A DNA stretch of 59,750 nt from a virus: the IMG/VR virus record IMGVR_UViG_3300027743_000032, positions 1 to 59,750 of that record. One strand, written 5' to 3'. Positions within the stretch are counted from its first letter, which is position 1; each line of letters starts with the position of its first letter. Below, piece after piece: positions 1 to 59,750 of the stretch. Both the position numbers and the translations under genes were made by a program. The notes below the pieces were generated by a model. The model was not told the origin of the DNA and ran no database searches. It saw nothing but the letters and a program-made list of their open reading frames with translations.

Positions 1-90
1 CTCGGGCGCGGTGCCGTTGGGAGGCGTGGCGGGTGCGGTGCCCTCGGCGGGTGGGGTGGACTGCGCTTCGGCCTGTGCGGTTTCGCTCAT
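1..90 (-). CDS. Partial N-terminus of RHH-like small protein (left copy)
   Basis: Only the first 30 codons are inside the window; the gene runs off the left edge. It is the same start region as the complete gene at 56899-57297. The start ATG (revcomp at 88-90) has an AAGGAG ribosome site 11 bases upstream. The visible part is the low-complexity Ala/Pro/Thr-rich N-terminal arm; the folded domain lies outside this copy. On a circular map this and the 57297 gene would be the same locus. Confidence 0.9.
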   Translation of the reverse strand, partial: MSETAQAEAQSTPPAEGTAPATPPNGTAPE

Positions 91-115
91 GGTGGGCGTT
101 TCTCCTTACAAATAG

Positions 116-144
116 ACTATACCGCGTCGTGGGGGGAAATACAA
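116..144 (-). promoter_or_regulatory. Sigma-70-like promoter (left copy)
   Basis: Reading leftward: -35 TTGTAT (139-144), 17-base spacer, -10 TATAGT (116-121). It sits just upstream of the gene starting at 90 and is kept base for base in its hexamers in the second copy at 57323-57351, despite one substitution in the spacer. Confidence 0.7.
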
Positions 145-201
145 GTGGGTTGGGTGGGAAATCGAGACGTGTTCGAAAAGTTGCTTGGGCCTAGTCCATG
201 A

Positions 202-501
202 TTAAGGTTTCCTCCTTCTTCGCCAGTGTAAGGCCACGTTCAAGTCGTGTGAAATTACCTGCAGGTTCTCCCTGCGGTTATTCAGACCGTTGCCGTCCTT
301 GTGGTCTACGTCCAGGCTTCGATCTGTCACACCTAGAATCTGACGATGCATGAGTACGTCTTGGTAGGTGGGATATGACTTGCGCCTAGCATAACGCAGG
401 TCGGCTACCTTTAGGATGTGCCACTTGTGTAGTACGAGGCTATCGTAATCTTCATCGTCTACGATAGCCTCGTAGCCTTGAGTGAGAGGTATGTACTTCA
501 T
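202..501 (-). CDS. HNH endonuclease (left copy)
   Basis: A 99-residue protein of the small phage HNH family (HNH_3-like). The C-terminal half carries MHRQILG, then the catalytic stretch VDHKDGNGLNNRRENL, the expected His-Asn-Asn layout for a beta-beta-alpha-metal nuclease. The N-terminal part (IPLTQGYEAIVDDEDYD) is typical of these proteins. No DNA-binding AP2 domain is present. It lies 3 bases downstream of the 505-1287 gene. The second copy (57397-57696) differs at about 12 of 99 residues, mostly outside the catalytic motif. Likely role: DNA cleavage, possibly as a homing nuclease. Confidence 0.9.
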   Translation of the reverse strand: MKYIPLTQGYEAIVDDEDYDSLVLHKWHILKVADLRYARRKSYPTYQDVLMHRQILGVTDRSLDVDHKDGNGLNNRRENLQVISHDLNVALHWRRRRKP

Positions 502-504
502 GGG

Positions 505-1287
505 CTAGAAGAAAGGGAACCGCTCGTCAGCTTTGGCCGCGTCCTTGTGGTGCCTCCGATCACGCTTGGCTGGCATAGGATTAATACGAGGCTCGTTGCG
601 TGGCACGAGATACCGAAGTCCTATCGCTTCTAAAGCGGCGCTGGCCCAGCGTTGGCGGTTTAATAAATCACGCTTGTCCTGCGCTGGTGTGAGTTTGTGG
701 GCGAGTGCGATAGGCTCTAAGCGTGAGAGGATTAATCTGATTTTTTGGGTGGGGAACGATCTGACTCGACGACGCCGGCCTTGATAGTTGCGTGAGCCGG
801 TGCCTAGTTCGTCGTCATTCCACACCGGAAGTTGGTTATCCTCGACCCGAGCATCGTTGTACTCTGGCAGGTCTGGTTCGATGTTGTGTCGATTGTCGAT
901 CCAGTCTGTCGGGTTGGGATTGGCGTCGAGCAGGGCTATTAAGTAAACCGAGACGCCGAGATAATACGCCCGACCGTTATAGCGATAGAGTTCGGTCTGT
1001 TCGTTGAAATAGGCCCACGCTTCGTCAGATAGTGCGACGTTCACATGAGGCTGCTTCGGTGGTGGGTCTGCGAGGCGAAAGCTGTGCTTCGGGCGTGCGA
1101 ATGTGCCTGATAGGCTCGATGTGTACAGATAGATAAACGCTGCGTCTAGTGCAGATTCTAAGCTCAGGTGGAAGCTGAGAATGTACGCTAGGTGTGGCGG
1201 GTCAGCATTGAACGATAGTATGACGTTGAAGTTGGGTCGGCTCTCGACTACGGTGAGTGTGACTGGAATTGGTGGTTCGTTATTCAT
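505..1287 (-). CDS. Conserved hypothetical protein, 260 aa (left copy)
   Basis: Not recognised. The start is set at ATG 1287, which overlaps the upstream stop as ATGA; the open frame continues upstream but enters the preceding gene. The N-terminal half is beta-rich and acidic; the middle has a strongly charged RRRRVRSF segment; the C-terminus is basic with a His/Arg-rich tail ending DERFPFF. The second copy (57700-58479) is about 97 percent identical, showing purifying selection and so a real gene. No catalytic motif is visible. Confidence 0.85.
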   Translation of the reverse strand: MNNEPPIPVTLTVVESRPNFNVILSFNADPPHLAYILSFHLSLESALDAAFIYLYTSSLSGTFARPKHSFRLADPPPKQPHVNVALSDEAWAYFNEQTELYRYNGRAYYLGVSVYLIALLDANPNPTDWIDNRHNIEPDLPEYNDARVEDNQLPVWNDDELGTGSRNYQGRRRRVRSFPTQKIRLILSRLEPIALAHKLTPAQDKRDLLNRQRWASAALEAIGLRYLVPRNEPRINPMPAKRDRRHHKDAAKADERFPFF

Positions 1288-1526
1288 TGCTTCTTGTAAT
1301 CTCCGGGGATCACACCCGTTGCCCGTAGGCCGACGTAGTTTTCGGATCGTAGCTGAGTGGCGGTCACTTCGAAGCATTCGACGCAGCAATTTAAACGGAA
1401 GTCCGCAAGGTCTGGCGGGTAGAACGGATCGTCGCCGCGTTGTGGTGTAGGGAGCGGCGAGCCAGGGTTGAGCGCATAGAAATGCATGACTGCCCTGGCT
1501 CCGCACAGTTCACACGCTGTATTCAT
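1284..1526 (-). CDS. Small zinc-binding protein, 80 aa (left copy)
   Basis: The N-terminus carries CELC and the centre CCVEC, so four or five cysteines can make one zinc site; a PLPTPQRGDDPFYPPDL segment lies between. It overlaps both neighbours by ATGA, implying translational coupling. The second copy (58476-58715) differs by two substitutions and one missing terminal residue. Function unknown; binding of nucleic acid or protein is only an inference from the fold type. Confidence 0.8.
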   Translation of the reverse strand: MNTACELCGARAVMHFYALNPGSPLPTPQRGDDPFYPPDLADFRLNCCVECFEVTATQLRSENYVGLRATGVIPGDYKKQ

Positions 1527-1759
1527 TCGACTTCGATCTTCAGGCTTTCTTGGTCGAACGGGTCGTTTGGCAGGACTGGAACGTACTCCATGTCGGCCAG
1601 GTGTACACTGAGTTCAGTGTCGATGCGCTCTTTGAAGTCTGGGTTCGCAACCCACAGCTTGAGTGCATCGTGTACGGATTGTGCATCCTGGTCTGAAGTA
1701 GACGTGGGCAGTGTGAACTTGATGGTGACGGTGAACACGGTGAACCGCTGATCTGACAT
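1523..1759 (-). CDS. Hypothetical protein, 78 aa (left copy)
   Basis: Unrecognised small acidic protein. It begins with a beta-strand-like FTVFTVTIKFTLP run followed by a helical segment with HDALKLWVANPDFKERI. The ATG start at 1759 has an AAGGATGG sequence upstream; the stop overlaps the next start as ATGA. The matching gene in the second copy is 58712-58951. Confidence 0.75.
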   Translation of the reverse strand: MSDQRFTVFTVTIKFTLPTSTSDQDAQSVHDALKLWVANPDFKERIDTELSVHLADMEYVPVLPNDPFDQESLKIEVE

Positions 1760-1760
1760 C

Positions 1761-2207
1761 TTAGTATGACCATCCTTTTCTGGTGAGTTGTGATTGGCGG
1801 CGTTTCTCGTGATTGCCTACACGGCCGACGACCCACATGAGGGCGGCTGTGATCTGCTGTGGTGTGCAGTGCCACGGCCCGTTCATATCACGCGGATTGT
1901 ACACGGGCATCTGGAAGCCGCGCCACTTCAGATTAACTTCACGCCAGCTGAAGCTGTACACATCGTCGGTGGCTGGTGTGGTGAAGATGCTCCAGCCTCG
2001 CGCCCACGGCAGACAGTATACGTACAGCACACGGTCGCTGGTGAAATTGACGGGGATACGCACGCCGTCACGATACGCCTCGACTTTGTGTGCTGGGCTG
2101 GTGTTGGGCTGTAGTGCTAGGAGCTGGATGATAGCTTCGACGTGTGCTTGTACGTTCGCTTTGTATTCTAGTCTGGCTCGCTCGATGTCGCCTGGTGTGA
2201 CAGTCAT
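1761..2207 (-). CDS. Hypothetical protein, 148 aa (left copy)
   Basis: Unrecognised. It has an N-terminal helix (IERARLEYKANVQ), a central beta-rich segment (RVLYVYCLPWARGWSIFTT), and a C-terminal helix with a basic tail. The start at 2207 follows the AAGAAAGGGCCAGCAGCC leader shared with other genes of this arm. Second copy 58953-59399 differs at about 12 residues, clustered near residues 21-31 and the C-terminus. Confidence 0.8.
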   Translation of the reverse strand: MTVTPGDIERARLEYKANVQAHVEAIIQLLALQPNTSPAHKVEAYRDGVRIPVNFTSDRVLYVYCLPWARGWSIFTTPATDDVYSFSWREVNLKWRGFQMPVYNPRDMNGPWHCTPQQITAALMWVVGRVGNHEKRRQSQLTRKGWSY

Positions 2208-2223
2208 GGCTGCTGGCCCTTTC

Positions 2224-2919
2224 TTATTCGTGTGCGTATGCGTACTGTGCTTGTGCGGTGGTGATTGCGCTTTCGAACTCCTGCTTGAACAACGTCAGTC
2301 TAGCTCTGAGAGCGGTGATGGAACCGAAGATTTGTGTACTCTTGAACACCGCATCACGGTCGCTGGCGGGCGGTTCTAGTGCTTTGGCTATCATTTGTTC
2401 GTCGGTCTGTCCAGGCTGCTTGCTGCGGCCTAACGTTACGAACAGATGATTACACGACACGAGTTCTGGTGGGCTGATCCTGTGGCCTGTTTTCTCTAGC
2501 GTAGGCATGATGCCTCTGACGAGCGCATCCATGTGATAACGCTGCGCTACGATGTCGCTCCATATTCTGGATGTAGCAGCCTCACCACGCGCAACCCTGA
2601 TAATCTGTGCGTTGTGTTCGATGTGAGGTATGTAGTCGAGTACAGGCTGGATCAGGGCGATCAGTTCTTGTGCTTCACGTACCTGCCTATGAAGTCTACC
2701 TTCTGAGTTAGGTACCGGCGTAGCTTCTGGGGCGAGCGGTGCTTCGGGTGTGGGTGTGAAGGCTGGTGTGGGTGTGGGAGCGTCGTTAGTCTGACCCCAC
2801 TTCCCGTCGATGAGCGGAACTGCACGTTCCTCTGGTGGTAGGTTTGCACCTATCTCGTGCAGCTTTGCGAAGCCCAGGATAGATGCACAACCGGCGCCTA
2901 CGAATAATCTTCGTTTCAT
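2224..2919 (-). CDS. Putative exported (Tat-like / lipoprotein) protein, 231 aa
   Basis: The start is placed at MKRRLFVGAG because AAGAAAGG lies correctly before it. The N-terminus has twin arginines followed by a short hydrophobic run and GAGC, resembling a Tat signal with an imperfect lipobox. Residues around 45-75 form a proline/threonine-rich stalk (PTPTPAFTPTPEAPLAPEA). The rest is a helical, soluble-looking domain. This suggests a protein anchored outside the host membrane, perhaps changing the cell surface during infection; that role is inference. The 3' 330 bases recur at 59421-59750. Confidence 0.75.
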   Translation of the reverse strand: MKRRLFVGAGCASILGFAKLHEIGANLPPEERAVPLIDGKWGQTNDAPTPTPAFTPTPEAPLAPEATPVPNSEGRLHRQVREAQELIALIQPVLDYIPHIEHNAQIIRVARGEAATSRIWSDIVAQRYHMDALVRGIMPTLEKTGHRISPPELVSCNHLFVTLGRSKQPGQTDEQMIAKALEPPASDRDAVFKSTQIFGSITALRARLTLFKQEFESAITTAQAQYAYAHE

Positions 2920-2961
2920 GGCTGCTGGCCTTTCTTGTGAGTATGGACTAATCTCACACTT

Positions 2962-2986
2962 GAGCATACTGGGTTAGAGTATGCTC
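2962..2986 (-). other. Intergenic hairpin in repeated leader
   Basis: A perfect 9-bp inverted repeat GAGCATACT / AGTATGCTC with a 7-base loop lies between the stop of the 2997 gene and the start of the 2919 gene. There is no following T-run. The same arms recur at 3307-3336 within a shared leader (TAATACCACA, hairpin, AGTGTGAGATTA, ACTCACAAGAAAGG). Confidence 0.8.
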
Positions 2987-2996
2987 TGGTGTGGTA

Positions 2997-3263
2997 TTAG
3001 ATCAGATCGATGCCGTCGTCGGTGGATGCGATGCGTAGTGTAGCGTAGGTTGTCCAGTCTGGACGTGAGATGATGTAGCTGAGACTGTTCTCGTTGAACG
3101 TGGCGGTGTAGCCTTTGCCTCCGATGATACGCTGAGCCTCTTTCATCATCTGATCGAGGCTATCGTTCTGATCGTAGGAATGAGATTCGTCTACGATATA
3201 TGAGAAACCATCATGTGCGAGTGTTACGCGGGCGTGAAATAATGTGCGTGGCTGGCGTGTCAT
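2997..3263 (-). CDS. Hypothetical protein, 88 aa
   Basis: Unrecognised. The ATG at 3263 is chosen because it carries the shared leader ACTCACAAGAAAGGGCTAACTGCC; frame openness further upstream is fortuitous. The protein alternates beta-strand-like and helical stretches (FHARVTLAHDGFSYIV, then LDQMMKEAQRIIGGKG, then TATFNENSLSYII), suggesting a small alpha/beta fold. Confidence 0.7.
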   Translation of the reverse strand: MTRQPRTLFHARVTLAHDGFSYIVDESHSYDQNDSLDQMMKEAQRIIGGKGYTATFNENSLSYIISRPDWTTYATLRIASTDDGIDLI

Positions 3264-3306
3264 GGCAGTTAGCCCTTTCTTGTGAGTTGATATTAATCTC
3301 ACACTG

Positions 3307-3336
3307 GAGCATACTGGCTGGTGTGACAGTATGCTC
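3307..3336 (-). other. Second intergenic hairpin of repeated leader
   Basis: Arms GAGCATACT (3307-3315) and AGTATGCTC (3328-3336) match those at 2962-2986 exactly, but the loop is 12 bases and different. It lies between the stop of the 3346 gene and the start of the 3263 gene. Constant arms with a variable loop point to selection on RNA structure or on an operator dyad. Confidence 0.8.
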
Positions 3337-3345
3337 GATGTGGTA

Positions 3346-3564
3346 TTAGATATCGTTGGCGGAGGCGAGTGTGATAGCGGCGTCGCACTGATCCTCGTAC
3401 TGCACTTGAAGATCGCCTGACTTAACCTGAGTGACGTACACGAAGTCAAAGCCTGCTGGCGACTGCGAAGGACGGCATACCCATGCATCGCCCGGTGCGA
3501 AGTCCTGAAGTGCGAGGACGGCGAACAGCTTGCACGCGACGTAGAAGTATTTAGCTGCGAGCAT
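3346..3564 (-). CDS. Hypothetical protein, 72 aa
   Basis: Unrecognised small protein with a hydrophobic N-terminal stretch (YFYVACKLFAVLAL), then AWVCRPSQSPAGFDFVYVTQV and an acidic C-terminus. The layout recalls small beta-rich SH3-like proteins, but nothing diagnostic is seen. The start overlaps the end of the preceding gene by 14 bases. Confidence 0.65.
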   Translation of the reverse strand: MLAAKYFYVACKLFAVLALQDFAPGDAWVCRPSQSPAGFDFVYVTQVKSGDLQVQYEDQCDAAITLASANDI

Positions 3565-3841
3565 CGTGATACTCCTTAGCCTGAGCGATGAGCAGGGCCT
3601 TGTCGAAGTCTGAGATGTTTTTGTTGGAGACGGCCCACAACGTCATGCTGTAGACCCAGCTGTGATACCGAATGTGCGCGTCGGGATCGCTGGTGTGGAC
3701 TTCGGACGCGGAGTGCCAGAGGTACGACTGCGGGTTATTCCTGAGCGCGTGTGAGTGGCGAAGGTGGCCTTTGCTATTGCCATCGGTGTCGGTCGGGATG
3801 TAGTACCCTGTGCGTTCCGTGCGAGTAGGGAAGTTGGACAT
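3551..3841 (-). CDS. Free-standing copy of the MoxR-ATPase N-terminal domain, 96 aa
   Basis: This protein aligns along most of its length with residues 1-80 of the AAA+ ATPase at 4773-6125: both share GY, LRHSH/LRHAH, WHSASEVH/WHDASDVH, a following D..AH, a tryptophan pair, WAVSN/WGVKN and QAKEYHD/QAKQAHD. The ATPase domain is absent. It follows the ATPase and its putative partner in the same direction. A decoy, adaptor or substrate-recognition module for the ATPase is plausible by inference. The start has an AAAGAAAGG ribosome site. Confidence 0.8.
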   Translation of the reverse strand: MSNFPTRTERTGYYIPTDTDGNSKGHLRHSHALRNNPQSYLWHSASEVHTSDPDAHIRYHSWVYSMTLWAVSNKNISDFDKALLIAQAKEYHDARS

Positions 3842-3878
3842 TGTGTGAACCTTTCTTTAGTCCCGTTAGACGCTGGCA

Positions 3879-3941
3879 TCTCACACCACGAGCAGGTGGG
3901 ACTATGTGAGACATTGGTGAGGGGCGGGTATCACACCCCTC
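3879..3941 (-). other. Inverted repeats downstream of 3956 gene
   Basis: Two dyads lie in the 3842-3955 gap. GAGGGG / CCCCTC (3919-3924, 3936-3941, 11-base loop) begins 15 bases after the leftward stop and could act in termination, although no T-run follows. TCTCACA / TGTGAGA (3879-3885, 3905-3911) contains the GTGTGAGAT box also seen in the two hairpin leaders to the left. Confidence 0.6.
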
Positions 3942-3955
3942 TAGCCGTAGGCGTG

Positions 3956-4780
3956 TTAGTAATCGGTGGGCCGGGTTTCTAGATCGGTGGCTTCGCCGCT
4001 GGTGAACTTGGCGATGTTATCCTGAATCCACTTGATAGGATTGTCGAGAAGTGGATCGTCACCGTAGATCGGAGGCAAGTATAAATCATCTGGTTGGGCG
4101 TTGAGATGCTTACGCATGAGTTCTTCGTCCCAACTGTCGCGATGGAAACCTGGGTCACGTCGCGCGGACTGTCCAAACTGATGTCTACACGCTTCGATCC
4201 CGATGTAGCGTGTGACTTCCGGCCGGGTGAGTGACATCACTTCGCTTAAGACGAGAGGCTGAGTGGAGATATCCCAGCTGATCAACATGTTGCGCCTGCG
4301 GTCGATACTGGAGAGGCACACGAACGGTGTGATGATTACTGGACGAATGTTCGCCATTGCGATTGCGAACGCTGCGAGTGCCGCCCCACGCTCGATCAGC
4401 TTAGCGTTGGGGATCATGGCGCTGGAGGTAAGACCTACGAAGAGGCGGATTGGCGTGCGTTCGTCGTTCGTGCGACGTTGCATCCACATGTTCTGCGGCT
4501 GACCCTGCACGTACGCTGGAATGTCGGGATAGTAACCGTAGACTTCACGATACCATTCCCTGCGCGGCGTTTCGATCTCTAGCGTGAGTTGATCGACGAT
4601 ATCCTGGGCGCGTTTGACGTGCGTTTCGTCGCCGTCGAGTAGAATACGCTCGCCTTCTTTGACGTTCTCGGTATCCAGCTCACCTGAGAAAGAAGGCATC
4701 GGCCCGTTGATGATGCGCTGCTCACGGAGCCACATCATGTAAGACGTAGCTCCGCTGAAGTGATTGTACTTGTCAACCAT
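3956..4780 (-). CDS. Putative VWA-like partner of the MoxR ATPase, 274 aa
   Basis: It follows the AAA+ gene with an 8-base overlap, the usual place for a MoxR partner. Around residues 110-160 a strand RLFVGLTSS, a helix IERGAALAAFAIAMA and a second strand RPVIITPFVCLSS resemble a von Willebrand A/CobT-like core in which the metal-site DxSxS is degenerate (GLTSS). I assign it by context and fold pattern, not by a firm family match; DUF7192-type phage proteins are the closest I recall. The C-terminus is acidic and soluble. Confidence 0.55.
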   Translation of the reverse strand: MVDKYNHFSGATSYMMWLREQRIINGPMPSFSGELDTENVKEGERILLDGDETHVKRAQDIVDQLTLEIETPRREWYREVYGYYPDIPAYVQGQPQNMWMQRRTNDERTPIRLFVGLTSSAMIPNAKLIERGAALAAFAIAMANIRPVIITPFVCLSSIDRRRNMLISWDISTQPLVLSEVMSLTRPEVTRYIGIEACRHQFGQSARRDPGFHRDSWDEELMRKHLNAQPDDLYLPPIYGDDPLLDNPIKWIQDNIAKFTSGEATDLETRPTDY

Positions 4781-6125
4781 TGAAGTTAACCTTGTTCAGA
4801 TTGGTCTTGCCGTTGCTACCGGGATCGCGGGCGACCCAATCTTCTGCCGCCCGTCCAACGTGAGGCCACTTTTCTGCGCGAGTGTAGCGTCCGAACACCA
4901 TGTCTACGATCTTGCGACGGCTGAGCTTCGAATGGAGGATCAAATCCTGGCCGCGCTCGCTGGCCCTTGGGCTGATTACGAACGTTGCTTTCGCATCACG
5001 AGCCGCCTGGCGAACCTTCTGCACAACCTCGACCCACTCGTGACAACTGGTGTGGATCATGCTGCGCTCTAGCTTAGGATCGTAGTCCATAGGAAAGAAT
5101 GTGAACCGATCCATGAACGCATCGTCCTGCTTGAAGCGGTTGTACTGTGCGTCAGCACCCGCACCGACCGTGTTCGCAGTAGCGAAGATGTAGCAGTTCT
5201 TGTGACGCTTCCGAAGGCCGCCGCTGCCATCCTTGCCGCGCGGGAATGCGAACTGAGCGTTGGCGAGTGCCATGTTCAGAGCGACCATCGCTTCCGGAAC
5301 CGAGTTGTCACACTCGTCCAGAAAGTACACACCGCCGTTCACGTAGTAATCGTAGAACTGGGTGCTTACGTAGTCACCATCCGCGTTGAGATAGCCAACC
5401 AGCTGGATGATGTTGAGGATCGAACCGTAACCGTCGATCCGATCTTCCATTCCGAGGGCTTTGCCGATCTGGTTGACCAGATAGGACTTGCCTGCGCCTG
5501 CCGGACCAGCGAGCCAGAAGTTACGGCGCTCTGGCGCCATCGACTGCACAGCATCGAAGAAATCATCGAAGTCGATGTGCTTCGGGCCGTCCAGAGTGTA
5601 GGTCTTGTTCGTATCGCGATTGTAAATCTCGATACGAGTAGTGCGCTCTTTCTCGTCTTTCAGCTGGCGTATCTCTGCCTTGAGCAAGTCGAGTTGAGCG
5701 TTGTAGCCGTTGATCTGGGCGGTGTTGCGATCCGCTTGTTCAGCTGCCGCGTTTGACGTAGTGGCCGCTGCCGTGGAAAGCTGCTCAACGTCGTCGAGCC
5801 GTTGCGCCAGATCGTCGGGAATCGCACCGTTCGTGCTGGGGACTTCGATCTTAGGCTGAGGATTGAACGTGGGCGCGGGCGCTCCGATATCGTGAGCCTG
5901 CTTGGCTTGCTGCACAAGCTTAGCTTTGAGCGCGTTGCCCAGGTTGGCGTTTTTCACACCCCATCTGACACTGGAAGGGTTCCAACTGTCGTTGATGTTG
6001 TGCGCCTGCATATCGGCGCTGTGAACGTCCGAAGCATCATGCCAATCCGACGGGCCGGAGCCGACGTACGGATGTGCGTGACGCAACGGCTTACCGTCTG
6101 GCGGTAAGAAGTAGCCGGTGGACAT
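4773..6125 (-). CDS. MoxR-like AAA+ ATPase, 450 aa
   Basis: ATPase of the AAA+ superfamily. Residues 1-80 form a His/Trp-rich N-terminal domain duplicated as the 3551-3841 gene; residues about 115-165 are a coiled-coil; then come Walker A GPAGAGKSYLVNQIGKAL (about 205), Walker B YFLDECDNS (about 265), sensor FATANTVG (about 313) and a candidate arginine finger in DAFMDRF. The start is placed at MSTGYF, with GAAAGG upstream. MoxR ATPases remodel protein complexes together with VWA proteins; the phage substrate is unknown. Confidence 0.88.
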   Translation of the reverse strand: MSTGYFLPPDGKPLRHAHPYVGSGPSDWHDASDVHSADMQAHNINDSWNPSSVRWGVKNANLGNALKAKLVQQAKQAHDIGAPAPTFNPQPKIEVPSTNGAIPDDLAQRLDDVEQLSTAAATTSNAAAEQADRNTAQINGYNAQLDLLKAEIRQLKDEKERTTRIEIYNRDTNKTYTLDGPKHIDFDDFFDAVQSMAPERRNFWLAGPAGAGKSYLVNQIGKALGMEDRIDGYGSILNIIQLVGYLNADGDYVSTQFYDYYVNGGVYFLDECDNSVPEAMVALNMALANAQFAFPRGKDGSGGLRKRHKNCYIFATANTVGAGADAQYNRFKQDDAFMDRFTFFPMDYDPKLERSMIHTSCHEWVEVVQKVRQAARDAKATFVISPRASERGQDLILHSKLSRRKIVDMVFGRYTRAEKWPHVGRAAEDWVARDPGSNGKTNLNKVNFNG

Positions 6126-6323
6126 TGGGCAGTTAGCCTTTCGTGAGTGTACAACCTGGCGGGTTGCGCGCCTCATGATTTTAAATCAAGAGTTAAGATT
6201 TGACTTTAAGATTAGCCCGGCATGGGCGCGGGCGCGACGTTTTTTTATTTTTAGTATGACAGTCTGACGTGTGAAGTGGGTTTATTCTTGGTATGATCGA
6301 CGTTGAGATTGGGCAGGCTCCGG

Positions 6324-6521
6324 CTAGGCCGGAAACCTGCTGTCCCAGACGATCTGCTTGTTGTGTATGATCTGAACATAGGCGACCGGATGCGTAGTGT
6401 TGCTAACGTGGGACTGGTTGATCCTAATTTCTGCCAGCCCGATAGCTTGGTAGAGAGTAGAATATGGGCGGGATGGTTTAGACTGGGTGCCGTCGACGTA
6501 ATGGTACACTATACGGTACAT
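6324..6521 (-). CDS. Hypothetical protein, 65 aa
   Basis: Unrecognised small protein with strand-helix-strand pattern (MYRIVYHYVDG, YSTLYQAIGLAEIRI, VAYVQIIHNKQIVWDS), a layout common to small phage proteins. The ribosome site is weak (TTAGGAT). The 6176-6323 gap downstream is AT-rich and holds a T7-ATTTTT run on the plus strand (6241-6253), with no gene seen. Confidence 0.6.
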   Translation of the reverse strand: MYRIVYHYVDGTQSKPSRPYSTLYQAIGLAEIRINQSHVSNTTHPVAYVQIIHNKQIVWDSRFPA

Positions 6522-6691
6522 GCTATCCTAATCTGATGAACAGGCTGAGTGGGTTGGGTTCTAGTTCACCCTTTACGTATTTACCTACACACTGACCCCT
6601 TTACACTTCCTTTCTGCTGATCTTTTTAAATTGGAACCCATCCCACTCACAAGAGAGGATAGGCGTCAGATTAAGATTAAGTCCACATTTT

Positions 6692-6731
6692 CAAAAGTAA
6701 AAGTGAGGCCGCCCAAACCCGCCGAGCGGCC
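6692..6731 (-). terminator. Weak intrinsic terminator downstream of 6754 gene
   Basis: Reading leftward, GGCCGC (6726-6731) pairs with GCGGCC (6707-6712) around a 13-base loop, followed by TCACTTTTACTTTTGA. The T-tract is interrupted, so efficiency is uncertain. Confidence 0.5.
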
Positions 6732-6753
6732 CCCCGAGAGCGTGTGCCAGAGG

Positions 6754-7089
6754 CTAGTACTTGACGCGCGAGTCAGTTGGCTCGCACCGGCACGCTACGC
6801 ACAGATCACGCACGCGATCCGGATTGTCAGCCTCTACCGTAATAAGCGTGTTGCTCAGATCGCCGCAGCCGTCGCAGAATTCCGCGCCATTCCTGCCGTC
6901 GAAGCAGGCCAGATATGAGCCGCAAGCGAAGTCCCAGACCAGAACGAGCGCCTTATCCTCATACGCCCAATCGCGCGCTTGCTTCAGAGCGGCCGATTTG
7001 CTGGCGAAAGTCACAGTCTCGCCGTAAGCTGGCCATTCCACACGATAATTGCGCGGAATAGCCTGACCCATAGTGCGTGCATTGTACAT
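6754..7089 (-). CDS. Zinc-ribbon protein, 111 aa
   Basis: The N-terminal part has strand and helix segments (YRVEWPAYGETVTFAS, then SAALKQARDWAYEDKALVLVWDF), and the C-terminal part has CDGCGD and CVACRC, a four-cysteine zinc site. The start at 7089 has AAGGGG upstream; ATG 7071 is an alternative. Its leader ends TAATCTGATG, like that of the gene starting at 7601. Function unknown. Confidence 0.75.
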   Translation of the reverse strand: MYNARTMGQAIPRNYRVEWPAYGETVTFASKSAALKQARDWAYEDKALVLVWDFACGSYLACFDGRNGAEFCDGCGDLSNTLITVEADNPDRVRDLCVACRCEPTDSRVKY

Positions 7090-7093
7090 CAGA

Positions 7094-7219
7094 TTAGTAC
7101 CCCTTGTACCAATTCAGCAGACGCTCGACGGCCGCTTCCAGGGAGTAGTAAAATCCCTCGAAAATCTCACCGTCCCAAAGCAGGAACCAAACCGGACCGA
7201 CCTCAACGATAGACCACAC
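7094..7219 (-). CDS. Small protein, 41 aa, GTG start
   Basis: A short gene in the gap between its two neighbours. GTG at 7219 is preceded by GAGAAAGG ten bases upstream. The product begins MWSIVEVGPVWFLLWDGEIF and ends with YKGY. It is aromatic-rich, with a strand then a helix (SLEAAVERLLNWY). It ends four bases before the 7089 start, so coupling is likely. Confidence 0.65.
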   Translation of the reverse strand: MWSIVEVGPVWFLLWDGEIFEGFYYSLEAAVERLLNWYKGY

Positions 7220-7288
7220 GATCAGAATACCTTTCTCACACTTAGCGAAACTAGCGCCGCCGCGTAGAGGCGTGTGATTGGCGCCGCA

Positions 7289-7310
7289 GGGCGAGCCGTC
7301 TGGCTCACCC
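7289..7310 (-). other. Hairpin spanning the stop of the 7601 gene
   Basis: GGGCGAGCC (7289-7297) and GGCTCACCC (7302-7310) pair over nine positions with one G-U wobble and a four-base loop. The leftward stop codon is inside the stem. No T-run follows, so it may protect the mRNA end or attenuate rather than terminate. Confidence 0.55.
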
Positions 7311-7601
7311 GAATTTGAGTTCGTTGTTCAGATAGTCCACGAACCGAGGATAAATCCGCTTGAATTCTGCGTCCGTCGCCCAGACCGAGTACAGCATCTG
7401 CACAAGCCTGCCGTCGACGCCAGAGAAACAGGCCGCCTTCAGCATTTCCTGAAGCGGCGCCTTGTGCTCCCTCAGATTAGCCGTGCCGCACTGTGGGCAG
7501 AATTTCATAGGCTGCAGATTTACAGTGTACTCCTGCCGCACCATAAACACAGCGCCGCAATCGCCGCACGTAAGCTGGAAATCGCCCGTCAAACGCATCA
7601 T
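7305..7601 (-). CDS. Zinc-ribbon protein, 98 aa
   Basis: Cysteine pairs CGDC and CPQC about 23 residues apart form a zinc ribbon at residues 12-38; the remainder is a helical tail (YSVWATDAEFKRIYPRFVDYL). The start is set at the double ATG at 7601 because GAGGGGG precedes it and the upstream region encodes another small protein. It may bind nucleic acid, by analogy with other phage zinc ribbons. Confidence 0.75.
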   Translation of the reverse strand: MMRLTGDFQLTCGDCGAVFMVRQEYTVNLQPMKFCPQCGTANLREHKAPLQEMLKAACFSGVDGRLVQMLYSVWATDAEFKRIYPRFVDYLNNELKFG

Positions 7602-7618
7602 CAGATTAGCCCCCTCAA

Positions 7619-7753
7619 TTACCAGGCCCGGAATTCCGTCCAGCGACCGATGCACCGGACGGCAAACTTCCAGCTGCACGGACGGGTCAGGTTCTGCCCG
7701 TACTCAGAGATTACGATCCACCTATCCTCAGAAACCTGGACGATGCACAACAT
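7619..7753 (-). CDS. Small protein, 44 aa
   Basis: A short gene starting ATG at 7753 with TAGGGAT upstream and ending 17 bases before the next start. The product begins MLCIVQVSEDRWIVISEYG and contains three cysteines and four tryptophans. It has the strand-turn-strand look of its 41-residue neighbour but no clear homology to it. Confidence 0.6.
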   Translation of the reverse strand: MLCIVQVSEDRWIVISEYGQNLTRPCSWKFAVRCIGRWTEFRAW

Positions 7754-7821
7754 GGCTGGTATCCCTACGGCGTGATCTACTAACACAACGTTAATAGTTA
7801 AATAAGAAGTTAAGAGAATGT

Positions 7822-7842
7822 GGGCGGCTAAGCCTGCCGCCC
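7822..7842 (-). terminator. Terminator-like hairpin after 7862 gene
   Basis: GGGCGGC / GCCGCCC form a perfect 7-bp stem with a 7-base loop, 20 bases beyond the leftward stop of the 7862 gene. The following sequence is T-rich (ACATTCTCTTAACTTCTTATTT) but not a clean T-run. Confidence 0.6.
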
Positions 7843-7861
7843 TACCCTGAGTGCGAGTGTG

Positions 7862-8290
7862 TTAGCTGTTGGCCGCGATCAACGCTTCCGCCTCCGCCAG
7901 CTTAGCCGTGTCGCCCGCCGCACGCGCACGGTGAGCCATAAGCAAACCCTTGCGCAGATTGGCTGCCTTCTCACGCGCGTTCAGCTTAGCCGTCTCGCGC
8001 TCCGCCTCCGTGTTGTAACGCTTGCGCCCGTCCGTCTTGACCGGAAGCGTAACGCCCAGCTTGTCGGCGAGCACTTGCTGCAGCCACGGCCCGAGCGCCG
8101 TGTCACCCGCTGCCGTACGCGCGGCCGCGAGCAACTCCGGCGTCAACGGCATGTGAATGAAAGCCGGATCCTTCTTGCTCTCCGCCGACTCATTCTCCAG
8201 CACAATCGTCTCAGTCATCTGCCCATTCCCTTCGGCCGTGTTAATCTGCCCGTCCAGCGCGCCCATCACCTGGTCCATAGCGTCCGACAT
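7862..8290 (-). CDS. RHH-like small protein, paralogue of the 57297 gene, 142 aa
   Basis: Residues about 46-85 (FIHMPLTPELLAAARTAAGD, then WLQQVLADKLGVTLP) align with the matching part of the 56899-57297 protein, and both then have YNTEAERETA / YATPEEREAA and a basic coiled helix. A beta strand followed by two helices suggests a ribbon-helix-helix DNA-binding fold, so a regulator is possible. The start at 8290 has GGGATA upstream. It is the first gene left of the divergent promoter region. Confidence 0.7.
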   Translation of the reverse strand: MSDAMDQVMGALDGQINTAEGNGQMTETIVLENESAESKKDPAFIHMPLTPELLAAARTAAGDTALGPWLQQVLADKLGVTLPVKTDGRKRYNTEAERETAKLNAREKAANLRKGLLMAHRARAAGDTAKLAEAEALIAANS

Positions 8291-8828
8291 TGTTGAGTAT
8301 CCCACTGCACTATCTGGTCTTGAATGCCGTACCACATGGCACGGTGTACCTACGCCACATACAGGCGCCAGAAATTGTAGGCTACGCGGGTGACAAATCC
8401 GCGCACGCGGCCGTACCTTACGCGGGGCTAACTCGCTTTTGATAATCCGGGTTGTCGAAAGTCCGGACCGAGTTTGTGACCCCTGCTCCGCGACATGGAA
8501 AATACCCATGCATGATTACGGATTCGTTGCACTAAATGCAGACCGCGGTATGAGATTCTGTGAGCGTACGCCGTCCGTCCTACGTCGGCGGATTTGGTTG
8601 TTTTCTTGTCGATCTTTTTTGGGAATGTGAGACTATTCTTACTCACCAATCCTCTTCGATTCGACGCGCCGCGCGCTTTCTTTTTTTCTCTGCAACCCTC
8701 ACTACTTCAACTACGTTGAGTATACACCGTCTGACTAGGATCGCAATTGGGCGGCCCTCCCATAGCGCGTGCCTCAGAAGAAACCTCATCCTGTAATGTG
8801 CCCCAACTTCCATCCCCATCACTACCCC

Positions 8829-8857
8829 ATTCTACCACACCACAATCCCAAAGTCAA
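8829..8857 (-). promoter_or_regulatory. Leftward sigma-70-like promoter
   Basis: -35 TTGACT (8852-8857), 17-base spacer ending GTGTGG, -10 TAGAAT (8829-8834). The GTGTGG just before the -10 matches the promoters at 49118, 53699 and 56737, marking a phage-specific promoter class. It would transcribe the 8290-to-6754 gene block. Confidence 0.75.
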
Positions 8858-8905
8858 GCCCCCAATACACCCCAAAAACAATCCCACAAAGTACCCCGTC
8901 CCACC

Positions 8906-8934
8906 TTGACCCCACAGCACCACCCATGTATAAT
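8906..8934 (+). promoter_or_regulatory. Rightward promoter of the structural operon
   Basis: -35 TTGACC (8906-8911), 17-base spacer, perfect -10 TATAAT (8929-8934). Transcription would start near 8941, about 58 bases before the terminase small subunit. It is the only consensus rightward promoter I see, and all rightward genes to 36656 lie downstream. It lacks the GTGTGG extension of the leftward class. Confidence 0.8.
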
Positions 8935-8998
8935 CGTCCCAAGCACATCCCACAAGTGCCCATCCCACACCCTGCCCGCAGTTCCATCCCTTAGCCTG

Positions 8999-9469
8999 AT
9001 GACAACCCCAACACTACTCCCATCCGATCAAGCAGTCGGCTATCTTATCGCATCCGGCGGTAACTCAAAACTGGCCGCTGTTCAAGCCACCAAAGAACTC
9101 TCCACCACTATCACAGAAGCCCAACTTCTCGCCTCTATAACTAATGATCCCAACTCACTCGCCCCGCTCACACAACAACTGAACCTCTTATTAATCCTCA
9201 ACACAGTCGAAAGCCTACGCCTCAGCCACCACGCATTCATCCAAGCACTCCCCAATCTCAGCGCCAAAGACGCCGCCCAAACTTACATTAAGTTACTCCA
9301 GACGCTCACTAATATCGCGCGACCCGATCTATCCCAACCAGACCCCTCTAGGGAAGGTGTGAAAGGCCCCCTCAATCCAGATCAAGTTCTCGAAGCCCTG
9401 CCTCCCGACGTACAAAGCGCTATCAAACTTCTGATGGATGCTCGTGGTAACAGCAGCTCAGCAGAGTGA
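8999..9469 (+). CDS. terS: Putative terminase small subunit, 156 aa
   Basis: Named mainly from position: it precedes and overlaps the large terminase by 32 bases. The N-terminus has an HTH-like pattern (AVGYLIASGGNSKLAAVQA), followed by long helices suited to oligomerisation (LNLLLILNTVESLRLSHHAF), as in TerS ring proteins. TerS recognises phage DNA and regulates packaging. No Shine-Dalgarno sequence is visible before ATG 8999, odd for the first gene of an operon; the frame is open upstream, but starts there lie before the predicted transcript start. Confidence 0.6.
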   Translation: MTTPTLLPSDQAVGYLIASGGNSKLAAVQATKELSTTITEAQLLASITNDPNSLAPLTQQLNLLLILNTVESLRLSHHAFIQALPNLSAKDAAQTYIKLLQTLTNIARPDLSQPDPSREGVKGPLNPDQVLEALPPDVQSAIKLLMDARGNSSSAE

Positions 9470-10985
9470 CGCGCTAGCCACAATCGCCGCGTTCATAAAG
9501 AAGCAGTCAGAGCCTCCAGCTCCACCCAATATCGCTGACTGGGCAGAAGCTAACTTCTATATCCCTACCGATATCGGCCAAAACAAACTCATCAAACTCC
9601 TCCCCCACCAGCGCGTCATACTAGAACTGTTCTTTAACCCAGCACATGCCCAAGCATTAAACTGTGGCCCCAACTTCCAGACACTCGTTTACTCAACTAT
9701 TAAAAAGTCAGGTAAGACCGCAATCGCAGCGGTCGTAGCACGTTGGATCACAGAGACGTGGGGATCACACAGCGAAGTATTCAGCCTCGCCAACGACCTC
9801 GAACAAGCGCGAGGCAGAATCTACCAAGCGGCCCTAACCAGCATCGAACTCGACCCCTCTTTCAGACGCCAACACAAAGGCATCCCTCACCGATGGCGCA
9901 TCATCGAGCGTCAAGCTACGCACCTACCCTCCTCGTCTACATTAAAGGCTGTCTCCGCAGACTACAAAGGCGAGGCAGGTTCAAACCCAGTCGCAACCCT
10001 GTGGTCAGAGCTATGGGGGTACGAGTCGGAATCCTCAATCCGACTTTGGGAAGAACTAACTCCCGTCCCCACACGTCCCAGATCGATAAGATACGTAGAA
10101 ACCTACGCCGGGTACGAAGGCGAATCTGCGATCCTAAACGAACTCGAAGATCGCATCAAGAAAGACGGCATCAGATTAACTCGCCACCAGCTTATTAATC
10201 TCGGCCTCGACTGGCCGTTCCCAGACGCAGAACTCCCATTCTATTATCATCCTCCCACACGCACATTCGCCTACTGGGATACCGGACTTGCCGCACGCAG
10301 AATGCCCTGGCAAACCCCAGAATATTATTCAGCCCAGGAAGGCGAACTACGTCCCTCAGCCTACCGCAGACTTCACCTCAACGAAAGAGTATCCAACGCA
10401 GAAACCTTCATCCAAAAAGAGTGGTGGTCACGACTTGCCCGCACCTCATCGCCTCTCACGAAGAACACTCCTATCGTTGTTGCTGCAGACGCCAGCGTTA
10501 CGGGTGACTGCACCGCACTCGTCGCCGTCTCACGCGACCCCGCCCAACCAGATCAGGTGGAACAACATCTATGCCGTGTCTGGCACCCTACCGCAGCTCT
10601 TCCTCTCGACTACTCACAAACTATCGAACCTACGCTGCGTGAGTGGTGTAAAAACTACAACGTGGTCCAGATCGCTTACGACGCATATCAACTTCACGAC
10701 CTGATGACCCGTCTCAGAAACGACGGTGTAGCCTGGACACGTTCATTCTCACAGAACGCAGAACGCTCTATCGCAGATAAACAACTATTCGACCTCATCA
10801 GAGACGCCAGAATCCATCACACAGGCGACCCCACCTTGGCAGAGCACCTCTATAATTGCGGAGCCAAAGTCCCAGCAGGCGACAACTCTCGACTTCGGCT
10901 CGTCAAGAAAGCACAACGCTCCAAAATCGATGCCGCAGTAGCACTCTCAATGGCAGCCTCCGAGTGTCTCCGTCTCAACTTATGA
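9438..10985 (+). CDS. terL: Terminase large subunit, 515 aa
   Basis: DNA-packaging ATPase/nuclease. Residues about 85-98 hold the Walker A-like STIKKSGKTAIAA; about 190 is the Walker B region (TLWSELWGYES) with the catalytic glutamate. The C-terminal RNase H-like nuclease has VAADAS (about 350), AYDAY and the KIDAAVAL aspartate, all three metal-binding positions. Length is normal for the family. It acts on concatemeric DNA at the portal vertex. Confidence 0.93.
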   Translation: MLVVTAAQQSDALATIAAFIKKQSEPPAPPNIADWAEANFYIPTDIGQNKLIKLLPHQRVILELFFNPAHAQALNCGPNFQTLVYSTIKKSGKTAIAAVVARWITETWGSHSEVFSLANDLEQARGRIYQAALTSIELDPSFRRQHKGIPHRWRIIERQATHLPSSSTLKAVSADYKGEAGSNPVATLWSELWGYESESSIRLWEELTPVPTRPRSIRYVETYAGYEGESAILNELEDRIKKDGIRLTRHQLINLGLDWPFPDAELPFYYHPPTRTFAYWDTGLAARRMPWQTPEYYSAQEGELRPSAYRRLHLNERVSNAETFIQKEWWSRLARTSSPLTKNTPIVVAADASVTGDCTALVAVSRDPAQPDQVEQHLCRVWHPTAALPLDYSQTIEPTLREWCKNYNVVQIAYDAYQLHDLMTRLRNDGVAWTRSFSQNAERSIADKQLFDLIRDARIHHTGDPTLAEHLYNCGAKVPAGDNSRLRLVKKAQRSKIDAAVALSMAASECLRLNL

Positions 10986-11081
10986 CCCAGAACGAAACCG
11001 CGTGGCTCTGAATAAGGACAGCACCTTGCTCACTATAAACGTTCGAACCACCGCAACCAACCCCCTCCACGGTGAAGGGCT

Positions 11082-11345
11082 GTGACAGCGTACAACACCC
11101 ACACGACGCCTCCGATCGCCAGGGGCGAAGAATATCGAAAGCGCCTGCAGCATTTTCTAAGAGAAGGTTCGTTATACATACAGTCAACGAACCATGTGAT
11201 AATTAAACGTTTGGTACTAGAAGGCCACGCCAACAGCTTCGCTTATGGGATTTGTTGCTTCCGCTGCGACACAATCTCCTGGACACCAGAAGATGTCAAT
11301 GGACGCTACTGCCCCAAGTGTAGAATCTACCACGGCGCTACGTAA
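11082..11345 (+). CDS. Zinc-ribbon protein, 87 aa
   Basis: C-terminal CFRC and CPKC separated by about 17 residues form a zinc ribbon (YGICCFRCDTISW). The GTG start lies just after GAAGGGCT, the same start context as the portal gene (GAAGGGCTGTGACAG). It is a tandem paralogue of the next gene. The 96-base gap before it holds only very short open frames. Confidence 0.7.
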   Translation: MTAYNTHTTPPIARGEEYRKRLQHFLREGSLYIQSTNHVIIKRLVLEGHANSFAYGICCFRCDTISWTPEDVNGRYCPKCRIYHGAT

Positions 11346-11553
11346 TTTTCTAGAATGGGGCGACATCATAAGACAAACCTCAGAATACGCTATCATCAGG
11401 CGCTACTACATAAGCAACTTAGCCCATCCTTTCACACACCACTCCATGTATACTCTCGGCACACACGAGTACGGGATCGGTTGCTTCTCGTGCGGAAAAA
11501 TCTCGTGGAATCTCGCAGACGTGAACGCCCGGAGCTGCGAGTTCTGTGACTGA
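11293..11553 (+). CDS. Zinc-ribbon protein, tandem paralogue, 86 aa
   Basis: Aligns with the preceding gene: YGIGCFSCGKISWNLADVNA versus YGICCFRCDTISWTPEDVNG, and RNFL...AIIRR versus QHFL...VIIKR. It carries CFSC and CEFC. The start is uncertain (ATG 11293 or 11299); both lie inside the end of the previous gene, in another frame, so homology extending to RNFL requires a start in the overlap. A local gene duplication is the simplest origin. Confidence 0.65.
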   Translation: MSMDATAPSVESTTALRNFLEWGDIIRQTSEYAIIRRYYISNLAHPFTHHSMYTLGTHEYGIGCFSCGKISWNLADVNARSCEFCD

Positions 11554-11671
11554 CTGGAACTGGTTTTCGTTCGTAGTCGGTATTGTAGCTGGCGTAGGAC
11601 TGACGTGGGTACTGGTTCTCGTAGAACAGGCTCGCCACGCTGAAGAAACCGACCACCGCTTCAGACCATGA
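11546..11671 (+). CDS. Small single-pass membrane protein, 41 aa
   Basis: The GTG start at 11546 overlaps the previous stop, with GGAG 11 bases upstream; the stop overlaps the next ATG as ATGA. The product has one transmembrane helix (FSFVVGIVAGVGLTWVLVLV) and a short charged tail (EQARHAEETDHRF). It sits directly before a peptidase gene in the membrane island, so a holin-like or accessory lysis role is possible. Confidence 0.7.
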   Translation: MTDWNWFSFVVGIVAGVGLTWVLVLVEQARHAEETDHRFRP

Positions 11672-12498
11672 CACGTCTCGACGTTCCTTATATCAGTCAG
11701 CTAATAAACGGCTCCGGCGGCAATAACTGTGGCCCCGCCTGTTTGTCGATGGCTCTCGCCTACAGGGGTGTGATACCCCCGACGCAGGAGGCGATGCTGC
11801 AGGTAGCCGACATCACACGCGATGGTAGCTTAAACAACGTAGGTATGACCGGAGGTTACGTTAACTTCCAGCAACTTGCGATGGCAGCCGGTTGGTATGG
11901 TCAGTCAGTAACTTGGATTTATTCTTGGGAATCCGTTAATAACTCTATTCAGAATAATGAACCCGTCATCATCCTCCTCGACAACATCCCGCTCCAACCA
12001 CGCCAGTATCCGGTTTCTCCTGCGTGGAACGCCCACCACTTTATCTTACTTACTGGCGACAACCCCGCTCAGGATGATCCAAACAGATATAGCAGCGATC
12101 CGCTCTCATACTACGTACAAGCGCCTTACTTCTACACTGAAGCCTCTACAAGACAAGGCGTAGCCAATCTAGGCGCTGTGCAGGCGATGGCACTACAGCC
12201 TATCGACCGTCCACCACCGCCTCAGCCAGAACCGGAGAAGATCATGTTGATGGAAGATTGGCAGATCAGAGCGTGGGTACTTCAGGATTTATATGCCTGG
12301 GCAGGTATCCCATACAATCCTGACGATCCTACATCACAAGGCTGGGTGAATGCATTACGAGCTGGTCACTATCTCGGACGACCACGCACCACCGGCCGTC
12401 CATACGGTGAAGGTGATCAGGCTGGTGTGTGGGCTGAATTTGATTACGGCGTGCTGTGGGCACGCGCCTCCGACGGCGCAACTTCATGGACAGGATAG
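11668..12498 (+). CDS. C39-like cysteine peptidase, candidate endolysin, 276 aa
   Basis: The N-terminal domain (1-185) fits papain-like C39_2 peptidases: VPYISQ, the active-site NNCGPACLSMAL, and the downstream His in WNAHHFILLTG. A proline-rich linker (RPPPPQPEPEK) then leads to an 80-residue C-terminal domain with tryptophans (MEDWQIRAWVLQDLYAW, GRPYGEGDQAGVWAEF) that may bind cell wall or virion. There is no signal peptide. Peptide cross-link cleavage during lysis is the likely role, by analogy with phage endolysins of this fold. Confidence 0.75.
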   Translation: MTRLDVPYISQLINGSGGNNCGPACLSMALAYRGVIPPTQEAMLQVADITRDGSLNNVGMTGGYVNFQQLAMAAGWYGQSVTWIYSWESVNNSIQNNEPVIILLDNIPLQPRQYPVSPAWNAHHFILLTGDNPAQDDPNRYSSDPLSYYVQAPYFYTEASTRQGVANLGAVQAMALQPIDRPPPPQPEPEKIMLMEDWQIRAWVLQDLYAWAGIPYNPDDPTSQGWVNALRAGHYLGRPRTTGRPYGEGDQAGVWAEFDYGVLWARASDGATSWTG

Positions 12499-12505
12499 CA
12501 AACAC

Positions 12506-12691
12506 ATGATCGCAGAGCGTATGCCGGACGTAGCTCAGCCAGAACGCCCCTCACCAGACAAACCAGCCGACGTAGAACCGATCAAACCACCCGGAACCAA
12601 ACCAGCCCCTCCACCAGACGAAGAAGAACCCGAAGAACTCCAACCGGTCGTACCCGAACCTCAGCCTCAGCCAGATCAGCCCCAACAATAA
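12506..12691 (+). CDS. Proline-rich acidic small protein, 61 aa
   Basis: Begins MIAERMPDVAQPERPSPDK; nearly all of it is proline, glutamate and glutamine (PPPDEEEPEELQPVVPEPQP). No fold is expected. It follows the peptidase by 7 bases with a weak ribosome site. It could be an extended spacer protein or a shadow of an otherwise noncoding stretch, but the tight packing argues for translation. Confidence 0.5.
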   Translation: MIAERMPDVAQPERPSPDKPADVEPIKPPGTKPAPPPDEEEPEELQPVVPEPQPQPDQPQQ

Positions 12692-12692
12692 C

Positions 12693-12803
12693 ATGCCTTT
12701 GTGGGTCATAGTCGTCGTCATGGCAGTCATATTAACAGTTGTCCTCGTGTATTCCATGCTGGCTGGTACGGACGGCGACGACGGCGATCTGTACAATAAC
12801 TAA
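12693..12803 (+). CDS. Small membrane protein, 36 aa
   Basis: Start ATG one base after the previous stop. Its single transmembrane helix (VIVVVMAVILTVVLVYSM) is followed by an acidic, aspartate/glycine-rich tail (GTDGDDGDLYNN), giving an N-in or N-out type anchor. One of the tiny membrane proteins between terminase and portal. Confidence 0.65.
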   Translation: MPLWVIVVVMAVILTVVLVYSMLAGTDGDDGDLYNN

Positions 12804-12804
12804 T

Positions 12805-14112
12805 GTGCGACCTTGGCATATCGCTGGCTTCACTATTGGTACGTTACTCGTACTGCTTCTTCTTCGTTATTGTGAAGTCGCAGCCTACGGACAGAGCACT
12901 CTCCCCAGCCCACTAACTCTCTGTCACGCTACAGGTGCGGGTACTTATACAACTCTCACATTCGCCAACCCCAACGTTGCAGCCGCGCAGCCTCACATTA
13001 ATAACCCCGACGATCTAGTACCAGCACCATTAGTGAATGGAGTTTATCAGTGTCCAGCAACCCTACAGACGAGAACGCCTACACCGTCCGCGACAAGTTC
13101 ACCCACGATAACACCACTATCGTCCCCGACCGCGGCCGTATCACCTTCACCGTCGATAGCTCCCGCCCCAACGAGTACGCCTTCACCGTCAGTGACGCCG
13201 ACGGCAATATCCTCGGTGACGGTATCTTCACCGACATCGAGTTCAGCATCGCCTCCTTCCACATCAGTCAGCAGCCCGACATCCCAGCAAAGCCAGACCC
13301 AGCCCAACCAGAGTGACGGGACGCAGAACCTACTAATCTGTGAAAGCCTACCTGGTGGACTGCGTGAAATCCGCATCAAAGAGAGAGAATGGCCGCAGTA
13401 CCGAAGCCGAAGTACACCCGGGCCTTGTCGTACAGCAACCCCCTCACCTACCGTCTCGGTGACACCATCCCCACCACCTTTAATCGATTCGAACGTGGTG
13501 ATGTCCCCCACGACGACGATCACAGCCCCTCTAGAAAGCGACCTTTCCAGCACAGCCACATCCACACCCACCGCGCCAGAATTACCACCACCCACGACCA
13601 TTCCCACTGGCACGGAGACAGCCGAACCACCAGAAACCACCACAGCACTACCATCAGAACCAGCCCCAGCTCAGAGCCTCCCGACGCCGCAGCCTAATCA
13701 GATTAGCCCCACACAGACACCCGTATTCATAACCCTTCCTCCTATACAAGTTCCAGTCATAGTACAGCAGACAGTTGTTATCGTGCAAACTCAGCTCGTA
13801 CCACAGATAATCGAGGTTACGGTTGTCGTCTCCGCCACACCTGCACCCACTACCACCACCGCGCCAACGTCCACCCTCACGCCTACTCCGCTTCCAACTG
13901 CGAGTGGGACTGTGGCTAATGGAACACGTACTGGTGTGGTCGGAACTCAACGTCCAACGAACACTGACACTCTGCCTGACAATAATCGTTCTAACCTTAA
14001 TTTTTATGCTCATTATGGCCCAGCCGATCCCCTCCTCCGCGCGTTAATACTCGCTTCCAGCGTAGGGATGGGTGTGACACTTGGCTTCCTTGCAGCAAGG
14101 CTTAGGCCCTAG
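12805..14112 (+). CDS. Ser/Thr/Pro-rich membrane-anchored stalk protein, 435 aa
   Basis: The GTG start follows the previous stop by one base. Residues 7-21 are a hydrophobic anchor or signal (AGFTIGTLLVLLLL). Residues about 35-75 hold a domain seen in bacterial surface proteins (LCHATGAGTYTTLTF, HINNPDDLVPAP). Then comes a very long Ser/Thr/Pro stalk broken by a short folded patch (LLICESLPGGLREIRIKERE), a hydrophobic beta-rich stretch (VPVIVQQTVVIVQTQLVP), and a C-terminal helix (LILASSVGMGVTLGFLA). It probably spans or decorates the host envelope. It could act in lysis (spanin-like) or superinfection exclusion; neither is shown. Confidence 0.7.
   Translation: MRPWHIAGFTIGTLLVLLLLRYCEVAAYGQSTLPSPLTLCHATGAGTYTTLTFANPNVAAAQPHINNPDDLVPAPLVNGVYQCPATLQTRTPTPSATSSPTITPLSSPTAAVSPSPSIAPAPTSTPSPSVTPTAISSVTVSSPTSSSASPPSTSVSSPTSQQSQTQPNQSDGTQNLLICESLPGGLREIRIKEREWPQYRSRSTPGPCRTATPSPTVSVTPSPPPLIDSNVVMSPTTTITAPLESDLSSTATSTPTAPELPPPTTIPTGTETAEPPETTTALPSEPAPAQSLPTPQPNQISPTQTPVFITLPPIQVPVIVQQTVVIVQTQLVPQIIEVTVVVSATPAPTTTTAPTSTLTPTPLPTASGTVANGTRTGVVGTQRPTNTDTLPDNNRSNLNFYAHYGPADPLLRALILASSVGMGVTLGFLAARLRP
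13050..13316 (+). CDS. Candidate overprinted gene inside the Ser/Thr/Pro stalk, 88 aa
   Basis: In a second frame, GTG 13050 is preceded by GGAG at 8 bases, and the frame encodes a plausible beta-rich protein (RGRITFTVDSSRPNEYAFTV, DADGNILGDGIFTDIEF). Caution: its C-ending codons are forced by the second codon position of the Ser/Thr/Pro/Ala codons in the main frame, so coding-like statistics are expected even if it is not translated. I list it as a candidate only. Confidence 0.35.
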   Translation: MSSNPTDENAYTVRDKFTHDNTTIVPDRGRITFTVDSSRPNEYAFTVSDADGNILGDGIFTDIEFSIASFHISQQPDIPAKPDPAQPE

Positions 14113-14458
14113 TGCTAGTCCGAACGTACCACCGGCCCAGATGGCAACGGCAGTGTTTGTTTTCAGACAAATCATCTGTCTATTGTTCATCACAGGTTGG
14201 CTCGTCATGTTCTGTTTCGACACATTCTTCGATACAGGGGAAGCCCTACTCCCGTTCTGGTTCAACTGCATCGGGATGGGTGTACTCGCGTTCTCACTCG
14301 GCATCAACGTAGAAAGCCTCATGTCATTCAGAGGCGTCAGCTTTATCCCACCAACCGCTCCACCAATTCAGCAAGCACAGTACACACCACCCCCTATTCA
14401 GACCGCGCCTCCAACGCAGCCAACCCGCCCGTACGTGCCACCAGACGCTAGAAAGTGA
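14081..14458 (+). CDS. Two-helix membrane protein, holin candidate, 125 aa
   Basis: Transmembrane helices at about 24-46 (VFVFRQIICLLFITGWLVMF) and 53-75 (LLPFWFNCIGMGVLAFSLGI), then a proline/glutamine/threonine-rich cytoplasmic or periplasmic tail. The TTG start at 14081 overlaps the stalk gene by 32 bases; ATG 14141 is an alternative but has no ribosome site. Two helices plus location beside a peptidase fit a class II holin, but no sequence family was recognised. Confidence 0.6.
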   Translation: MASLQQGLGPSASPNVPPAQMATAVFVFRQIICLLFITGWLVMFCFDTFFDTGEALLPFWFNCIGMGVLAFSLGINVESLMSFRGVSFIPPTAPPIQQAQYTPPPIQTAPPTQPTRPYVPPDARK

Positions 14459-14562
14459 GCGAGCATGTTCCGGCGTGGGCCTTAATAACTGGGGCCACGT
14501 TGTTCATCGGCGTGTTCGTCCTATTAGGAATCGCTATCTGGCTTAATCGTCGTAAACCATGA
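14455..14562 (+). CDS. Small membrane protein, 35 aa
   Basis: The GTG start overlaps the upstream stop (GTGA) and its stop overlaps the next start (ATGA), so it is tightly coupled both ways. One transmembrane helix (WALITGATLFIGVFVLLGIA) ends with a basic NRRKP tail, predicting the tail in the cytoplasm. Confidence 0.65.
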   Translation: MSEHVPAWALITGATLFIGVFVLLGIAIWLNRRKP

Positions 14563-14915
14563 ACTTCAATGATCGTTTCTCGCGCCTCGCACGTAAAGTG
14601 TCCCGTGCAACCGGAAGTCCTTGGGCGTCGTTAATCGCCTTCTTTACGATCATAGTATGGTTCATCGTTGGCTTCTTCGTCGGCTTCAGCGATACTCACC
14701 AGCTTATCATAAATACCGGAACTACTATTATAACGTTTCTCATGGTCTTTCTTATCCAAGCTAGTCAGAACCACGACACCGATGCGCTCAATCTCAAGCT
14801 GGATGCCTTAATTAAGGCGATCAACGAAGCCAGCGATGAAATCACAGGCGCAGAGGATATGTCCCCCGACGAGCTAAAGTCTCGTCTAAGGGAGCTTAAA
14901 GATGAGCGTTCTTGA
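14559..14915 (+). CDS. Low-affinity iron permease family (PF04120-like) protein, 118 aa
   Basis: Matches the small bacterial family named after yeast low-affinity iron permease: an N-terminal FSRLARKVSRATGSPWA, a first helix, GFSDTHQLIINTGTT, a second helix (IITFLMVFLIQASQN), then DTDALNLKLDALIKAI. Two transmembrane helices with an acidic coiled tail. It is unusual in a phage structural operon and was probably captured from a bacterium. Transport has not been shown for the bacterial members; here it may be recruited as a membrane or lysis component. Confidence 0.8.
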   Translation: MNFNDRFSRLARKVSRATGSPWASLIAFFTIIVWFIVGFFVGFSDTHQLIINTGTTIITFLMVFLIQASQNHDTDALNLKLDALIKAINEASDEITGAEDMSPDELKSRLRELKDERS

Positions 14916-15057
14916 TACCGTGTTGGTTGTACTCGCTTGTGTGTTCTTCTTCATCGCAGGTGTCAGCGTTCACATTCGCAATCCCCCGCAACCGTCTATC
15001 AATTGGTTAGCGTGGGGTTTATTCTGTTGGGCACTGAGCGCACTACCGTTCTTCTAA
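14902..15057 (+). CDS. Small two-helix membrane protein, 51 aa
   Basis: ATG 14902 overlaps the previous gene, with GGAG seven bases upstream. Helices at about 5-24 (DTVLVVLACVFFFIAGVSV) and 35-50 (WLAWGLFCWALSALPF) are separated by a short HIRNPPQPS loop. It closes the membrane island; a 66-base gap then leads to the portal gene. Confidence 0.65.
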   Translation: MSVLDTVLVVLACVFFFIAGVSVHIRNPPQPSINWLAWGLFCWALSALPFF

Positions 15058-15123
15058 ACGACGCCTCTTACTTCTGCAAAAGTCGCCCGAACCCCACCAC
15101 CACACGGCTTCGCCTGAAGGGCT

Positions 15124-16623
15124 GTGACAGTGAGTTCCTCTATTAGCTTGCCAAACCCGGCCAGTAGAATCGTAGAACAACCACCGCAGGGGTCTATCCC
15201 CGGCGGCGGTTTGGGTATTGGCAATCTGATCATCAACGTCGCCAGTGCTGCAGATACGATTGTACCGTGGGGAACCAGTCCGACGCAGCGTGACAATCAA
15301 TTAAGGGCATTTTGGCCCACAGAGCCAGTGTTTGCCTCGGCCTTATTCACAACCGTCGCACAGTATACCGCATTCCCTTGGGCATTGTTAGGCCCTCATA
15401 GAACCGTACGCCTCGCACAAGACATGCTCAGTGGAGTAGAGTTCGGTCAGGGTTGGGAATCCTTGATGGAACCCTTCTTGATCGATTATTTCACACAAGA
15501 CAACGGTGCGTTCCTGGAAATCGTACGCACAGACGACAGCCCTACTGCGCCTGTTATTAGCTTAAATCATCTCGACGCGAACAAGTGCGAGCGCACAGGC
15601 CGTTATCAAACTCCTGTGATCTATACTGATCGTGTGGGGAATCGACATACGTTAAAGTGGTACAACGTCATTGCGATGAGCGAGTTCCCTTCACCAATCG
15701 AGGAAGCTCATGGTGTGGGTTATTCGGCATTAACTCGCGTACTTCGTAGCGCCCAGATCATGCGTGATGTTGGTATCGTTAATCACGAAAAAGCCTCCGG
15801 TCGTTTCACACGTCAGGTGCATCTTGTAGGCGGTGTGCAAACTCGCATCATCGAAGATGCTATGGCCCAGAAACAGGCGGCAGCTGATGCACAAGGTTTT
15901 CTCCGGTACATACAGCCGCTTATCGTGGCCAGTCTCGACCCGACATCGCGTATCTCGAAAGAGACAATTGACCTTGCTTCGATCCCAGAAGAGTACGACG
16001 AAGCGAAATCTCTACAGACGTACATTACAATCCTCGCAATGGCGTTCGGTGGCGATTATCAATCTTACGCTCCGCTGCCTGGTGGTGGCCTCGGAACGGC
16101 CACGCAAGCTAAAGTTCTAAACATGAAGTCCCGAGGTAAAGGCCCGGGACTGTTTATGAAGCATATAGAACGCATATTTAACTTTCAAGGTATCTTGCCT
16201 CGCAGCGTTACGTTCAAGTTCGGTGAGCAGGACGTAGCTGCGCAGATGGAACAGACAGAACTGCGCAGGGCGCGTGCGCTTGAGCGTGAAATCAGAGTAC
16301 GCTCAGGCGAAATCACCACGGAAGTTGCACGTCAGCTCGCAGTAGACGCCGGCGACCTGGATGAGCGTTATCTTCTGATGATGCAGGAAGATAACGCCAC
16401 AGACGAAATCGTAGGTGACGACACTACTCCAACCAGCCCGGTACATCCTTCTGATATCGAACCCGGAATGGCCGGGCCTAAAGAACCACCTAAAGCGTCA
16501 CAGGGTGGTCAGGTTGGTGCGCCAATTGCACCCGCCAATTCTAACGATAGGCGTCCACGCAGCGTCGAAACATCACAGGGCCGTACGCCAGGCGGCACAC
16601 CTGAAGGTGGGGCGCGACCGTAA
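15124..16623 (+). CDS. Portal protein, 499 aa
   Basis: Position, length and pattern fit a phage portal: head-proximal beta regions (NGAFLEIVRTDD, RHTLKWYNVIAMSEFPSP), the HGVGYSALTRVL segment, a helical stem, GGGLGTATQAKVLNM and a long disordered Pro/Gly tail. The GTG start follows GAAGGGCT as in the 11082 gene. It forms the dodecameric DNA channel and docks the terminase. Its stop overlaps the next ATG. Confidence 0.85.
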   Translation: MTVSSSISLPNPASRIVEQPPQGSIPGGGLGIGNLIINVASAADTIVPWGTSPTQRDNQLRAFWPTEPVFASALFTTVAQYTAFPWALLGPHRTVRLAQDMLSGVEFGQGWESLMEPFLIDYFTQDNGAFLEIVRTDDSPTAPVISLNHLDANKCERTGRYQTPVIYTDRVGNRHTLKWYNVIAMSEFPSPIEEAHGVGYSALTRVLRSAQIMRDVGIVNHEKASGRFTRQVHLVGGVQTRIIEDAMAQKQAAADAQGFLRYIQPLIVASLDPTSRISKETIDLASIPEEYDEAKSLQTYITILAMAFGGDYQSYAPLPGGGLGTATQAKVLNMKSRGKGPGLFMKHIERIFNFQGILPRSVTFKFGEQDVAAQMEQTELRRARALEREIRVRSGEITTEVARQLAVDAGDLDERYLLMMQEDNATDEIVGDDTTPTSPVHPSDIEPGMAGPKEPPKASQGGQVGAPIAPANSNDRRPRSVETSQGRTPGGTPEGGARP

Positions 16624-17135
16624 TGGCCGTTCGCAGCGGAATCAGGGTATCGTTCACTCCTATTGCTACTCGCCGGCTTAATCTGATTAGGACTGCGGGC
16701 ATAGAGAAAGACCTGAAAACATATACCAAAGAGTTCGCTGAGGACATCATCAAAGACCTCAAAGAGTATCCTCCACCACCCAGCGGTTCATTCCAAGGCC
16801 AGCGCCGCAGTCGTAGCGGTACGCGATTCACGAGGCGCGGCGAAGGCAGGATCGGTGGTGAATACGAACGCACCGGCGACCTTCGCAGAGCGTGGAAAGC
16901 CGATCCTAACTTCAGTGGCGGCCGCATCGCTTATGTGATTAGTAATATGGTGCGTGACCGCAGACGTGGCAGATACTATGCACGTCTCGTACACGGCGGC
17001 CCTGACGGTTCAGGTCAGTGGTGGTTCCACGCCAGAACAGGCTGGCTTCGTGTCGATGAAGCTGTGTACGGTAGGGGAGGCCGTGGCGGCTTCCGTGAAG
17101 GTGCACAGTACATCATCGAAGATCACATTGGGTAG
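16623..17135 (+). CDS. Putative gp10-like head/tail component, 170 aa
   Basis: An N-terminal helical part (IEKDLKTYTKEFAEDIIKDL) is followed by a basic loop and then TGDLRRAWK, YYARLVHGG and a C-terminal EGAQYIIEDHIG, resembling HK97 gp10-type proteins. Its place between portal and protease is unusual, since gp10 homologues normally lie after the connectors. The assignment is moderate. Confidence 0.5.
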   Translation: MAVRSGIRVSFTPIATRRLNLIRTAGIEKDLKTYTKEFAEDIIKDLKEYPPPPSGSFQGQRRSRSGTRFTRRGEGRIGGEYERTGDLRRAWKADPNFSGGRIAYVISNMVRDRRRGRYYARLVHGGPDGSGQWWFHARTGWLRVDEAVYGRGGRGGFREGAQYIIEDHIG

Positions 17136-17150
17136 GAAGGACGCAATAAC

Positions 17151-18935
17151 GTGCCTTACGCTAGCAACGCAGAGCTTCCTGCCTATGTCAAGAAGCTGCC
17201 TGAAGGCAAGCAAAGCCAATGGCGCAGCATCTTTAACTCCTGTGTAAAAGATGGTGGTGACGAGAGCCGCTGCTTTCGCATGGCGAACGGTGTCGTCAAG
17301 CGCAAAGAGACAGAATGGGAACTCGGTGAGGAACCTGTCGAATCAGATCAAACTGAGTTGGACGCTGCTGAGAAGAACTATCAGTACGTCGAATCCTACG
17401 AGTACGAGAGTAGGAAACTTCCTCAGGATCAGGCAGGCTACAATCCTGTGGGCGGCGATAACAACAAAGCCTGCTCCAATTGCATGTTCTTCGTGTCCCC
17501 CGCACGGTGTACGGTTGTTAGCGGGGAGATTGCTCCCAACGGACTTTCTGAGCAGTGGCGGGCTACACCAGAATACAAGCCCGCGCCTGTTCCTGTGATC
17601 GTCGTCGGTGACGAGTGGCTCAACGAAGAAAAGCTCGCTCGCACAGAAATGTCGGCCAGCTCATTTGCATACATCGACAGTAACGGCGGGCGACATCTTC
17701 CTATACACGACGCAGCTCATGTACGTAACGCGCTCGCTCGCTTTAATCAGACTAAGTTCGAATCGGCCGACGCGAAGAAGCGGGCACGCGCGAAGATCAT
17801 GGCGGCCGCGAAACGCTTTGGCATCGAAACAGGCGGCTCTAAGTCTGTATTGGGGCGTTTAGCTGAGCTATTTACGTCCGGAACTCCTGACCCGGCCCCC
17901 GCCGAGGAGGGTGTGACAGCGCCCTCGCTTCCGGAGACGCAGGGCGTGTTCGGAGTTGTGAAACAGACAGACGGAAAGTTAAGATGGTTCGCTCGCTACT
18001 CTAATGCCTGGGAGGATCGAGACCAGGAAATCCTCACAGAAGCGGCGCACAAAGACTACATCGAGTGGGCGTACGAAACCGGAACGTTCCCAGAACTGTG
18101 GCTCTGGCATACTGGCGGTACTCGCTTTGGGGAAGCCGATTGGCTGGACTTCTCCGATGGGTTTGCCCATGCGAGCGGGCTGATCGACAATGGCAAGGAA
18201 TCTGTTGTCGAAGCGATATCAGCTAAGGACGTTGGTGTAAGTCACGGTTTCCTGTCCTTGCAGCAGGGGAAGTATGTTAGCCGGTATCGAACCTATGAGA
18301 TTAGCGTGCTGCCGAGAGAGTGGGCGGCTGTAGAAACGTCGGGTTTTAACGTGCTCGACGCCACCAAGGAGTCAGAAGTCATGGCGTTTACTGAGGAACG
18401 GCGAAAGTGGCTCGTAGAAGCTCTCGGTGAGGATGCGGTAGGCAAGCTGGAAAAGTCTACCGAGAGCATGGCTACGCAGCTCAAGGAACTCGGCGTCGAG
18501 TACAAGGAAGCCGAGGAAGCCAAAAAGGCCGACGCAGAGGCGAGTAGCGAAGGCTACAAAGCACTCGCTGAGCAGGTCGCTAGTCTGACTACCGTCGTCG
18601 GTCAGCTCGCAGGCGTCGTCACCGAGCAGAAGAAGCAGCTTGACGGCGTGCAGAAGTCCGACGACGAGAAGATCGAGGATGCGTTCCTGGCTCGCGTCGC
18701 CAAGGCGTTCGGTCAGAACGGCGGCGTCACACGTCCTACCGAGGACGCCAAGAACGTTGACGGCGCCGCTGCTACGCCCGCCGGCACAGAGCAGACCGAT
18801 TTCTTCAGCTCGATGATCGCGGAGCAGCTAGGCTACGCGACTAAGAATGCAGGAACCGCAGTTGGTACGCCAGCTATGGCTTCTGTGAATGTCGATGCCT
18901 CATCTCAGGGGCCGACGGAAGTTCGGGGAGAGTAA
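17151..18935 (+). CDS. Capsid maturation protease/scaffold fusion with ChaB-like N-terminus, 594 aa
   Basis: Several modules in one chain. Residues 1-50 resemble ChaB (LPAYVKKLPEGKQSQWRSIF). About 85-130 is a Cys motif domain (CSNCMFFVSPARC). About 165-225 resembles DUF6582 (HLPIHDAAHVRNALARFN). About 265-420 is a XkdF/prohead-protease-like region (GVVKQTDGKLRWFARYS, WLWHTGG, VSHGFLSLQ, YEISVLPREWAAVE). The remainder is a coiled-coil scaffold tail. The GTG start is 15 bases after the previous gene. Likely role: guiding and trimming procapsid assembly. Confidence 0.75.
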   Translation: MPYASNAELPAYVKKLPEGKQSQWRSIFNSCVKDGGDESRCFRMANGVVKRKETEWELGEEPVESDQTELDAAEKNYQYVESYEYESRKLPQDQAGYNPVGGDNNKACSNCMFFVSPARCTVVSGEIAPNGLSEQWRATPEYKPAPVPVIVVGDEWLNEEKLARTEMSASSFAYIDSNGGRHLPIHDAAHVRNALARFNQTKFESADAKKRARAKIMAAAKRFGIETGGSKSVLGRLAELFTSGTPDPAPAEEGVTAPSLPETQGVFGVVKQTDGKLRWFARYSNAWEDRDQEILTEAAHKDYIEWAYETGTFPELWLWHTGGTRFGEADWLDFSDGFAHASGLIDNGKESVVEAISAKDVGVSHGFLSLQQGKYVSRYRTYEISVLPREWAAVETSGFNVLDATKESEVMAFTEERRKWLVEALGEDAVGKLEKSTESMATQLKELGVEYKEAEEAKKADAEASSEGYKALAEQVASLTTVVGQLAGVVTEQKKQLDGVQKSDDEKIEDAFLARVAKAFGQNGGVTRPTEDAKNVDGAAATPAGTEQTDFFSSMIAEQLGYATKNAGTAVGTPAMASVNVDASSQGPTEVRGE

Positions 18936-18941
18936 AGTAAC

Positions 18942-20390
18942 ATGCCTCCTGGGGTGATGGACAAGCCGAGTGTCCTCGATCAGCTTCTGGTAGAACTTCA
19001 GCAGCGCGGTGGTACGAAAGCCACCGCAATGCCTCCAGTCGGCCCGTACATGCATGGGCCTGACGGGCTATGGTCGTATCCTGGTCTGGAACGCGCGGTA
19101 ATCAGCACGCGCGTACGTCCGCGTGGGCTGGCGGGCGCAATCCCATCGCGTGCGAACAACTCGATGAACCCGCTGTATCCCTATCTGACGGGGTTCGTCG
19201 AAGGCGCTGGAGCGCAGCCGGACGCAACGTGCGACGACTGCCCCACTCCCGGCCCGATGAAGAACTGCTTTCAGACGAGCGTGTTCGGGCGTTATTGCTA
19301 TCAGACCCGCACCCTAGATATTACTCGTATGGGTCAGATCATCAATCGGGGCGAGTTCACCGACCTGATGATCTGGAACGACCCAATCGGCGGGCCTGCG
19401 AACGCTCCTGGCGCAGCGGGCATCGTGCATCCCAACTCCACTCCGGGCAACATCAACCTCAACAACGAAGTCAACGTGCGGTTCGCGGAAGTAGGCGTTG
19501 CTTTCCAGAATAAGTTGATGCGTCAGGTCTGGGAAGGCAACCCCACCAACAACACACCTGGCGGCGGCTATCGTGAGTTCCCCGGTCTGGATATCCTGGT
19601 CGGTACCGGCAAGCGCGACGCTGTGACAGGAACCGCCTGTCCCAGCCTGGATAGCACCATCGTCAACGCAGCTGGGCAGGATACGGGCCAGCTCGTAGAC
19701 ACGCTCACGTACACGATGCGCTATCTGACTTCGTTGGCTACTTCGACCGGCCTGGCTCCGGCGACGTTCGCATTGGTGATGCGCGAGGAACTGTTCTTTG
19801 AGTTGACGGCTGCGTGGCCGTGCAACTACCTCACGTACCGCTGTGTGTTCAATTCCACCAACGACAACCTCCAGGGCAGCTTCGACATGGGCGATGCTAT
19901 CGCCATGCGCGATGCGATGCGCGCTGGTCAGTATCTCGTCGTTGACGGCGCTCGGTGGAACGTGATCGTAGACGACGCGCTGCCGATGAACGGTTCCGGT
20001 GGCAACTTCACCAGCGACATCTACGTGCTTCCGCTCACAGTGCAGGGCAACAAGTCCGTCCTGTTCTGGGAATACTTCGCGTGGAACGGCCCGAACGCTG
20101 CTCTTGCAGCTGAGACGCTGCGTGCGGCTCCGATCATGGGCAACTACTACTGGTCGGACGGCGGCCAGTACATGTGGCACATGAAGCCTCCGGTGAACTG
20201 GTGCGTGCAGTGGATCGGTTTGATCGAGCTGAGACTGATCCTTCTCACGCCGCATCTGGCAGCGCGGATCGAGAACGTCGCGTACTCCGCTCCGATGATC
20301 CCGCGTCAGCCGTTCTCCGGCGATCCCTACTTCGTCAACGGTGGTGTGACTGACCGCGACACCGCTCCGAGCTTCTACGGGCCGGCTTAA
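18942..20390 (+). CDS. Major capsid protein, 482 aa
   Basis: Assigned from position directly after the protease/scaffold gene and from length. Features include an N-terminal helical arm (VLDQLLVELQQRGG), a CDDCPTPGPMKNC cluster, FGRYCYQTRTLDITRMG (typical of HK97-fold E-loop/P-domain regions), and C-terminal WSDGGQYMWHMKPP and RQPFSGDPYFVNGG. GGGAG lies 11 bases before ATG 18942. Two strong hairpins follow its stop. Confidence 0.85.
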   Translation: MPPGVMDKPSVLDQLLVELQQRGGTKATAMPPVGPYMHGPDGLWSYPGLERAVISTRVRPRGLAGAIPSRANNSMNPLYPYLTGFVEGAGAQPDATCDDCPTPGPMKNCFQTSVFGRYCYQTRTLDITRMGQIINRGEFTDLMIWNDPIGGPANAPGAAGIVHPNSTPGNINLNNEVNVRFAEVGVAFQNKLMRQVWEGNPTNNTPGGGYREFPGLDILVGTGKRDAVTGTACPSLDSTIVNAAGQDTGQLVDTLTYTMRYLTSLATSTGLAPATFALVMREELFFELTAAWPCNYLTYRCVFNSTNDNLQGSFDMGDAIAMRDAMRAGQYLVVDGARWNVIVDDALPMNGSGGNFTSDIYVLPLTVQGNKSVLFWEYFAWNGPNAALAAETLRAAPIMGNYYWSDGGQYMWHMKPPVNWCVQWIGLIELRLILLTPHLAARIENVAYSAPMIPRQPFSGDPYFVNGGVTDRDTAPSFYGPA

Positions 20391-20393
20391 TAG

Positions 20394-20460
20394 ACGCAAC
20401 GGCCCCCTGTTGCGTACTGGCGTGCGCTGTGTTTTCACACCGCGCAGCGCACGTCCAGTA
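20394..20460 (+). other. Double RNA hairpin after the capsid gene
   Basis: Hairpin 1: ACGCAAC / GTTGCGT with an 8-base loop (20394-20415). Hairpin 2: TACTGG plus CGTGCGCTG pairs with CAGCGCACG plus CCAGTA, a 15-bp stem with one bulge and a 15-base loop (20415-20460). No T-run follows, so partial termination or mRNA stabilisation of the capsid transcript is more likely than full termination. Confidence 0.75.
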
Positions 20461-20472
20461 GCGGAGTTACGC

Positions 20473-21042
20473 ATGGCGTACGAACTAGAATGGTTCAAGG
20501 GTCTTGAGGGTTTACGACCGCACAACGAGCGTGCGTTATGGGGTGTGTTCGCACACTTCGGACGCCCCGGTTCATACTGCGACATGGGCTGCGGTGACGG
20601 TTGGCTGGTGTACACGGCTCGTACAGCGGGTGTTCCGGTCTCTGTTGGTGTGGAAATCTCTCCTGACGCCTCGCAGGTAGCCCCAGCCGGAACAGATATT
20701 GTTGCACACGATCTGGGTAAACCTCTCGGTCTTGGGCGAATGTTCGACTTGGTTACTTCGTGGGAGGTAGCTGAACACCTTGAGCAATCTTGCGCTGATG
20801 AGTTTGTACGCAATCTGGCTCGTCATGTTGGTCGGTATCTGGTGTTTACTGCAGCCGATGTAGGGCAGGGTGGCTATCACCACGTCAATTGCCAGTCGAA
20901 AGAATACTGGCGTGATAAGTTCGTGCTAGCCGGACTACGCTATCTAGAAGAGGAAACCGCGGCGCTTCGCTCAACGTGGCAATGGACGGTCGGCCCGCTC
21001 GTATGGCTTCCCTCGAATGTTCAGGTCTTTAAAGTCGCATGA
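20473..21042 (+). CDS. Class I SAM-dependent methyltransferase, 189 aa
   Basis: Motif I is YCDMGCGDGW, then VGVEIS (acidic loop) and the post-motif WEVAEHLEQ, a layout typical of the methyltransferase_11/23 type. The start ATG 20473 has GGAG six bases upstream, immediately after the hairpin. It overlaps the glycosyltransferase gene by four bases. It lies between capsid and glycosyltransferase, so it may modify a sugar or a virion protein; the substrate is not visible. Confidence 0.85.
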   Translation: MAYELEWFKGLEGLRPHNERALWGVFAHFGRPGSYCDMGCGDGWLVYTARTAGVPVSVGVEISPDASQVAPAGTDIVAHDLGKPLGLGRMFDLVTSWEVAEHLEQSCADEFVRNLARHVGRYLVFTAADVGQGGYHHVNCQSKEYWRDKFVLAGLRYLEEETAALRSTWQWTVGPLVWLPSNVQVFKVA

Positions 21043-23717
21043 AAGTATTTATCGCACCTAACTTTCCGGGTGCGGACAGAGGCGAAGGCGGCATCAGAAG
21101 GGTCGTAGAAGCACAACGCCGCTGGCTGCCTAAGTACGGATACGACATCACGGACGACATAAAAGACGCAGACATCGTAGCACTCCACGCGGGAGAGTGG
21201 GTCGATCCTCCAGTCGGCGTGCCTGTTGTGTCGCATTGTCATGGCCTGTATTGGTCAGAATACAAATGGCCTTCGTGGGCAGATACCGTAAACAAAACGG
21301 TTATTAAAAACTTAAAGCAGGCGGATCGTATCACAGCTCCCTCCGAGTGGGTGGCAACCGCGATCAGGCGCAACACCTGGCTTAATCCGGACGTTCTGTA
21401 TCACGGCATCGAACCGGATGAGTGGCCTTCTATAGCAGAGAATCAGGGCTACGTACTCTGGAACAAGACGCGCCCTGATGTGATCTGTGATCCCGCTCCT
21501 GTCTCAGAACTCGCGGAACGGCGTCCTGATATTAACTTCACAACCACCTTCGTGGGCAGGGGTGTGACCGCGCCCAATATTAAAATCATCGACGTAGAAC
21601 CGTATAATCAGGCGAAATACAGGGTTCGTCACGCAGGAGTGTACCTTGCCACCACCAGAGAAACAATGGGGATTGGCACGCTGGAAGCTATGGCTGCTGG
21701 CGTCCCTATTCTGGGATACAATTGGGGTGGTCAGCCTGAGATTGTTGTTCACAAAGAGCACGGGTACTTGGCGGAGCCTGGCGACTACGATGATCTGGCG
21801 CTGGGCCTTGATTACTGTCTTGAGCACCGTGCGTATCTTAGTCAGCAAGCAAGAGCGCACGTCCTTGCTGAGTTCACCTGGGAACACTGGATTGAGCAGT
21901 ACGCCAAGTTATATACCCGCGTTCTCGAAGAGGCAAGAGGCCCTAAAGTCAGCGTAGTAATCACTAACTATAATCTGGGCGAGTTTCTCCCTGAAGCGGT
22001 GAATAGTGCCAAGAAGGAATTAGTTGGGAAACCGTACAAATCAGAAATTATCATCGTAGACGACGCCAGTACGGAGCCTCTGCCCGATGCAGTCACAAAT
22101 GATCCCTCTCTGCGTATTGTTAAAAATACAACGAACCTCTACCTCGCAGGTGCTCTTAATGTCGGCGTCCGGACCGCGCTCGGTCAATACGTTCTACTAC
22201 TTGATGCCGACAATCGTGTTAAAAATCTTCATTTATTAGTAGACGCTCTTGATAATGATAGATCGCTCGATATCGCCTACGGGAAGATGCAGGTTTTTGG
22301 CGGCAACTACAAAACTCCACTCATCTCGGATTGGCCGCCGAAAGAAGCGGATCATCTTCGTCAGCTCCAGCATAATAACCAGATCACATCTACAGCGTTA
22401 TATCGCCGTCGCTTGTTTACGTGGGTGGGTGATTACCGCGAACGCTGCCGTCTCGGTGAAGATGCTGACTTCTGGCTCCGGGCGCTCGCGGCCGGCGCGA
22501 GAGCGAGACGTGTGACTGATCTTGTCACACTTGAATACCGTGATCGTAACGACAGCGTGAGCCATCAGCACAAAGACTGGGAGTGGAATCGTTGGTACTT
22601 TTGGAGTGGCGGTCAGTATAAACTCGCAGGAGTAGGCGGGCCGATCTATATTCACGACAAGCCTAAAGTGTCCGTGATAATCCCTGTTGGGCCTGGACAC
22701 GAACGATATCTATTGGACGCTGTTGACAGTGTGCAGGCGCAGTCACAGGCATTCTGGGAATGGGAGTGTATTGTAGTCAACGATTCTGGTAACGAGCTAA
22801 AAGGTCTGCCTTCCTGGGTTCGTGTAACTCCCGGCGGGCGGGGAGTTTCACACGCCCGTAATAGGGGGATGGCATTAGCTAAGTCTGAATATATATTGTT
22901 CCTGGACGCTGATGACTATCTCCACCCGGAAGCTCTGTATCATCTGTATAATACACTTACCACAAGTAATTGCCATAACGTATTTGTGTATAGCGATTGG
23001 TTTGAGGTTGAGACGGGGAAGCGGCACGAAAGCCCGGATTTCAATCCAAAAACTATCTTCGAGAAGTTAGCCAATCCCGTCACAGCCCTTTACAGAAAAT
23101 GGGACTTAACTAAAAATAACGTACGGTGGGACGAATCGTTCGTCCACGGTTGGGAAGATTGGGACTTCGCCATCCAGGTCGCCGCTAAAGCAGGACTATG
23201 CGGGCTGCATCTGCGAGCGCCCTTGCTGCACTATAGAATAAAATCGGGCACACTACGTCACGAAGCTCGACTGCGTGCTGATGAGATTAAGCTCGCCATT
23301 CAGCATAAGTGGGCGGACTACATAAGTGGCGTGAAAGAGAACAGGAGCGAAGCTATGCCGGGTTGCGGCGGTTGCGGTGGCGGGCGTTATCCTAGCATAC
23401 TATCGAACGTGCCGCAGACTGGGCCGTTCGACGGCGTGGACATCGAGAACGACACCTCATTAGTTCTCTATACTCCGCCGCCGGAATGGACTGGTACACG
23501 GTCGTTTCTAGGGCGTGTGACACACAACCGTTACCGCTTCTCACCGGAACCTCCAGGGAACGTGCGTAGAGTGTACAACGTGGACGTGCCTGGCCTGCAA
23601 GCGTTGGGTTATTTCAGACCAGCCACGGTAGACAATAGTGACGTGGGGGCCGTCACACCACTAGCGTCTCCGGGGCCGCCATCTGATGAAGTGGTTGGGG
23701 GTGGAGGAGCGGCGTGA
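21039..23717 (+). CDS. Triple glycosyltransferase fused to a virion-type C-terminal domain, 892 aa
   Basis: Residues 1-300 are a GT-B/GT4-like transferase (HCHGLYWSE, VLYHGIEPDEWP, TTRETMGIGTLEAMAAG, GGQPEIV). About 303-520 is a GT2 domain (SVVITNYNLGEF, LLLDADNR, GEDADFWLRA). About 542-760 is a second GT2 domain (SVIIPVGPG, LFLDADDY, HGWEDWDFAIQ). From 773 comes a Gly/Cys-rich start (MPGCGGCGGGRYPS) and a small beta domain (LVLYTPPPEWTG, YRFSPEPPG, VDVPGLQALGYF) like those of head/decoration proteins. A capsid or tail glycosylating enzyme is likely by position. Confidence 0.85.
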   Translation: MKVFIAPNFPGADRGEGGIRRVVEAQRRWLPKYGYDITDDIKDADIVALHAGEWVDPPVGVPVVSHCHGLYWSEYKWPSWADTVNKTVIKNLKQADRITAPSEWVATAIRRNTWLNPDVLYHGIEPDEWPSIAENQGYVLWNKTRPDVICDPAPVSELAERRPDINFTTTFVGRGVTAPNIKIIDVEPYNQAKYRVRHAGVYLATTRETMGIGTLEAMAAGVPILGYNWGGQPEIVVHKEHGYLAEPGDYDDLALGLDYCLEHRAYLSQQARAHVLAEFTWEHWIEQYAKLYTRVLEEARGPKVSVVITNYNLGEFLPEAVNSAKKELVGKPYKSEIIIVDDASTEPLPDAVTNDPSLRIVKNTTNLYLAGALNVGVRTALGQYVLLLDADNRVKNLHLLVDALDNDRSLDIAYGKMQVFGGNYKTPLISDWPPKEADHLRQLQHNNQITSTALYRRRLFTWVGDYRERCRLGEDADFWLRALAAGARARRVTDLVTLEYRDRNDSVSHQHKDWEWNRWYFWSGGQYKLAGVGGPIYIHDKPKVSVIIPVGPGHERYLLDAVDSVQAQSQAFWEWECIVVNDSGNELKGLPSWVRVTPGGRGVSHARNRGMALAKSEYILFLDADDYLHPEALYHLYNTLTTSNCHNVFVYSDWFEVETGKRHESPDFNPKTIFEKLANPVTALYRKWDLTKNNVRWDESFVHGWEDWDFAIQVAAKAGLCGLHLRAPLLHYRIKSGTLRHEARLRADEIKLAIQHKWADYISGVKENRSEAMPGCGGCGGGRYPSILSNVPQTGPFDGVDIENDTSLVLYTPPPEWTGTRSFLGRVTHNRYRFSPEPPGNVRRVYNVDVPGLQALGYFRPATVDNSDVGAVTPLASPGPPSDEVVGGGGAA
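23355..23717 (+). CDS. Probable internally initiated 120-aa head-associated domain
   Basis: Inside the glycosyltransferase frame, AGGAG (23343-23347) sits seven bases before ATG 23355, an ideal start signal. The product is exactly the Cys/Gly-rich N-terminus plus beta domain that resembles small virion proteins. Either an ancestral separate gene lost the stop before it, or both the fusion and the free domain are made. Confidence 0.55.
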   Translation: MPGCGGCGGGRYPSILSNVPQTGPFDGVDIENDTSLVLYTPPPEWTGTRSFLGRVTHNRYRFSPEPPGNVRRVYNVDVPGLQALGYFRPATVDNSDVGAVTPLASPGPPSDEVVGGGGAA

Positions 23718-24067
23718 CTTACTTAGACGTGATAGTAGGTGGCGTCGCTACGTGGCGACTTACTCGTATGTTGTTAATGGAGAACGGGCCGTATCGAGTG
23801 TTTCGTCGGCTTCGGGAACTATCTGGCGTGGTATACGTGGACGACGAATCTTTAGAAGTCTCGTCGTTCAAGTACGAGATAACCATGTGTATGTGGTGTA
23901 TGTCAGTGTGGGTGGGGCTGGCATTGACCTTATTGCAGCGATTTGTTCCTGGGGGCCGGTGGTTTCTATTACCGTTCACCTACAGTGCGATTAATTCGAT
24001 GGTCGCACGGCAGTTAGAGTTGACCAAGAAGAAGGCCGATAGCTTCCCTGAGTTCGAAATCAAATGA
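23714..24067 (+). CDS. DUF1360-like membrane protein, 117 aa
   Basis: Fits the small DUF1360 family: an N-terminal VIVGGVATWRLTRMLLMENG, the diagnostic CMWCMSVWVGLAL, and a C-terminal LPFTYSAINSM helix. The GTG start overlaps the previous stop. Such genes occur in tailed-phage head modules but their role is not known; membrane association is predicted. Confidence 0.75.
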   Translation: MTYLDVIVGGVATWRLTRMLLMENGPYRVFRRLRELSGVVYVDDESLEVSSFKYEITMCMWCMSVWVGLALTLLQRFVPGGRWFLLPFTYSAINSMVARQLELTKKKADSFPEFEIK

Positions 24068-25353
24068 CAACTGCACTGCCCGCTGTTGATTCGACCATCG
24101 ATAGGATGTTCCCGTTCATCCATCTGCCTCTGGATCGGTTCTTTAGGATCGTATCCTATAGTCCGATCCTGGCGAATCAAGTTGTCATTATGTATAACGA
24201 GCTGCAACGGGATGTGGCTTGTTCCGATCCTGTGCTGCAGTATACCTGGCAGCCGCGTGGCGGTGGGCGTCCTGGTCGAGAAGAGATTGCACAAGCGATC
24301 CAGCAGGCGGAAGATACGATCTACAGGGCACTGAAGTTCAGTCCGTCCCCACGCTGGTTCACCGACGAGGTTGATCTGACTACGGCCCACAGATGGGGTT
24401 TCTGGCCGAACGGAGCGTTCGGTCTACGAACCAATAACTTTCATCTGATCGAACCTGGCGTAGAACGCTATAAGTATCTAGGCAGTCCACAGGTCACGTA
24501 CGATGACACCGACGGTGACGGCTATAAGGAAACCGCTACCCTTACTCTGGACAGCGTAGGGACGGGTGTGATCGACGCCAATGAGATTAGCGCGTTCCCT
24601 CCAGGTTACGGGCCAGACCCTGCTCTTGAGATTCGTCCTCTTAGAGTAGATTTTGATAGTCTCAATAATCAGATTAATATTACTGTCGCCAGGCATCTGC
24701 TCGCACGTTGGGACTTGCAGGAGCGTCTTGACGCGCAGGGCATCGACGGCATGGCGGATGTTAACTTCTATCTAGAGCTGGACATCTATCGACACTACAC
24801 CGATCCTAGCCAGGCTGTAGAGATTGTCTGGCCTTGTGGTGGTTGCGGTGTCTGTGCAGCGTGCGGAGTGCAGACTGCAACAGGATGCTTCACGATCACA
24901 GACCCACGCAACGGCTTGGTCAGAGTAAGCCCCGCACGTTGGATCGAAGATAGCTATTTCGCAAGTCTCGGTGCTGGTGCGGGTGCGTGGGACGTGCTGA
25001 GCTGCATATGGATACAAACTCCCGCCCGCATTAAACTGCACTACAGGGCCGGTTATATCGATAGCAGGCTTAAGCGACCGTTAGTCGAGATGGCTCCTGA
25101 GCTGGAGCGCGCTGTCGCGTTTCTTGCGCTGTCGTATCTTGATAGAGAGTGGTTAACCTGTGAACAGATACGTAATCTTCAAGCCCACTGGCGTCTCGAT
25201 CTGGCGAATCAGACGAGCAATGCCGCCATGAGCAACTCGTTTAAACTAGACCCCGATCTGCTCGCGTGTCCATTCGGAACAACTCGTGCTGCGCTGTATG
25301 CGTGGCGTGTGATCCAACCACTGATGGTCGGTCAAGCCGTCCTGAACGTGTAG
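24064..25353 (+). CDS. Putative head-tail connector protein, 429 aa
   Basis: Named from position between capsid and tail-tube genes. The central part is beta-rich (ATLTLDSVGTGVIDANEI); a cysteine cluster CGGCGVCAACGVQTATGC lies near residue 260; the C-terminus is helical (MAPELERAVAFLALSYLDRE), as in adaptor proteins. ATGA overlap with the preceding gene. Confidence 0.55.
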   Translation: MTTALPAVDSTIDRMFPFIHLPLDRFFRIVSYSPILANQVVIMYNELQRDVACSDPVLQYTWQPRGGGRPGREEIAQAIQQAEDTIYRALKFSPSPRWFTDEVDLTTAHRWGFWPNGAFGLRTNNFHLIEPGVERYKYLGSPQVTYDDTDGDGYKETATLTLDSVGTGVIDANEISAFPPGYGPDPALEIRPLRVDFDSLNNQINITVARHLLARWDLQERLDAQGIDGMADVNFYLELDIYRHYTDPSQAVEIVWPCGGCGVCAACGVQTATGCFTITDPRNGLVRVSPARWIEDSYFASLGAGAGAWDVLSCIWIQTPARIKLHYRAGYIDSRLKRPLVEMAPELERAVAFLALSYLDREWLTCEQIRNLQAHWRLDLANQTSNAAMSNSFKLDPDLLACPFGTTRAALYAWRVIQPLMVGQAVLNV

Positions 25354-25369
25354 CGTAGGAGGAATCGGC

Positions 25370-26842
25370 GTGCCAGGTACAGCGTTCACGAATACGTACT
25401 CGCGTGTGTGGCTCATTGAAGGTGGGGCAGGGCCGGGAAGGAGACGTGATTACTTCGGCAACTGGAAAGCCGGCGCAATCTCATGGGACTTGGGCGACAT
25501 CACGACGATTCGTGAGCCAGACCCGAACGCCTACAATAAGTTCATCCGTACCGGTAGATATCGCGGTGAGCCTGGCGATCCTGAGCTGACGATCACAGCC
25601 CGCTATACGTTCCAGCGGTCGAGACTTCTCCGTATGGCACGCCTCGACTGCGAACACACGCTGCACGTTCACATGGGTCAGTGCGAGAATCCGCAGGACT
25701 TTCCGCGAGGGTGGGAAAAGACCCTCATTCTGGAAGGTGCTTCGATCAACTCATACGGCACCGAAGACTTGGGCGCGATGTCGCCTGACGAGAACGCTCC
25801 GGTCAACGAGGAAGTTCCGTTCGTCGGCACCGATCTCTACGAAGTCACACGTCTCACGTTCAGCGAGATGGCTGCTGCCATGACGACCGGCACCGTTCTC
25901 GACGTGTATGTGTGTGACAGCGCACAGTGCGGCGCGTGCGGTGTGGCGAGCGACGGCTGTCAGGTTGTGCTGGCTTTGGTCGGAGCAGTTCCCGGTTCGC
26001 CCGGTCTGACTTCGGGCCTCCTGGTCACAACCAACGGTGGCGGCTTGTGGACGGCAGTGGCGGGGCCTGCTGTTGCTGGTGATTCGCTCTTCTGCGCAGG
26101 CGACGTGGCAGTGGTTCTTTCAGAAGCCGACGGCGCACTGTATTACACCGACCTGAGTGATCTGAGTGTCGGTGTCGTTAACTGGACGCGCGTGGACAAC
26201 GGCTTCGCAGTTGGGGAAGGCCCGCTCGCTGCATGGTCGCTCGGTGCCAGCGAAACCTGGATCGCTGGTGCGGGTGGTACGATCTACAACAGCTCAGACC
26301 CCGCGCTTGGTGTGACGATCAGCAGTCAGGGCGCAACGTCGAATGATCTGAACGCCATCCACGCCGTCGATAGCCTGAACGTCGTCGCAGTCGGAGCCGC
26401 CAATACCGTGCTTCGTACGGCGAACGGTGGTGTGTCGTGGGGCATCGTTCCTGGCCCCGAGCCGGGCGCTGTTCTGACCAGCGTGTGGGTTCGCAGCCCG
26501 CTCGAATGGATCATTGGCACGGCGACCGGGCGGCTCTGGTACACGATCAACGGCGGCGGTACATGGGAGGAAAAGGGCTTCACCGGAGCCGGCACTGGCG
26601 TAGTGCAGGATATGGTGTTCGCTACGCCTTCTGTGGGGTACATGGCCCACTCGACCGGAACGGCAGGCCGTGTGCTTCGCACCATCGACGGCGGCTTCTC
26701 GTGGTACGTGCTTCCGGAAGGTGCTGGCTCTATCCCGGTCAACGAGTCGGTAAACCGTCTGGCGGTGTGTGACGATCCTAACATCCTGTACGCTGCGGGT
26801 GTCGGGAGCGGAGCTGACGGTATTCTGCTCAAGGCAGCGTAA
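25370..26842 (+). CDS. Tail tube protein fused to a beta-propeller, 490 aa
   Basis: Residues 1-180 fit a major tail protein (FTNTYSRVWLIEGGAGPG, GDITTIREPDPNAYNKF, VTRLTFSEMAAAM). A cysteine linker (CDSAQCGACGVASDGC) leads to a C-terminal propeller of BNR/Ycf48-like repeats: TTNGGGLWT, RTANGGVSWG, TINGGGTWEEKG, RTIDGGFSWY. GTG start with AGGAGG. The propeller would project from the tube surface, perhaps binding glycan or host polymer. Confidence 0.8.
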   Translation: MPGTAFTNTYSRVWLIEGGAGPGRRRDYFGNWKAGAISWDLGDITTIREPDPNAYNKFIRTGRYRGEPGDPELTITARYTFQRSRLLRMARLDCEHTLHVHMGQCENPQDFPRGWEKTLILEGASINSYGTEDLGAMSPDENAPVNEEVPFVGTDLYEVTRLTFSEMAAAMTTGTVLDVYVCDSAQCGACGVASDGCQVVLALVGAVPGSPGLTSGLLVTTNGGGLWTAVAGPAVAGDSLFCAGDVAVVLSEADGALYYTDLSDLSVGVVNWTRVDNGFAVGEGPLAAWSLGASETWIAGAGGTIYNSSDPALGVTISSQGATSNDLNAIHAVDSLNVVAVGAANTVLRTANGGVSWGIVPGPEPGAVLTSVWVRSPLEWIIGTATGRLWYTINGGGTWEEKGFTGAGTGVVQDMVFATPSVGYMAHSTGTAGRVLRTIDGGFSWYVLPEGAGSIPVNESVNRLAVCDDPNILYAAGVGSGADGILLKAA

Positions 26843-26862
26843 CCGCATAATAGGGGGCGCTT

Positions 26863-27471
26863 GTGACGAACAACATCCTACAAGCAATCCCAGAAGATGC
26901 AACGGACGATCAGGTGGCTGACGCTCAGCGGCCTGATCGTTTCGTTACGTCCAATGGGATAGTCTTTAAGCTGAAGCCCGTCGCGCCATTGCTGGTGCTG
27001 GACGCGCAGAAGCAAATCATCGAACCTAAGCCGCCCAAGCTCAAGAACTACGCGAAGGGTGAGGACGACGACGCACCGCTGGAAGAGAATCCCAACGATC
27101 CTGAGTTTCTGCGCGCACATTCGGAGTATCGTCAGAAGGTAGGAGAGGTATCAAACGCTATCTTCCTGACGCGCGGGACGGAGGTTATAAGCGTCCCAGA
27201 CGACGTTGACAAGCTCGACGACGAAGATTGGGCACTCGAAGTCGAAGAGTTCACAGATATTAAGGTGCCCAAAGTCGGCAGACGACGCTACTACTGTTGG
27301 CTTAAGTACGTCGCCCTCACTTCGATGATAGATTTTCAGAGCCTCCTCAACAAGCTGTCCGCTCTGGGGGGCGTGACACTCGAAAGTGATGTGGCTGACG
27401 CTGAGGCATCGTTTCGGACTGACACGAGCGGGGATGCCTCTGCGGGAATACCACCTAGCGAAGAAGTTTGA
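26863..27471 (+). CDS. Tail assembly chaperone (G-like), 202 aa
   Basis: Placed between tail tube and tape measure like lambda gpG. Acidic; a Leu/Trp-rich core (RRRYYCWLKYVALTSMIDF) and an acidic tail. The end overlaps the next gene in another frame. GTG start. Such chaperones coat the tape measure during tail assembly. Confidence 0.65.
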   Translation: MTNNILQAIPEDATDDQVADAQRPDRFVTSNGIVFKLKPVAPLLVLDAQKQIIEPKPPKLKNYAKGEDDDAPLEENPNDPEFLRAHSEYRQKVGEVSNAIFLTRGTEVISVPDDVDKLDDEDWALEVEEFTDIKVPKVGRRRYYCWLKYVALTSMIDFQSLLNKLSALGGVTLESDVADAEASFRTDTSGDASAGIPPSEEV

Positions 27472-27718
27472 TGCGGACATAAACATCCAGCGTCGCTTCG
27501 ACGGTGAAGTTCCAGAGTTCGAATGCCGTGAGGCTGCCGTGTTTGTGCATTGTGCGTGGCACGATTGGACACAGAAGCTAGACGGCTGGGATCGAGCTTG
27601 TGCGGTGGCTCATTACCGTACATCGCTGTCTCTCAGAGCGCACATTGACGATGCGGCGGAGAAGGCAGCTAGCCGTAAGCAGGCCAGGCAAGCACGTCGT
27701 AAGTCTAGATCGCGCTGA
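27434..27718 (+). CDS. Tail assembly chaperone second frame (T-like), 94 aa or frameshift extension
   Basis: The basic C-terminal product (AAEKAASRKQARQARRKSRS) lies in the +1 (equivalently -2) frame relative to the upstream gene. It may start independently at ATG 27434, which has a poor ribosome site (GAGCGGGG), or be reached by ribosomal frameshifting near the GTT TGA stop at 27466-27471. The classical -1 frame is excluded by the frame relation. Confidence 0.6.
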   Translation: MPLREYHLAKKFDADINIQRRFDGEVPEFECREAAVFVHCAWHDWTQKLDGWDRACAVAHYRTSLSLRAHIDDAAEKAASRKQARQARRKSRSR

Positions 27719-27738
27719 GTTTTTCGTGAGTTAAAGTC

Positions 27739-30700
27739 ATGGCGGCCAACCTTCCTATCGTTGGTGTAGAAGCAGCAATCATTGGCATGAACGCCTTTAA
27801 GGCGAATGCCAATCAGATTTCCGCGCTGCTTAACAACATGGGCCGCTCTATGCGGGCGTTCTCGCAGGTATACAACGCCGGCGCTAATGACACGTCTAAA
27901 GCTGACGCCAAACGGGCCGCTGCCGTCGAGCGTGCTTCGAAGGTCGTAGAAAAGGCTCGGGGACAAGAAGCAGCCGCTAATCAGAGGGCACAGCAGCAGT
28001 TAATCGCCGCAGAAAACGCCCTCACAACCACGACCAAACGCGCAGCCCAGGACAGAACAAACTCCCGCACACGCGCTACGCAAGCGAAGGCCAAACTTGC
28101 TGCCATCGATAAAGCGGGTGACATCGCTATCGAGGCGCAGCAGAACCGTGTCACACGCGCTACTGAGCGTCTGACCGCGGCACAAAATCTGAACGCGAAG
28201 GCACCTACTGCGGCTCGTGCAGCCAACGTTGAGAAGGCAAGAATCTCACTCGCAGCTACGACAGACCGTTTAGCTGCTATCGAGCAAAGAGCCTACAACA
28301 ATACCAACAAAGCCTCAGCTGACGCAGTAGCCGCTAACCAGCGTCGTCTTGCCGCGACGAGAGCTGGCGCTGCTCAGGTAGCACAGGCGCAGGGTAGAGT
28401 AGCTGCTGCTACGGCTAACGTTGCCACAGTCGCTCAACAAGGGGCGGCGCGTGTCACAGCAGCCCAACAGGCGATGGCTGCTGCTTCGACTGTTGGTGCA
28501 GCGGCGGTAGGTGTGGCCTTTGCTGCGGCAGCTGCTAGCATCGTTGCTGCTGTGGTCGCCACAGGGATGGCGTTCGCTGAGGTAGTGCGCCAGAGTGCTG
28601 CATACCAGGATCAGTTGACTTATCTGGGCGTCGTTAGCCAAACCACATCGGGTCAACTGTTCCAGCTCAGCCAGCAACAACTTCAACTGTCACGGTCTAC
28701 TACAACGGCTGTGACAGATATTGCTATTCTAAGCGAGGAATTGCTCAAGGCAGAAGTACCGCTTGAGGCCCTCAGAAACGGCGCACTAGAAGTCGCCAAT
28801 GCACTTGTGATCGCGTCCAACGGAGAACTGGACGCCGCTCGTGCAGCGACTACAATGAAGATCGCGCATGATTCATTCGCCTCTTCCGGTGCGACCTATG
28901 AGAGCGCGGCAAACGCGATCAATGCGGCAGCTCAGAATAGCACACTGACTCTAGGGAACATGGCCGACGCCATCAAGCAGGGTGGCGCGACGGCAGCACG
29001 ATACGGTCTGAGCATTGAGGAGTTCGCTACTGCTGTAGGCTTGCTTGGGCAGGTAATCCCCTCCGGTACTGAAGCAGGTACTGGTTTGCGTAACATGTTC
29101 GTCCAGCTGCAGAAGCCTTCTAAGGAAGGCAAGCAGCTGATGAACCAGTACGGGATTTCCTTGCACGATGCAGCAGGAAATACGCTTCCGTTCGTCAACA
29201 TCCTACACGACCTAGAGGCCGCGTTCGGCCCAGCGGCTGTAGCACAAGGGAAGATCACAGAAGCTCAGCGTGACTACGCTCTTGCCACGATTGCTGGCGA
29301 GAGGCAGCAAAAAGTTCTCTCTACTCTGATCGATCAGGGAGTAGAAGGCTGGCAAGCGCTTGCCCAGGAAATCTCTAATACTAACGGTGTGATGGAATCG
29401 CAGGATGCTATTACTGCGACAACCGCATCGAAGATGGAGATGCTGGGAAACAACGTTACCGCGTTAGGCCTCGCTTTCGGTCAGGGACTTGACCCTTATC
29501 TAAACGCAATTGTCGATGGTTTGCTGAGATTCGCACAGTCTATCGATCCTACCCTGGAGAGAGCCGATCAGCTTGGTCAGATCGTCGGTGGTTTTCTGGC
29601 CAATGCGTTTCTTAATCTGGGCGAGATTATCGGGTCAGTCGTCGTCCCGATGTTCCTGTTCTTCTTCGACATGCTTGGCAACTGGATTAACTTGTTCGTT
29701 GGAGTTGCCACCGCAGTCATTCAGGTAGCCGCTGCTATCGGTGATGCGTATGTAAATCTCAGAAACATTTTAGTCCAGACCTTCGCCAACATGATCGCGG
29801 CGTGGTTCAACCTGGGCGACGGTTTCGCTCAAGGTGCAACTGCGCTAGGGAACATCTGGGATGCTGTTGTTCAGATGGCTGCTGCTACAGGTGCAGCCGT
29901 TGGACGCGGTATTCAAGGGATGGCTCAGGCCTGGAGCGCGGTCGTTAACTCGATTGCATCAGGCGTGTCCGTCTTTGGTCAGAATCTGAACGCTGTTGTA
30001 CAGGGAGCAGTACAGGCAGCGAACGGTGTTATCAACGCCTTTAATGGATTGTCCTCCGCCATTGCACGCATTCTCGGTGGCGTTGCTTCCGCGATCAACG
30101 GCTTCTTGGATGCTGCGAGCGCGATCCCTGAAGTTGGTGAGCGAATTGGCGGAGCGCGTGTCGCAGTTGGACAGTTTGCTGGAGCGACCGCCGCTACCGT
30201 CGGTGCAGCAGGCGTTGCTATTAGTGGTGTGACACACAGCGCCTCCGTTGCTCTGAATGGTTTGGGTGAATCCGCAGGACGTGTTGGAGTTCAGGTACAA
30301 TCTGGACTTGGGCAAGCTGGGACGGCTTTTAGTAATCTAGGGTCGAGCGTAAACAGTTCAGTTGGCGGGCTTGGAAACACTTTCGGAAACTTTGCGAACG
30401 ATTCTATCGCGGCGGTTAACAAACTAACCAACACGATCAAGATGCCAGAGCTTCAGAATTACGCGGACAAGATTGCCGCGAATATTCAGAAAGCTCGCAC
30501 CACCGTCAACCAGCAAGCAAACAAACCGCTTCGTGGCATCGGCACTGAGCCTAGTGGTGAGCCTCGCGGTACTTTCCCAGAAAAAGGCGGTGGCGGTGGC
30601 GACGGTGACAAAGCAGCGAAGAAAGCTGCTAAAGACCTAGCAGAAGCCATGAATGACGCAGCTGAATTGCTGCGTGACTTCTTCGACGACATCGAGAATG

Positions 30701-32877
30701 CTGCGCGTGACACCGCTAATTCCATCGCAGAAGCCTACGAAAAAGCCGAACTTGACATCGCTAAGGCTATCGCGTCGGCAGCCAAAGAAGTCAATGAGGC
30801 TATCGACGATGCGAACGATAAGATAAGAGAACTAGATACAGAACGTGCCATAAGAAAAGACGCTGACGCAAGACGTAACGCGCTCGACCAAGAGCTGGAG
30901 TTTGAGCAGCGTCTACGTGAAGAGGCACAAGCCGAGGCCGAAGTTATCTACCAGCGTGATCTGGAAGATATGAAGGCCATTGAAGATAAGAAGCGTCAGG
31001 AGCGTGAGCGTTCGTTTGACAGGCAACAGGAGAATGAAGCACGTCAGCGTGACGAGCGCCGTGCTGACGAAGATCGTGACTATGATAAGTCGTTCGATAA
31101 GCTTCAGAATGAGCTAGACAGGCAGCAGGACGCACGCGAGAAGGCACTAGACAAGCAGCAAGAGAAGCAGCAAGACGCTCTAGAAGCTCAGCTCAAAGCT
31201 ATCGAAGATGCGCTGGACAAAGAACATAACCTGCGTGAGAAGGCACTAGAAGATCGTCTAGACGCTGAGGAAGCGGCACTAGAAGCGTCACAGAAGCAGC
31301 GTGAAGATGCTCTCCAGGCTCAATTCGAACGTGAGGACATCGCCCGAGAGCATGGCGAAGCTATCGGTGATATCGAGCGGGAAGCTGGTACTGGACGTGC
31401 AGCAGCTCAGGCTGACTACGCTAAAGAACTTTCTATCGGTGTTAAGGAATCGATTGCTCGGGCTAGGCGTGATGAGAAGTTGGCGGCGATCCAATCTGAA
31501 GAGGATACCGCACGCGAACGTCTGAGGATCAAAGAGGAACAGAACGCTAAAGAGCGGGACGTTGAGAACGACCAACAAACACGTCTCGCGGCTCTGCAAG
31601 CTCAGTTCGCACTGGAAACCGCGGCGCGTGAGGCAGCAGCCGACGCGGCCCGGATGGCTCTTAAAGAGCAGCTTGAAGCGGAAATCACAGCCCTTCAAGC
31701 TAACCACGAAGCCCAACGCCGCACGTTGCGTGAGCAGCACGAAGCGGCGATGGACGCAATGCACGCTCAGCACGAACGTGAACGTGATGATCTATCAGAT
31801 CGTATCGAGCGTGACCGTTTAAATCGCCAAAAGAATCGTGCCCGCGAAGATCGAGAGTTCGCAGAGCGTCAAGAAGAAGCCAAACAACGCTACATCGAGG
31901 AGGAGAACAAGCGTCAGCTAGCTGCTACGCGGAAGCAAGAAGATGAAGATAGGGCACGTAAGCAGGCGCAAGACTACGCTGCTATTTACCAAAAGCAGCT
32001 AGACGAAGCCAAGCGTGCGTACCTGTCAGAGCAGCTCGACGAAGAAGAATATCAACGTCGCGTACAGCAGATTCAGGACGAGCGCGACAAGAAGATCAAG
32101 GCTACTGGTGTTACGCTGGAAGAGCAACAGCGTATGATTAGTGAGCAGCTTGATCGTGAAGTCACTGATCTGAATAAGCAGCTAGACGAGAAGATCACAA
32201 CCATCAAAGAACGCTACGTTGATCGTATGGAGGATTTGATGCGTGACGGTGGCGAAGCCATGCGTCCCATCATTGATAACATCGGTGAGCAGATGGAGTT
32301 GGCGTTCGAAGGCGCGCGTGATCGTGTTAAGGAACTCGTCACCGTCCTACAAGCCGCTCTTGCTCAAGCTGATGCTGTCACCAAGGCTATTAACAACATG
32401 CCGAAAGTACCATCTGCACCAGCAGCTGGTGGCGGTGGTGCTGGCGGTGGCGGCGGTGGTGGCGGTAAATGCGATTGGTACGGGATTTATAACGCTTGTC
32501 GCGGGAACGGTGGCTCTGATGGTGCGTGTCGTTCGAAGGCAGATAGTGAATGCCCGCCGGAGCGCAGAGCAGCGGGTGGCCCTGTAAGAGCTGGTCGTAC
32601 GTACGTCGTAGGTGAGAATGGGCCGGAGATTTTCACAGCTCCCTACAACGGGACGATCATTCCTAACGGTATGCACATGCCCGGTGATTGTCCTAAGTGT
32701 CCCAACGCCCCGACGAGTGTACAAACGGCGCAGTCCTACGGCCGAGGCATTAATGGCGGTGGCACCAGTAGTACGGTTAATAACAACTACACCGTAAACG
32801 CAGCGTACGGACGCACTCAGCCAGAAGGTTCCGTGCGGATGGATTTGGCGGCCCTGATCGCCCTTACGAGAAGGTAA
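27739..32877 (+). CDS. Tail tape measure protein, 1712 aa
   Basis: The longest gene of the window. An Ala/Gln-rich N-terminal helical region is followed by a TP901-type core (about 300-600: AVPLEALRNGAL-like helices, NMADAIKQGGATAARYG, GLLGQVIPSGTEAGTGLRNM) and hydrophobic helices (about 640-700). A long highly charged Glu/Arg/Gln coiled coil (about 970-1540) precedes a Cys-containing tail (KCDWYGIYNACRG, GDCPKCPN) with the typical VVGENGPEIFTAP. It sets tail length; at about 1.5 A per residue a tail near 250 nm is expected, a rule-of-thumb estimate. Confidence 0.95.
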   Translation: MAANLPIVGVEAAIIGMNAFKANANQISALLNNMGRSMRAFSQVYNAGANDTSKADAKRAAAVERASKVVEKARGQEAAANQRAQQQLIAAENALTTTTKRAAQDRTNSRTRATQAKAKLAAIDKAGDIAIEAQQNRVTRATERLTAAQNLNAKAPTAARAANVEKARISLAATTDRLAAIEQRAYNNTNKASADAVAANQRRLAATRAGAAQVAQAQGRVAAATANVATVAQQGAARVTAAQQAMAAASTVGAAAVGVAFAAAAASIVAAVVATGMAFAEVVRQSAAYQDQLTYLGVVSQTTSGQLFQLSQQQLQLSRSTTTAVTDIAILSEELLKAEVPLEALRNGALEVANALVIASNGELDAARAATTMKIAHDSFASSGATYESAANAINAAAQNSTLTLGNMADAIKQGGATAARYGLSIEEFATAVGLLGQVIPSGTEAGTGLRNMFVQLQKPSKEGKQLMNQYGISLHDAAGNTLPFVNILHDLEAAFGPAAVAQGKITEAQRDYALATIAGERQQKVLSTLIDQGVEGWQALAQEISNTNGVMESQDAITATTASKMEMLGNNVTALGLAFGQGLDPYLNAIVDGLLRFAQSIDPTLERADQLGQIVGGFLANAFLNLGEIIGSVVVPMFLFFFDMLGNWINLFVGVATAVIQVAAAIGDAYVNLRNILVQTFANMIAAWFNLGDGFAQGATALGNIWDAVVQMAAATGAAVGRGIQGMAQAWSAVVNSIASGVSVFGQNLNAVVQGAVQAANGVINAFNGLSSAIARILGGVASAINGFLDAASAIPEVGERIGGARVAVGQFAGATAATVGAAGVAISGVTHSASVALNGLGESAGRVGVQVQSGLGQAGTAFSNLGSSVNSSVGGLGNTFGNFANDSIAAVNKLTNTIKMPELQNYADKIAANIQKARTTVNQQANKPLRGIGTEPSGEPRGTFPEKGGGGGDGDKAAKKAAKDLAEAMNDAAELLRDFFDDIENAARDTANSIAEAYEKAELDIAKAIASAAKEVNEAIDDANDKIRELDTERAIRKDADARRNALDQELEFEQRLREEAQAEAEVIYQRDLEDMKAIEDKKRQERERSFDRQQENEARQRDERRADEDRDYDKSFDKLQNELDRQQDAREKALDKQQEKQQDALEAQLKAIEDALDKEHNLREKALEDRLDAEEAALEASQKQREDALQAQFEREDIAREHGEAIGDIEREAGTGRAAAQADYAKELSIGVKESIARARRDEKLAAIQSEEDTARERLRIKEEQNAKERDVENDQQTRLAALQAQFALETAAREAAADAARMALKEQLEAEITALQANHEAQRRTLREQHEAAMDAMHAQHERERDDLSDRIERDRLNRQKNRAREDREFAERQEEAKQRYIEEENKRQLAATRKQEDEDRARKQAQDYAAIYQKQLDEAKRAYLSEQLDEEEYQRRVQQIQDERDKKIKATGVTLEEQQRMISEQLDREVTDLNKQLDEKITTIKERYVDRMEDLMRDGGEAMRPIIDNIGEQMELAFEGARDRVKELVTVLQAALAQADAVTKAINNMPKVPSAPAAGGGGAGGGGGGGGKCDWYGIYNACRGNGGSDGACRSKADSECPPERRAAGGPVRAGRTYVVGENGPEIFTAPYNGTIIPNGMHMPGDCPKCPNAPTSVQTAQSYGRGINGGGTSSTVNNNYTVNAAYGRTQPEGSVRMDLAALIALTRR

Positions 32878-32881
32878 CGTC

Positions 32882-33817
32882 ATGCTCGAAACAGGCTACA
32901 TTCTCCCCAAAAATAGTTCGGGAGAACGCTTAGTTTATATCCGGCGGGATGGCCTTACGTATCCATTACACGCTCCGCCGTGGAGGGCTGTGCTATCCCA
33001 CGAGGGCTTCGGCACACCGCCTATCGACTACGTTGCTGATCGTTCGCCGTTCCAACACGGCGATACAGTAAGGTCGTTCTTTCTGACCCCACGCTCGATA
33101 CAATTGATTGTCCTGCACAACTTTTGTAGTCGAGCTGAATACTGGCAGGGGCGCGAGGATATTCTGGATTTATTAAGACCTGGCTTTGGAACCGACCCTG
33201 TGCAAGCAGGGAAACTGTTATATTACTTACCGGGAAAGAAGAAGCGGCAAATCGACGTTCTGATCGAAAGCGGGCCAGGTTTCACACCCCAAGAAGGCTG
33301 GCGCGAATGGAGCTTCACAGAGGCTCTTCGGTTCGTAGCCCACGATCCTACGTGGTATGATCCCGACGCTTATGCTGAGACATTGCTCTATCATGCACCC
33401 GCGCTTAACCTGATCTTTCCTATCACGTTTCCTATCGTGTTCGATGAGACGGCCGGTATTCGTACGTTCGTTGTCTACAAGGGGACGTGGATTTCGTACC
33501 CTGCTATAGATGTGGTGGGGCCTGTGACTGGTTTTAACCTGGTTAATCTGGTTACAGGGACGAATCTGGGTCTGAGCGCCCCGGTTCCTGATGGTGTGAC
33601 GGTTACGTTTAATTTGCAGGGTATTAAGACCGTCACAGGATCAGACGGACAGAACTGGTTGAATCGGGTCACACCAGACAGTGACTTGTCCGCGTTCGCT
33701 TTGGTGCCTCCACCGTTCGCCCCAGAGGGTGTGAACGAGTTTAGTCTGAGCGGCACGGGTACATCGCCACATTCGCGCGTGATTGTCAGATATAACGACA
33801 GATACTTCGGTATCTAG
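32882..33817 (+). CDS. Distal tail (Dit-like) protein, 311 aa
   Basis: Follows the tape measure. The N-terminal domain has RDGLTYPLHAPPWRAVLSHEG and RSIQLIVLHNF, then ILDLLRPGFG as in Dit belt domains, and the C-terminal half is beta-rich (VTVTFNLQGIKTVTG). Dit hexamers join tail tube to the baseplate. Confidence 0.75.
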   Translation: MLETGYILPKNSSGERLVYIRRDGLTYPLHAPPWRAVLSHEGFGTPPIDYVADRSPFQHGDTVRSFFLTPRSIQLIVLHNFCSRAEYWQGREDILDLLRPGFGTDPVQAGKLLYYLPGKKKRQIDVLIESGPGFTPQEGWREWSFTEALRFVAHDPTWYDPDAYAETLLYHAPALNLIFPITFPIVFDETAGIRTFVVYKGTWISYPAIDVVGPVTGFNLVNLVTGTNLGLSAPVPDGVTVTFNLQGIKTVTGSDGQNWLNRVTPDSDLSAFALVPPPFAPEGVNEFSLSGTGTSPHSRVIVRYNDRYFGI

Positions 33818-33829
33818 CAGGAGCTAACG

Positions 33830-35509
33830 ATGGCACAACGTAGTCGGTTCTGGGACGGTACGACGGTTGGCGACGCCACGGTAGCTCCGTACGACGCTGG
33901 CACCGAGTTCTCTGAGGTTATGACTGCGGTAGCAGGTCTGGCTTCTGATCCTAATAAGGGTGGCCTGCTCAGTACGATCAGCGTTTCGATGCTCGTGGCC
34001 GGTACACTCAGGATTGGGCCTTTCGAAGCATTAGTATACGGTGCGTGGTATCAGAACGACGCCAACACCGACTTCGTAATCGCTACACCTGCGTCGGCTA
34101 CGCGCATCGATACAGTCGTGCTGCGCAAGAGCTGGGCGGCACAGACCGTACGTATGCTCGTTATCACAGGAACAGAGGGCGGTGCTGCGCCCTCGCTCGT
34201 ACAGACGCCGGGTGTGACGTGGGACGTTCCTATCGCTACGCTCAGTACGACGACTGGTGGTGTGACAACCGTTACTGGTACTTCGTCGCGTGCTGATTTC
34301 TGGTATCGAACAGGGCCGGGGGCGATCAGAACGGATAACAACATAGGTGTTGGGACTACACCTCAGCCTGGGCCTGTCAATCATCCTCTAGTATCTGTTG
34401 GTGATGCGGGTACAATGGTGGGTTCTGCCGTAGGCGGCAACCCTAACTTCTTCTTGACCAGTAATACGAAATGGGTAACTGGTCAAGAACAAGCTGCTGT
34501 ACCAAACTTTCCTTCGGCTAGGGTACAGTTTTATAACGGACAGGTTCTGTTTTCTACTGCTCCTGGTGTTGGCGTGGGGGTTCCACAGGTATACACCACA
34601 CGCTTGTTGCTAGATCGGCAAGGTACGCACACGCTGGTTACTGATACTGCTGTGCGTGGCTATGTTGTAGGCGATCCGACAGGTGGTGGACAGGCTGCAC
34701 AACAGCGTTATGTGTCGATGAATTGGCTCTCCAAGAGCGGTTCTAACGCTAACTCAGCGGATACGTGTATTGAGCTATGTGCGCCGAACCCTAACCCTAT
34801 GGGGATTGATTTCCACGTCCCGAACGTTGCTAAGTGGGGCGGGTTGTACATGCATGGTGGAGGCTCGGTCTATCTCGGCCGTGACATCGGTTGGGGTATT
34901 CCGCAGATTTACATGTTGGGTGTGTTCAACTTCGGCTACGGGCGGTTGTACTCATCGCCTAGTGGACAAACGCCGTTCATCGATGGACAGAACGGCGGTT
35001 TCTTGTTACTAGGCGGTGGTCACAACGGTGGCAATGCTGTTTCGGTCGCTCCTGCTACGCATAACGCTACTCATCTTGGGTGGGGCGACCGTGGATGGGC
35101 GTTGGTTCATAGCGTTAGCGGACTTGTTCAGGATAGTGCTGTAGAAGCCAAGACAAACATAGTACCGCTTGAGCCGGAAGCTGGCATCGAAGCAATCCGG
35201 AACACGCAGCCGGTGCGCTTCGCGTACAAGCCACCTGTGACCGGGCCGATTAAGCGTGATGTTACAAGACCTATGGACATGAAGCTCATGCGTGATCGCA
35301 TGGCTAACTACAGCAAGAACATCGCGTTCAGTACGCAACATGGGTTCGTACTCGGCTCACCAGACTTCCCGTGCGATCCGTTATTCGAGACGGGCAAGGG
35401 GCAGATGAATCCTGCTAACTCAGTTGGTGTCTTGATCGCTGCGTTGCGATACATGGACACATATTCCAAGAGCCTAGAGGCTCGCATCGCGGCGCTTGAA
35501 GGAGCGTAA
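33830..35509 (+). CDS. Tail fibre / baseplate protein with S74-like C-terminal chaperone, 559 aa
   Basis: The N-terminal domain (1-160) resembles upper-baseplate/fibre attachment modules (FWDGTTVGDATVAPYDAG, ALVYGAWYQND, RIDTVVLRKSW). The central region is glycine-rich and beta-structured. The C-terminus has SAVEAKTNIVPLEPEAGIEA, VRFAYKPP and FSTQHGFVL, as in the intramolecular chaperone (peptidase S74) that trims itself after trimerisation. The final helix is DTYSKSLEARIAALEG. A host-binding fibre is likely. Confidence 0.75.
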   Translation: MAQRSRFWDGTTVGDATVAPYDAGTEFSEVMTAVAGLASDPNKGGLLSTISVSMLVAGTLRIGPFEALVYGAWYQNDANTDFVIATPASATRIDTVVLRKSWAAQTVRMLVITGTEGGAAPSLVQTPGVTWDVPIATLSTTTGGVTTVTGTSSRADFWYRTGPGAIRTDNNIGVGTTPQPGPVNHPLVSVGDAGTMVGSAVGGNPNFFLTSNTKWVTGQEQAAVPNFPSARVQFYNGQVLFSTAPGVGVGVPQVYTTRLLLDRQGTHTLVTDTAVRGYVVGDPTGGGQAAQQRYVSMNWLSKSGSNANSADTCIELCAPNPNPMGIDFHVPNVAKWGGLYMHGGGSVYLGRDIGWGIPQIYMLGVFNFGYGRLYSSPSGQTPFIDGQNGGFLLLGGGHNGGNAVSVAPATHNATHLGWGDRGWALVHSVSGLVQDSAVEAKTNIVPLEPEAGIEAIRNTQPVRFAYKPPVTGPIKRDVTRPMDMKLMRDRMANYSKNIAFSTQHGFVLGSPDFPCDPLFETGKGQMNPANSVGVLIAALRYMDTYSKSLEARIAALEGA

Positions 35510-35510
35510 C

Positions 35511-35804
35511 ATGCCAATCGGAGCAAGCTCAATCCTCGACGCAGGTACTCTCAACGCTACGCTCGGTGCGTCTGCGCTGTCAGTCAAGGCAGGCACCGAT
35601 GACCTTCAGAACATGAAAGACGCACTCGCTCCGTACACTCCTGAGGCGATGATCGCACCTAAAGACGAAGGCGGCCTCGGACTGGACATGACGCTTGAGG
35701 ACGCGCAGAACATCAAGGCGGCGGTAGCTGAATCTGACGGCATCAAGGCCGCGCTCGATGCAACGGTTGCGCTCAAGAAGGCGTGGGGTCTGGGTGTAGC
35801 GTAA
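35511..35804 (+). CDS. Hypothetical small protein, 97 aa
   Basis: ATG 35511 with AAGGAG ten bases upstream. Helical, alanine-rich and without cysteine (LEDAQNIKAAVAESDGIKAA). It has no recognised family. It lies immediately after the fibre gene and one base overlaps the next start, so a tail accessory or fibre-assembly role is possible. Confidence 0.65.
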   Translation: MPIGASSILDAGTLNATLGASALSVKAGTDDLQNMKDALAPYTPEAMIAPKDEGGLGLDMTLEDAQNIKAAVAESDGIKAALDATVALKKAWGLGVA

Positions 35805-36088
35805 TGGCAACTGAACCGCCCACGTTCCCTGAGGTCGGCGCTCCGCTTAATAAGGCCAGCGTGAACGCACAGTTAGCCGAAGCCGCGCAGATGTTCAAGC
35901 GCGGCTTAGACAAGCTTGTTGTGCTGTTCGAATGGCAGGGCGCGTACACCGCAGAGATGCTAGAGGCAATTGGCTTCACGGCTGATGAAGCAAACTTGCT
36001 TAAGAGTGGTCTTGCGGAAGTGCCTCCGATTAACGACGCTACTGACGCAACGCAATTCCTTAAGCGGTTCTGGGGGACTGGCGTATAA
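35804..36088 (+). CDS. Hypothetical small protein, 94 aa
   Basis: TAATG overlap with the gene before and after. Helical (NKASVNAQLAEAAQMFKRGL, FTADEANLLKSGLAEV). The C-terminal FLKRFWGTGV resembles the KKAWGLGVA end of the preceding protein, hinting at common ancestry or function. Confidence 0.6.
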   Translation: MATEPPTFPEVGAPLNKASVNAQLAEAAQMFKRGLDKLVVLFEWQGAYTAEMLEAIGFTADEANLLKSGLAEVPPINDATDATQFLKRFWGTGV

Positions 36089-36363
36089 TGGCGGCAAACA
36101 AAAAAGTCCCGGCATCGATGTTGCCGGGACTTCGGGATGAGTGGATGCGTGCTATCGGCGCTGCACAGGCGGCGGGTGCTGCGCGTCAGCACGCCGAAAG
36201 CGTGATGGGTTTGTATCAGTCACGCATGACGGGTATTCTGGAAGTGCTTGAGCTTGATCCGGAAGGGCAGTGGGAAGTAGACTTCCGCACCGGGGAAGTC
36301 AGACGCGCGCAAGAGAATACCAACGGCACGCAGGCAGGGAACAACATTCTTACGGGGGTGTGA
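36088..36363 (+). CDS. Hypothetical small protein, 91 aa (tandem pair, first)
   Basis: Paralogue of the next gene: LRDEWMRAIGAAQAAG / LRDSWMRLQGVIMAAN, LELDPEGQWEVDFRTGE / MGLDPTDDWQIDFRTGE. A helical hairpin followed by a WxxDFRTGE motif, which is shared by small tail-associated phage proteins. The first 15 codons contain a leftward transcription terminator (36095-36132). Confidence 0.7.
   Translation: MAANKKVPASMLPGLRDEWMRAIGAAQAAGAARQHAESVMGLYQSRMTGILEVLELDPEGQWEVDFRTGEVRRAQENTNGTQAGNNILTGV
36095..36132 (-). terminator. Intrinsic terminator for leftward transcription inside a rightward gene
   Basis: Reading leftward: AAGTCCCGGCA (36122-36132), 7-base loop, TGCCGGGACTT (36104-36114), then TTTTGTTT. 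An 11-bp perfect stem followed directly by a T-run is a strong factor-independent terminator. It lies about 490 bases beyond the stop of the leftward fibre gene and within codons 4-15 of the 36088 gene. Confidence 0.9.
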
Positions 36364-36365
36364 CT

Positions 36366-36656
36366 ATGGCACAGCCGAATAGCAAGCCTCACACGATGCC
36401 ACCCGCTGCGGTGGCATCGCTGCGTGATAGCTGGATGCGCTTGCAAGGTGTGATTATGGCTGCAAACGCTATTCAGGTCACACTGACGAACGCCGATTCG
36501 ATGTACAAGCAACACTTCGCATCCTGCCTGGATATGATGGGACTTGATCCGACCGACGACTGGCAGATCGACTTTCGTACGGGGGAGCTATCACTGAAAG
36601 GCAAAGAAGCTCCTGTGAAACTACTTGCCAAAGATGAGGCCCTTCCTGACGAATAG
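36366..36656 (+). CDS. Hypothetical small protein, 96 aa (tandem pair, second)
   Basis: Second member of the tandem pair, two bases after the first. It keeps the LRDSWMR and WQIDFRTGE motifs. It is the last rightward gene; its final 36 bases overlap the antisense end of the leftward fibre gene. Confidence 0.7.
   Translation: MAQPNSKPHTMPPAAVASLRDSWMRLQGVIMAANAIQVTLTNADSMYKQHFASCLDMMGLDPTDDWQIDFRTGELSLKGKEAPVKLLAKDEALPDE
36394..36419. other. Strong hairpin near start of the second tandem gene
   Basis: CGATGCCACC / GGTGGCATCG is a perfect 10-bp stem with a 6-base loop. No T-run on either side. It is at nearly the same place in the gene as the terminator hairpin in the paralogue, but of unrelated sequence. 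Confidence 0.65.
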
Positions 36657-37838
36657 GCCATCGGGCTTCACTTCGAGGATGTTATCCGGATCGGCCGAAA
36701 TCTGAATAGCCCCTACCGCAGCGTAGAATCCGTTGTTTCTCCAGGTTATGATGTTGCCTGCGTCTGGTGAGGCAGCGATGGACTTTCCTGCGACGGTGGC
36801 TGCGGTCGTCACGTAGAGGTTCGTGCGTGCGTACATATCGCCGTAGAACTCTGTGTCACCAACAGCGAGTAGTCCTGCATTGATGAGGACGCGAGTGTTA
36901 AAGTTGGGTTGTCCGGTATTGCGTGGGATACGTATTACCGTGTCAATCGGACTTCCGGCGTCGTTGTAACGATAGATCACCAGATCGCTACCGGCGTTGC
37001 TGCCGGTTTCTGCTGCTGTATCTGCACCGATCAGCCAACGTGGCAATCCAGCCGTTGCATACAACACATCACGGAAGGTTCCGGCAGCGCCGCCAATGCC
37101 AACTCGATTTCCGATACTTGCGTTCCCGGTCTGAGACGTGTTGCCATTCTTCGTCACGTACCACTGCCAAGCAGTGACGCCAGCATCAAGAACACCCATC
37201 AAGATCGTGAACGGACTTGCGTTGTCGACCGGACGAATACGAAGTGCATCGGCACCTGATGAAGCAGATATAAATTGACTAGTATCTGCTGTGACGACTA
37301 ACGCCCCAGTCATAGTATCGCCTGTGACGTTGACGTACACAGGATCGTGGTTGTGATTAAGCGGGCTGTACGTAGCGTCGTGGTTGTGTGCGACTAGTGC
37401 ATAGCGACTGTCTAAGAAAGTCTGATCTACGGCTACGGTGTCGGCAGCGACTGATATCCCAGTCCCCGCTCCTACGTTCAGTGTGCGATTGGCGCTCAGA
37501 TCACCGCCACCTGTTAGTCCAGAGCCAGCCGTGATCGTTGTGCCGAGAGCTGCGTATGCTGCGTTGTGGTTATGACCCAGCAGCGAATAGCGGGCGTCAC
37601 CGCGGGCTTGATTAAGATACTGCGTGTGAGGATCGAGCGCTGGGTTAGTGTGATCCGTCCCCCACTGTGTTCTCAGATAATCGATCACACCGCCACTGGT
37701 ATCGTTGATGTGAGCATGTATTACTGTTGTGCCGCCCCCGCCACCGCTAGATGGAGTTTCACGGTTCTCTACAATCCGCAGCCTACGGTCGATGTTCTTG
37801 AACACGCGGTCATAGGCGGTGGTAATTGAGCCGTTCAT
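36621..37838 (-). CDS. Tail fibre / receptor-binding protein, 405 aa
   Basis: An N-terminal coiled segment (VFKNIDRRLRIVEN) and Gly linker lead to fibre-type repeats: LGHNHNAAYAALG, VAHNHDATY, NHNHDPVYVNVTGDTMTG, with the GSGLTGGGDLSANRTL motif common in fibres. The C-terminal half is beta-rich (NAGLLAVGDTEFYGDMYARTN) and has no S74 chaperone. His-x-His repeats in fibres usually bind iron in a trimer. Being leftward separates it from the other tail genes. Confidence 0.85.
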   Translation of the reverse strand: MNGSITTAYDRVFKNIDRRLRIVENRETPSSGGGGGTTVIHAHINDTSGGVIDYLRTQWGTDHTNPALDPHTQYLNQARGDARYSLLGHNHNAAYAALGTTITAGSGLTGGGDLSANRTLNVGAGTGISVAADTVAVDQTFLDSRYALVAHNHDATYSPLNHNHDPVYVNVTGDTMTGALVVTADTSQFISASSGADALRIRPVDNASPFTILMGVLDAGVTAWQWYVTKNGNTSQTGNASIGNRVGIGGAAGTFRDVLYATAGLPRWLIGADTAAETGSNAGSDLVIYRYNDAGSPIDTVIRIPRNTGQPNFNTRVLINAGLLAVGDTEFYGDMYARTNLYVTTAATVAGKSIAASPDAGNIITWRNNGFYAAVGAIQISADPDNILEVKPDGLFVRKGLIFGK

Positions 37839-38659
37839 TCTTCTTCACGTTCTCCGAGCGGATCATGCTCGTAGGGTATCAGCTTACGGTACTGCTTCCA
37901 GCCTATGAAGTTTCCCCAGCGTGCGGGGACGTGCAAACTCTGAGCGGGATGTTCGAATGGAGACATGTGACCGTCACGCAGCAAACGATCAGCCAGCTCA
38001 ACGTCTTTGCTGGTGTCGCGCTTTCCCTCGTGAGTTAGATAGCTTACCCTAGCGCAACGGGCGGCCGCCACTGTGGCTGCTGTGAAAGTCCCCAGACGGG
38101 TGCGTTCTTCTTGATTTATAAACGGTAAATGCCATTGATCCGGCTCCAGACGCTCTGGTTGTGATTCAGCCAGGGCGTCTTGCATTAAGAGCGCCGTTGT
38201 ACGAAACTCGGGCTGTACGTCGTCGCGTGTTCTCAGATTAAGGAAGTTGCTCCAGCTGGTCGCCGTCACAACCACAGTGACCCACAGGAACGGTTCTAAT
38301 AATCGGTTCGCTAGCTGCTTGTGGACGCCTAACGAGAACAATTCAGAAGCCGCCCGTACTGCTGCATCGCGCGCCTCTAGCCAAATAGCAGACGCACGTA
38401 CGATATCCTCAATTTCGCCGCCAGCCTGCATACCGCGCTGATTCGACCCCCATCGGGAGGGTGTGAAGGGGGCCGTCACAGCCGCCGTTATCTGGCTGCC
38501 TATAGGTATAGCTCTCGAAGAGGCGGCGTTGCGTGAGAGCATTCGATGGGTGTTGAACTCAGCCAAGATGAACCTTGGCATTGTGACAGTAAGTGTTGTT
38601 ATTCTGATGTTGTGAGCGGTGCCGACTGAATCCGCGATTACTCTGACAGCGTACATCAC
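37835..38659 (-). CDS. thyX: Flavin-dependent thymidylate synthase ThyX, 274 aa
   Basis: Makes dTMP from dUMP with methylene-tetrahydrofolate and FAD. The ThyX signature appears as THRMLSRNAASSRAIP (family RHRxxSxNexSxR, with Thr for the first Arg as in many phage forms). Other family stretches are FILAEFNTHR, NFLNLRTRDDVQPE, HMSPFEHPAQ and GWKQYRKLIP. ATGA overlaps on both sides place it inside a tail-gene operon. Confidence 0.92.
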   Translation of the reverse strand: MMYAVRVIADSVGTAHNIRITTLTVTMPRFILAEFNTHRMLSRNAASSRAIPIGSQITAAVTAPFTPSRWGSNQRGMQAGGEIEDIVRASAIWLEARDAAVRAASELFSLGVHKQLANRLLEPFLWVTVVVTATSWSNFLNLRTRDDVQPEFRTTALLMQDALAESQPERLEPDQWHLPFINQEERTRLGTFTAATVAAARCARVSYLTHEGKRDTSKDVELADRLLRDGHMSPFEHPAQSLHVPARWGNFIGWKQYRKLIPYEHDPLGEREEE

Positions 38660-39792
38660 GGTACTCCTGCGAACTGTGTGGTTTCCTGTTCCAGCTCGAA
38701 CGTGATGCGTTCTTCGCTGCTGTTCTCGCTCAGATTAATCGTCACAGCTACGATCTTGACGTTGAACTCTTGACCCAGGAACATCGACGTAACGATGTCG
38801 CCTAAGAAATAATCTTTTCCGTAGGCGCTGTATGGTGTCTGAATAGGGTCGAATGTGAAGCTCAATGCGGCCCTTTTTTCATATAAGACCTCGTTGCCTA
38901 TGGCAATCAGCGCGTTGAGCCGATCTTCTTGTGAAGCGTTCTGATCTTGTTCGATCAGGTTCCACGGACTTTCGTTCACGACCACCGGCGGTGCGTTCAC
39001 AAGCGTGGTGTCACGCAGCGGCCCCTCGCCCGGGCCTAATACGAGACAACTCGTAACTTCGTCCGTGCGTGAAATCGTGTGTGATGGATTCGAGAAGTTA
39101 CCTTGCGTCACACCGAACAGCACCGTGTTGGGTTGTCCTACGCTTCTGTTAGTGCCAAGCTGAGGCCAGTACGTTCTGAACTCGAAGTTGGTTCCGCCTA
39201 GCCAGGCTACGTCGTAGTCTACGTTGTGTGGCTCACCGATGTCTTTACACGTTTCGAGCAGGTTCTTCCAAGCGTGCGCCCCTTCATAGACAGCCGCCTG
39301 AGATAAGTTAGGTGCTATGGTCAAGCCCGGTGTTACACCATCAGATAGGCGTCCGTTCGTAGTCAGAGCGAGCGGGCCGGCATTCTCTCTGACGTACTGT
39401 TTGATGATGTCGTCAGCTGGGCCAGGGCCTTTGGCGCTGCCTTCGGTGTCAGCATAGTATCTCACAGATCGTCTGTTAATCAGATCGAGCAGGCCCCGAG
39501 AATAGCTCGTGAAGATTCGCTGATCGCCCAGCGTGATCTGCCGTTGCGGCGTTCTGTGAAAGCCGATATACTCGGTGTACCAGTCGAGGCCGGCTTCGTG
39601 GTAGGTTCGTCTGACTTCGATCAGTGCATCCAGGTCGAAATACTGCGTGTTTGGATCGAGGTCGAACATCGCCAAAGTGAGTGTGCTGGCAATGTTGGTG
39701 CGGTGTTCGATCTGTAGTGAGCGAAACCTGTCGAACACCGCTTGCAGTTCGCCGGCAGTATTGTACACCAGAATCTGGTAACGAATGGGCAT
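38656..39792 (-). CDS. ReqiPepy6 Gp37-like tail protein, 378 aa
   Basis: The N-terminal beta domain (YQILVYNTAGELQAVFDRF, SLQIEHRTNIASTLTLAMF, LIEVRRTYHEAGLDWYTEY) and RGLLDLINRRSVRYYAD, then VRENAGPLAL, match the Gp37-like minor tail family, a baseplate-hub-type component. The C-terminus has LGDIVTSMFLGQEFNVKIVAVT and ERITFELEQET. It is on the opposite strand from the main tail operon. Confidence 0.8.
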   Translation of the reverse strand: MPIRYQILVYNTAGELQAVFDRFRSLQIEHRTNIASTLTLAMFDLDPNTQYFDLDALIEVRRTYHEAGLDWYTEYIGFHRTPQRQITLGDQRIFTSYSRGLLDLINRRSVRYYADTEGSAKGPGPADDIIKQYVRENAGPLALTTNGRLSDGVTPGLTIAPNLSQAAVYEGAHAWKNLLETCKDIGEPHNVDYDVAWLGGTNFEFRTYWPQLGTNRSVGQPNTVLFGVTQGNFSNPSHTISRTDEVTSCLVLGPGEGPLRDTTLVNAPPVVVNESPWNLIEQDQNASQEDRLNALIAIGNEVLYEKRAALSFTFDPIQTPYSAYGKDYFLGDIVTSMFLGQEFNVKIVAVTINLSENSSEERITFELEQETTQFAGVP

Positions 39793-39793
39793 G

Positions 39794-40156
39794 TCAACCC
39801 TCTATCTTCTTGATCGCATAAGGCACGGGGGGCATGTCTGTTCGATGCTGCCAAAAAGCGTCATGTAGTTTTTTGATTTCTTCTAGCAAGATTTTATTTA
39901 TGTCGTCGATACCTGCACCACGCAGACCGTACTTGCGACGGTTCTTTTCTAGCGCCCGCATAGCCAGATTAGTCTTAGCTCTTGGGTCTGTTCCGTCGTC
40001 GTGCTGCCTGATAAACGCGGCACATACGCTACACGCTAGCCACGCGCCTTTGAATCCTATATTTAATTCGCGTGCAGAGAAATCCTCGGCGTCGTAGATT
40101 CTGGCGTTGGCGTCGCTTGGACGAACAGGATCGCTACAGAAATCGCACTGGCTCAT
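39794..40156 (-). CDS. Small zinc-finger protein, 120 aa
   Basis: CDFC and CSVC pairs about 35 residues apart, with AWLACSVCAAFI, match a small family widespread in actinobacterial phages and bacteria. The rest is helical (INKILLEEIKKLHDAFWQH). It sits between the Gp37-like tail gene and the ParB-Dam gene; role unknown. Confidence 0.75.
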   Translation of the reverse strand: MSQCDFCSDPVRPSDANARIYDAEDFSARELNIGFKGAWLACSVCAAFIRQHDDGTDPRAKTNLAMRALEKNRRKYGLRGAGIDDINKILLEEIKKLHDAFWQHRTDMPPVPYAIKKIEG

Positions 40157-41724
40157 CGCTTAATACCCAGGTCGTAGTTTGTCCACAGTCGTTCTATGCG
40201 TGAGGCGTCGAGTGAGCTGGTCGTGATCTGTACCGACGCACTCTGATACGGCATGTCGATGTAGAACCAATCTGCGTATAAGTCATCGTACAATGGTGAA
40301 GGATAACCTGACAGGGCTACTAAGCCCTGATGCTTGTGAAGGGCTGCCGATAAGTTAATATGATCCTGCACCGACATTTCGAAGGCATACGTGGATGTTT
40401 TGTCTAGCCTACGGGTGTCGTGTACATATGGAGGATCACAATATAATAACACACCAGGATCATTATACAGGCGAATAACATCCAGCGCCGGGTAATTTTC
40501 GATTTGGACATTCCGCAACCTCGCTGCGATTGCTGCAAGGCCATCGATACCCGACTGCCACTGTGCGTTGTATACCGCGATCCCACGCTGGATTATATTG
40601 CGCGTGAAGCGCCAGGCGTTTAGTTCAGAATCAGTAATCATCTGTGCCTGACCGCGCTGTGTCTGACGCGCCATAATAAAAAATAACCGGGCGTGTTCCA
40701 GATCGAGCGTCGTGTTTGGAGGCGGCTCACGCATCGCACGCAGCGCCTCTTTGCGATCCTCACGAGAATACGGTGTGAGATGGAGCAGTCTTATCAGTTC
40801 GTCTGGCTGACTACGAACTACCCGAAAGAAATTGACTACGTTGTTATCGAGGTCGTTATACGTTTCGATTGGGCTAGGATCACGATTTAACAGAACTGCC
40901 GCGCTTCCTCCGAATACGTCTACGAAATGCTTGCATCTGGGTAGAAGCGGTAACAACCAGGCAAGGTGTGACGCTTTGCCTCCGTACCACGCAAACGCCG
41001 ACATGCGCTCTTTTGCCTCAGAATCCGATATCACAGCCTCCCTGGGGGCGGAGCCGTTTGGTGCCGGAGTTGGCGGCGTTTCTTGTGTGCTAAGAGACTG
41101 CGCTTCTTTCTTCTCGGCCAGCTCTTGCTCAGCCTCAGCCATGTACTTCTCAGCCAAGCCAGCGGCAGCTTCATTGATAACAGCGTTCTGCATCGTACGA
41201 AGCTGCTGTATGCCTGTGCTGAATGTGCGCGGGACTTCACTCCAGGCGCGAGCGTTGTAGGCGCGTCCGTCTGCGCCTTGAACAGCAATCGACTTTAGTT
41301 CGTCCCGTTCGTGTGGGGGCAGCGCATCGATGTCGCGTGAAGCCGTCGCAATCGATATTCCCAGGATTTGGGCGATCTTGGATAGCGTGTAACCAAACTC
41401 CTTACGAAGTCTGACCACCAATTCCTGACGTTGCTCTGCGTTAAGGTGTCGTCGCTTAACATTAAGTGAGACGACGTAAGCGACCTTTTCTTCCTCGCTG
41501 CTGAACCTACGAACGATCTTATCGTACAGCGGTAGATCGGCGCCTTCCTCGATAAGCTCAGTAAATGCCTGATACCTGTGGTGCCCATCGAGGATGTTCC
41601 CTTCGCCGTCAAACTCGATAGGGACTAGTACACCCCGCCGTTTAATGTCGTCTTTGAGTTCGGCGTATTGTGCCGGTGTCATTGCCGGCATCAACTGATA
41701 CTTCGAGTTAGAGTTAGTAGTCAT
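40153..41724 (-). CDS. ParB-like domain fused to Dam-type DNA adenine methyltransferase, 523 aa
   Basis: Residues about 15-90 are a ParB/sulfiredoxin-like domain with DGHHRYQAF; about 110-135 is an HTH (LSKIAQILGISIATASRDI); then a linker with helical and Pro-rich parts; and from about 240 a D12-class N6-adenine methylase with FAWYGGKASHLAWLLP (SAM motif), FVDVFGGSAAVLL and LLYCDPPYVHDTR (DPPY catalytic motif near 430). Probably methylates phage DNA, with the ParB/HTH half guiding or controlling it. Confidence 0.92.
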   Translation of the reverse strand: MTTNSNSKYQLMPAMTPAQYAELKDDIKRRGVLVPIEFDGEGNILDGHHRYQAFTELIEEGADLPLYDKIVRRFSSEEEKVAYVVSLNVKRRHLNAEQRQELVVRLRKEFGYTLSKIAQILGISIATASRDIDALPPHERDELKSIAVQGADGRAYNARAWSEVPRTFSTGIQQLRTMQNAVINEAAAGLAEKYMAEAEQELAEKKEAQSLSTQETPPTPAPNGSAPREAVISDSEAKERMSAFAWYGGKASHLAWLLPLLPRCKHFVDVFGGSAAVLLNRDPSPIETYNDLDNNVVNFFRVVRSQPDELIRLLHLTPYSREDRKEALRAMREPPPNTTLDLEHARLFFIMARQTQRGQAQMITDSELNAWRFTRNIIQRGIAVYNAQWQSGIDGLAAIAARLRNVQIENYPALDVIRLYNDPGVLLYCDPPYVHDTRRLDKTSTYAFEMSVQDHINLSAALHKHQGLVALSGYPSPLYDDLYADWFYIDMPYQSASVQITTSSLDASRIERLWTNYDLGIKR

Positions 41725-42122
41725 CGACCTTCTCGCAGGCGATATTCGAGCCTAAGCAAATGAGCTAGCGCGTCCACTTCATGTACGGTATGACCTGAGC
41801 CTTCCTGCCCTGCAAGTAACGTTCGCGCTTCTTGGATAAACGCCCGCCGCTCTTGTGGTTGTTGTCTATAGGATTTAATGCCTAGCACATGACATATGCC
41901 ATTGAGAGAGCCAACTAACTCCAGCGTGTAGTTGATATGCACGTCACGCTGGCCCGATCCAATAAAAATCTCGTAGGCTAACTTACTAGGCCTAAACTGA
42001 TTAATCATGTCCCAGAGTTCTGTTTGAGACATGATCGTAGCTGTGTGATAGTTGGCGTCGTCCATCTTCACAGCCAGCCCCGTGTGGGGGCCAGGGTCGA
42101 TAGCGAACAACACTTCAGGCAT
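41721..42122 (-). CDS. RuvC-like Holliday junction resolvase, 133 aa
   Basis: The start is taken at MPEVLFAIDPG, overlapping the previous gene. RNase H-fold acidic residues: FAIDPGPHTGLAV (first Asp), LAYEIFIG (Glu) and HEVDALAHLLRL (His/Asp pair near the C-terminus). This is the short phage RuvC type that trims replication or recombination junctions before packaging. Confidence 0.8.
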   Translation of the reverse strand: MPEVLFAIDPGPHTGLAVKMDDANYHTATIMSQTELWDMINQFRPSKLAYEIFIGSGQRDVHINYTLELVGSLNGICHVLGIKSYRQQPQERRAFIQEARTLLAGQEGSGHTVHEVDALAHLLRLEYRLREGR

Positions 42123-42447
42123 ACGAACACCGGGGCCAGTGTGATCTGTAACCGTTCTTGAAGGCCCAGGCTGTGACGTGTGCGGCGGCCTGCGGATCGT
42201 ACGGTGAGTAGCCTTCCCAACCTGCTTGAGCAGACATCCAATTCCACGTACGCCACGAGAACTGATACAAGCCGTGGTAGAGTTTGTTACGGCTTGTGAT
42301 AGAGGGATCGAACGTGCCGCCAGTCTCACACGAAGCGGTACGCCTGAGCCAGTCGTAGCTTACGTTGTATGTCTGAGCAGCTTCGTAGATGTAATCCAGT
42401 ACGGACGGGCCTACGATGGCTAGTGCGATAAAGTTTCGTCGCCTCAT
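42115..42447 (-). CDS. Exported transglycosylase-like protein, 110 aa
   Basis: MRRRNFIALAIVG is a Tat-like start (RRxFI) with a short hydrophobic run. The domain shows TASCETGGTFDPSITSRNK with the catalytic-type Glu, and LYHGLYQFSWRTWNWMSAQAG, as in lysozyme-like resuscitation-factor/transglycosylase domains. It could open peptidoglycan during lysis or entry. The gene overlaps the RuvC gene by 8 bases. Confidence 0.75.
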   Translation of the reverse strand: MRRRNFIALAIVGPSVLDYIYEAAQTYNVSYDWLRRTASCETGGTFDPSITSRNKLYHGLYQFSWRTWNWMSAQAGWEGYSPYDPQAAAHVTAWAFKNGYRSHWPRCSYA

Positions 42448-42713
42448 GGATTACGTCCCGCTTTCAGGTTTTCTGTGAACTGTGTCAGCTCTCGTTGTAC
42501 GCTGTCCATCATGTTAAGATCGCCCTCGTTCACTTCCTCGCCCGAAGTCAGATTGCTTATAATGCCTTCGAACAATGCAAGGGCACCTAAATAGAACGCG
42601 ATCTTGGTTTCGCGGCGCTGGACAGCATTTGCGCCTACCGGGTCTAGTGATAGGCGCACGTAATTCTTCCACGCGGTTTCGATGAGTTTATTTGGTGGTG
42701 CCAAGATTGTCAC
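42444..42713 (-). CDS. Hypothetical protein, 89 aa
   Basis: Unrecognised helical protein (IAFYLGALALFEGIISNLTS, MMDSVQRELTQFTENL). Its start lies inside the polymerase gene by 26 bases and its stop overlaps the next start as ATGA. It may be a small replication accessory. Confidence 0.65.
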   Translation of the reverse strand: MTILAPPNKLIETAWKNYVRLSLDPVGANAVQRRETKIAFYLGALALFEGIISNLTSGEEVNEGDLNMMDSVQRELTQFTENLKAGRNP

Positions 42714-45102
42714 CTACCTTCATGTCGATTCTGATAGACGGATATCCTTCGAAGCGTGGCTTCTCCATCACGCTTTTAATCAACGCCATCACTTCTTTAC
42801 GATAGCGTCGGTCGCTCTCTACGACGAGCGCATCGTGGATCATCAGGATGATATAGCTGTTATAGCGAGCAAGCAATGGCTGTAGTTCGACCATCGATAA
42901 TAAGCAATAGTCCGAGGCATTAGATTGGATCGGGAAGTTGATCGCCTGCCGTAGTGCCTTATGATCGAGTACAACCGGGAAGCGCATCACCCGCCCGGAG
43001 GGGGTTGTGATATAGCCCTGCTGTTGTACTTTCCGTTGTAGGTCAATCGTCCACTTACGATGAACAGGATACGTACGCCAGAAGTTATCAACAAACTTCC
43101 GAGCTTCACTAACAGTACAGCCAAGACCAACGGGGGGAGGACTAGAAAGCTTTTCAGCACCCTCGCCATACTGTAGTCCGAACCTGATCTTCTTGGCGTT
43201 CTGTCGCATTTGCGACCAGGTGGCCTTGTCGTGAAGTTCTCGTCTGGTGTTGAATGCGCCCTCTGCTGTTGCACTATGCACGTCTCCTGACTTTAGATGC
43301 TCCAGCAAAACAGGATCGCGTGATTCCGCCCAAGCGAGCCAGACTTCGATCTGATTATAGTCTGCCTCGACGATTTCATGAGTGTCGGTGTTGTGTGGGA
43401 TGATTACTTCACGCAGTCTAGCGTAGTCCGCACCTACTGTATAGTCTTTGGGGATGGTCTGCATGGCGGGATCGTGATAGGAAGTACGACCAGTTCGAGT
43501 TGTAGTAACGAACGCACTCGGATGCAGTAGACCGTCCCATTTAATATTACGCCACGCCGAATCAACATAATCGATCATCGTGTCTAGCGTGCGTAAGTCA
43601 CGTAGCTTATCGGCGAACGGGTGGTCGAGCCTATCGAGCGTTTCACGATCTAAGCTGGGTTCTCCGGTCTTACTGGAGAACTTGATAGGCTCCAGCCCAA
43701 TGAGATTAAAGAACAGCCGTCGCAACTGTGGGTTGCTCTGGAAGTTAACTTCATAATCTTCAGACCAACCGTATTCGTCACGCGCTTCCCGCTGCATGGA
43801 GGCTGTGACATCCTGCCAGCGTTCACACCAATCAATCGTCATTTGGCGCAGCTTGTCCTGATCGACATTGATGCCGCGCACCTGCATCTTGACGAACGCT
43901 CTAATAGCCGGAAGCAGCAGGCCGCTATAAAGAGGCTCCGTACCTTCCTCGATCATGCGTGGCCGGTGAATGTCCACGAGGCGTCGAGTGTAGGCTGCGT
44001 CTTTGGCGTTGTACTGATACAGCACGTCGTCGGGAAGTTGGTTCATCTTCCCTTTGTAGTATTTCTTGACTTCTTCGTTGTACCAGCCGGCCCCAAGATA
44101 TTCTCGCGCGTTCTCTTTCAGACCGTGCCGGCCGGGTCGTTCGTCAGTGCAGACCGACATCAGCATGGTGTCGTTTACTAAGGGGAGCATCGTGCCGAAG
44201 TAGTTGTACAGTCCGTTGATGTCGTACTGGCCCGCCTGGAACGTCCACTGCACGTTCAAGGGCCACACGAAAATGAACTTTGGAAGCTTGCAGTTAGTAT
44301 CTAGACACTTGTTGTGCTGACGCCAGCCTCGTACGTGCGTGCCGTTTCTTATGCACAGAGGCAGGATATCACGCGGGAATACCCAAGTACGTTCTAGGCC
44401 TGCGTTGTCGATATAACTCAGGGCCAAACACAACAACTGGTCAGAATAAGCATCGATCAGTTCGATATCTGGGTTTGATGTCTCGATGTCTATGGCGACT
44501 GGTCGATCTTTGGGCAGGCCGCTTAATATCTGCTGGCCGTGCGACAGGCTCTTAACGAGGTTGTAACTGACGTGAGCTGGCTGTCCGTCGGGTTCCCATT
44601 CGACGATGCGTTGGATTTTGCACAGGTCACGGATAATGTCTTGAACCGCATCCATGCTCTCGGAACGCAGAGCGAACGCGGGATGGTGTGTGTCCATGAC
44701 GTAGCAATGATGCACGTCTGACCAAACGACCGAACCACGACTGCCTTTCCGGCGTGGTAGGCGTGTGACAGCCTCGTGTGCGATCTCACCACAGGTGATT
44801 ACCAGCTTGGGTTTGTACTGCTGGATTTCTAGGTCTAGTCTGGGAGCGCACTCTGACAGTTCTTCCGGACTAGGATAGTTGTTGAACCAACAGATCGCGT
44901 TCGTTGTGTAGACCTTGTTACGATCCCAGCCTGAGAACTTGAGCAAATCATCCAGTAACCGGCCGGATGCCCCCGTAAATGGACGCTTCGTGCGAGTTGC
45001 TTCGTCGTGGCCGGGAGCAATTCCGACCACGACTACTCCGTGATCAGGGTTGCCGAACCCCCTGATCCCGTGTTCGTGACACATTCTACCTGTGACGTTC
45101 AT
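42688..45102 (-). CDS. DNA polymerase I family protein with N-terminal uracil-DNA-glycosylase-like domain, 804 aa
   Basis: Residues 1-165 match family-4-type UDG: GIAPGHDEATRTKRPFTGAS (motif 1), Cys71 and Cys85 in place of iron-sulfur ligands, DTHHPAF (motif 2). The 3'-5' exonuclease follows (AIDIET near 204, YNAKDAAYTRRL), then polymerase A motifs: EADYNQIEVWLAWAE, NAKKIRFGLQYGEGAEKL and IHDALVVE (about 755). The start is set at MNVTGRMCHE. A UDG domain before polymerase A is also known in SPO1-like phages. It replicates the phage genome and may check for uracil. Confidence 0.93.
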   Translation of the reverse strand: MNVTGRMCHEHGIRGFGNPDHGVVVVGIAPGHDEATRTKRPFTGASGRLLDDLLKFSGWDRNKVYTTNAICWFNNYPSPEELSECAPRLDLEIQQYKPKLVITCGEIAHEAVTRLPRRKGSRGSVVWSDVHHCYVMDTHHPAFALRSESMDAVQDIIRDLCKIQRIVEWEPDGQPAHVSYNLVKSLSHGQQILSGLPKDRPVAIDIETSNPDIELIDAYSDQLLCLALSYIDNAGLERTWVFPRDILPLCIRNGTHVRGWRQHNKCLDTNCKLPKFIFVWPLNVQWTFQAGQYDINGLYNYFGTMLPLVNDTMLMSVCTDERPGRHGLKENAREYLGAGWYNEEVKKYYKGKMNQLPDDVLYQYNAKDAAYTRRLVDIHRPRMIEEGTEPLYSGLLLPAIRAFVKMQVRGINVDQDKLRQMTIDWCERWQDVTASMQREARDEYGWSEDYEVNFQSNPQLRRLFFNLIGLEPIKFSSKTGEPSLDRETLDRLDHPFADKLRDLRTLDTMIDYVDSAWRNIKWDGLLHPSAFVTTTRTGRTSYHDPAMQTIPKDYTVGADYARLREVIIPHNTDTHEIVEADYNQIEVWLAWAESRDPVLLEHLKSGDVHSATAEGAFNTRRELHDKATWSQMRQNAKKIRFGLQYGEGAEKLSSPPPVGLGCTVSEARKFVDNFWRTYPVHRKWTIDLQRKVQQQGYITTPSGRVMRFPVVLDHKALRQAINFPIQSNASDYCLLSMVELQPLLARYNSYIILMIHDALVVESDRRYRKEVMALIKSVMEKPRFEGYPSIRIDMKVGDNLGTTK

Positions 45103-45104
45103 TG

Positions 45105-45341
45105 TTAGTTTTCTTGTGCTTTCGCGTGTGATGCTGGGTTTATACTTAGAATATCCAGGTCGTCCTGAGTTAGTTCTATGCCTGCTTCCTGCTTGCACTC
45201 AGGGCATATGTCGGTCATGATCGCAGCCGCTTTCCTCGCCGCAACGTCTGCGTCGTTACAAGCGAAGCCTATGCTTGCGCCGCATAGATATTGTGTTTCT
45301 ATGACCCAGATTTGTTCTGGGGGGTCTTTCTTGTCTTGCAT
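45105..45341 (-). CDS. Small zinc-binding protein, 78 aa
   Basis: CPEC plus earlier cysteines (YLCGASIGFAC) may form a zinc site; the C-terminus is acidic (LTQDDLDILS). Its stop lies two bases before the polymerase start. Not recognised. Confidence 0.65.
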   Translation of the reverse strand: MQDKKDPPEQIWVIETQYLCGASIGFACNDADVAARKAAAIMTDICPECKQEAGIELTQDDLDILSINPASHAKAQEN

Positions 45342-45342
45342 G

Positions 45343-45555
45343 TCACGCCCCCAGCTTAGTCAGCAGTCTGACGCCAAGCTGGTACTCGTTGAACCAGTGT
45401 TCGCGGTCGGCTTCTGAGATGTTAGGGTCGGTCATGTTTGACTTGGCTACCTTCATCGACTGTGTGATGCGTGCCAGCAGGTAGTCTTTCTCTTGTTCGG
45501 TTAGCTCGACTACCACTGCGGTAATAGCGTCAGCGGGTACGCTCGATGCTTGCAT
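45343..45555 (-). CDS. Hypothetical protein, 70 aa
   Basis: Helical protein with VVVELTEQEKDYLLARITQS and EHWFNEYQLGVRLLTKLGA. It overlaps the preceding gene by 46 bases and ends one base before the next. Function not recognised. Confidence 0.65.
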   Translation of the reverse strand: MQASSVPADAITAVVVELTEQEKDYLLARITQSMKVAKSNMTDPNISEADREHWFNEYQLGVRLLTKLGA

Positions 45556-45752
45556 CCGTCTGGCTCCCTATATTCTGTGCAGTCCCAACAAACCCACCTG
45601 TCACACACAGGACAGCGGTAGGCATCTAGGTTCTTACAGATAAAGCAGCGTGGGAATATTATCCGGGCTAGCCGGCGGCGAGACGGAGCAGCAGGTCTGT
45701 GCTGATTTCCCCGCGCGCCATCAATTCCTTGATAATCAGCTTGCGTAGCCAT
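45510..45752 (-). CDS. Zinc-finger protein, 80 aa
   Basis: The cysteine series CFICKNLDAYRCPVCDRWVC then CTEY and a late CKH make a treble-clef or double zinc site. ATG 45752 has AGGGAG eleven bases upstream, which requires an 85-base overlap with the RHH gene in another frame; no later in-frame start exists before the fold, so the overlap is likely real. Confidence 0.65.
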   Translation of the reverse strand: MATQADYQGIDGARGNQHRPAAPSRRRLARIIFPRCFICKNLDAYRCPVCDRWVCWDCTEYREPDGCKHRAYPLTLLPQW

Positions 45753-45862
45753 GATGAGAGTGTCTCCCTATCACGCTCTGCTAGCTTCTGCACGAGGGCG
45801 AACAGGTCAGGTTCCATGTACGCCTTTACGTGTGAGATTTTATCTGAGGTCGAGAGTGTCAT
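45668..45862 (-). CDS. Ribbon-helix-helix (CopG-like) protein, 64 aa
   Basis: A beta strand (KISHVKAYMEPD) then two helices (LFALVQKLAERD, LSSWLRKLIIKELMARG), the pattern of small CopG-type DNA-binding dimers. It overlaps the primase gene end by ATGA. Likely a transcriptional regulator, perhaps of this operon. Confidence 0.7.
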   Translation of the reverse strand: MTLSTSDKISHVKAYMEPDLFALVQKLAERDRETLSSWLRKLIIKELMARGEISTDLLLRLAAG

Positions 45863-48249
45863 GCTGTCTCTTTCTTCTTGAGAATCCAGGTTTTCACACC
45901 GGCTAGTGTGACGCCCTGTTCGATATCGATGATCTTTTTTAGCGAGGCTTGCATCGCACTGAGCTTCTTACCCAGAACGACGCTGTTTCTGTACGCCACC
46001 TTGAAGCTCTGCGAATCGTCTGCCGAGGCTTCTAGCATACCCCACAACTGCGCGCTGGTGTACGGCTTTACTTCTTTGGTGTTCGTCACGAAGCGTGTGA
46101 CGGCTCCTACTAGCAAGCCTTCTTCTTCGAGCGAGAACGTCTGCTGTGCGGACTTCACATCCTCGATGGCGCTCTTGAACTCGATTTCACACCCCAGCGC
46201 CTGAGCGATCCACAGTCCGTAGCGGGCGAAATCTTCGATGCGAAACTGTGGAATGCCTGTTGAGGGGAGGGGTGTACGTAGGACTTTCTGAATATCGTTG
46301 ATGATCGCTCCCCACAGAACGTTGCGCTTCTCGTTCAGATCGGCCAGGATCAGCTCTTCCGAGATAAACCGCTCGAATCTGCTGAACGTAAACAGTAAGA
46401 ACCGATCCGCCACATCCTCACGACCGAACTTAGGATTGTGGGCGGTCACACCAATGATGGCCTGGCGGCGCATAGTGACCGAATCTGTATCGGTGTAGAG
46501 CTTACGTTTGTTGTGATCGGTGGTGCCTGCCGAGAGTGCGAGCCTATCAGGAAGCCACTTCTCCCAGGTGTCTACATTGTCCAGAACCAGGAGGGGTTCT
46601 GTTGATACCGTATGATCGAAGTCCTCTTGTGTGGTCACAGCCCCAATGGACTTGCGCCGGCCGTATAGCGTCGTATAGATTCGCTTGAAGATACACGTCT
46701 TGCCGGAGCCGGGCTGGCCGATGTTGGCGATGACAGGTCTGGTGTGTGCCGCGTCTCTGAATAAGACGAACAAGAACCATGTCTTGAACAGTGCCATAGC
46801 TTGAGCTGGCGTCATGTTGGTGATGTTATCGACGCCTGAGCCATAGCCGCGGGAGCCGTTGCCGAATAACTCGTTGCCCCAATCAATTGAGTTGCGATAA
46901 TTTGGGATGAACGGTTCGACGCTAGGTATCCAGGGGAATACGATGTTGTCACACCCGTTGTAGCTGGTTTGGATATCGGTGTCTGTAATCTTGATAACAC
47001 CACGTTTGCCCGTATGCAGGAGCATCGTGTTGTCTTGTGGGTTGTAGTACGACAACGCTGCTTCTAGTGCTGTCTCGGGCAGCGTACTAATGTGTGACTT
47101 AAGGCCGGCTACACAGTACCGTGATTCCGGTTCTGTCTGGTTCAAGCCGAATTGGATATCGAGCATCGCCCGCAGTCGTTCGCTGAGCAACTCGACTGCA
47201 AGCGGACGCCCAACGTCCGACCGGATGTACCAGCCCTTACCTGTGGTGGTGTGAAAGAACGCCCCCTGCTTGCGTAGCTCGTCTAACACCGTACTGTAGA
47301 TCGTACGCCTTTTATCTATGGTAGGTACGCTGGACTTTTGTACGTTGTAGATCGTCAGCTTAGGGTCTTGCTGGTTCGTCTTGACCGCGTGTTCCGCACG
47401 TAGAACGTCACGCGCCAGGTCAGCTTCGGCGCGATATTTATTGTCGCGGTACTTGTTATTAGCACTCGCACTCGCCAGAACGAATACTTCTTCTCGGTCG
47501 AGGCCAGCCTTGAACCCCCAACACATTAAGGCCCATAACGCTTCACTACGATCATCTTGTGCGCGGTCGTAGGTGACGTAGACCTTAACAGGAATGTCGT
47601 TCTTGATGCGCTCAAGCAGTTCTACTGGATGCTGCTTGACATCGTGTGTACCTTCGATGAAGTTGCCATCGAAATGCTCTATCAGAGTCGGGCTTACCTC
47701 TGGAAGTGCCTCGAACTCTTCTGGCCCAAGCGGGTTATTGTGACTTGATATAACGTGAACTTGCTTGGGGCCGTCCGGATACTTGTGGTTGAGTGTACCC
47801 GGAATGCGTACCTTCTTACCGAGAGGCCATCCCGACCTATCACACAGCGGAATGCTGTAACTAAGCTTCTTAGACAGACCTTCGTGTGATTCTGGATCGA
47901 GCTGCTCGTTGATGATCCAGTAGCCCTGATGTCTACCTGGGCTAGTCTCTACCAGAACAGAAGGTGGCTTGGGCAGCTTCGTTACGTCTGCATCGTCAAG
48001 GTCTGCCTGTAAGGTTCGTGACGGGAGTACGTTTGCTTTCGTACTCTGAGGAGCCTTGAACAGATACGAGCTAAAGTAGACATTCGCCGTGCTCTTTGCG
48101 TCGTCGGCACGTTCGACGATTCTATCCAGGTCTTGCGGCCACTTGTACCAACTCTCTAGCCATCCCGAGCTGCCGTTCGAAACTGCTAGACAGAAGTATC
48201 CAGGTTGGTCACATGTAATGACCGTGCGTAGGAAGTCAGCCGTGTTCAT
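45859..48249 (-). CDS. Primase-helicase (AEP-type primase plus AAA+ ATPase), 796 aa
   Basis: The N-terminus carries primase-polymerase motifs: QADLDDAD (about 83) and ETSPGRHQGYW (about 107), then KVRIPGTLNHK. The C-terminal ATPase has Walker A GQPGSGKTCIFKRIY (about 509), Walker B LLVLDNVDTW and a sensor AIIGVTAHNP. The two-part layout fits phage replication primase-helicases that load at or melt the origin. It is the only replicative helicase candidate besides the SNF2 protein. Confidence 0.8.
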   Translation of the reverse strand: MNTADFLRTVITCDQPGYFCLAVSNGSSGWLESWYKWPQDLDRIVERADDAKSTANVYFSSYLFKAPQSTKANVLPSRTLQADLDDADVTKLPKPPSVLVETSPGRHQGYWIINEQLDPESHEGLSKKLSYSIPLCDRSGWPLGKKVRIPGTLNHKYPDGPKQVHVISSHNNPLGPEEFEALPEVSPTLIEHFDGNFIEGTHDVKQHPVELLERIKNDIPVKVYVTYDRAQDDRSEALWALMCWGFKAGLDREEVFVLASASANNKYRDNKYRAEADLARDVLRAEHAVKTNQQDPKLTIYNVQKSSVPTIDKRRTIYSTVLDELRKQGAFFHTTTGKGWYIRSDVGRPLAVELLSERLRAMLDIQFGLNQTEPESRYCVAGLKSHISTLPETALEAALSYYNPQDNTMLLHTGKRGVIKITDTDIQTSYNGCDNIVFPWIPSVEPFIPNYRNSIDWGNELFGNGSRGYGSGVDNITNMTPAQAMALFKTWFLFVLFRDAAHTRPVIANIGQPGSGKTCIFKRIYTTLYGRRKSIGAVTTQEDFDHTVSTEPLLVLDNVDTWEKWLPDRLALSAGTTDHNKRKLYTDTDSVTMRRQAIIGVTAHNPKFGREDVADRFLLFTFSRFERFISEELILADLNEKRNVLWGAIINDIQKVLRTPLPSTGIPQFRIEDFARYGLWIAQALGCEIEFKSAIEDVKSAQQTFSLEEEGLLVGAVTRFVTNTKEVKPYTSAQLWGMLEASADDSQSFKVAYRNSVVLGKKLSAMQASLKKIIDIEQGVTLAGVKTWILKKKETA

Positions 48250-48536
48250 GCGACTTTATCACAGGTAACAGTCACAACCCCGCCCCCTCTGCAGGTCGTG
48301 CGGTGTTCTTCTTGAAGCGTGATGATTTGCAGATTTAGCTCATGCAAGACGGCATCAAGCGGCACCCATGCGGGGATGTCACACAAGCACCGGTCATGGT
48401 ATGCCTCATCTTCTTGCACAGTGAAGCAGACCCTACAAACGAGGGGCATAGGGTCTGGGAAAGTCACCTTACGCAAGTCAGACAACATGCGATGGCGCTC
48501 TACCAAGTGTGCGTGTGCAGAACCGTGATGAGGCAT
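48246..48536 (-). CDS. Small cysteine-rich protein, 96 aa
   Basis: CRVC and a later CLC (RCLCDIPAWVPLDAV) plus His residues may bind zinc. ATG 48536 with AAGAAACGG upstream; ATGA overlap with the primase gene. Not recognised. Confidence 0.65.
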   Translation of the reverse strand: MPHHGSAHAHLVERHRMLSDLRKVTFPDPMPLVCRVCFTVQEDEAYHDRCLCDIPAWVPLDAVLHELNLQIITLQEEHRTTCRGGGVVTVTCDKVA

Positions 48537-48558
48537 ACCGTTTCTTAGACCAGCTGGA

Positions 48559-48990
48559 TTAGACTTCGCGCAGCTTGATCGCGGTGATCTCGTTGCGCTG
48601 CTGCGGGTCGCCGCCGTTGTCGGGAATCCAAGTGCGCTGCGTGATCGTGAGCGTGACCGGCGTAGGAACCTGACCGAACACCTGGTTCAGAATGGCCTCC
48701 AGGTCTACGCTGTCAGACTTCAGCTCGCTCGGATCGACGCCCATGTTCACCAAGTCCTGAGACAGACGCCACAGAGCGCCAGGCTTCAGGTTCCAACGTG
48801 CGATGATCGAGCGGTTAGCCGTCTCGCCGTCGCCGTTGGTGTACTCGAAGCGGAACTTGCCTTCGATGTTCGTACTATCTCCGGCTTTCGTGTCCTTCGC
48901 TTCCCACGATTCCGTCACGCCGTCGTAGTTTCCCGGCGGTACGGGTTCGAAGCTGGGGATGTTCTGGAAGTCAATTCTACCCAAAGGCAT
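48559..48990 (-). CDS. Putative single-strand DNA-binding (DUF669-like) protein, 143 aa
   Basis: FEPVPPGNYDGVTESWEAKD and FRFEYTNGD match the opening of DUF669-type phage proteins, and VTLTITQRTW with the conserved end EITAIKLREV gives a beta-barrel look. Such proteins neighbour recombination ATPases and are thought to bind single-stranded DNA. It is the first gene after promoter 49118, with a 5' leader of about 120 bases. Confidence 0.6.
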   Translation of the reverse strand: MPLGRIDFQNIPSFEPVPPGNYDGVTESWEAKDTKAGDSTNIEGKFRFEYTNGDGETANRSIIARWNLKPGALWRLSQDLVNMGVDPSELKSDSVDLEAILNQVFGQVPTPVTLTITQRTWIPDNGGDPQQRNEITAIKLREV

Positions 48991-49018
48991 TGCTGTTCTT
49001 TCTTGTAGCTGTGATACT

Positions 49019-49066
49019 GGCTGTGGCTGTGGCTGTGGCTGTGGCTGTGATCGTGGCTGCGGCTGC
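49019..49066. repeat. Hexanucleotide tandem repeat in a 5' leader
   Basis: Five perfect copies of GGCTGT (49019-49048), a short break, then two GGCTGC copies (49055-49066). On the transcript it is an ACAGCC / GCAGCC repeat lying between promoter 49118 and the start codon at 48990. Confidence 0.9.
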
Positions 49067-49117
49067 GGTTCTTATTCTGACGCCTCCCATTCTAGGCCAC
49101 TCGACGGCCCTACCCCA

Positions 49118-49147
49118 AGTATACCACACGGGGCACCCCGCCGTCAA
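49118..49147 (-). promoter_or_regulatory. Sigma-70-like promoter of the DUF669/primase block
   Basis: -35 TTGACG (49142-49147), 18-base spacer ending GTGTGG, -10 TATACT (49118-49123). It overlaps the stop codon of the 49536 gene, showing that the promoter is partly coding. Confidence 0.85.
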
Positions 49148-49536
49148 GTCTTTGGCGGGGCTGGTTTTAAACTCGTTCTAGCTGCTTCGAATGTGTCGTA
49201 CTGAGTGAAATTCAGCAGGTGATAGAATGCGTTTTCGCGGGGGCCTACGATCACAAGCCTCTTCGCGTGAGCGTATGCATAACCCGCTTCGAAATGGCGA
49301 CCGCCGCGTTTGTACTCAGTAGGGACGTTATCAGCCTCAGTAAAGGCCATGAATACTTCGGCTGCTCGGATGCACTCAAGATCGTGCTGAGAGTACGTAG
49401 CAGGCGTCCAGGGCGGCTTTTCGTGTATGCCCGTCAGCCACTCGCTAGTAATAACGTGACCGTCTTGCGTGAGCTGGTGTGCGTACGTAGCCAGAGCTAC
49501 ACGCTTGTAATAAGAACCTGCGAGATATATTTTCAC
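49144..49536 (-). CDS. Nucleoside 2-deoxyribosyltransferase-like protein, 130 aa
   Basis: The start MKIYLAGSYYKR, DLECIRAAEVFMAFTE and GGRHFEAGYAYAHAKRLVIV match the nucleoside 2-deoxyribosyltransferase fold (nucleotide-salvage glycosyl exchange). The Glu in HFEAGYA is the usual catalytic nucleophile position. GTG start with GTGA overlap of the ATPase gene. It would affect the pool of deoxynucleosides. Confidence 0.85.
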   Translation of the reverse strand: MKIYLAGSYYKRVALATYAHQLTQDGHVITSEWLTGIHEKPPWTPATYSQHDLECIRAAEVFMAFTEADNVPTEYKRGGRHFEAGYAYAHAKRLVIVGPRENAFYHLLNFTQYDTFEAARTSLKPAPPKT

Positions 49537-50366
49537 TTAGCGGTCGTAGGACGGGCGTGATCGGCAGTAGGCCAGGGCTGATGGTCACGGATCGTATTCA
49601 GAAGTGGGGCTAGCGACGGGTTGTAAATCTGAAATGGAATCTCCATCGCTGCCGGATCGTTACGGTCACGCTGCATCTTCGCCTGGTGGATCGTTTCCAT
49701 AGGAGAGAAATCCAACAGCCGACGCCAGGGCGGAGCGGTTTCGTACACGTACAGCCGACCGAGGAAGTTAATCAAGCTAGGAATCTGCGCCTGGAGTGCC
49801 TTGTTGAATGCGATTTCTGATCGGGCTTCGATCTTCTGGTTCATGACGGTGCGTGCTTCTTGTGTCTCTTGCATGACGAACACAAGATTCACCTTGGGGC
49901 CTGTCGTTGTCAGATCAACGTAGTTTCGGATCAACTGCATCACGTCTGCCGTGGAGGCGCTGTGATGTTCCCACTTGACGTTGGCTACTGGCCCGTATAG
50001 ATCGCGCAGGTCAATCGACCAGGCTTCGGAGAGGGTGTCGATGATTACTGACTTGTAGCCGAGGTCTTTCTCTTTTAGTAGTGACTGCCTGATCTTTTCT
50101 AGATCGTCGAACTTGTTGATCGTCACCACGTCGATGCGATCTGCATACGAGCTGATAACGTGAGGATTGCCGCGCGCGTCGATGTACAGAGCCGGGCTAC
50201 CGAGCGGAGTATCAGTGATCGTAGCGGCCAGCGTCGTCTTGCCTGTGCCTGGCGGCCCGTAGATACCCAGTACCAAACCGCGCTCTTCGTTAGACACGGG
50301 CTTAACGTCTAAGCCCCCTAGCTTTCGTATGACTGACTGTGCATTACTCGGCGTGAGCGTTACCAT
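49533..50366 (-). CDS. Sak4-like RecA-fold ATPase, 277 aa
   Basis: Walker A GIYGPPGTGKTTLAATI near residue 35 and Walker B SVIIDTLSEAW; the general plan matches phage nucleotide-binding (AAA_24/Sak4) recombinases that anneal or exchange single strands. The start is set at MVTLTPSNAQ with GAGGAAAG upstream. Beside the Cas4-like nuclease and the DUF669-like protein, it completes a recombination set. Confidence 0.8.
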   Translation of the reverse strand: MVTLTPSNAQSVIRKLGGLDVKPVSNEERGLVLGIYGPPGTGKTTLAATITDTPLGSPALYIDARGNPHVISSYADRIDVVTINKFDDLEKIRQSLLKEKDLGYKSVIIDTLSEAWSIDLRDLYGPVANVKWEHHSASTADVMQLIRNYVDLTTTGPKVNLVFVMQETQEARTVMNQKIEARSEIAFNKALQAQIPSLINFLGRLYVYETAPPWRRLLDFSPMETIHQAKMQRDRNDPAAMEIPFQIYNPSLAPLLNTIRDHQPWPTADHARPTTAK

Positions 50367-50628
50367 GTCTGCGTATCTTTCCTCGTGGCTTAGTCTGACG
50401 TAGCTCGGTGAAGCCCAGATCAGTCCAGTGTATGATGTAGCGTCGTGCCGTGCCATTAGGCATGGTCACAACTCCCTCCTCTTTGTGTTGGGTGTCTGGC
50501 TCGTGCTTCTCTAGTTGACAAGTAAAGGTAACTCCGTTAGGCAGGTAAAGCTTCTGCGTACACTTGCGTACCCTGAGGGTTTTCAAGGCCAGCGAACCCG
50601 CGGCTGGTGTGCCTGCTCGGGTGGTCAC
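50344..50628 (-). CDS. Hypothetical protein, 94 aa
   Basis: Two cysteines (KCTQKLYLPNGVTFTCQLEKH) followed by His suggest a metal site or disulfide; the C-terminus is basic (KPRGKIRRHG). It overlaps the nuclease stop (ATGA) and the ATPase start by 23 bases. Not recognised. Confidence 0.65.
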   Translation of the reverse strand: MTTRAGTPAAGSLALKTLRVRKCTQKLYLPNGVTFTCQLEKHEPDTQHKEEGVVTMPNGTARRYIIHWTDLGFTELRQTKPRGKIRRHGNAHAE

Positions 50629-51545
50629 GCCGCTTCCTCTTCGTCGTCTACTTCGATGTCGTCTGGTCTGATCGTGTATGTAGACGCTACGAGAGCGTCG
50701 AAGTTAGCATGTTCGCCACGCGACTGTGCCATGCACAACGGATCGTACTGGCAATCGAAACAACCCTGCCACCTGCGATTTGGAAAGGCTTTCTCAGAGT
50801 GTGTGTATAAGTCATACATCTCAGTGGCGATCTGAGGGAGGAATGCGCCGAACTCATCTAGTTCGTTCTGGCTACGTGTGATCGTCACTCGTAAAAATAA
50901 ATCGTCGAACGAACGTCCCTTGGGTGGTTCTGTCCTGCGCCACGCACCGTCGTATGCGATAGCTGGCGTCTTGTCTGTGAGATTTAGTTGCTGAAGCAAC
51001 CACATGTAGGCGAGGAACTGAAAATTAGTCTGCAAACCTTTCAGATTAGGGCGGCTTTTATAAGTCTTTCTTTCGAGGACATCGAGCCGGCCTGTGTGGT
51101 GACGGATAAGACCGTCCAAGCGGCCCGTCAGGAAGTGCGGTGTGCCGGGGATCGGAACGGCGATCTTCTGTTCGGCGCTGACTAAGGTGTACTCTGGTGG
51201 GAGAGGGTACTTATACTTGATGTAATAGTTGGCTGCCATCGAGAGTGCCATATCGATGGCTTCGTGCAGTGTGAGTAGTTCTACGCTAGACGGAGGCACG
51301 CCGACGTTCTTGGTGTAATTAGCAATAGTCTGCTCTTGGCTCTCTGCTGAGGCGTCAAGCACATGGAAGTTCAGGTCTTTCTTGGGATCGGTGATCCACA
51401 ACTGTTGTGCCCTATGAAAGATCGTGCCTACAGACAGATGCAATGGGCTGAAGATGGGTGTGAGCGCGCGGGCGTTTCGACTGCTATAAACGGCCATACG
51501 CCGGCAACGTTCATAGTTCTGGATTTCGGTGACGGAGAAGTTCAC
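50625..51545 (-). CDS. Cas4-like PD-(D/E)XK nuclease with iron-sulfur cysteines, 306 aa
   Basis: FSVTEIQNYERCRR opens the protein as in RecB/Cas4 nucleases; LTGRLDGLI and LDVLERKT give the catalytic D...ExK; GCFDCQYDPLC near the end adds three cysteines that with the N-terminal one form a 4Fe-4S site. GTG 51545 is chosen over ATG 51596 because AGGAAAG precedes it and it overlaps the upstream stop as GTGA. An exonuclease partner for the Sak4-like ATPase. Confidence 0.85.
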   Translation of the reverse strand: MNFSVTEIQNYERCRRMAVYSSRNARALTPIFSPLHLSVGTIFHRAQQLWITDPKKDLNFHVLDASAESQEQTIANYTKNVGVPPSSVELLTLHEAIDMALSMAANYYIKYKYPLPPEYTLVSAEQKIAVPIPGTPHFLTGRLDGLIRHHTGRLDVLERKTYKSRPNLKGLQTNFQFLAYMWLLQQLNLTDKTPAIAYDGAWRRTEPPKGRSFDDLFLRVTITRSQNELDEFGAFLPQIATEMYDLYTHSEKAFPNRRWQGCFDCQYDPLCMAQSRGEHANFDALVASTYTIRPDDIEVDDEEEAA

Positions 51546-51934
51546 TTGGCTTTCCTCAAGTATTCGTAGATGCGTGACTTGTTTCGATTGAACCATCTAG
51601 GGTTCGAGTATCGGTTGCGGTACTTCTCGTAAATGCCCAGCTGCATGTTGCACACGTTACATAACAGACCGCGAACCCTGCCTGTAGTGTGGCAGTGATC
51701 GATCACGAGTGTCATAGCGTGGTATGGCCTGTCGCAGATCAGACACTTGCCGAACTGACTTAGATACATGTTGTGTCGTTGATCTGCTGTAATGCCGTAT
51801 GTACGACGGTAGTAGCCGTCTCGAATTACAGGTAGGTTGTGGTGGGGAGCACAGGCGTTGCTGCAGTATTTGGACGAGTAGCCTTTTCGGTAGTAGAATA
51901 AGGCATCGCACGTCGCACAGATTAGTGTTCTCAT
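51542..51934 (-). CDS. Endonuclease VII-like HNH nuclease, 130 aa
   Basis: CLICDRP, then LVIDHCHTTGRVRGLLCNVC and NMQLG: the recombination endonuclease VII family (His-Me finger with structural zinc). An additional N-terminal ribbon (CATCDAL, YCSNAC) is present. Likely resolves branched DNA or nicks. Start at MRTLICATC with ATGA overlap of the preceding gene. Confidence 0.9.
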   Translation of the reverse strand: MRTLICATCDALFYYRKGYSSKYCSNACAPHHNLPVIRDGYYRRTYGITADQRHNMYLSQFGKCLICDRPYHAMTLVIDHCHTTGRVRGLLCNVCNMQLGIYEKYRNRYSNPRWFNRNKSRIYEYLRKAK

Positions 51935-52134
51935 TTGGGTTCTTCGATTGGCTGCATGACGTGTTGTAGTTGGTGTGACACCATGCACTCTTTGTTACAG
52001 AATACGTGTAGCAGGCGACCGTAGGCGAAGTAGGTACGGTGGGTTTTAGAATGGCAGTAGACGCAACCGCGCGGTCTTTCTTTGATCGAGAACGGTATTC
52101 TGACGGCTGTGATTGCGCCTACTCGTACGTTCAC
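51931..52134 (-). CDS. Small zinc-ribbon protein, 67 aa
   Basis: CVYC and FCNKEC form a compact zinc ribbon or MYND-like site, with a short basic N-terminus and proline/glutamate tail. ATGA overlap with the nuclease gene, and overlapping start with the gene before. Not recognised. Confidence 0.7.
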   Translation of the reverse strand: MNVRVGAITAVRIPFSIKERPRGCVYCHSKTHRTYFAYGRLLHVFCNKECMVSHQLQHVMQPIEEPK

Positions 52135-52457
52135 TTGACCTTCTTTCTCGGGCTGCGAGGATCGTTTCTTGGTGCGCCGTACACTCTAGGCATTTCGTCC
52201 CCGACGTTTCGGGCCGGTGTCTCACGCCGAACGTGTGTGGGCTGTGGATACTCTGCGTTTTGCCTTGCTTGCTTGAGCGCCGTCACAGCCCTCTCAGCGC
52301 GAGCGATCTGGGCGGCGAGTTCCAAAACATTTGGGTGTGCAGCCCCGAGTGTTATTTTTAACGCGAGTTTATAACGTGCGTAACCCGCAAGCGCATTCTG
52401 CACATCTTCGATCAGAGCATCGAACTCTCGTGACGATAAGTCTATTTCATATTTCAA
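52131..52457 (-). CDS. Hypothetical protein, 108 aa, TTG start
   Basis: An N-terminal helical region (LIEDVQNALAGYARYKLALK, AAQIARAERAVTALKQA) and a basic disordered tail (RNDPRSPRKKVK). The TTG at 52457 has AAGGAG 11 bases upstream and overlaps the preceding stop. Possibly nucleic-acid binding from its charge. Confidence 0.65.
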   Translation of the reverse strand: MKYEIDLSSREFDALIEDVQNALAGYARYKLALKITLGAAHPNVLELAAQIARAERAVTALKQARQNAEYPQPTHVRRETPARNVGDEMPRVYGAPRNDPRSPRKKVK

Positions 52458-52630
52458 TGCCAGGGGTTCTCCTTATCTTCTAAAATATACTTGACGGCTA
52501 TTTCGTGCCGCTCGTACCATTTTAGTTTAGAAAAGCAATCTCTACAAAGTTTGATTTGTCTATACGTAACGAGCCGGAGGCGACGTGTCCCCGGCTTGTT
52601 ACATATGCCGCACAGGAGCGGAAGTTTCAA
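52454..52630 (-). CDS. Small zinc-ribbon protein, 58 aa, TTG start
   Basis: A gene hidden in the 52458-52755 gap. The product starts MKLPLLCGICNKPG and includes CRDCF, so CxxC-CxxC zinc knuckles, then a helical C-terminus (KWYERHEIAVKYILEDKE). The TTG start follows the previous stop by 3 bases with no ribosome site of its own, so translation would be coupled. Confidence 0.6.
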   Translation of the reverse strand: MKLPLLCGICNKPGTRRLRLVTYRQIKLCRDCFSKLKWYERHEIAVKYILEDKENPWH

Positions 52631-52633
52631 GGG

Positions 52634-52759
52634 CTAGTAGTCGTCTTGTCGTTGAGAGGTTGGGTTGTTGGTGGAAGCTATTATCACTATCAACGCTGCA
52701 AACGCTAGCGCGATCAGGGTGGCTGTGACAGCAAATAATATTATGACTACTCTCTTCAT
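52634..52759 (-). CDS. Small membrane protein, 41 aa
   Basis: MKRVVIILFAVTATLIALAF opens a single transmembrane helix (to about residue 28), followed by a polar TNNPTSQRQDDY tail. The ATG overlaps the preceding stop as ATGA. One of several tiny membrane proteins encoded by this phage, here among replication genes. Confidence 0.65.
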   Translation of the reverse strand: MKRVVIILFAVTATLIALAFAALIVIIASTNNPTSQRQDDY

Positions 52760-53088
52760 TCGCTCGCCTTAATTAATCTGTAGGCGTCGAGTTCGGCTTT
52801 GAGTTCATCGTAGTGTTCGTCTAACAGGGTACGAATGATGATCGAACGTGTGAGCTTGTGACGGAGCATCCTGCGCCACGCTTCTAGCCCCGCGGTTTCC
52901 GGTGCGGGCGGAGCTGGACGGGGTTGTGGCTGCGCTAGTCTGGCCTTGGCTGCGTTCTCAGTGGCTTTGGCTTGCATCTCCATCTGATGCTGTTCGAGTA
53001 GCTGCTGGATGATGGCGGCACGCAGCCGACGTTGCTCGCGCTGTGCCTCGCGCCGCTCTTCTGGTGTGTTGTACTTTCTAGTGGTCAT
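52756..53088 (-). CDS. Charged helical protein with YxTPEERxEA motif, 110 aa
   Basis: KYNTPEERREAQREQRRLRA then IIQQLLEQHQMEMQAKA matches the C-terminal part of the 7862-8290 and 56899-57297 proteins, here at the N-terminus; a second half repeats a similar helix (RSIIIRTLLDEHYDELKAEL). Start ATG with AAGGGG upstream. Likely nucleic-acid or protein binding; function unknown. Confidence 0.7.
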   Translation of the reverse strand: MTTRKYNTPEERREAQREQRRLRAAIIQQLLEQHQMEMQAKATENAAKARLAQPQPRPAPPAPETAGLEAWRRMLRHKLTRSIIIRTLLDEHYDELKAELDAYRLIKASE

Positions 53089-53099
53089 GTCACACCCCT

Positions 53100-53279
53100 T
53101 TAGGCGCGAGCCGTGCGACCGGCGTCGTGAATACGCAACTTGCGCTTGATTTCGTCGTTACGGCAGTCTACAGAACAGTAGTGGTGGCGCTTGGGACTAC
53201 CTATGCGCTCGATGGTTTCGGTGTGGCGGGGGCAATCCTGATAATCGCAGCGCGGGCCTTGGTGCGTTGTCGTTGTCAT
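53100..53279 (-). CDS. Small zinc-finger protein, 59 aa
   Basis: Hidden between two larger genes. GAGGAAAG seven bases before ATG 53279; ATGA overlap with the MazG-like stop. Cys residues CDYQDC and YCSVDC plus histidines form a FCS/MYND-like zinc site. The C-terminus is basic (RNDEIKRKLRIHDAGR). Confidence 0.7.
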   Translation of the reverse strand: MTTTTHQGPRCDYQDCPRHTETIERIGSPKRHHYCSVDCRNDEIKRKLRIHDAGRTARA

Positions 53280-53653
53280 GCTGTCTTTCCTCCGTGGCGG
53301 TAGGGGCGGTACTTGTTGTACTCTAGCTTCTCTTCGAGTACCTTGATGAACTCGTCGGTCAGTCCGTACTTGCCAACTGTGTCGCCGATCCGAATGAACA
53401 CGTCGGCCAATTCAGAAAGAAAACCCTCGGGCTTTTCGATGAAGCCGTCGGGTACGAGAACCTGCCGTGCTGCGTTATAGTACGTCTCGCCTACGCCGTG
53501 ACCTGCGCGGACTTCCTCTGCTGCTTCCGCTAGCTCAGTCACCATGAGCATAAGCTGTTCTAGGATTGGTCTGTCGCCGCTCTCCCACCAGCCTTTTTCC
53601 AGTGCGGTTGCGTGACTGTCGATGATGAGTGATCTGATCGTACGTTCCGGCAC
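53276..53653 (-). CDS. MazG-like nucleotide pyrophosphohydrolase, 125 aa
   Basis: The start is the GTG at 53653 with AAGGAG nine bases upstream (MPERTIRSLI). LMVTELAEAAEEVRAG and LSELADVFIRIGD give the all-alpha NTP-PPase ExxE...ExxD metal site; ALEKGWW near the N-terminus is typical of phage MazG-like proteins. It would hydrolyse dNTP or alarmone-like substrates, altering host pools. First gene after promoter 53699. Confidence 0.85.
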   Translation of the reverse strand: MPERTIRSLIIDSHATALEKGWWESGDRPILEQLMLMVTELAEAAEEVRAGHGVGETYYNAARQVLVPDGFIEKPEGFLSELADVFIRIGDTVGKYGLTDEFIKVLEEKLEYNKYRPYRHGGKTA

Positions 53654-53698
53654 TATTCTGACTCCTTGTGGGGTGGGGCGCTGTGTGGGCCTACATCT

Positions 53699-53728
53699 AG
53701 TATACCACACAGGACGCCCCCCTGTCAA
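53699..53728 (-). promoter_or_regulatory. Sigma-70-like promoter of the MazG block
   Basis: -35 TTGACA (53723-53728), 18-base spacer ending GTGTGG, -10 TATACT (53699-53704). Lies in the 93-base gap between the helicase gene and the MazG-like gene, so it divides the leftward region. Confidence 0.9.
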
Positions 53729-53746
53729 GCCCCTCGGGCGTATCTG

Positions 53747-55168
53747 CTAAAGGATGCCGATTGCTTCCTTCAGCACGCTCATGGCGTTGCCCGATGCACG
53801 GTCACGTGCCGTCGTGTAGACGACCTGATCTACTGTGTTGGTGTAGCGTGTCCAGTAGATAATGACAGGATCGTTGCTGTCGTCGGGTGTGGTGCGGTGA
53901 CGGACTACTCTCGACAATGCCTGGTACTGCTGGCCCGGTACGTACGACTGCTCGACGAAGATTACCGTACGGCAGTCCGACATGTCCACGCCTTCGCTGA
54001 GGCTTTCCTCGGTCGCTACTCTGACGCGCTGCCCTTCCATACCGTGAGCTAGATCACGACGCTCGGGAGCTGCGATAGCGCCTGTGATAAGCGCACCGTC
54101 GAGTGCTTTTGCGAGAACCTGGGCGGTGTCACGATACCAACAGAACACCAGGATGGGCGCGTCACCCGGAGTGTCGTCTACGATCTGCTTAACCGCCTCG
54201 ATCTTCTCTTTGGTGACGGTCAGCTTACGTAAGGCGTGAAGCACTGCACCGGCATTGAAGTACAACTGATGCGTTTCGCCGCGCTCGTTTGCTTCTTCCA
54301 GCTCTAGACGATAATAGTCTTTGAGCTTGTTGTAGCGTGTTAGATCGTCGTCCTTGAGCTTCATTGTGATATGCTTGTCGATCCGCTCCGGAAGGAACAT
54401 ATGCACATCACTGTACGTGCGGCCCAGCATGTAGTCCGCAGTATCCTCTTCGAGACGCTTGGGGCTGCGTGAACGTACGATCCTCGTTCCCCAACCTGAC
54501 GCATCGACGACGGCGTAGGTCTGAATGAAGCTCCAGTAGCTCGACCACTTCTTCGGGTCTAAGATGTGAAGCAGATGGTACAAGTCACCCACGTCTTTAA
54601 AGACTGGAGTGGCCGTCAGTCCGTACACATTGGGTGTGCGAGCTGCCATCTGACGAAGGCCGACGGATCGCTTCGCTTCACGGTTGCGAAAGTGGTGAAA
54701 TTCGTCAGCGATCAGGGTCTTGACCGGCGGAACGAAGTACGTCCTGAACGCATCGTGGTTGACGATGATCCACTTGTTCGGATTAGGGTCGGCTTCGAAC
54801 TCCTTGAACACAGCGTCTCGCTTGATGATATCGCCGTACGCTGCGACGTGAACAGTATGATGTGGATACTGCTCTTCGATGAAGTCACGCCACTGATCGA
54901 CCAGGCTGAGAGGGGCTGTGATACACGCTGGCAGCTCTGCCGCCTCGATGGCCTGGAACGTCTTGCCAAGTCCGGGGGCATCACCCAATATCGCGCGCTT
55001 CTTCTCACGCAGAAAACGCACACCCTGCGACTGGTATGGCCGCAGCAGATACGTCATTGCGCCAGACGGCAGGACTTCTTCTGTGAGAGCTGCTTCGTTG
55101 CGAGCCTCACGAATCGCCGAAGCGATCTTTCCTTGTGACCTGAACTGGTCTAGGATACTACCGGGCAT
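53747..55168 (-). CDS. SNF2-family DEAD/H helicase, 473 aa
   Basis: Motif I GDAPGLGKTFQAI, motif II ADEFHHF, motif III GLTATPVF, then helicase C with FCWYRD, ITGAIAAPERRD, and motif VI YQALSRVVRH. LRPYQSQGVRFL is the Q-like lead-in. Length is compact, as for phage SNF2 proteins. It translocates on DNA and may aid replication or remodel host-bound proteins. Its start overlaps the previous stop (TGATG). Confidence 0.92.
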   Translation of the reverse strand: MPGSILDQFRSQGKIASAIREARNEAALTEEVLPSGAMTYLLRPYQSQGVRFLREKKRAILGDAPGLGKTFQAIEAAELPACITAPLSLVDQWRDFIEEQYPHHTVHVAAYGDIIKRDAVFKEFEADPNPNKWIIVNHDAFRTYFVPPVKTLIADEFHHFRNREAKRSVGLRQMAARTPNVYGLTATPVFKDVGDLYHLLHILDPKKWSSYWSFIQTYAVVDASGWGTRIVRSRSPKRLEEDTADYMLGRTYSDVHMFLPERIDKHITMKLKDDDLTRYNKLKDYYRLELEEANERGETHQLYFNAGAVLHALRKLTVTKEKIEAVKQIVDDTPGDAPILVFCWYRDTAQVLAKALDGALITGAIAAPERRDLAHGMEGQRVRVATEESLSEGVDMSDCRTVIFVEQSYVPGQQYQALSRVVRHRTTPDDSNDPVIIYWTRYTNTVDQVVYTTARDRASGNAMSVLKEAIGIL

Positions 55169-55278
55169 CAGTGTCTCTTTCTGTATGCGTCGTACAGGAT
55201 CGCCATTATGACCATGAGAGCGAACACCAACAGGATGTGTGATGCTGCTACCAGGTCAAAGCCGCTGCCGTCCGTCAT
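55168..55278 (-). CDS. Small membrane protein, 36 aa
   Basis: Lies in the gap before the helicase; the stop TAA of the upstream gene directly abuts ATG 55278. One helix (AASHILLVFALMVIMAILYD) and a basic tail YRKRH, so the C-terminus should be cytoplasmic. Its function is unknown. Confidence 0.65.
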   Translation of the reverse strand: MTDGSGFDLVAASHILLVFALMVIMAILYDAYRKRH

Positions 55279-55596
55279 TTATAGAGGGAACTTGAGCGGT
55301 GGAGCGTCGGATATTTTGATCGCTACGTACCCGAACTTGTACCCGAGTGCGTGAACCATGTAACCGCAGGGTGTACCGTTGGCTTTCTCGTCGTGCTTGT
55401 ACCTCTCGTAGATTCCGACGGATTTGCGACCGTCGCTAGTCTGAACAAGGATCGTTGGGTTTGAGCTGGTCGAACGCTCGCCGCACTTGGGACACGTCCA
55501 CTGTACGTAGACATCCTGCCCATCTTCGATCAGCGGCCCCATCATGCGGCAGAGGGTTTGCGAATCAACGTCGTTGCGGTGCGGCTGGTAAGGCAT
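55279..55596 (-). CDS. Zinc-ribbon protein, 105 aa
   Basis: VQWTCPKCGER is one half of a zinc ribbon, with further Cys in TPCGYMVH. Start at MPYQPHRND, one base after the previous stop. The C-terminus GYKFGYVAIKISDAPPLKF is beta-rich. Not recognised. Confidence 0.7.
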   Translation of the reverse strand: MPYQPHRNDVDSQTLCRMMGPLIEDGQDVYVQWTCPKCGERSTSSNPTILVQTSDGRKSVGIYERYKHDEKANGTPCGYMVHALGYKFGYVAIKISDAPPLKFPL

Positions 55597-55597
55597 G

Positions 55598-56056
55598 TTA
55601 GTACGCCCCGTAAGGTGTGGCCTTAGCCAGATCACGCGCCGTGAGCGTCTCGCTCATGTGCTGTGTGCGTGAGTAGTTAATCGTGGACTGTAGGATGCGA
55701 CAACGCTCAAGCCACGATGGGATGTCCATGATGCTGGCCAGATTGGCGAACTGCTCAGTCCAGGTCACACGATCACGGTTGGGGCTGACTTCGATGAGCC
55801 TTTCGTCCCAACACATGTACGCTACGCCGAACACCGGGAACACTTCGAATAGGCGGGCCAAGTTATAGTTGTCCGCCTTGGTCATCAGATCAACGAGGCT
55901 GGCTGTGAAACCTGACGCGAGCTTATTCCCCGGAGGGAACGCTGTGAGTATGATGTGTGACAACTCTGGCGGAAGTTCTGGAAGTCCAGTCTCTTCCATC
56001 TCTGGCTCTGGCTCGTCGCCTTCAAGTACGATTTCTTCTTCGTCCGGAATGGACAC
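55598..56056 (-). CDS. Hypothetical protein, 152 aa
   Basis: GTG 56056 is chosen since GAAAGG precedes it at nine bases. Very acidic N-terminus (PDEEEIVLEGDEPEPEMEE), then a folded helical part (LARLFEVFPVFGVAYMCWDE, FANLASIMDIPSWLERCRI). It has no recognised family. The acid arm may mimic DNA or bind basic partners, but that is speculative. Confidence 0.65.
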   Translation of the reverse strand: MSIPDEEEIVLEGDEPEPEMEETGLPELPPELSHIILTAFPPGNKLASGFTASLVDLMTKADNYNLARLFEVFPVFGVAYMCWDERLIEVSPNRDRVTWTEQFANLASIMDIPSWLERCRILQSTINYSRTQHMSETLTARDLAKATPYGAY

Positions 56057-56098
56057 TGCGTTGTGCCTTTCTCTTGAGACGTTATCCTCAAGCCACAA

Positions 56099-56126
56099 GC
56101 TAGCGGGGCTGTCACACCCCACTAGC
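56099..56126 (-). other. Hairpin in the 56057-56147 gap
   Basis: GCTAG-C-GGGG and CCCC-A-CTAGC pair with one mismatch around an 8-base loop containing GTCACA. It follows the stop of the 56336 gene on the minus strand. It has no T-run; attenuation or processing are options. Confidence 0.6.
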
Positions 56127-56147
56127 CTGGCCGCTTGGTGAGAACGG

Positions 56148-56336
56148 TTACTCCGAAAGTATCGAGCGAAGCAGGATGTTGGCTTCCGTCAACAGGTCAC
56201 GCTTTGGCCCAGTTGACGTACCCGCGATCACGCTTTCGAGGGAAGGGATCGTCTCGTCCCTCAGCTTACGCATCGCTTCCGCTTCGGCCTCTGCCCGCAA
56301 CTCCTGTAGACGCTTACCGGCCGGCTGTGTGGTCAC
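56148..56336 (-). CDS. Hypothetical helical protein, 62 aa
   Basis: GTG start one base after the previous stop. Strongly helical and charged (LQELRAEAEAEAMRKLRDE), then LLTEANILLRSILSE. Not recognised. Confidence 0.6.
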   Translation of the reverse strand: MTTQPAGKRLQELRAEAEAEAMRKLRDETIPSLESVIAGTSTGPKRDLLTEANILLRSILSE

Positions 56337-56337
56337 G

Positions 56338-56625
56338 TTAGTCAGCGACTTCGTAGACGACGTTCTCGGTGATCAGATCAACGTCGCTCTCTTCGAAGCC
56401 CAGCTCTTTCACGGTTTCCTCGTCGCTGAGGAACGCCGTCACCATGTCGGAGAGCCGCTCGTCGCTGAACAGCTCGCTGAGCTTCTCCTGCAACGTCTCC
56501 TGATCCTCTTCGTCCACGACGGGCGCGACCTTGAACTTAATCATCACGCTCATCAGAAGAACCGACGGCTTCAGTTCCTCAGGAACGTCGTCGCCATTGC
56601 CCGCCGGCTTGTTCTCGCTAGCCAT
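56338..56625 (-). CDS. Hypothetical acidic protein, 95 aa
   Basis: An acidic, helical C-terminal half (LQEKLSELFSDERLSDMV, FEESDVDLITENVVYEV) after a strand-like core (PSVLLMSVMIKFKVAPVV). It is the first gene after the strongest leftward promoter, with GAAAGG before ATG 56625, so it should be made early and abundantly. Small acidic early proteins often target host machinery, but nothing shows this here. Confidence 0.7.
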   Translation of the reverse strand: MASENKPAGNGDDVPEELKPSVLLMSVMIKFKVAPVVDEEDQETLQEKLSELFSDERLSDMVTAFLSDEETVKELGFEESDVDLITENVVYEVAD

Positions 56626-56736
56626 TGTAGTGTGTGACCTTTCGTAGTTGTGTGGTGTGTGTGGATATAGTTGGACTGTGTGATTACATCTTCGTTTTCC
56701 TAATCTGGTCCGTTGGGGGAGCCTCCCTCTCTTTCA

Positions 56737-56765
56737 AGTATACCACACTCGGGGCGTCTTGTCAA
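56737..56765 (-). promoter_or_regulatory. Consensus sigma-70 promoter of the helicase block
   Basis: -35 TTGACA (56760-56765), 17-base spacer ending GTGTGG, -10 TATACT (56737-56742): the closest match to consensus in the window. It drives genes from 56625 leftward. Confidence 0.92.
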
Positions 56766-56846
56766 CCCTTGGAATGGGTCTGATTAAGGCCCGATCTACG
56801 GGATACAATTAAGTTTGAGTTTTACGGAAGATAAAGTCGTATGCAG

Positions 56847-56874
56847 CAAAAAGCCTCGCTTGTTAGGCGAGGCT
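56847..56874 (-). terminator. Intrinsic terminator after the RHH-like gene
   Basis: Reading leftward: AGCCTCGC (56867-56874), 7-base loop, GCGAGGCT (56852-56859), then TTTT. It lies 25 bases past the stop of the 57297 gene and insulates it from promoter 56737. Confidence 0.88.
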
Positions 56875-56898
56875 CGTTGCGCGGGTGGACGGTGAGAA

Positions 56899-57297
56899 CT
56901 AGGCGTTGGACTGGACGGTTGCCGTTCCGCTCTGCTGCTTGGCGCGGTGTTCCGCCAGAAGCTGCTTGATGAGATCGGCACGCGCCTTGCGCTTCGCCAG
57001 CTGTGCCGCTTCGCGCTCTTCCGGAGTGGCGTAGCTGCTACGAGTGCGCGGCTCGGGAAGGGTCAGACCCCACATGTTCGCAAGCAAGTCGCGGACGAAC
57101 ACTCGCGGCGTCTTGCTGACCTTGCCGGCTTCCTCTTCGATCTTCAGCCGGAGGACTTCCGGAGTGGAGATGTACAGGCCCGCAACCTGACGCTTCTCGT
57201 CTCCGCCCTCGGGCGCGGTGCCGTTGGGAGGCGTGGCGGGTGCGGTGCCCTCGGCGGGTGGGGTGGACTGCGCTTCGGCCTGTGCGGTTTCGCTCAT
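56899..57297 (-). CDS. RHH-like small protein with YATPEEREAA motif, 132 aa
   Basis: Disordered Ala/Pro/Thr-rich arm (1-35), then GLYISTPEVLRLKIEEEAGK and VFVRDLLANMWGLTLPEP (strand-helix-helix, RHH-like), then SYATPEEREAAQLAKRKARA and a helical tail. It is a paralogue of the 7862-8290 gene and shares the last motif with the 53088 gene. Own promoter (57323-57351) and own terminator (56847-56874), unlike most genes here, suggest a regulator. The N-terminus recurs at 1-90. Confidence 0.8.
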   Translation of the reverse strand: MSETAQAEAQSTPPAEGTAPATPPNGTAPEGGDEKRQVAGLYISTPEVLRLKIEEEAGKVSKTPRVFVRDLLANMWGLTLPEPRTRSSYATPEEREAAQLAKRKARADLIKQLLAEHRAKQQSGTATVQSNA

Positions 57298-57322
57298 GGT
57301 GGGCGTTTCTCCTTACAAATAG

Positions 57323-57351
57323 ACTATACCGCATCGTGGGGGGAAATACAA
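57323..57351 (-). promoter_or_regulatory. Sigma-70-like promoter (right copy)
   Basis: -35 TTGTAT (57346-57351), 17-base spacer, -10 TATAGT (57323-57328). Same as 116-144 in the left copy. Confidence 0.7.
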
Positions 57352-57396
57352 GTGGTTGGACGGGAAATCGAGACGTGTTCGGAAAATTGCTTGAGC

Positions 57397-57696
57397 CTAG
57401 TTTCCCCTCTTCCTGCGCCAGCCTAGCGCCACATTCAAGTCGTGTGAAATTACCTGGAGGTTCTCCCTGCGGTTATTCAGACCGTCGCCGTCCTTGTGGT
57501 CTACATCCAGACTACGATCTGTCACACCGAGAATCTGACGGTGCATGAGTACGTCCTGATAGGTTGGATATATCTTGCGTCTAGCATAACGCAGGTCTTT
57601 TACCTTCAAGACGTGCCACTTGTACTGTACCAGAGCGTCGTAATCTTCGTCGTCTACGATAGCTTCGTAACCTTGGGTGAGCGGGATCAGTTTCAT
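57397..57696 (-). CDS. HNH endonuclease (right copy)
   Basis: 99 residues, same family and motifs as 202-501 (VDHKDGDGLNNRRENL). Asn to Asp in the motif loop (DGN to DGD) is the only change within it. Roughly 12 substitutions overall, more than in the flanking genes. Confidence 0.9.
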   Translation of the reverse strand: MKLIPLTQGYEAIVDDEDYDALVQYKWHVLKVKDLRYARRKIYPTYQDVLMHRQILGVTDRSLDVDHKDGDGLNNRRENLQVISHDLNVALGWRRKRGN

Positions 57697-57699
57697 AGC

Positions 57700-58479
57700 T
57701 CAGAAGAAAGGGAACCGTTCGTCAGCTTTGGCCGCGTCTTTGTGGTGCCTCCGATCACGTTTGGCTGGCATAGGATTAATACGAGGCTCGTTGCGTGGTA
57801 CGAGATACCGAAGTCCTATCGCTTCTAAGGCGGCTGATGCCCAGCGTTGGCGATTGAGCAGGTCACGCTTGTCCTGCGCGGGTGTGAGTTTGTGGGCGAG
57901 TGCGATAGGTTCGAGACGTGAGAGGATTAATCTGATCTTGCCGGTGGGGAATGATCTGACCCTGCGCCTCCTGCCTTGATAGTTGCGTGAGCCGGTGCCT
58001 AGTTCGTCGTCATTCCACACCGGAAGCTGGTTATCCTCGACCCGAGCATCGTTGTACTCTGGCAGGTCAGGTTCGATGTTGTGTCGATTGTCGATCCAGT
58101 GTTCTGGAAGGGGATTGGCGTCGAGCAGGGCTATTAAGTAAACCGAGACGCCGAGATAATACGCACGACCGTTATAGCGGTAAAGTTCGGTCTGTTCGTT
58201 GAAGTACGCCCACGCTTCGTCTGATAGTGCGACGTTCACATGAGGCTGCTTCGGTGGCGGGTCTGCGAGGCGAAAGCTGTGTTTGGGTCTGGCGTACGTA
58301 CCCGACAGGCTTGATGTGTATAGATACACGAACGCTGCGTCAAGTGCTGACTCTAGCGATAAGTGAAAGCTGAGAATATACGCTAGGTGTGGCGGGTCAG
58401 CATTGAACGACAGTATGACGTTGAAGTTGGGTCGGCTCTCGACTACTGTGAGTGTGACTGGGATTGGGGTATCGCTCAC
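57700..58479 (-). CDS. Conserved hypothetical protein, 259 aa (right copy)
   Basis: The counterpart of 505-1287; about 97 percent identical, one residue shorter at the N-terminus (MSDTPIPV for MNNEPPIPV). Its true start is confirmed by the agreement of the two copies from here on. Confidence 0.85.
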   Translation of the reverse strand: MSDTPIPVTLTVVESRPNFNVILSFNADPPHLAYILSFHLSLESALDAAFVYLYTSSLSGTYARPKHSFRLADPPPKQPHVNVALSDEAWAYFNEQTELYRYNGRAYYLGVSVYLIALLDANPLPEHWIDNRHNIEPDLPEYNDARVEDNQLPVWNDDELGTGSRNYQGRRRRVRSFPTGKIRLILSRLEPIALAHKLTPAQDKRDLLNRQRWASAALEAIGLRYLVPRNEPRINPMPAKRDRRHHKDAAKADERFPFF

Positions 58480-58715
58480 TTCTTGTAATCTCCGGGGATC
58501 ACACCCGTTGCGCGTAGTCCGACGTACTTTTCGGATCGCAGCTGGGTGGCTGTTACCTCAAAACATTCGACGCAGCAGTTCAAGCGAAAGTCTGCGAGGT
58601 CTGGTGGGTAGAACGGATCGTCGCCGCGTTGTGGTGTAGGGAGCGGCGAGCCAGGGTTGAGTGCATAGAAGTGCATTACTGCCCTGGCTCCGCACAGTTC
58701 ACATACTGTGTTCAT
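58476..58715 (-). CDS. Small zinc-binding protein, 79 aa (right copy)
   Basis: Counterpart of 1284-1526. CELC and CCVEC conserved; ATGA overlaps on both sides are kept, confirming the operon. Confidence 0.8.
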   Translation of the reverse strand: MNTVCELCGARAVMHFYALNPGSPLPTPQRGDDPFYPPDLADFRLNCCVECFEVTATQLRSEKYVGLRATGVIPGDYKK

Positions 58716-58951
58716 TCGACTTCGATCTTCAGGCTTTCTTGGTCGAACGGATCGTCTGGTAGAACTGGAACGTACTCCATGTCGGCCAGGTGTACGCTGA
58801 GTTCAGTGTCGATGCGCTCTTTGAAGTCAGGGTTCGCAACCCACAGCTTGAGTGCATCGTGTACGGATTGTGCGTCCTGATCGCTGGTTGATTTGGGGAG
58901 TGTGAACTTGATGGTGACGGTAAACACGGTGAACCGAGTGTGGTCTGTCAT
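58712..58951 (-). CDS. Hypothetical protein, 79 aa (right copy)
   Basis: Counterpart of 1523-1759. Start set at MTDHTRF, matching the left copy. Differences are few (P-T-S to P-K-S, N-D to D-D). Confidence 0.75.
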   Translation of the reverse strand: MTDHTRFTVFTVTIKFTLPKSTSDQDAQSVHDALKLWVANPDFKERIDTELSVHLADMEYVPVLPDDPFDQESLKIEVE

Positions 58952-58952
58952 C

Positions 58953-59399
58953 TTAGTATGTCCATCCTTTACGCTGGAGTTGAGCACGGCGGCGCTTCTC
59001 GTGGTTGCCGACTCGGCCGACGACCCACATGAGAGCGGCTGTGATCTGCTGTGGTGTGCAGTGCCACGGCCCGTTCATATCACGCGGATTGTATACCGGC
59101 ATCTGATATGAACGCCACTTCAGATTGACTTCACGCCAACTGAAGCTGTACACGTCGTCGGTGTCTGGAGTGGTGAAGATCGACCAGCCTCTCGCCCACG
59201 GCAGACAGTACACGTATAGCACACGGTCGCTGGTGAAGTTGACGGGGATACGTACGCCGTCACGATATGCTTCGACCTTGTGTGCTGGGCTGGTGTTGGG
59301 CTGGAGTGATAAGAGCTGGATGATGTCGGTGACGCTTTGCTGGACGTTGGCTTTGTACTCTAATCTGGCTCGCTCGATGTCGCCTGGTGTGACAGTCAT
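58953..59399 (-). CDS. Hypothetical protein, 148 aa (right copy)
   Basis: Counterpart of 1761-2207, about 92 percent identical. Changes cluster near residues 21-31 and in the C-terminal tail; the central core is invariant. Confidence 0.8.
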   Translation of the reverse strand: MTVTPGDIERARLEYKANVQQSVTDIIQLLSLQPNTSPAHKVEAYRDGVRIPVNFTSDRVLYVYCLPWARGWSIFTTPDTDDVYSFSWREVNLKWRSYQMPVYNPRDMNGPWHCTPQQITAALMWVVGRVGNHEKRRRAQLQRKGWTY

Positions 59400-59420
59400 G
59401 GCGGCTGGCCTTTCGTTGGG

Positions 59421-59750
59421 TTATTCGTGTGCGTATGCGTACTGTGCTTGTGCGGTGGTGATTGCGCTTTCGAACTCCTGCTTGAACAGTGTCAGCCTAG
59501 ACCTGAGAGCAGTGATGGAACCGAAGATTTGTGTACTCTTGAACACCGCATCACGGTCGCTGGCTGGCGGTTCTAGTGCTTTGGCTATCATTTGTTCGTC
59601 GGTCTGTCCAGGCTGCCTGCTGCGGCCTAACGTTACGAACAGATGATTACATGACACGAGTTCTGGTGGGCTGATCCTGTGGCCTGTTTTCTCTAGCGTA
59701 GGCATGATGCCTCTGACGAGCGCATCCATGTGATAACGCTGCGCTACGAT
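59421..59750 (-). CDS. Partial exported protein (right copy), 109 C-terminal residues
   Basis: Counterpart of 2224-2553, cut by the window edge; signal and stalk lie outside. Contains LVSCNHLFVTLGRSRQPG and ends AQAQYAYAHE like the left copy. Confidence 0.9.
   Translation of the reverse strand: MVAQRYHMDALVRGIMPTLEKTGHRISPPELVSCNHLFVTLGRSRQPGQTDEQMIAKALEPPASDRDAVFKSTQIFGSITALRSRLTLFKQEFESAITTAQAQYAYAHE

Follow-up and report, generated by a model that had tools for sequence, protein, structure and literature searches.

Genes of the head operon

We analyzed a window of 59,750 nucleotides (positions 1 to 59,750 of record IMGVR_UViG_3300027743_000032), a siphovirus-like record of an uncultured tailed phage. 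Its virion genes run in the order TerL (9438), an apparent protease (17151), a probable capsid (18942), methyltransferase (20473), and a long fusion gene (21039), and continue with a DUF1360 gene (23714), a probable adaptor (24064), a probable tail tube (25370), a tape measure (27739), and a Dit-like gene (32882). These surroundings place the fusion gene inside the head operon, where the genes from the protease to the adaptor, as well as the domains and signals within the fusion, are encoded on the plus strand. Alignment of the terminase, capsid, adaptor, and glycosyltransferase (GT) sequences against viral contigs recovered a single relative, IMGVR_UViG_3300011400_000098 (58463 bases), and one terminase fragment of 23% identity, and bacterial genomes, aligned to the terminase and the GT, yielded no relative; the contig scans need short exact peptide matches and may miss distant relatives.

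A probable capsid maturation protease with a scaffold-like C-terminal part (17151 to 18935) was assigned from sequence features and position. The probable major capsid protein (18942 to 20390; 482 amino acids, 94% identical in the relative), the probable head-tail adaptor (24064 to 25353), and the probable tail tube (25370 to 26842; 93% identical in the relative) were assigned by position, their sequences giving no convincing library match. The adaptor is Cys-rich (CGGCGVCAAC) and weakly matches phrog_442 (0.21), and the C-terminal part of the probable tail tube appears beta-propeller-like (PSII_BNR/Ycf48; E = 0.0026). In addition, clustered cysteines (CDDC, CGGC, CGGCGVCAAC, and CxxxxCGAC) are seen in the probable virion proteins at 18942 to 20390, 23355 to 23717, 24064 to 25353, and 25370 to 26842, where they possibly form metal or disulfide links.

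The fusion gene overlaps both of its neighbors. Upstream, a SAM methyltransferase gene (20473 to 21042; Pfam Methyltransf_23, 1.1e-9) extends 4 nt into its start. This methyltransferase probably begins at ATG 20473 and not at TTG 20410, since the former has the better Shine-Dalgarno (SD) sequence and the relative begins at a matching MAYE. Downstream, a gene for a DUF1360 small protein (23714 to 24067; Pfam, 1e-5; phrog_781, 2.8e-9) opens with a GTG that overlaps the fusion stop. Following the synteny of DUF1360 into Gordonia phages, we observe a portal downstream of DUF1360 and recognized no counterpart of the C-terminal domain of the fusion there.

A glycosyltransferase fusion conserved in two phages

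The fusion gene (21039 to 23717) is a single uninterrupted frame of 892 codons, free of internal stops, that encodes a 100.3-kDa protein of 892 amino acids consisting of a GT-B domain, two GT-A domains, and a C-terminal domain (C-domain). The GT-B domain (residues 1 to 298; 21039 to 21932) is GT4-like, with a Pfam Glycos_transf_1 match above cutoff (4.9e-14; 52.7 bits versus 26.4), PDB matches to the GT4 entries 2jjm and 3mbo, and an E-x7-E motif (E208-x7-E216). Two GT2-like domains follow, GT-A1 (residues 303 to 540; 21945 to 22658) and GT-A2 (residues 541 to 755; 22659 to 23303). GT-A1 is recognized by Pfam Glycos_transf_2, with its best stretch at residues 305 to 460 and two Glycos_transf_2 stretches in all (1.8e-40; 139 bits versus a cutoff of 23.3), and GT-A2 by Glyco_tranf_2_2 (6.8e-15 at residues 545 to 638) and the PDB entry 6h1j. 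Both copies hold an intact DxD motif and catalytic ED (D389-A-D391 and E474-D475 in GT-A1; D623-A-D625 and E706-D707 in GT-A2), and the catalytic motifs of all three GT domains are identical in the relative. The PDB sequence matches agree with the Pfam layout; a first-pass annotation had read the locus as one protein joining a GT-B and two GT-A domains with intact DxD-type motifs, and Pfam, motif inspection, and the open frame all bear this out.

GT-A1 and GT-A2 may represent an old duplication, since they share 33% identity across 94 residues. Multiple GT domains in one chain are also characteristic of chondroitin synthase and heparosan synthase B, and the PDB entries of the chondroitin synthase KfoC (2z86) and of heparosan synthase B (8vh7) match residues 299 to 415 and 299 to 392, respectively. 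Unlike in these two-domain polysaccharide synthases, however, a GT-B precedes the two GT-A domains here, and a phage-specific domain comes last.

The relative carries the same fusion, likewise stop-free. Its contig ends fall within the gene, leaving 483 codons at the right end and 416 at the left, and the two pieces join with a 3-base overlap, consistent with a circular map. The two proteins are 84% identical up to residue 485 and 79% identical beyond it, with the C-domain at 77%. Synonymous sites have reached saturation in GT-A2 and the C-domain (pS, 0.80), pN there is about 0.15, and the linker that separates them (residues 756 to 772; 23304 to 23354) differs in length between the phages by exactly three codons. 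Judged from these alignments, purifying selection acts on the enzyme part as well as on the C-domain; the latter is kept by selection as a protein, because it combines 77% identity with a low pN relative to pS. The same comparison indicates that the fusion predates the separation of the two phages and is no sequencing error of one assembly. A homologue with a stop codon before residue 773, which would have spoken against the first-pass annotation, was searched for, and the sole homologue found lacks such a stop.

Synonymous codon sharing between the phages is about 30 to 60% over most of the gene. Codons 361 to 480 (22119 to 22478, within GT-A1) include two 40-codon blocks in which 86 to 88% of synonymous codons are common to both, possibly as a result of recent recombination or an overlapping constraint.

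The C-terminal domain and its internal start signal

The C-domain (residues 773 to 892; 23355 to 23717) comprises 120 amino acids (12.5 kDa) and is the predicted product of an internal start. It begins with MPGCGGCGGG, contains a conserved middle (YTPPPEW.GTRSF.GR.T.NRYRFSPEPPGNVRRVYNVDVPGL..LG.FRPAT), and ends in a Gly/Pro-rich tail. We obtained no match for it in Pfam, PHROGs, a PDB profile search, or phage records, and tblastn against phage records with both phages' versions returned no homologue. A protein scan of viral contigs together with a DNA pattern for MPGCGGCG found the C-domain only in the relative phage, and a C-domain homologue encoded as a separate gene was absent from everything searched. 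Four other matches to the DNA pattern have translations unrelated to the C-domain. There is a weak match in Microbacterium phage Goodman (E = 6), and a match to a human-faecal scaffold (E = 1) was treated as chance, as it lies on the opposite strand of a long open frame beside housekeeping-like genes.

The first-pass annotation had described the C-domain as resembling small head proteins and suggested a structure search of residues 773 to 892. AlphaFold models of the domain are poor (pLDDT of 36 and 49 in two runs), and Foldseek with these models of pLDDT below 50 gave E values of at least 1.8 and no reliable fold match. The proposed resemblance to small head or decoration proteins is thus borne out neither by sequence nor by fold, and the idea of a virion-type domain derives from its position in the head operon.

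The internal start signal consists of AGGAG (23343 to 23347), a 7-nt spacer, and ATG 23355, which opens the C-domain exactly at the domain edge; the first-pass annotation had pointed to this signal, and it is conserved in the relative. Both AGGAGC and the ATG are identical in the two phages, inside a linker that varies in length and sequence. Its duplex with the anti-SD has an energy of -6.6, similar to that of many virion-gene starts in this phage (-6 to -10), and the fusion gene's own start is weaker (-3.2). The mRNA around the internal start is fairly open (0.52 unpaired versus a gene mean of 0.40).

These properties have to be weighed against the unlikely alternative that the locus encodes the fusion only, with the C-domain acting as a targeting, oligomerization, or acceptor tail of the enzyme and Met773 being an ordinary residue at which nothing starts. 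The absence of any stop within the frame and its conservation as a single protein fit this alternative, as does the lack of a separate C-domain gene noted above. Internal ATGs preceded by a strong SD-like site are also not rare: by SD energy, ATG 23355 ranks 9th of the 237 internal ATGs in the genes tested in the window, eight others scoring at least as well (9 of 237 at -6.6 or better). What argues against it is that AGG-AGC-N6-ATG is kept at the domain edge where linker and codons vary. When a strong SD site is demanded in both phages, ATG 23355 is tied for 3rd to 5th place among the 125 internal ATGs that the two phages share. At the codon level, there are eight shared Arg positions at which one phage or the other uses AGG; a single one has AGG in both, and that one is the SD. 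The ATG ranking and the Arg-codon measure each give a p of about 0.04 to 0.05, a level set by the fact that only two genomes carry the gene, and the two measures are not independent; the comparison suggests, but does not prove, selection on the internal start.

The top-ranked conserved ATG is 18381 (codon 411 of the protease gene), which stands behind AAGGAG, is the strongest in the comparison, and is located where the coiled-coil, scaffold-like region begins, just before the capsid gene. From its sequence, 17151 to 18935 is an apparent protease/scaffold gene with an internal start. Mu-like phages have internal in-frame scaffold starts within their protease genes (PMC4378225), and the ranking thus picks out a known type of site, because 18381 sits where these phages start the scaffold.

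Possible roles of the fusion in virion assembly

In phage lambda, the gpC protease and Nu3 share a scaffold domain, which is thought to recruit the enzyme to the particle as it forms. The signal at ATG 23355 is of the lambda C/Nu3 type, with an in-frame SD and start at a domain boundary that is conserved in the two genomes compared. The reading that we favor, with a probability of roughly 40%, is that the fusion is an enzyme that glycosylates the virion and carries its own tether to the assembling particle, a domain that is also made as a free small protein. As particles assemble, the three-domain GT and the upstream methyltransferase would furnish a virion protein with a short glycan, possibly a methylated one, with the GT-B and the two GT-A domains adding sugars in turn and the methyltransferase capping or modifying the added sugars. 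The C-domain would be an assembly-associated module in two forms: a long form present in few copies, in which it is the tail of the 100-kDa enzyme, and a short form of 12.5 kDa, made from AGGAG/ATG 23355 in more copies, in which it stands alone. By analogy with lambda gpC/Nu3, the common C-domain would direct the enzyme to the particle under construction. The main idea of the first-pass annotation, a structural protein whose fused form tethers a glycosylation machine to the particle, is plausible and in part supported; its unsupported part is the presence of these products in the virion. That a virion protein and its glycosylating enzyme form one gene, with the domain alone in particles and the fused form carrying the enzyme, is possible, though we hold it tentatively.

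As in lambda gpC/Nu3 and the Mu-type genes, an enzyme is followed by an in-frame domain with its own SD and start codon. Here, however, the enzyme is a glycosyltransferase and not a protease, and the C-domain, which is placed after rather than before the capsid gene, is no coiled-coil scaffold. A second parallel comes from cluster O mycobacteriophages, in which the interval from the portal to the protease gene holds an O-methyltransferase, two GTs, and a GlcNAc-transferase (gp35, gp36-37, and gp38 in Corndog) (PMC4351075). This cassette is reported to modify the capsid and the tail tube (PMC11600133, which cites Freeman 2023). By gene content, the locus described here likewise matches a virion-glycosylation cassette, with GT and methyltransferase genes in a virion operon and, as in Corndog, one methyltransferase followed by three GT units. 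However, whereas the Corndog enzymes are separate genes in the portal-protease interval, here the GT units form one polypeptide after the capsid gene, to which a C-terminal extra domain and an internal start are added. A brief literature search turned up no account of a phage glycosyltransferase fused to an assembly domain that has a separate start.

Other points count against the favored reading. The C-domain has no homologue among known virion proteins, and its fold could not be modeled. Moreover, the separate GTs of cluster O were seen in infected cells and were absent from purified virions (PMC4351075), so that virion glycosylation can proceed without a need for tethering.

Another explanation is that the enzyme acts on the host surface, on teichoic acid or another glycan, for example in a superinfection block, and that its operon position serves late expression. 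TarP-type and GtrB-type GTs, which modify host surface polymers, are among the nearest phage matches, and the PDB match 6h1j is described there as a probable GlcNAc transferase. Yet GT2 similarity does not give the acceptor, we see no membrane segment or lipid-carrier flippase partner beside the fusion, and the capsid-adaptor position with a methyltransferase fits virion-modifying cassettes; we therefore regard a host-surface target as rather improbable. More improbable still is a C-domain that forms a small virion protein in its own right, behind an ancestral enzyme that lost its stop, the long product being tolerated read-through without tethering: an SD and an ATG do stand at the front of the domain, and the tight GTGA overlap with the following gene is usual for operons, but the fusion was kept over long divergence with a linker indel of exactly three codons, and a useless in-frame linkage would decay.

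Glycosylated phage virions are known. If the favored reading is true, an enzyme and an assembly domain encoded in one frame, in a ratio governed by the internal start, would directly answer how phage glycosyltransferases find the particle, and the logic of protease/scaffold genes would extend to another class of assembly enzyme.

Elsewhere in the window, a DNA polymerase A with a fused N-terminal uracil-DNA glycosylase domain is encoded at 42688 to 45198 on the minus strand (Pfam UDG, 7.1e-27; DNA_pol_A, 3.2e-62). Two minus-strand genes, at 505 to 1506 and 57700 to 58479, both align with a single frame in the relative (27 to 28% identity) and are possible paralogues. Finally, a Thr-Pro-rich protein is encoded at L001 3751-5088, in a style common in Chloroflexota that is a possible hint of the host.
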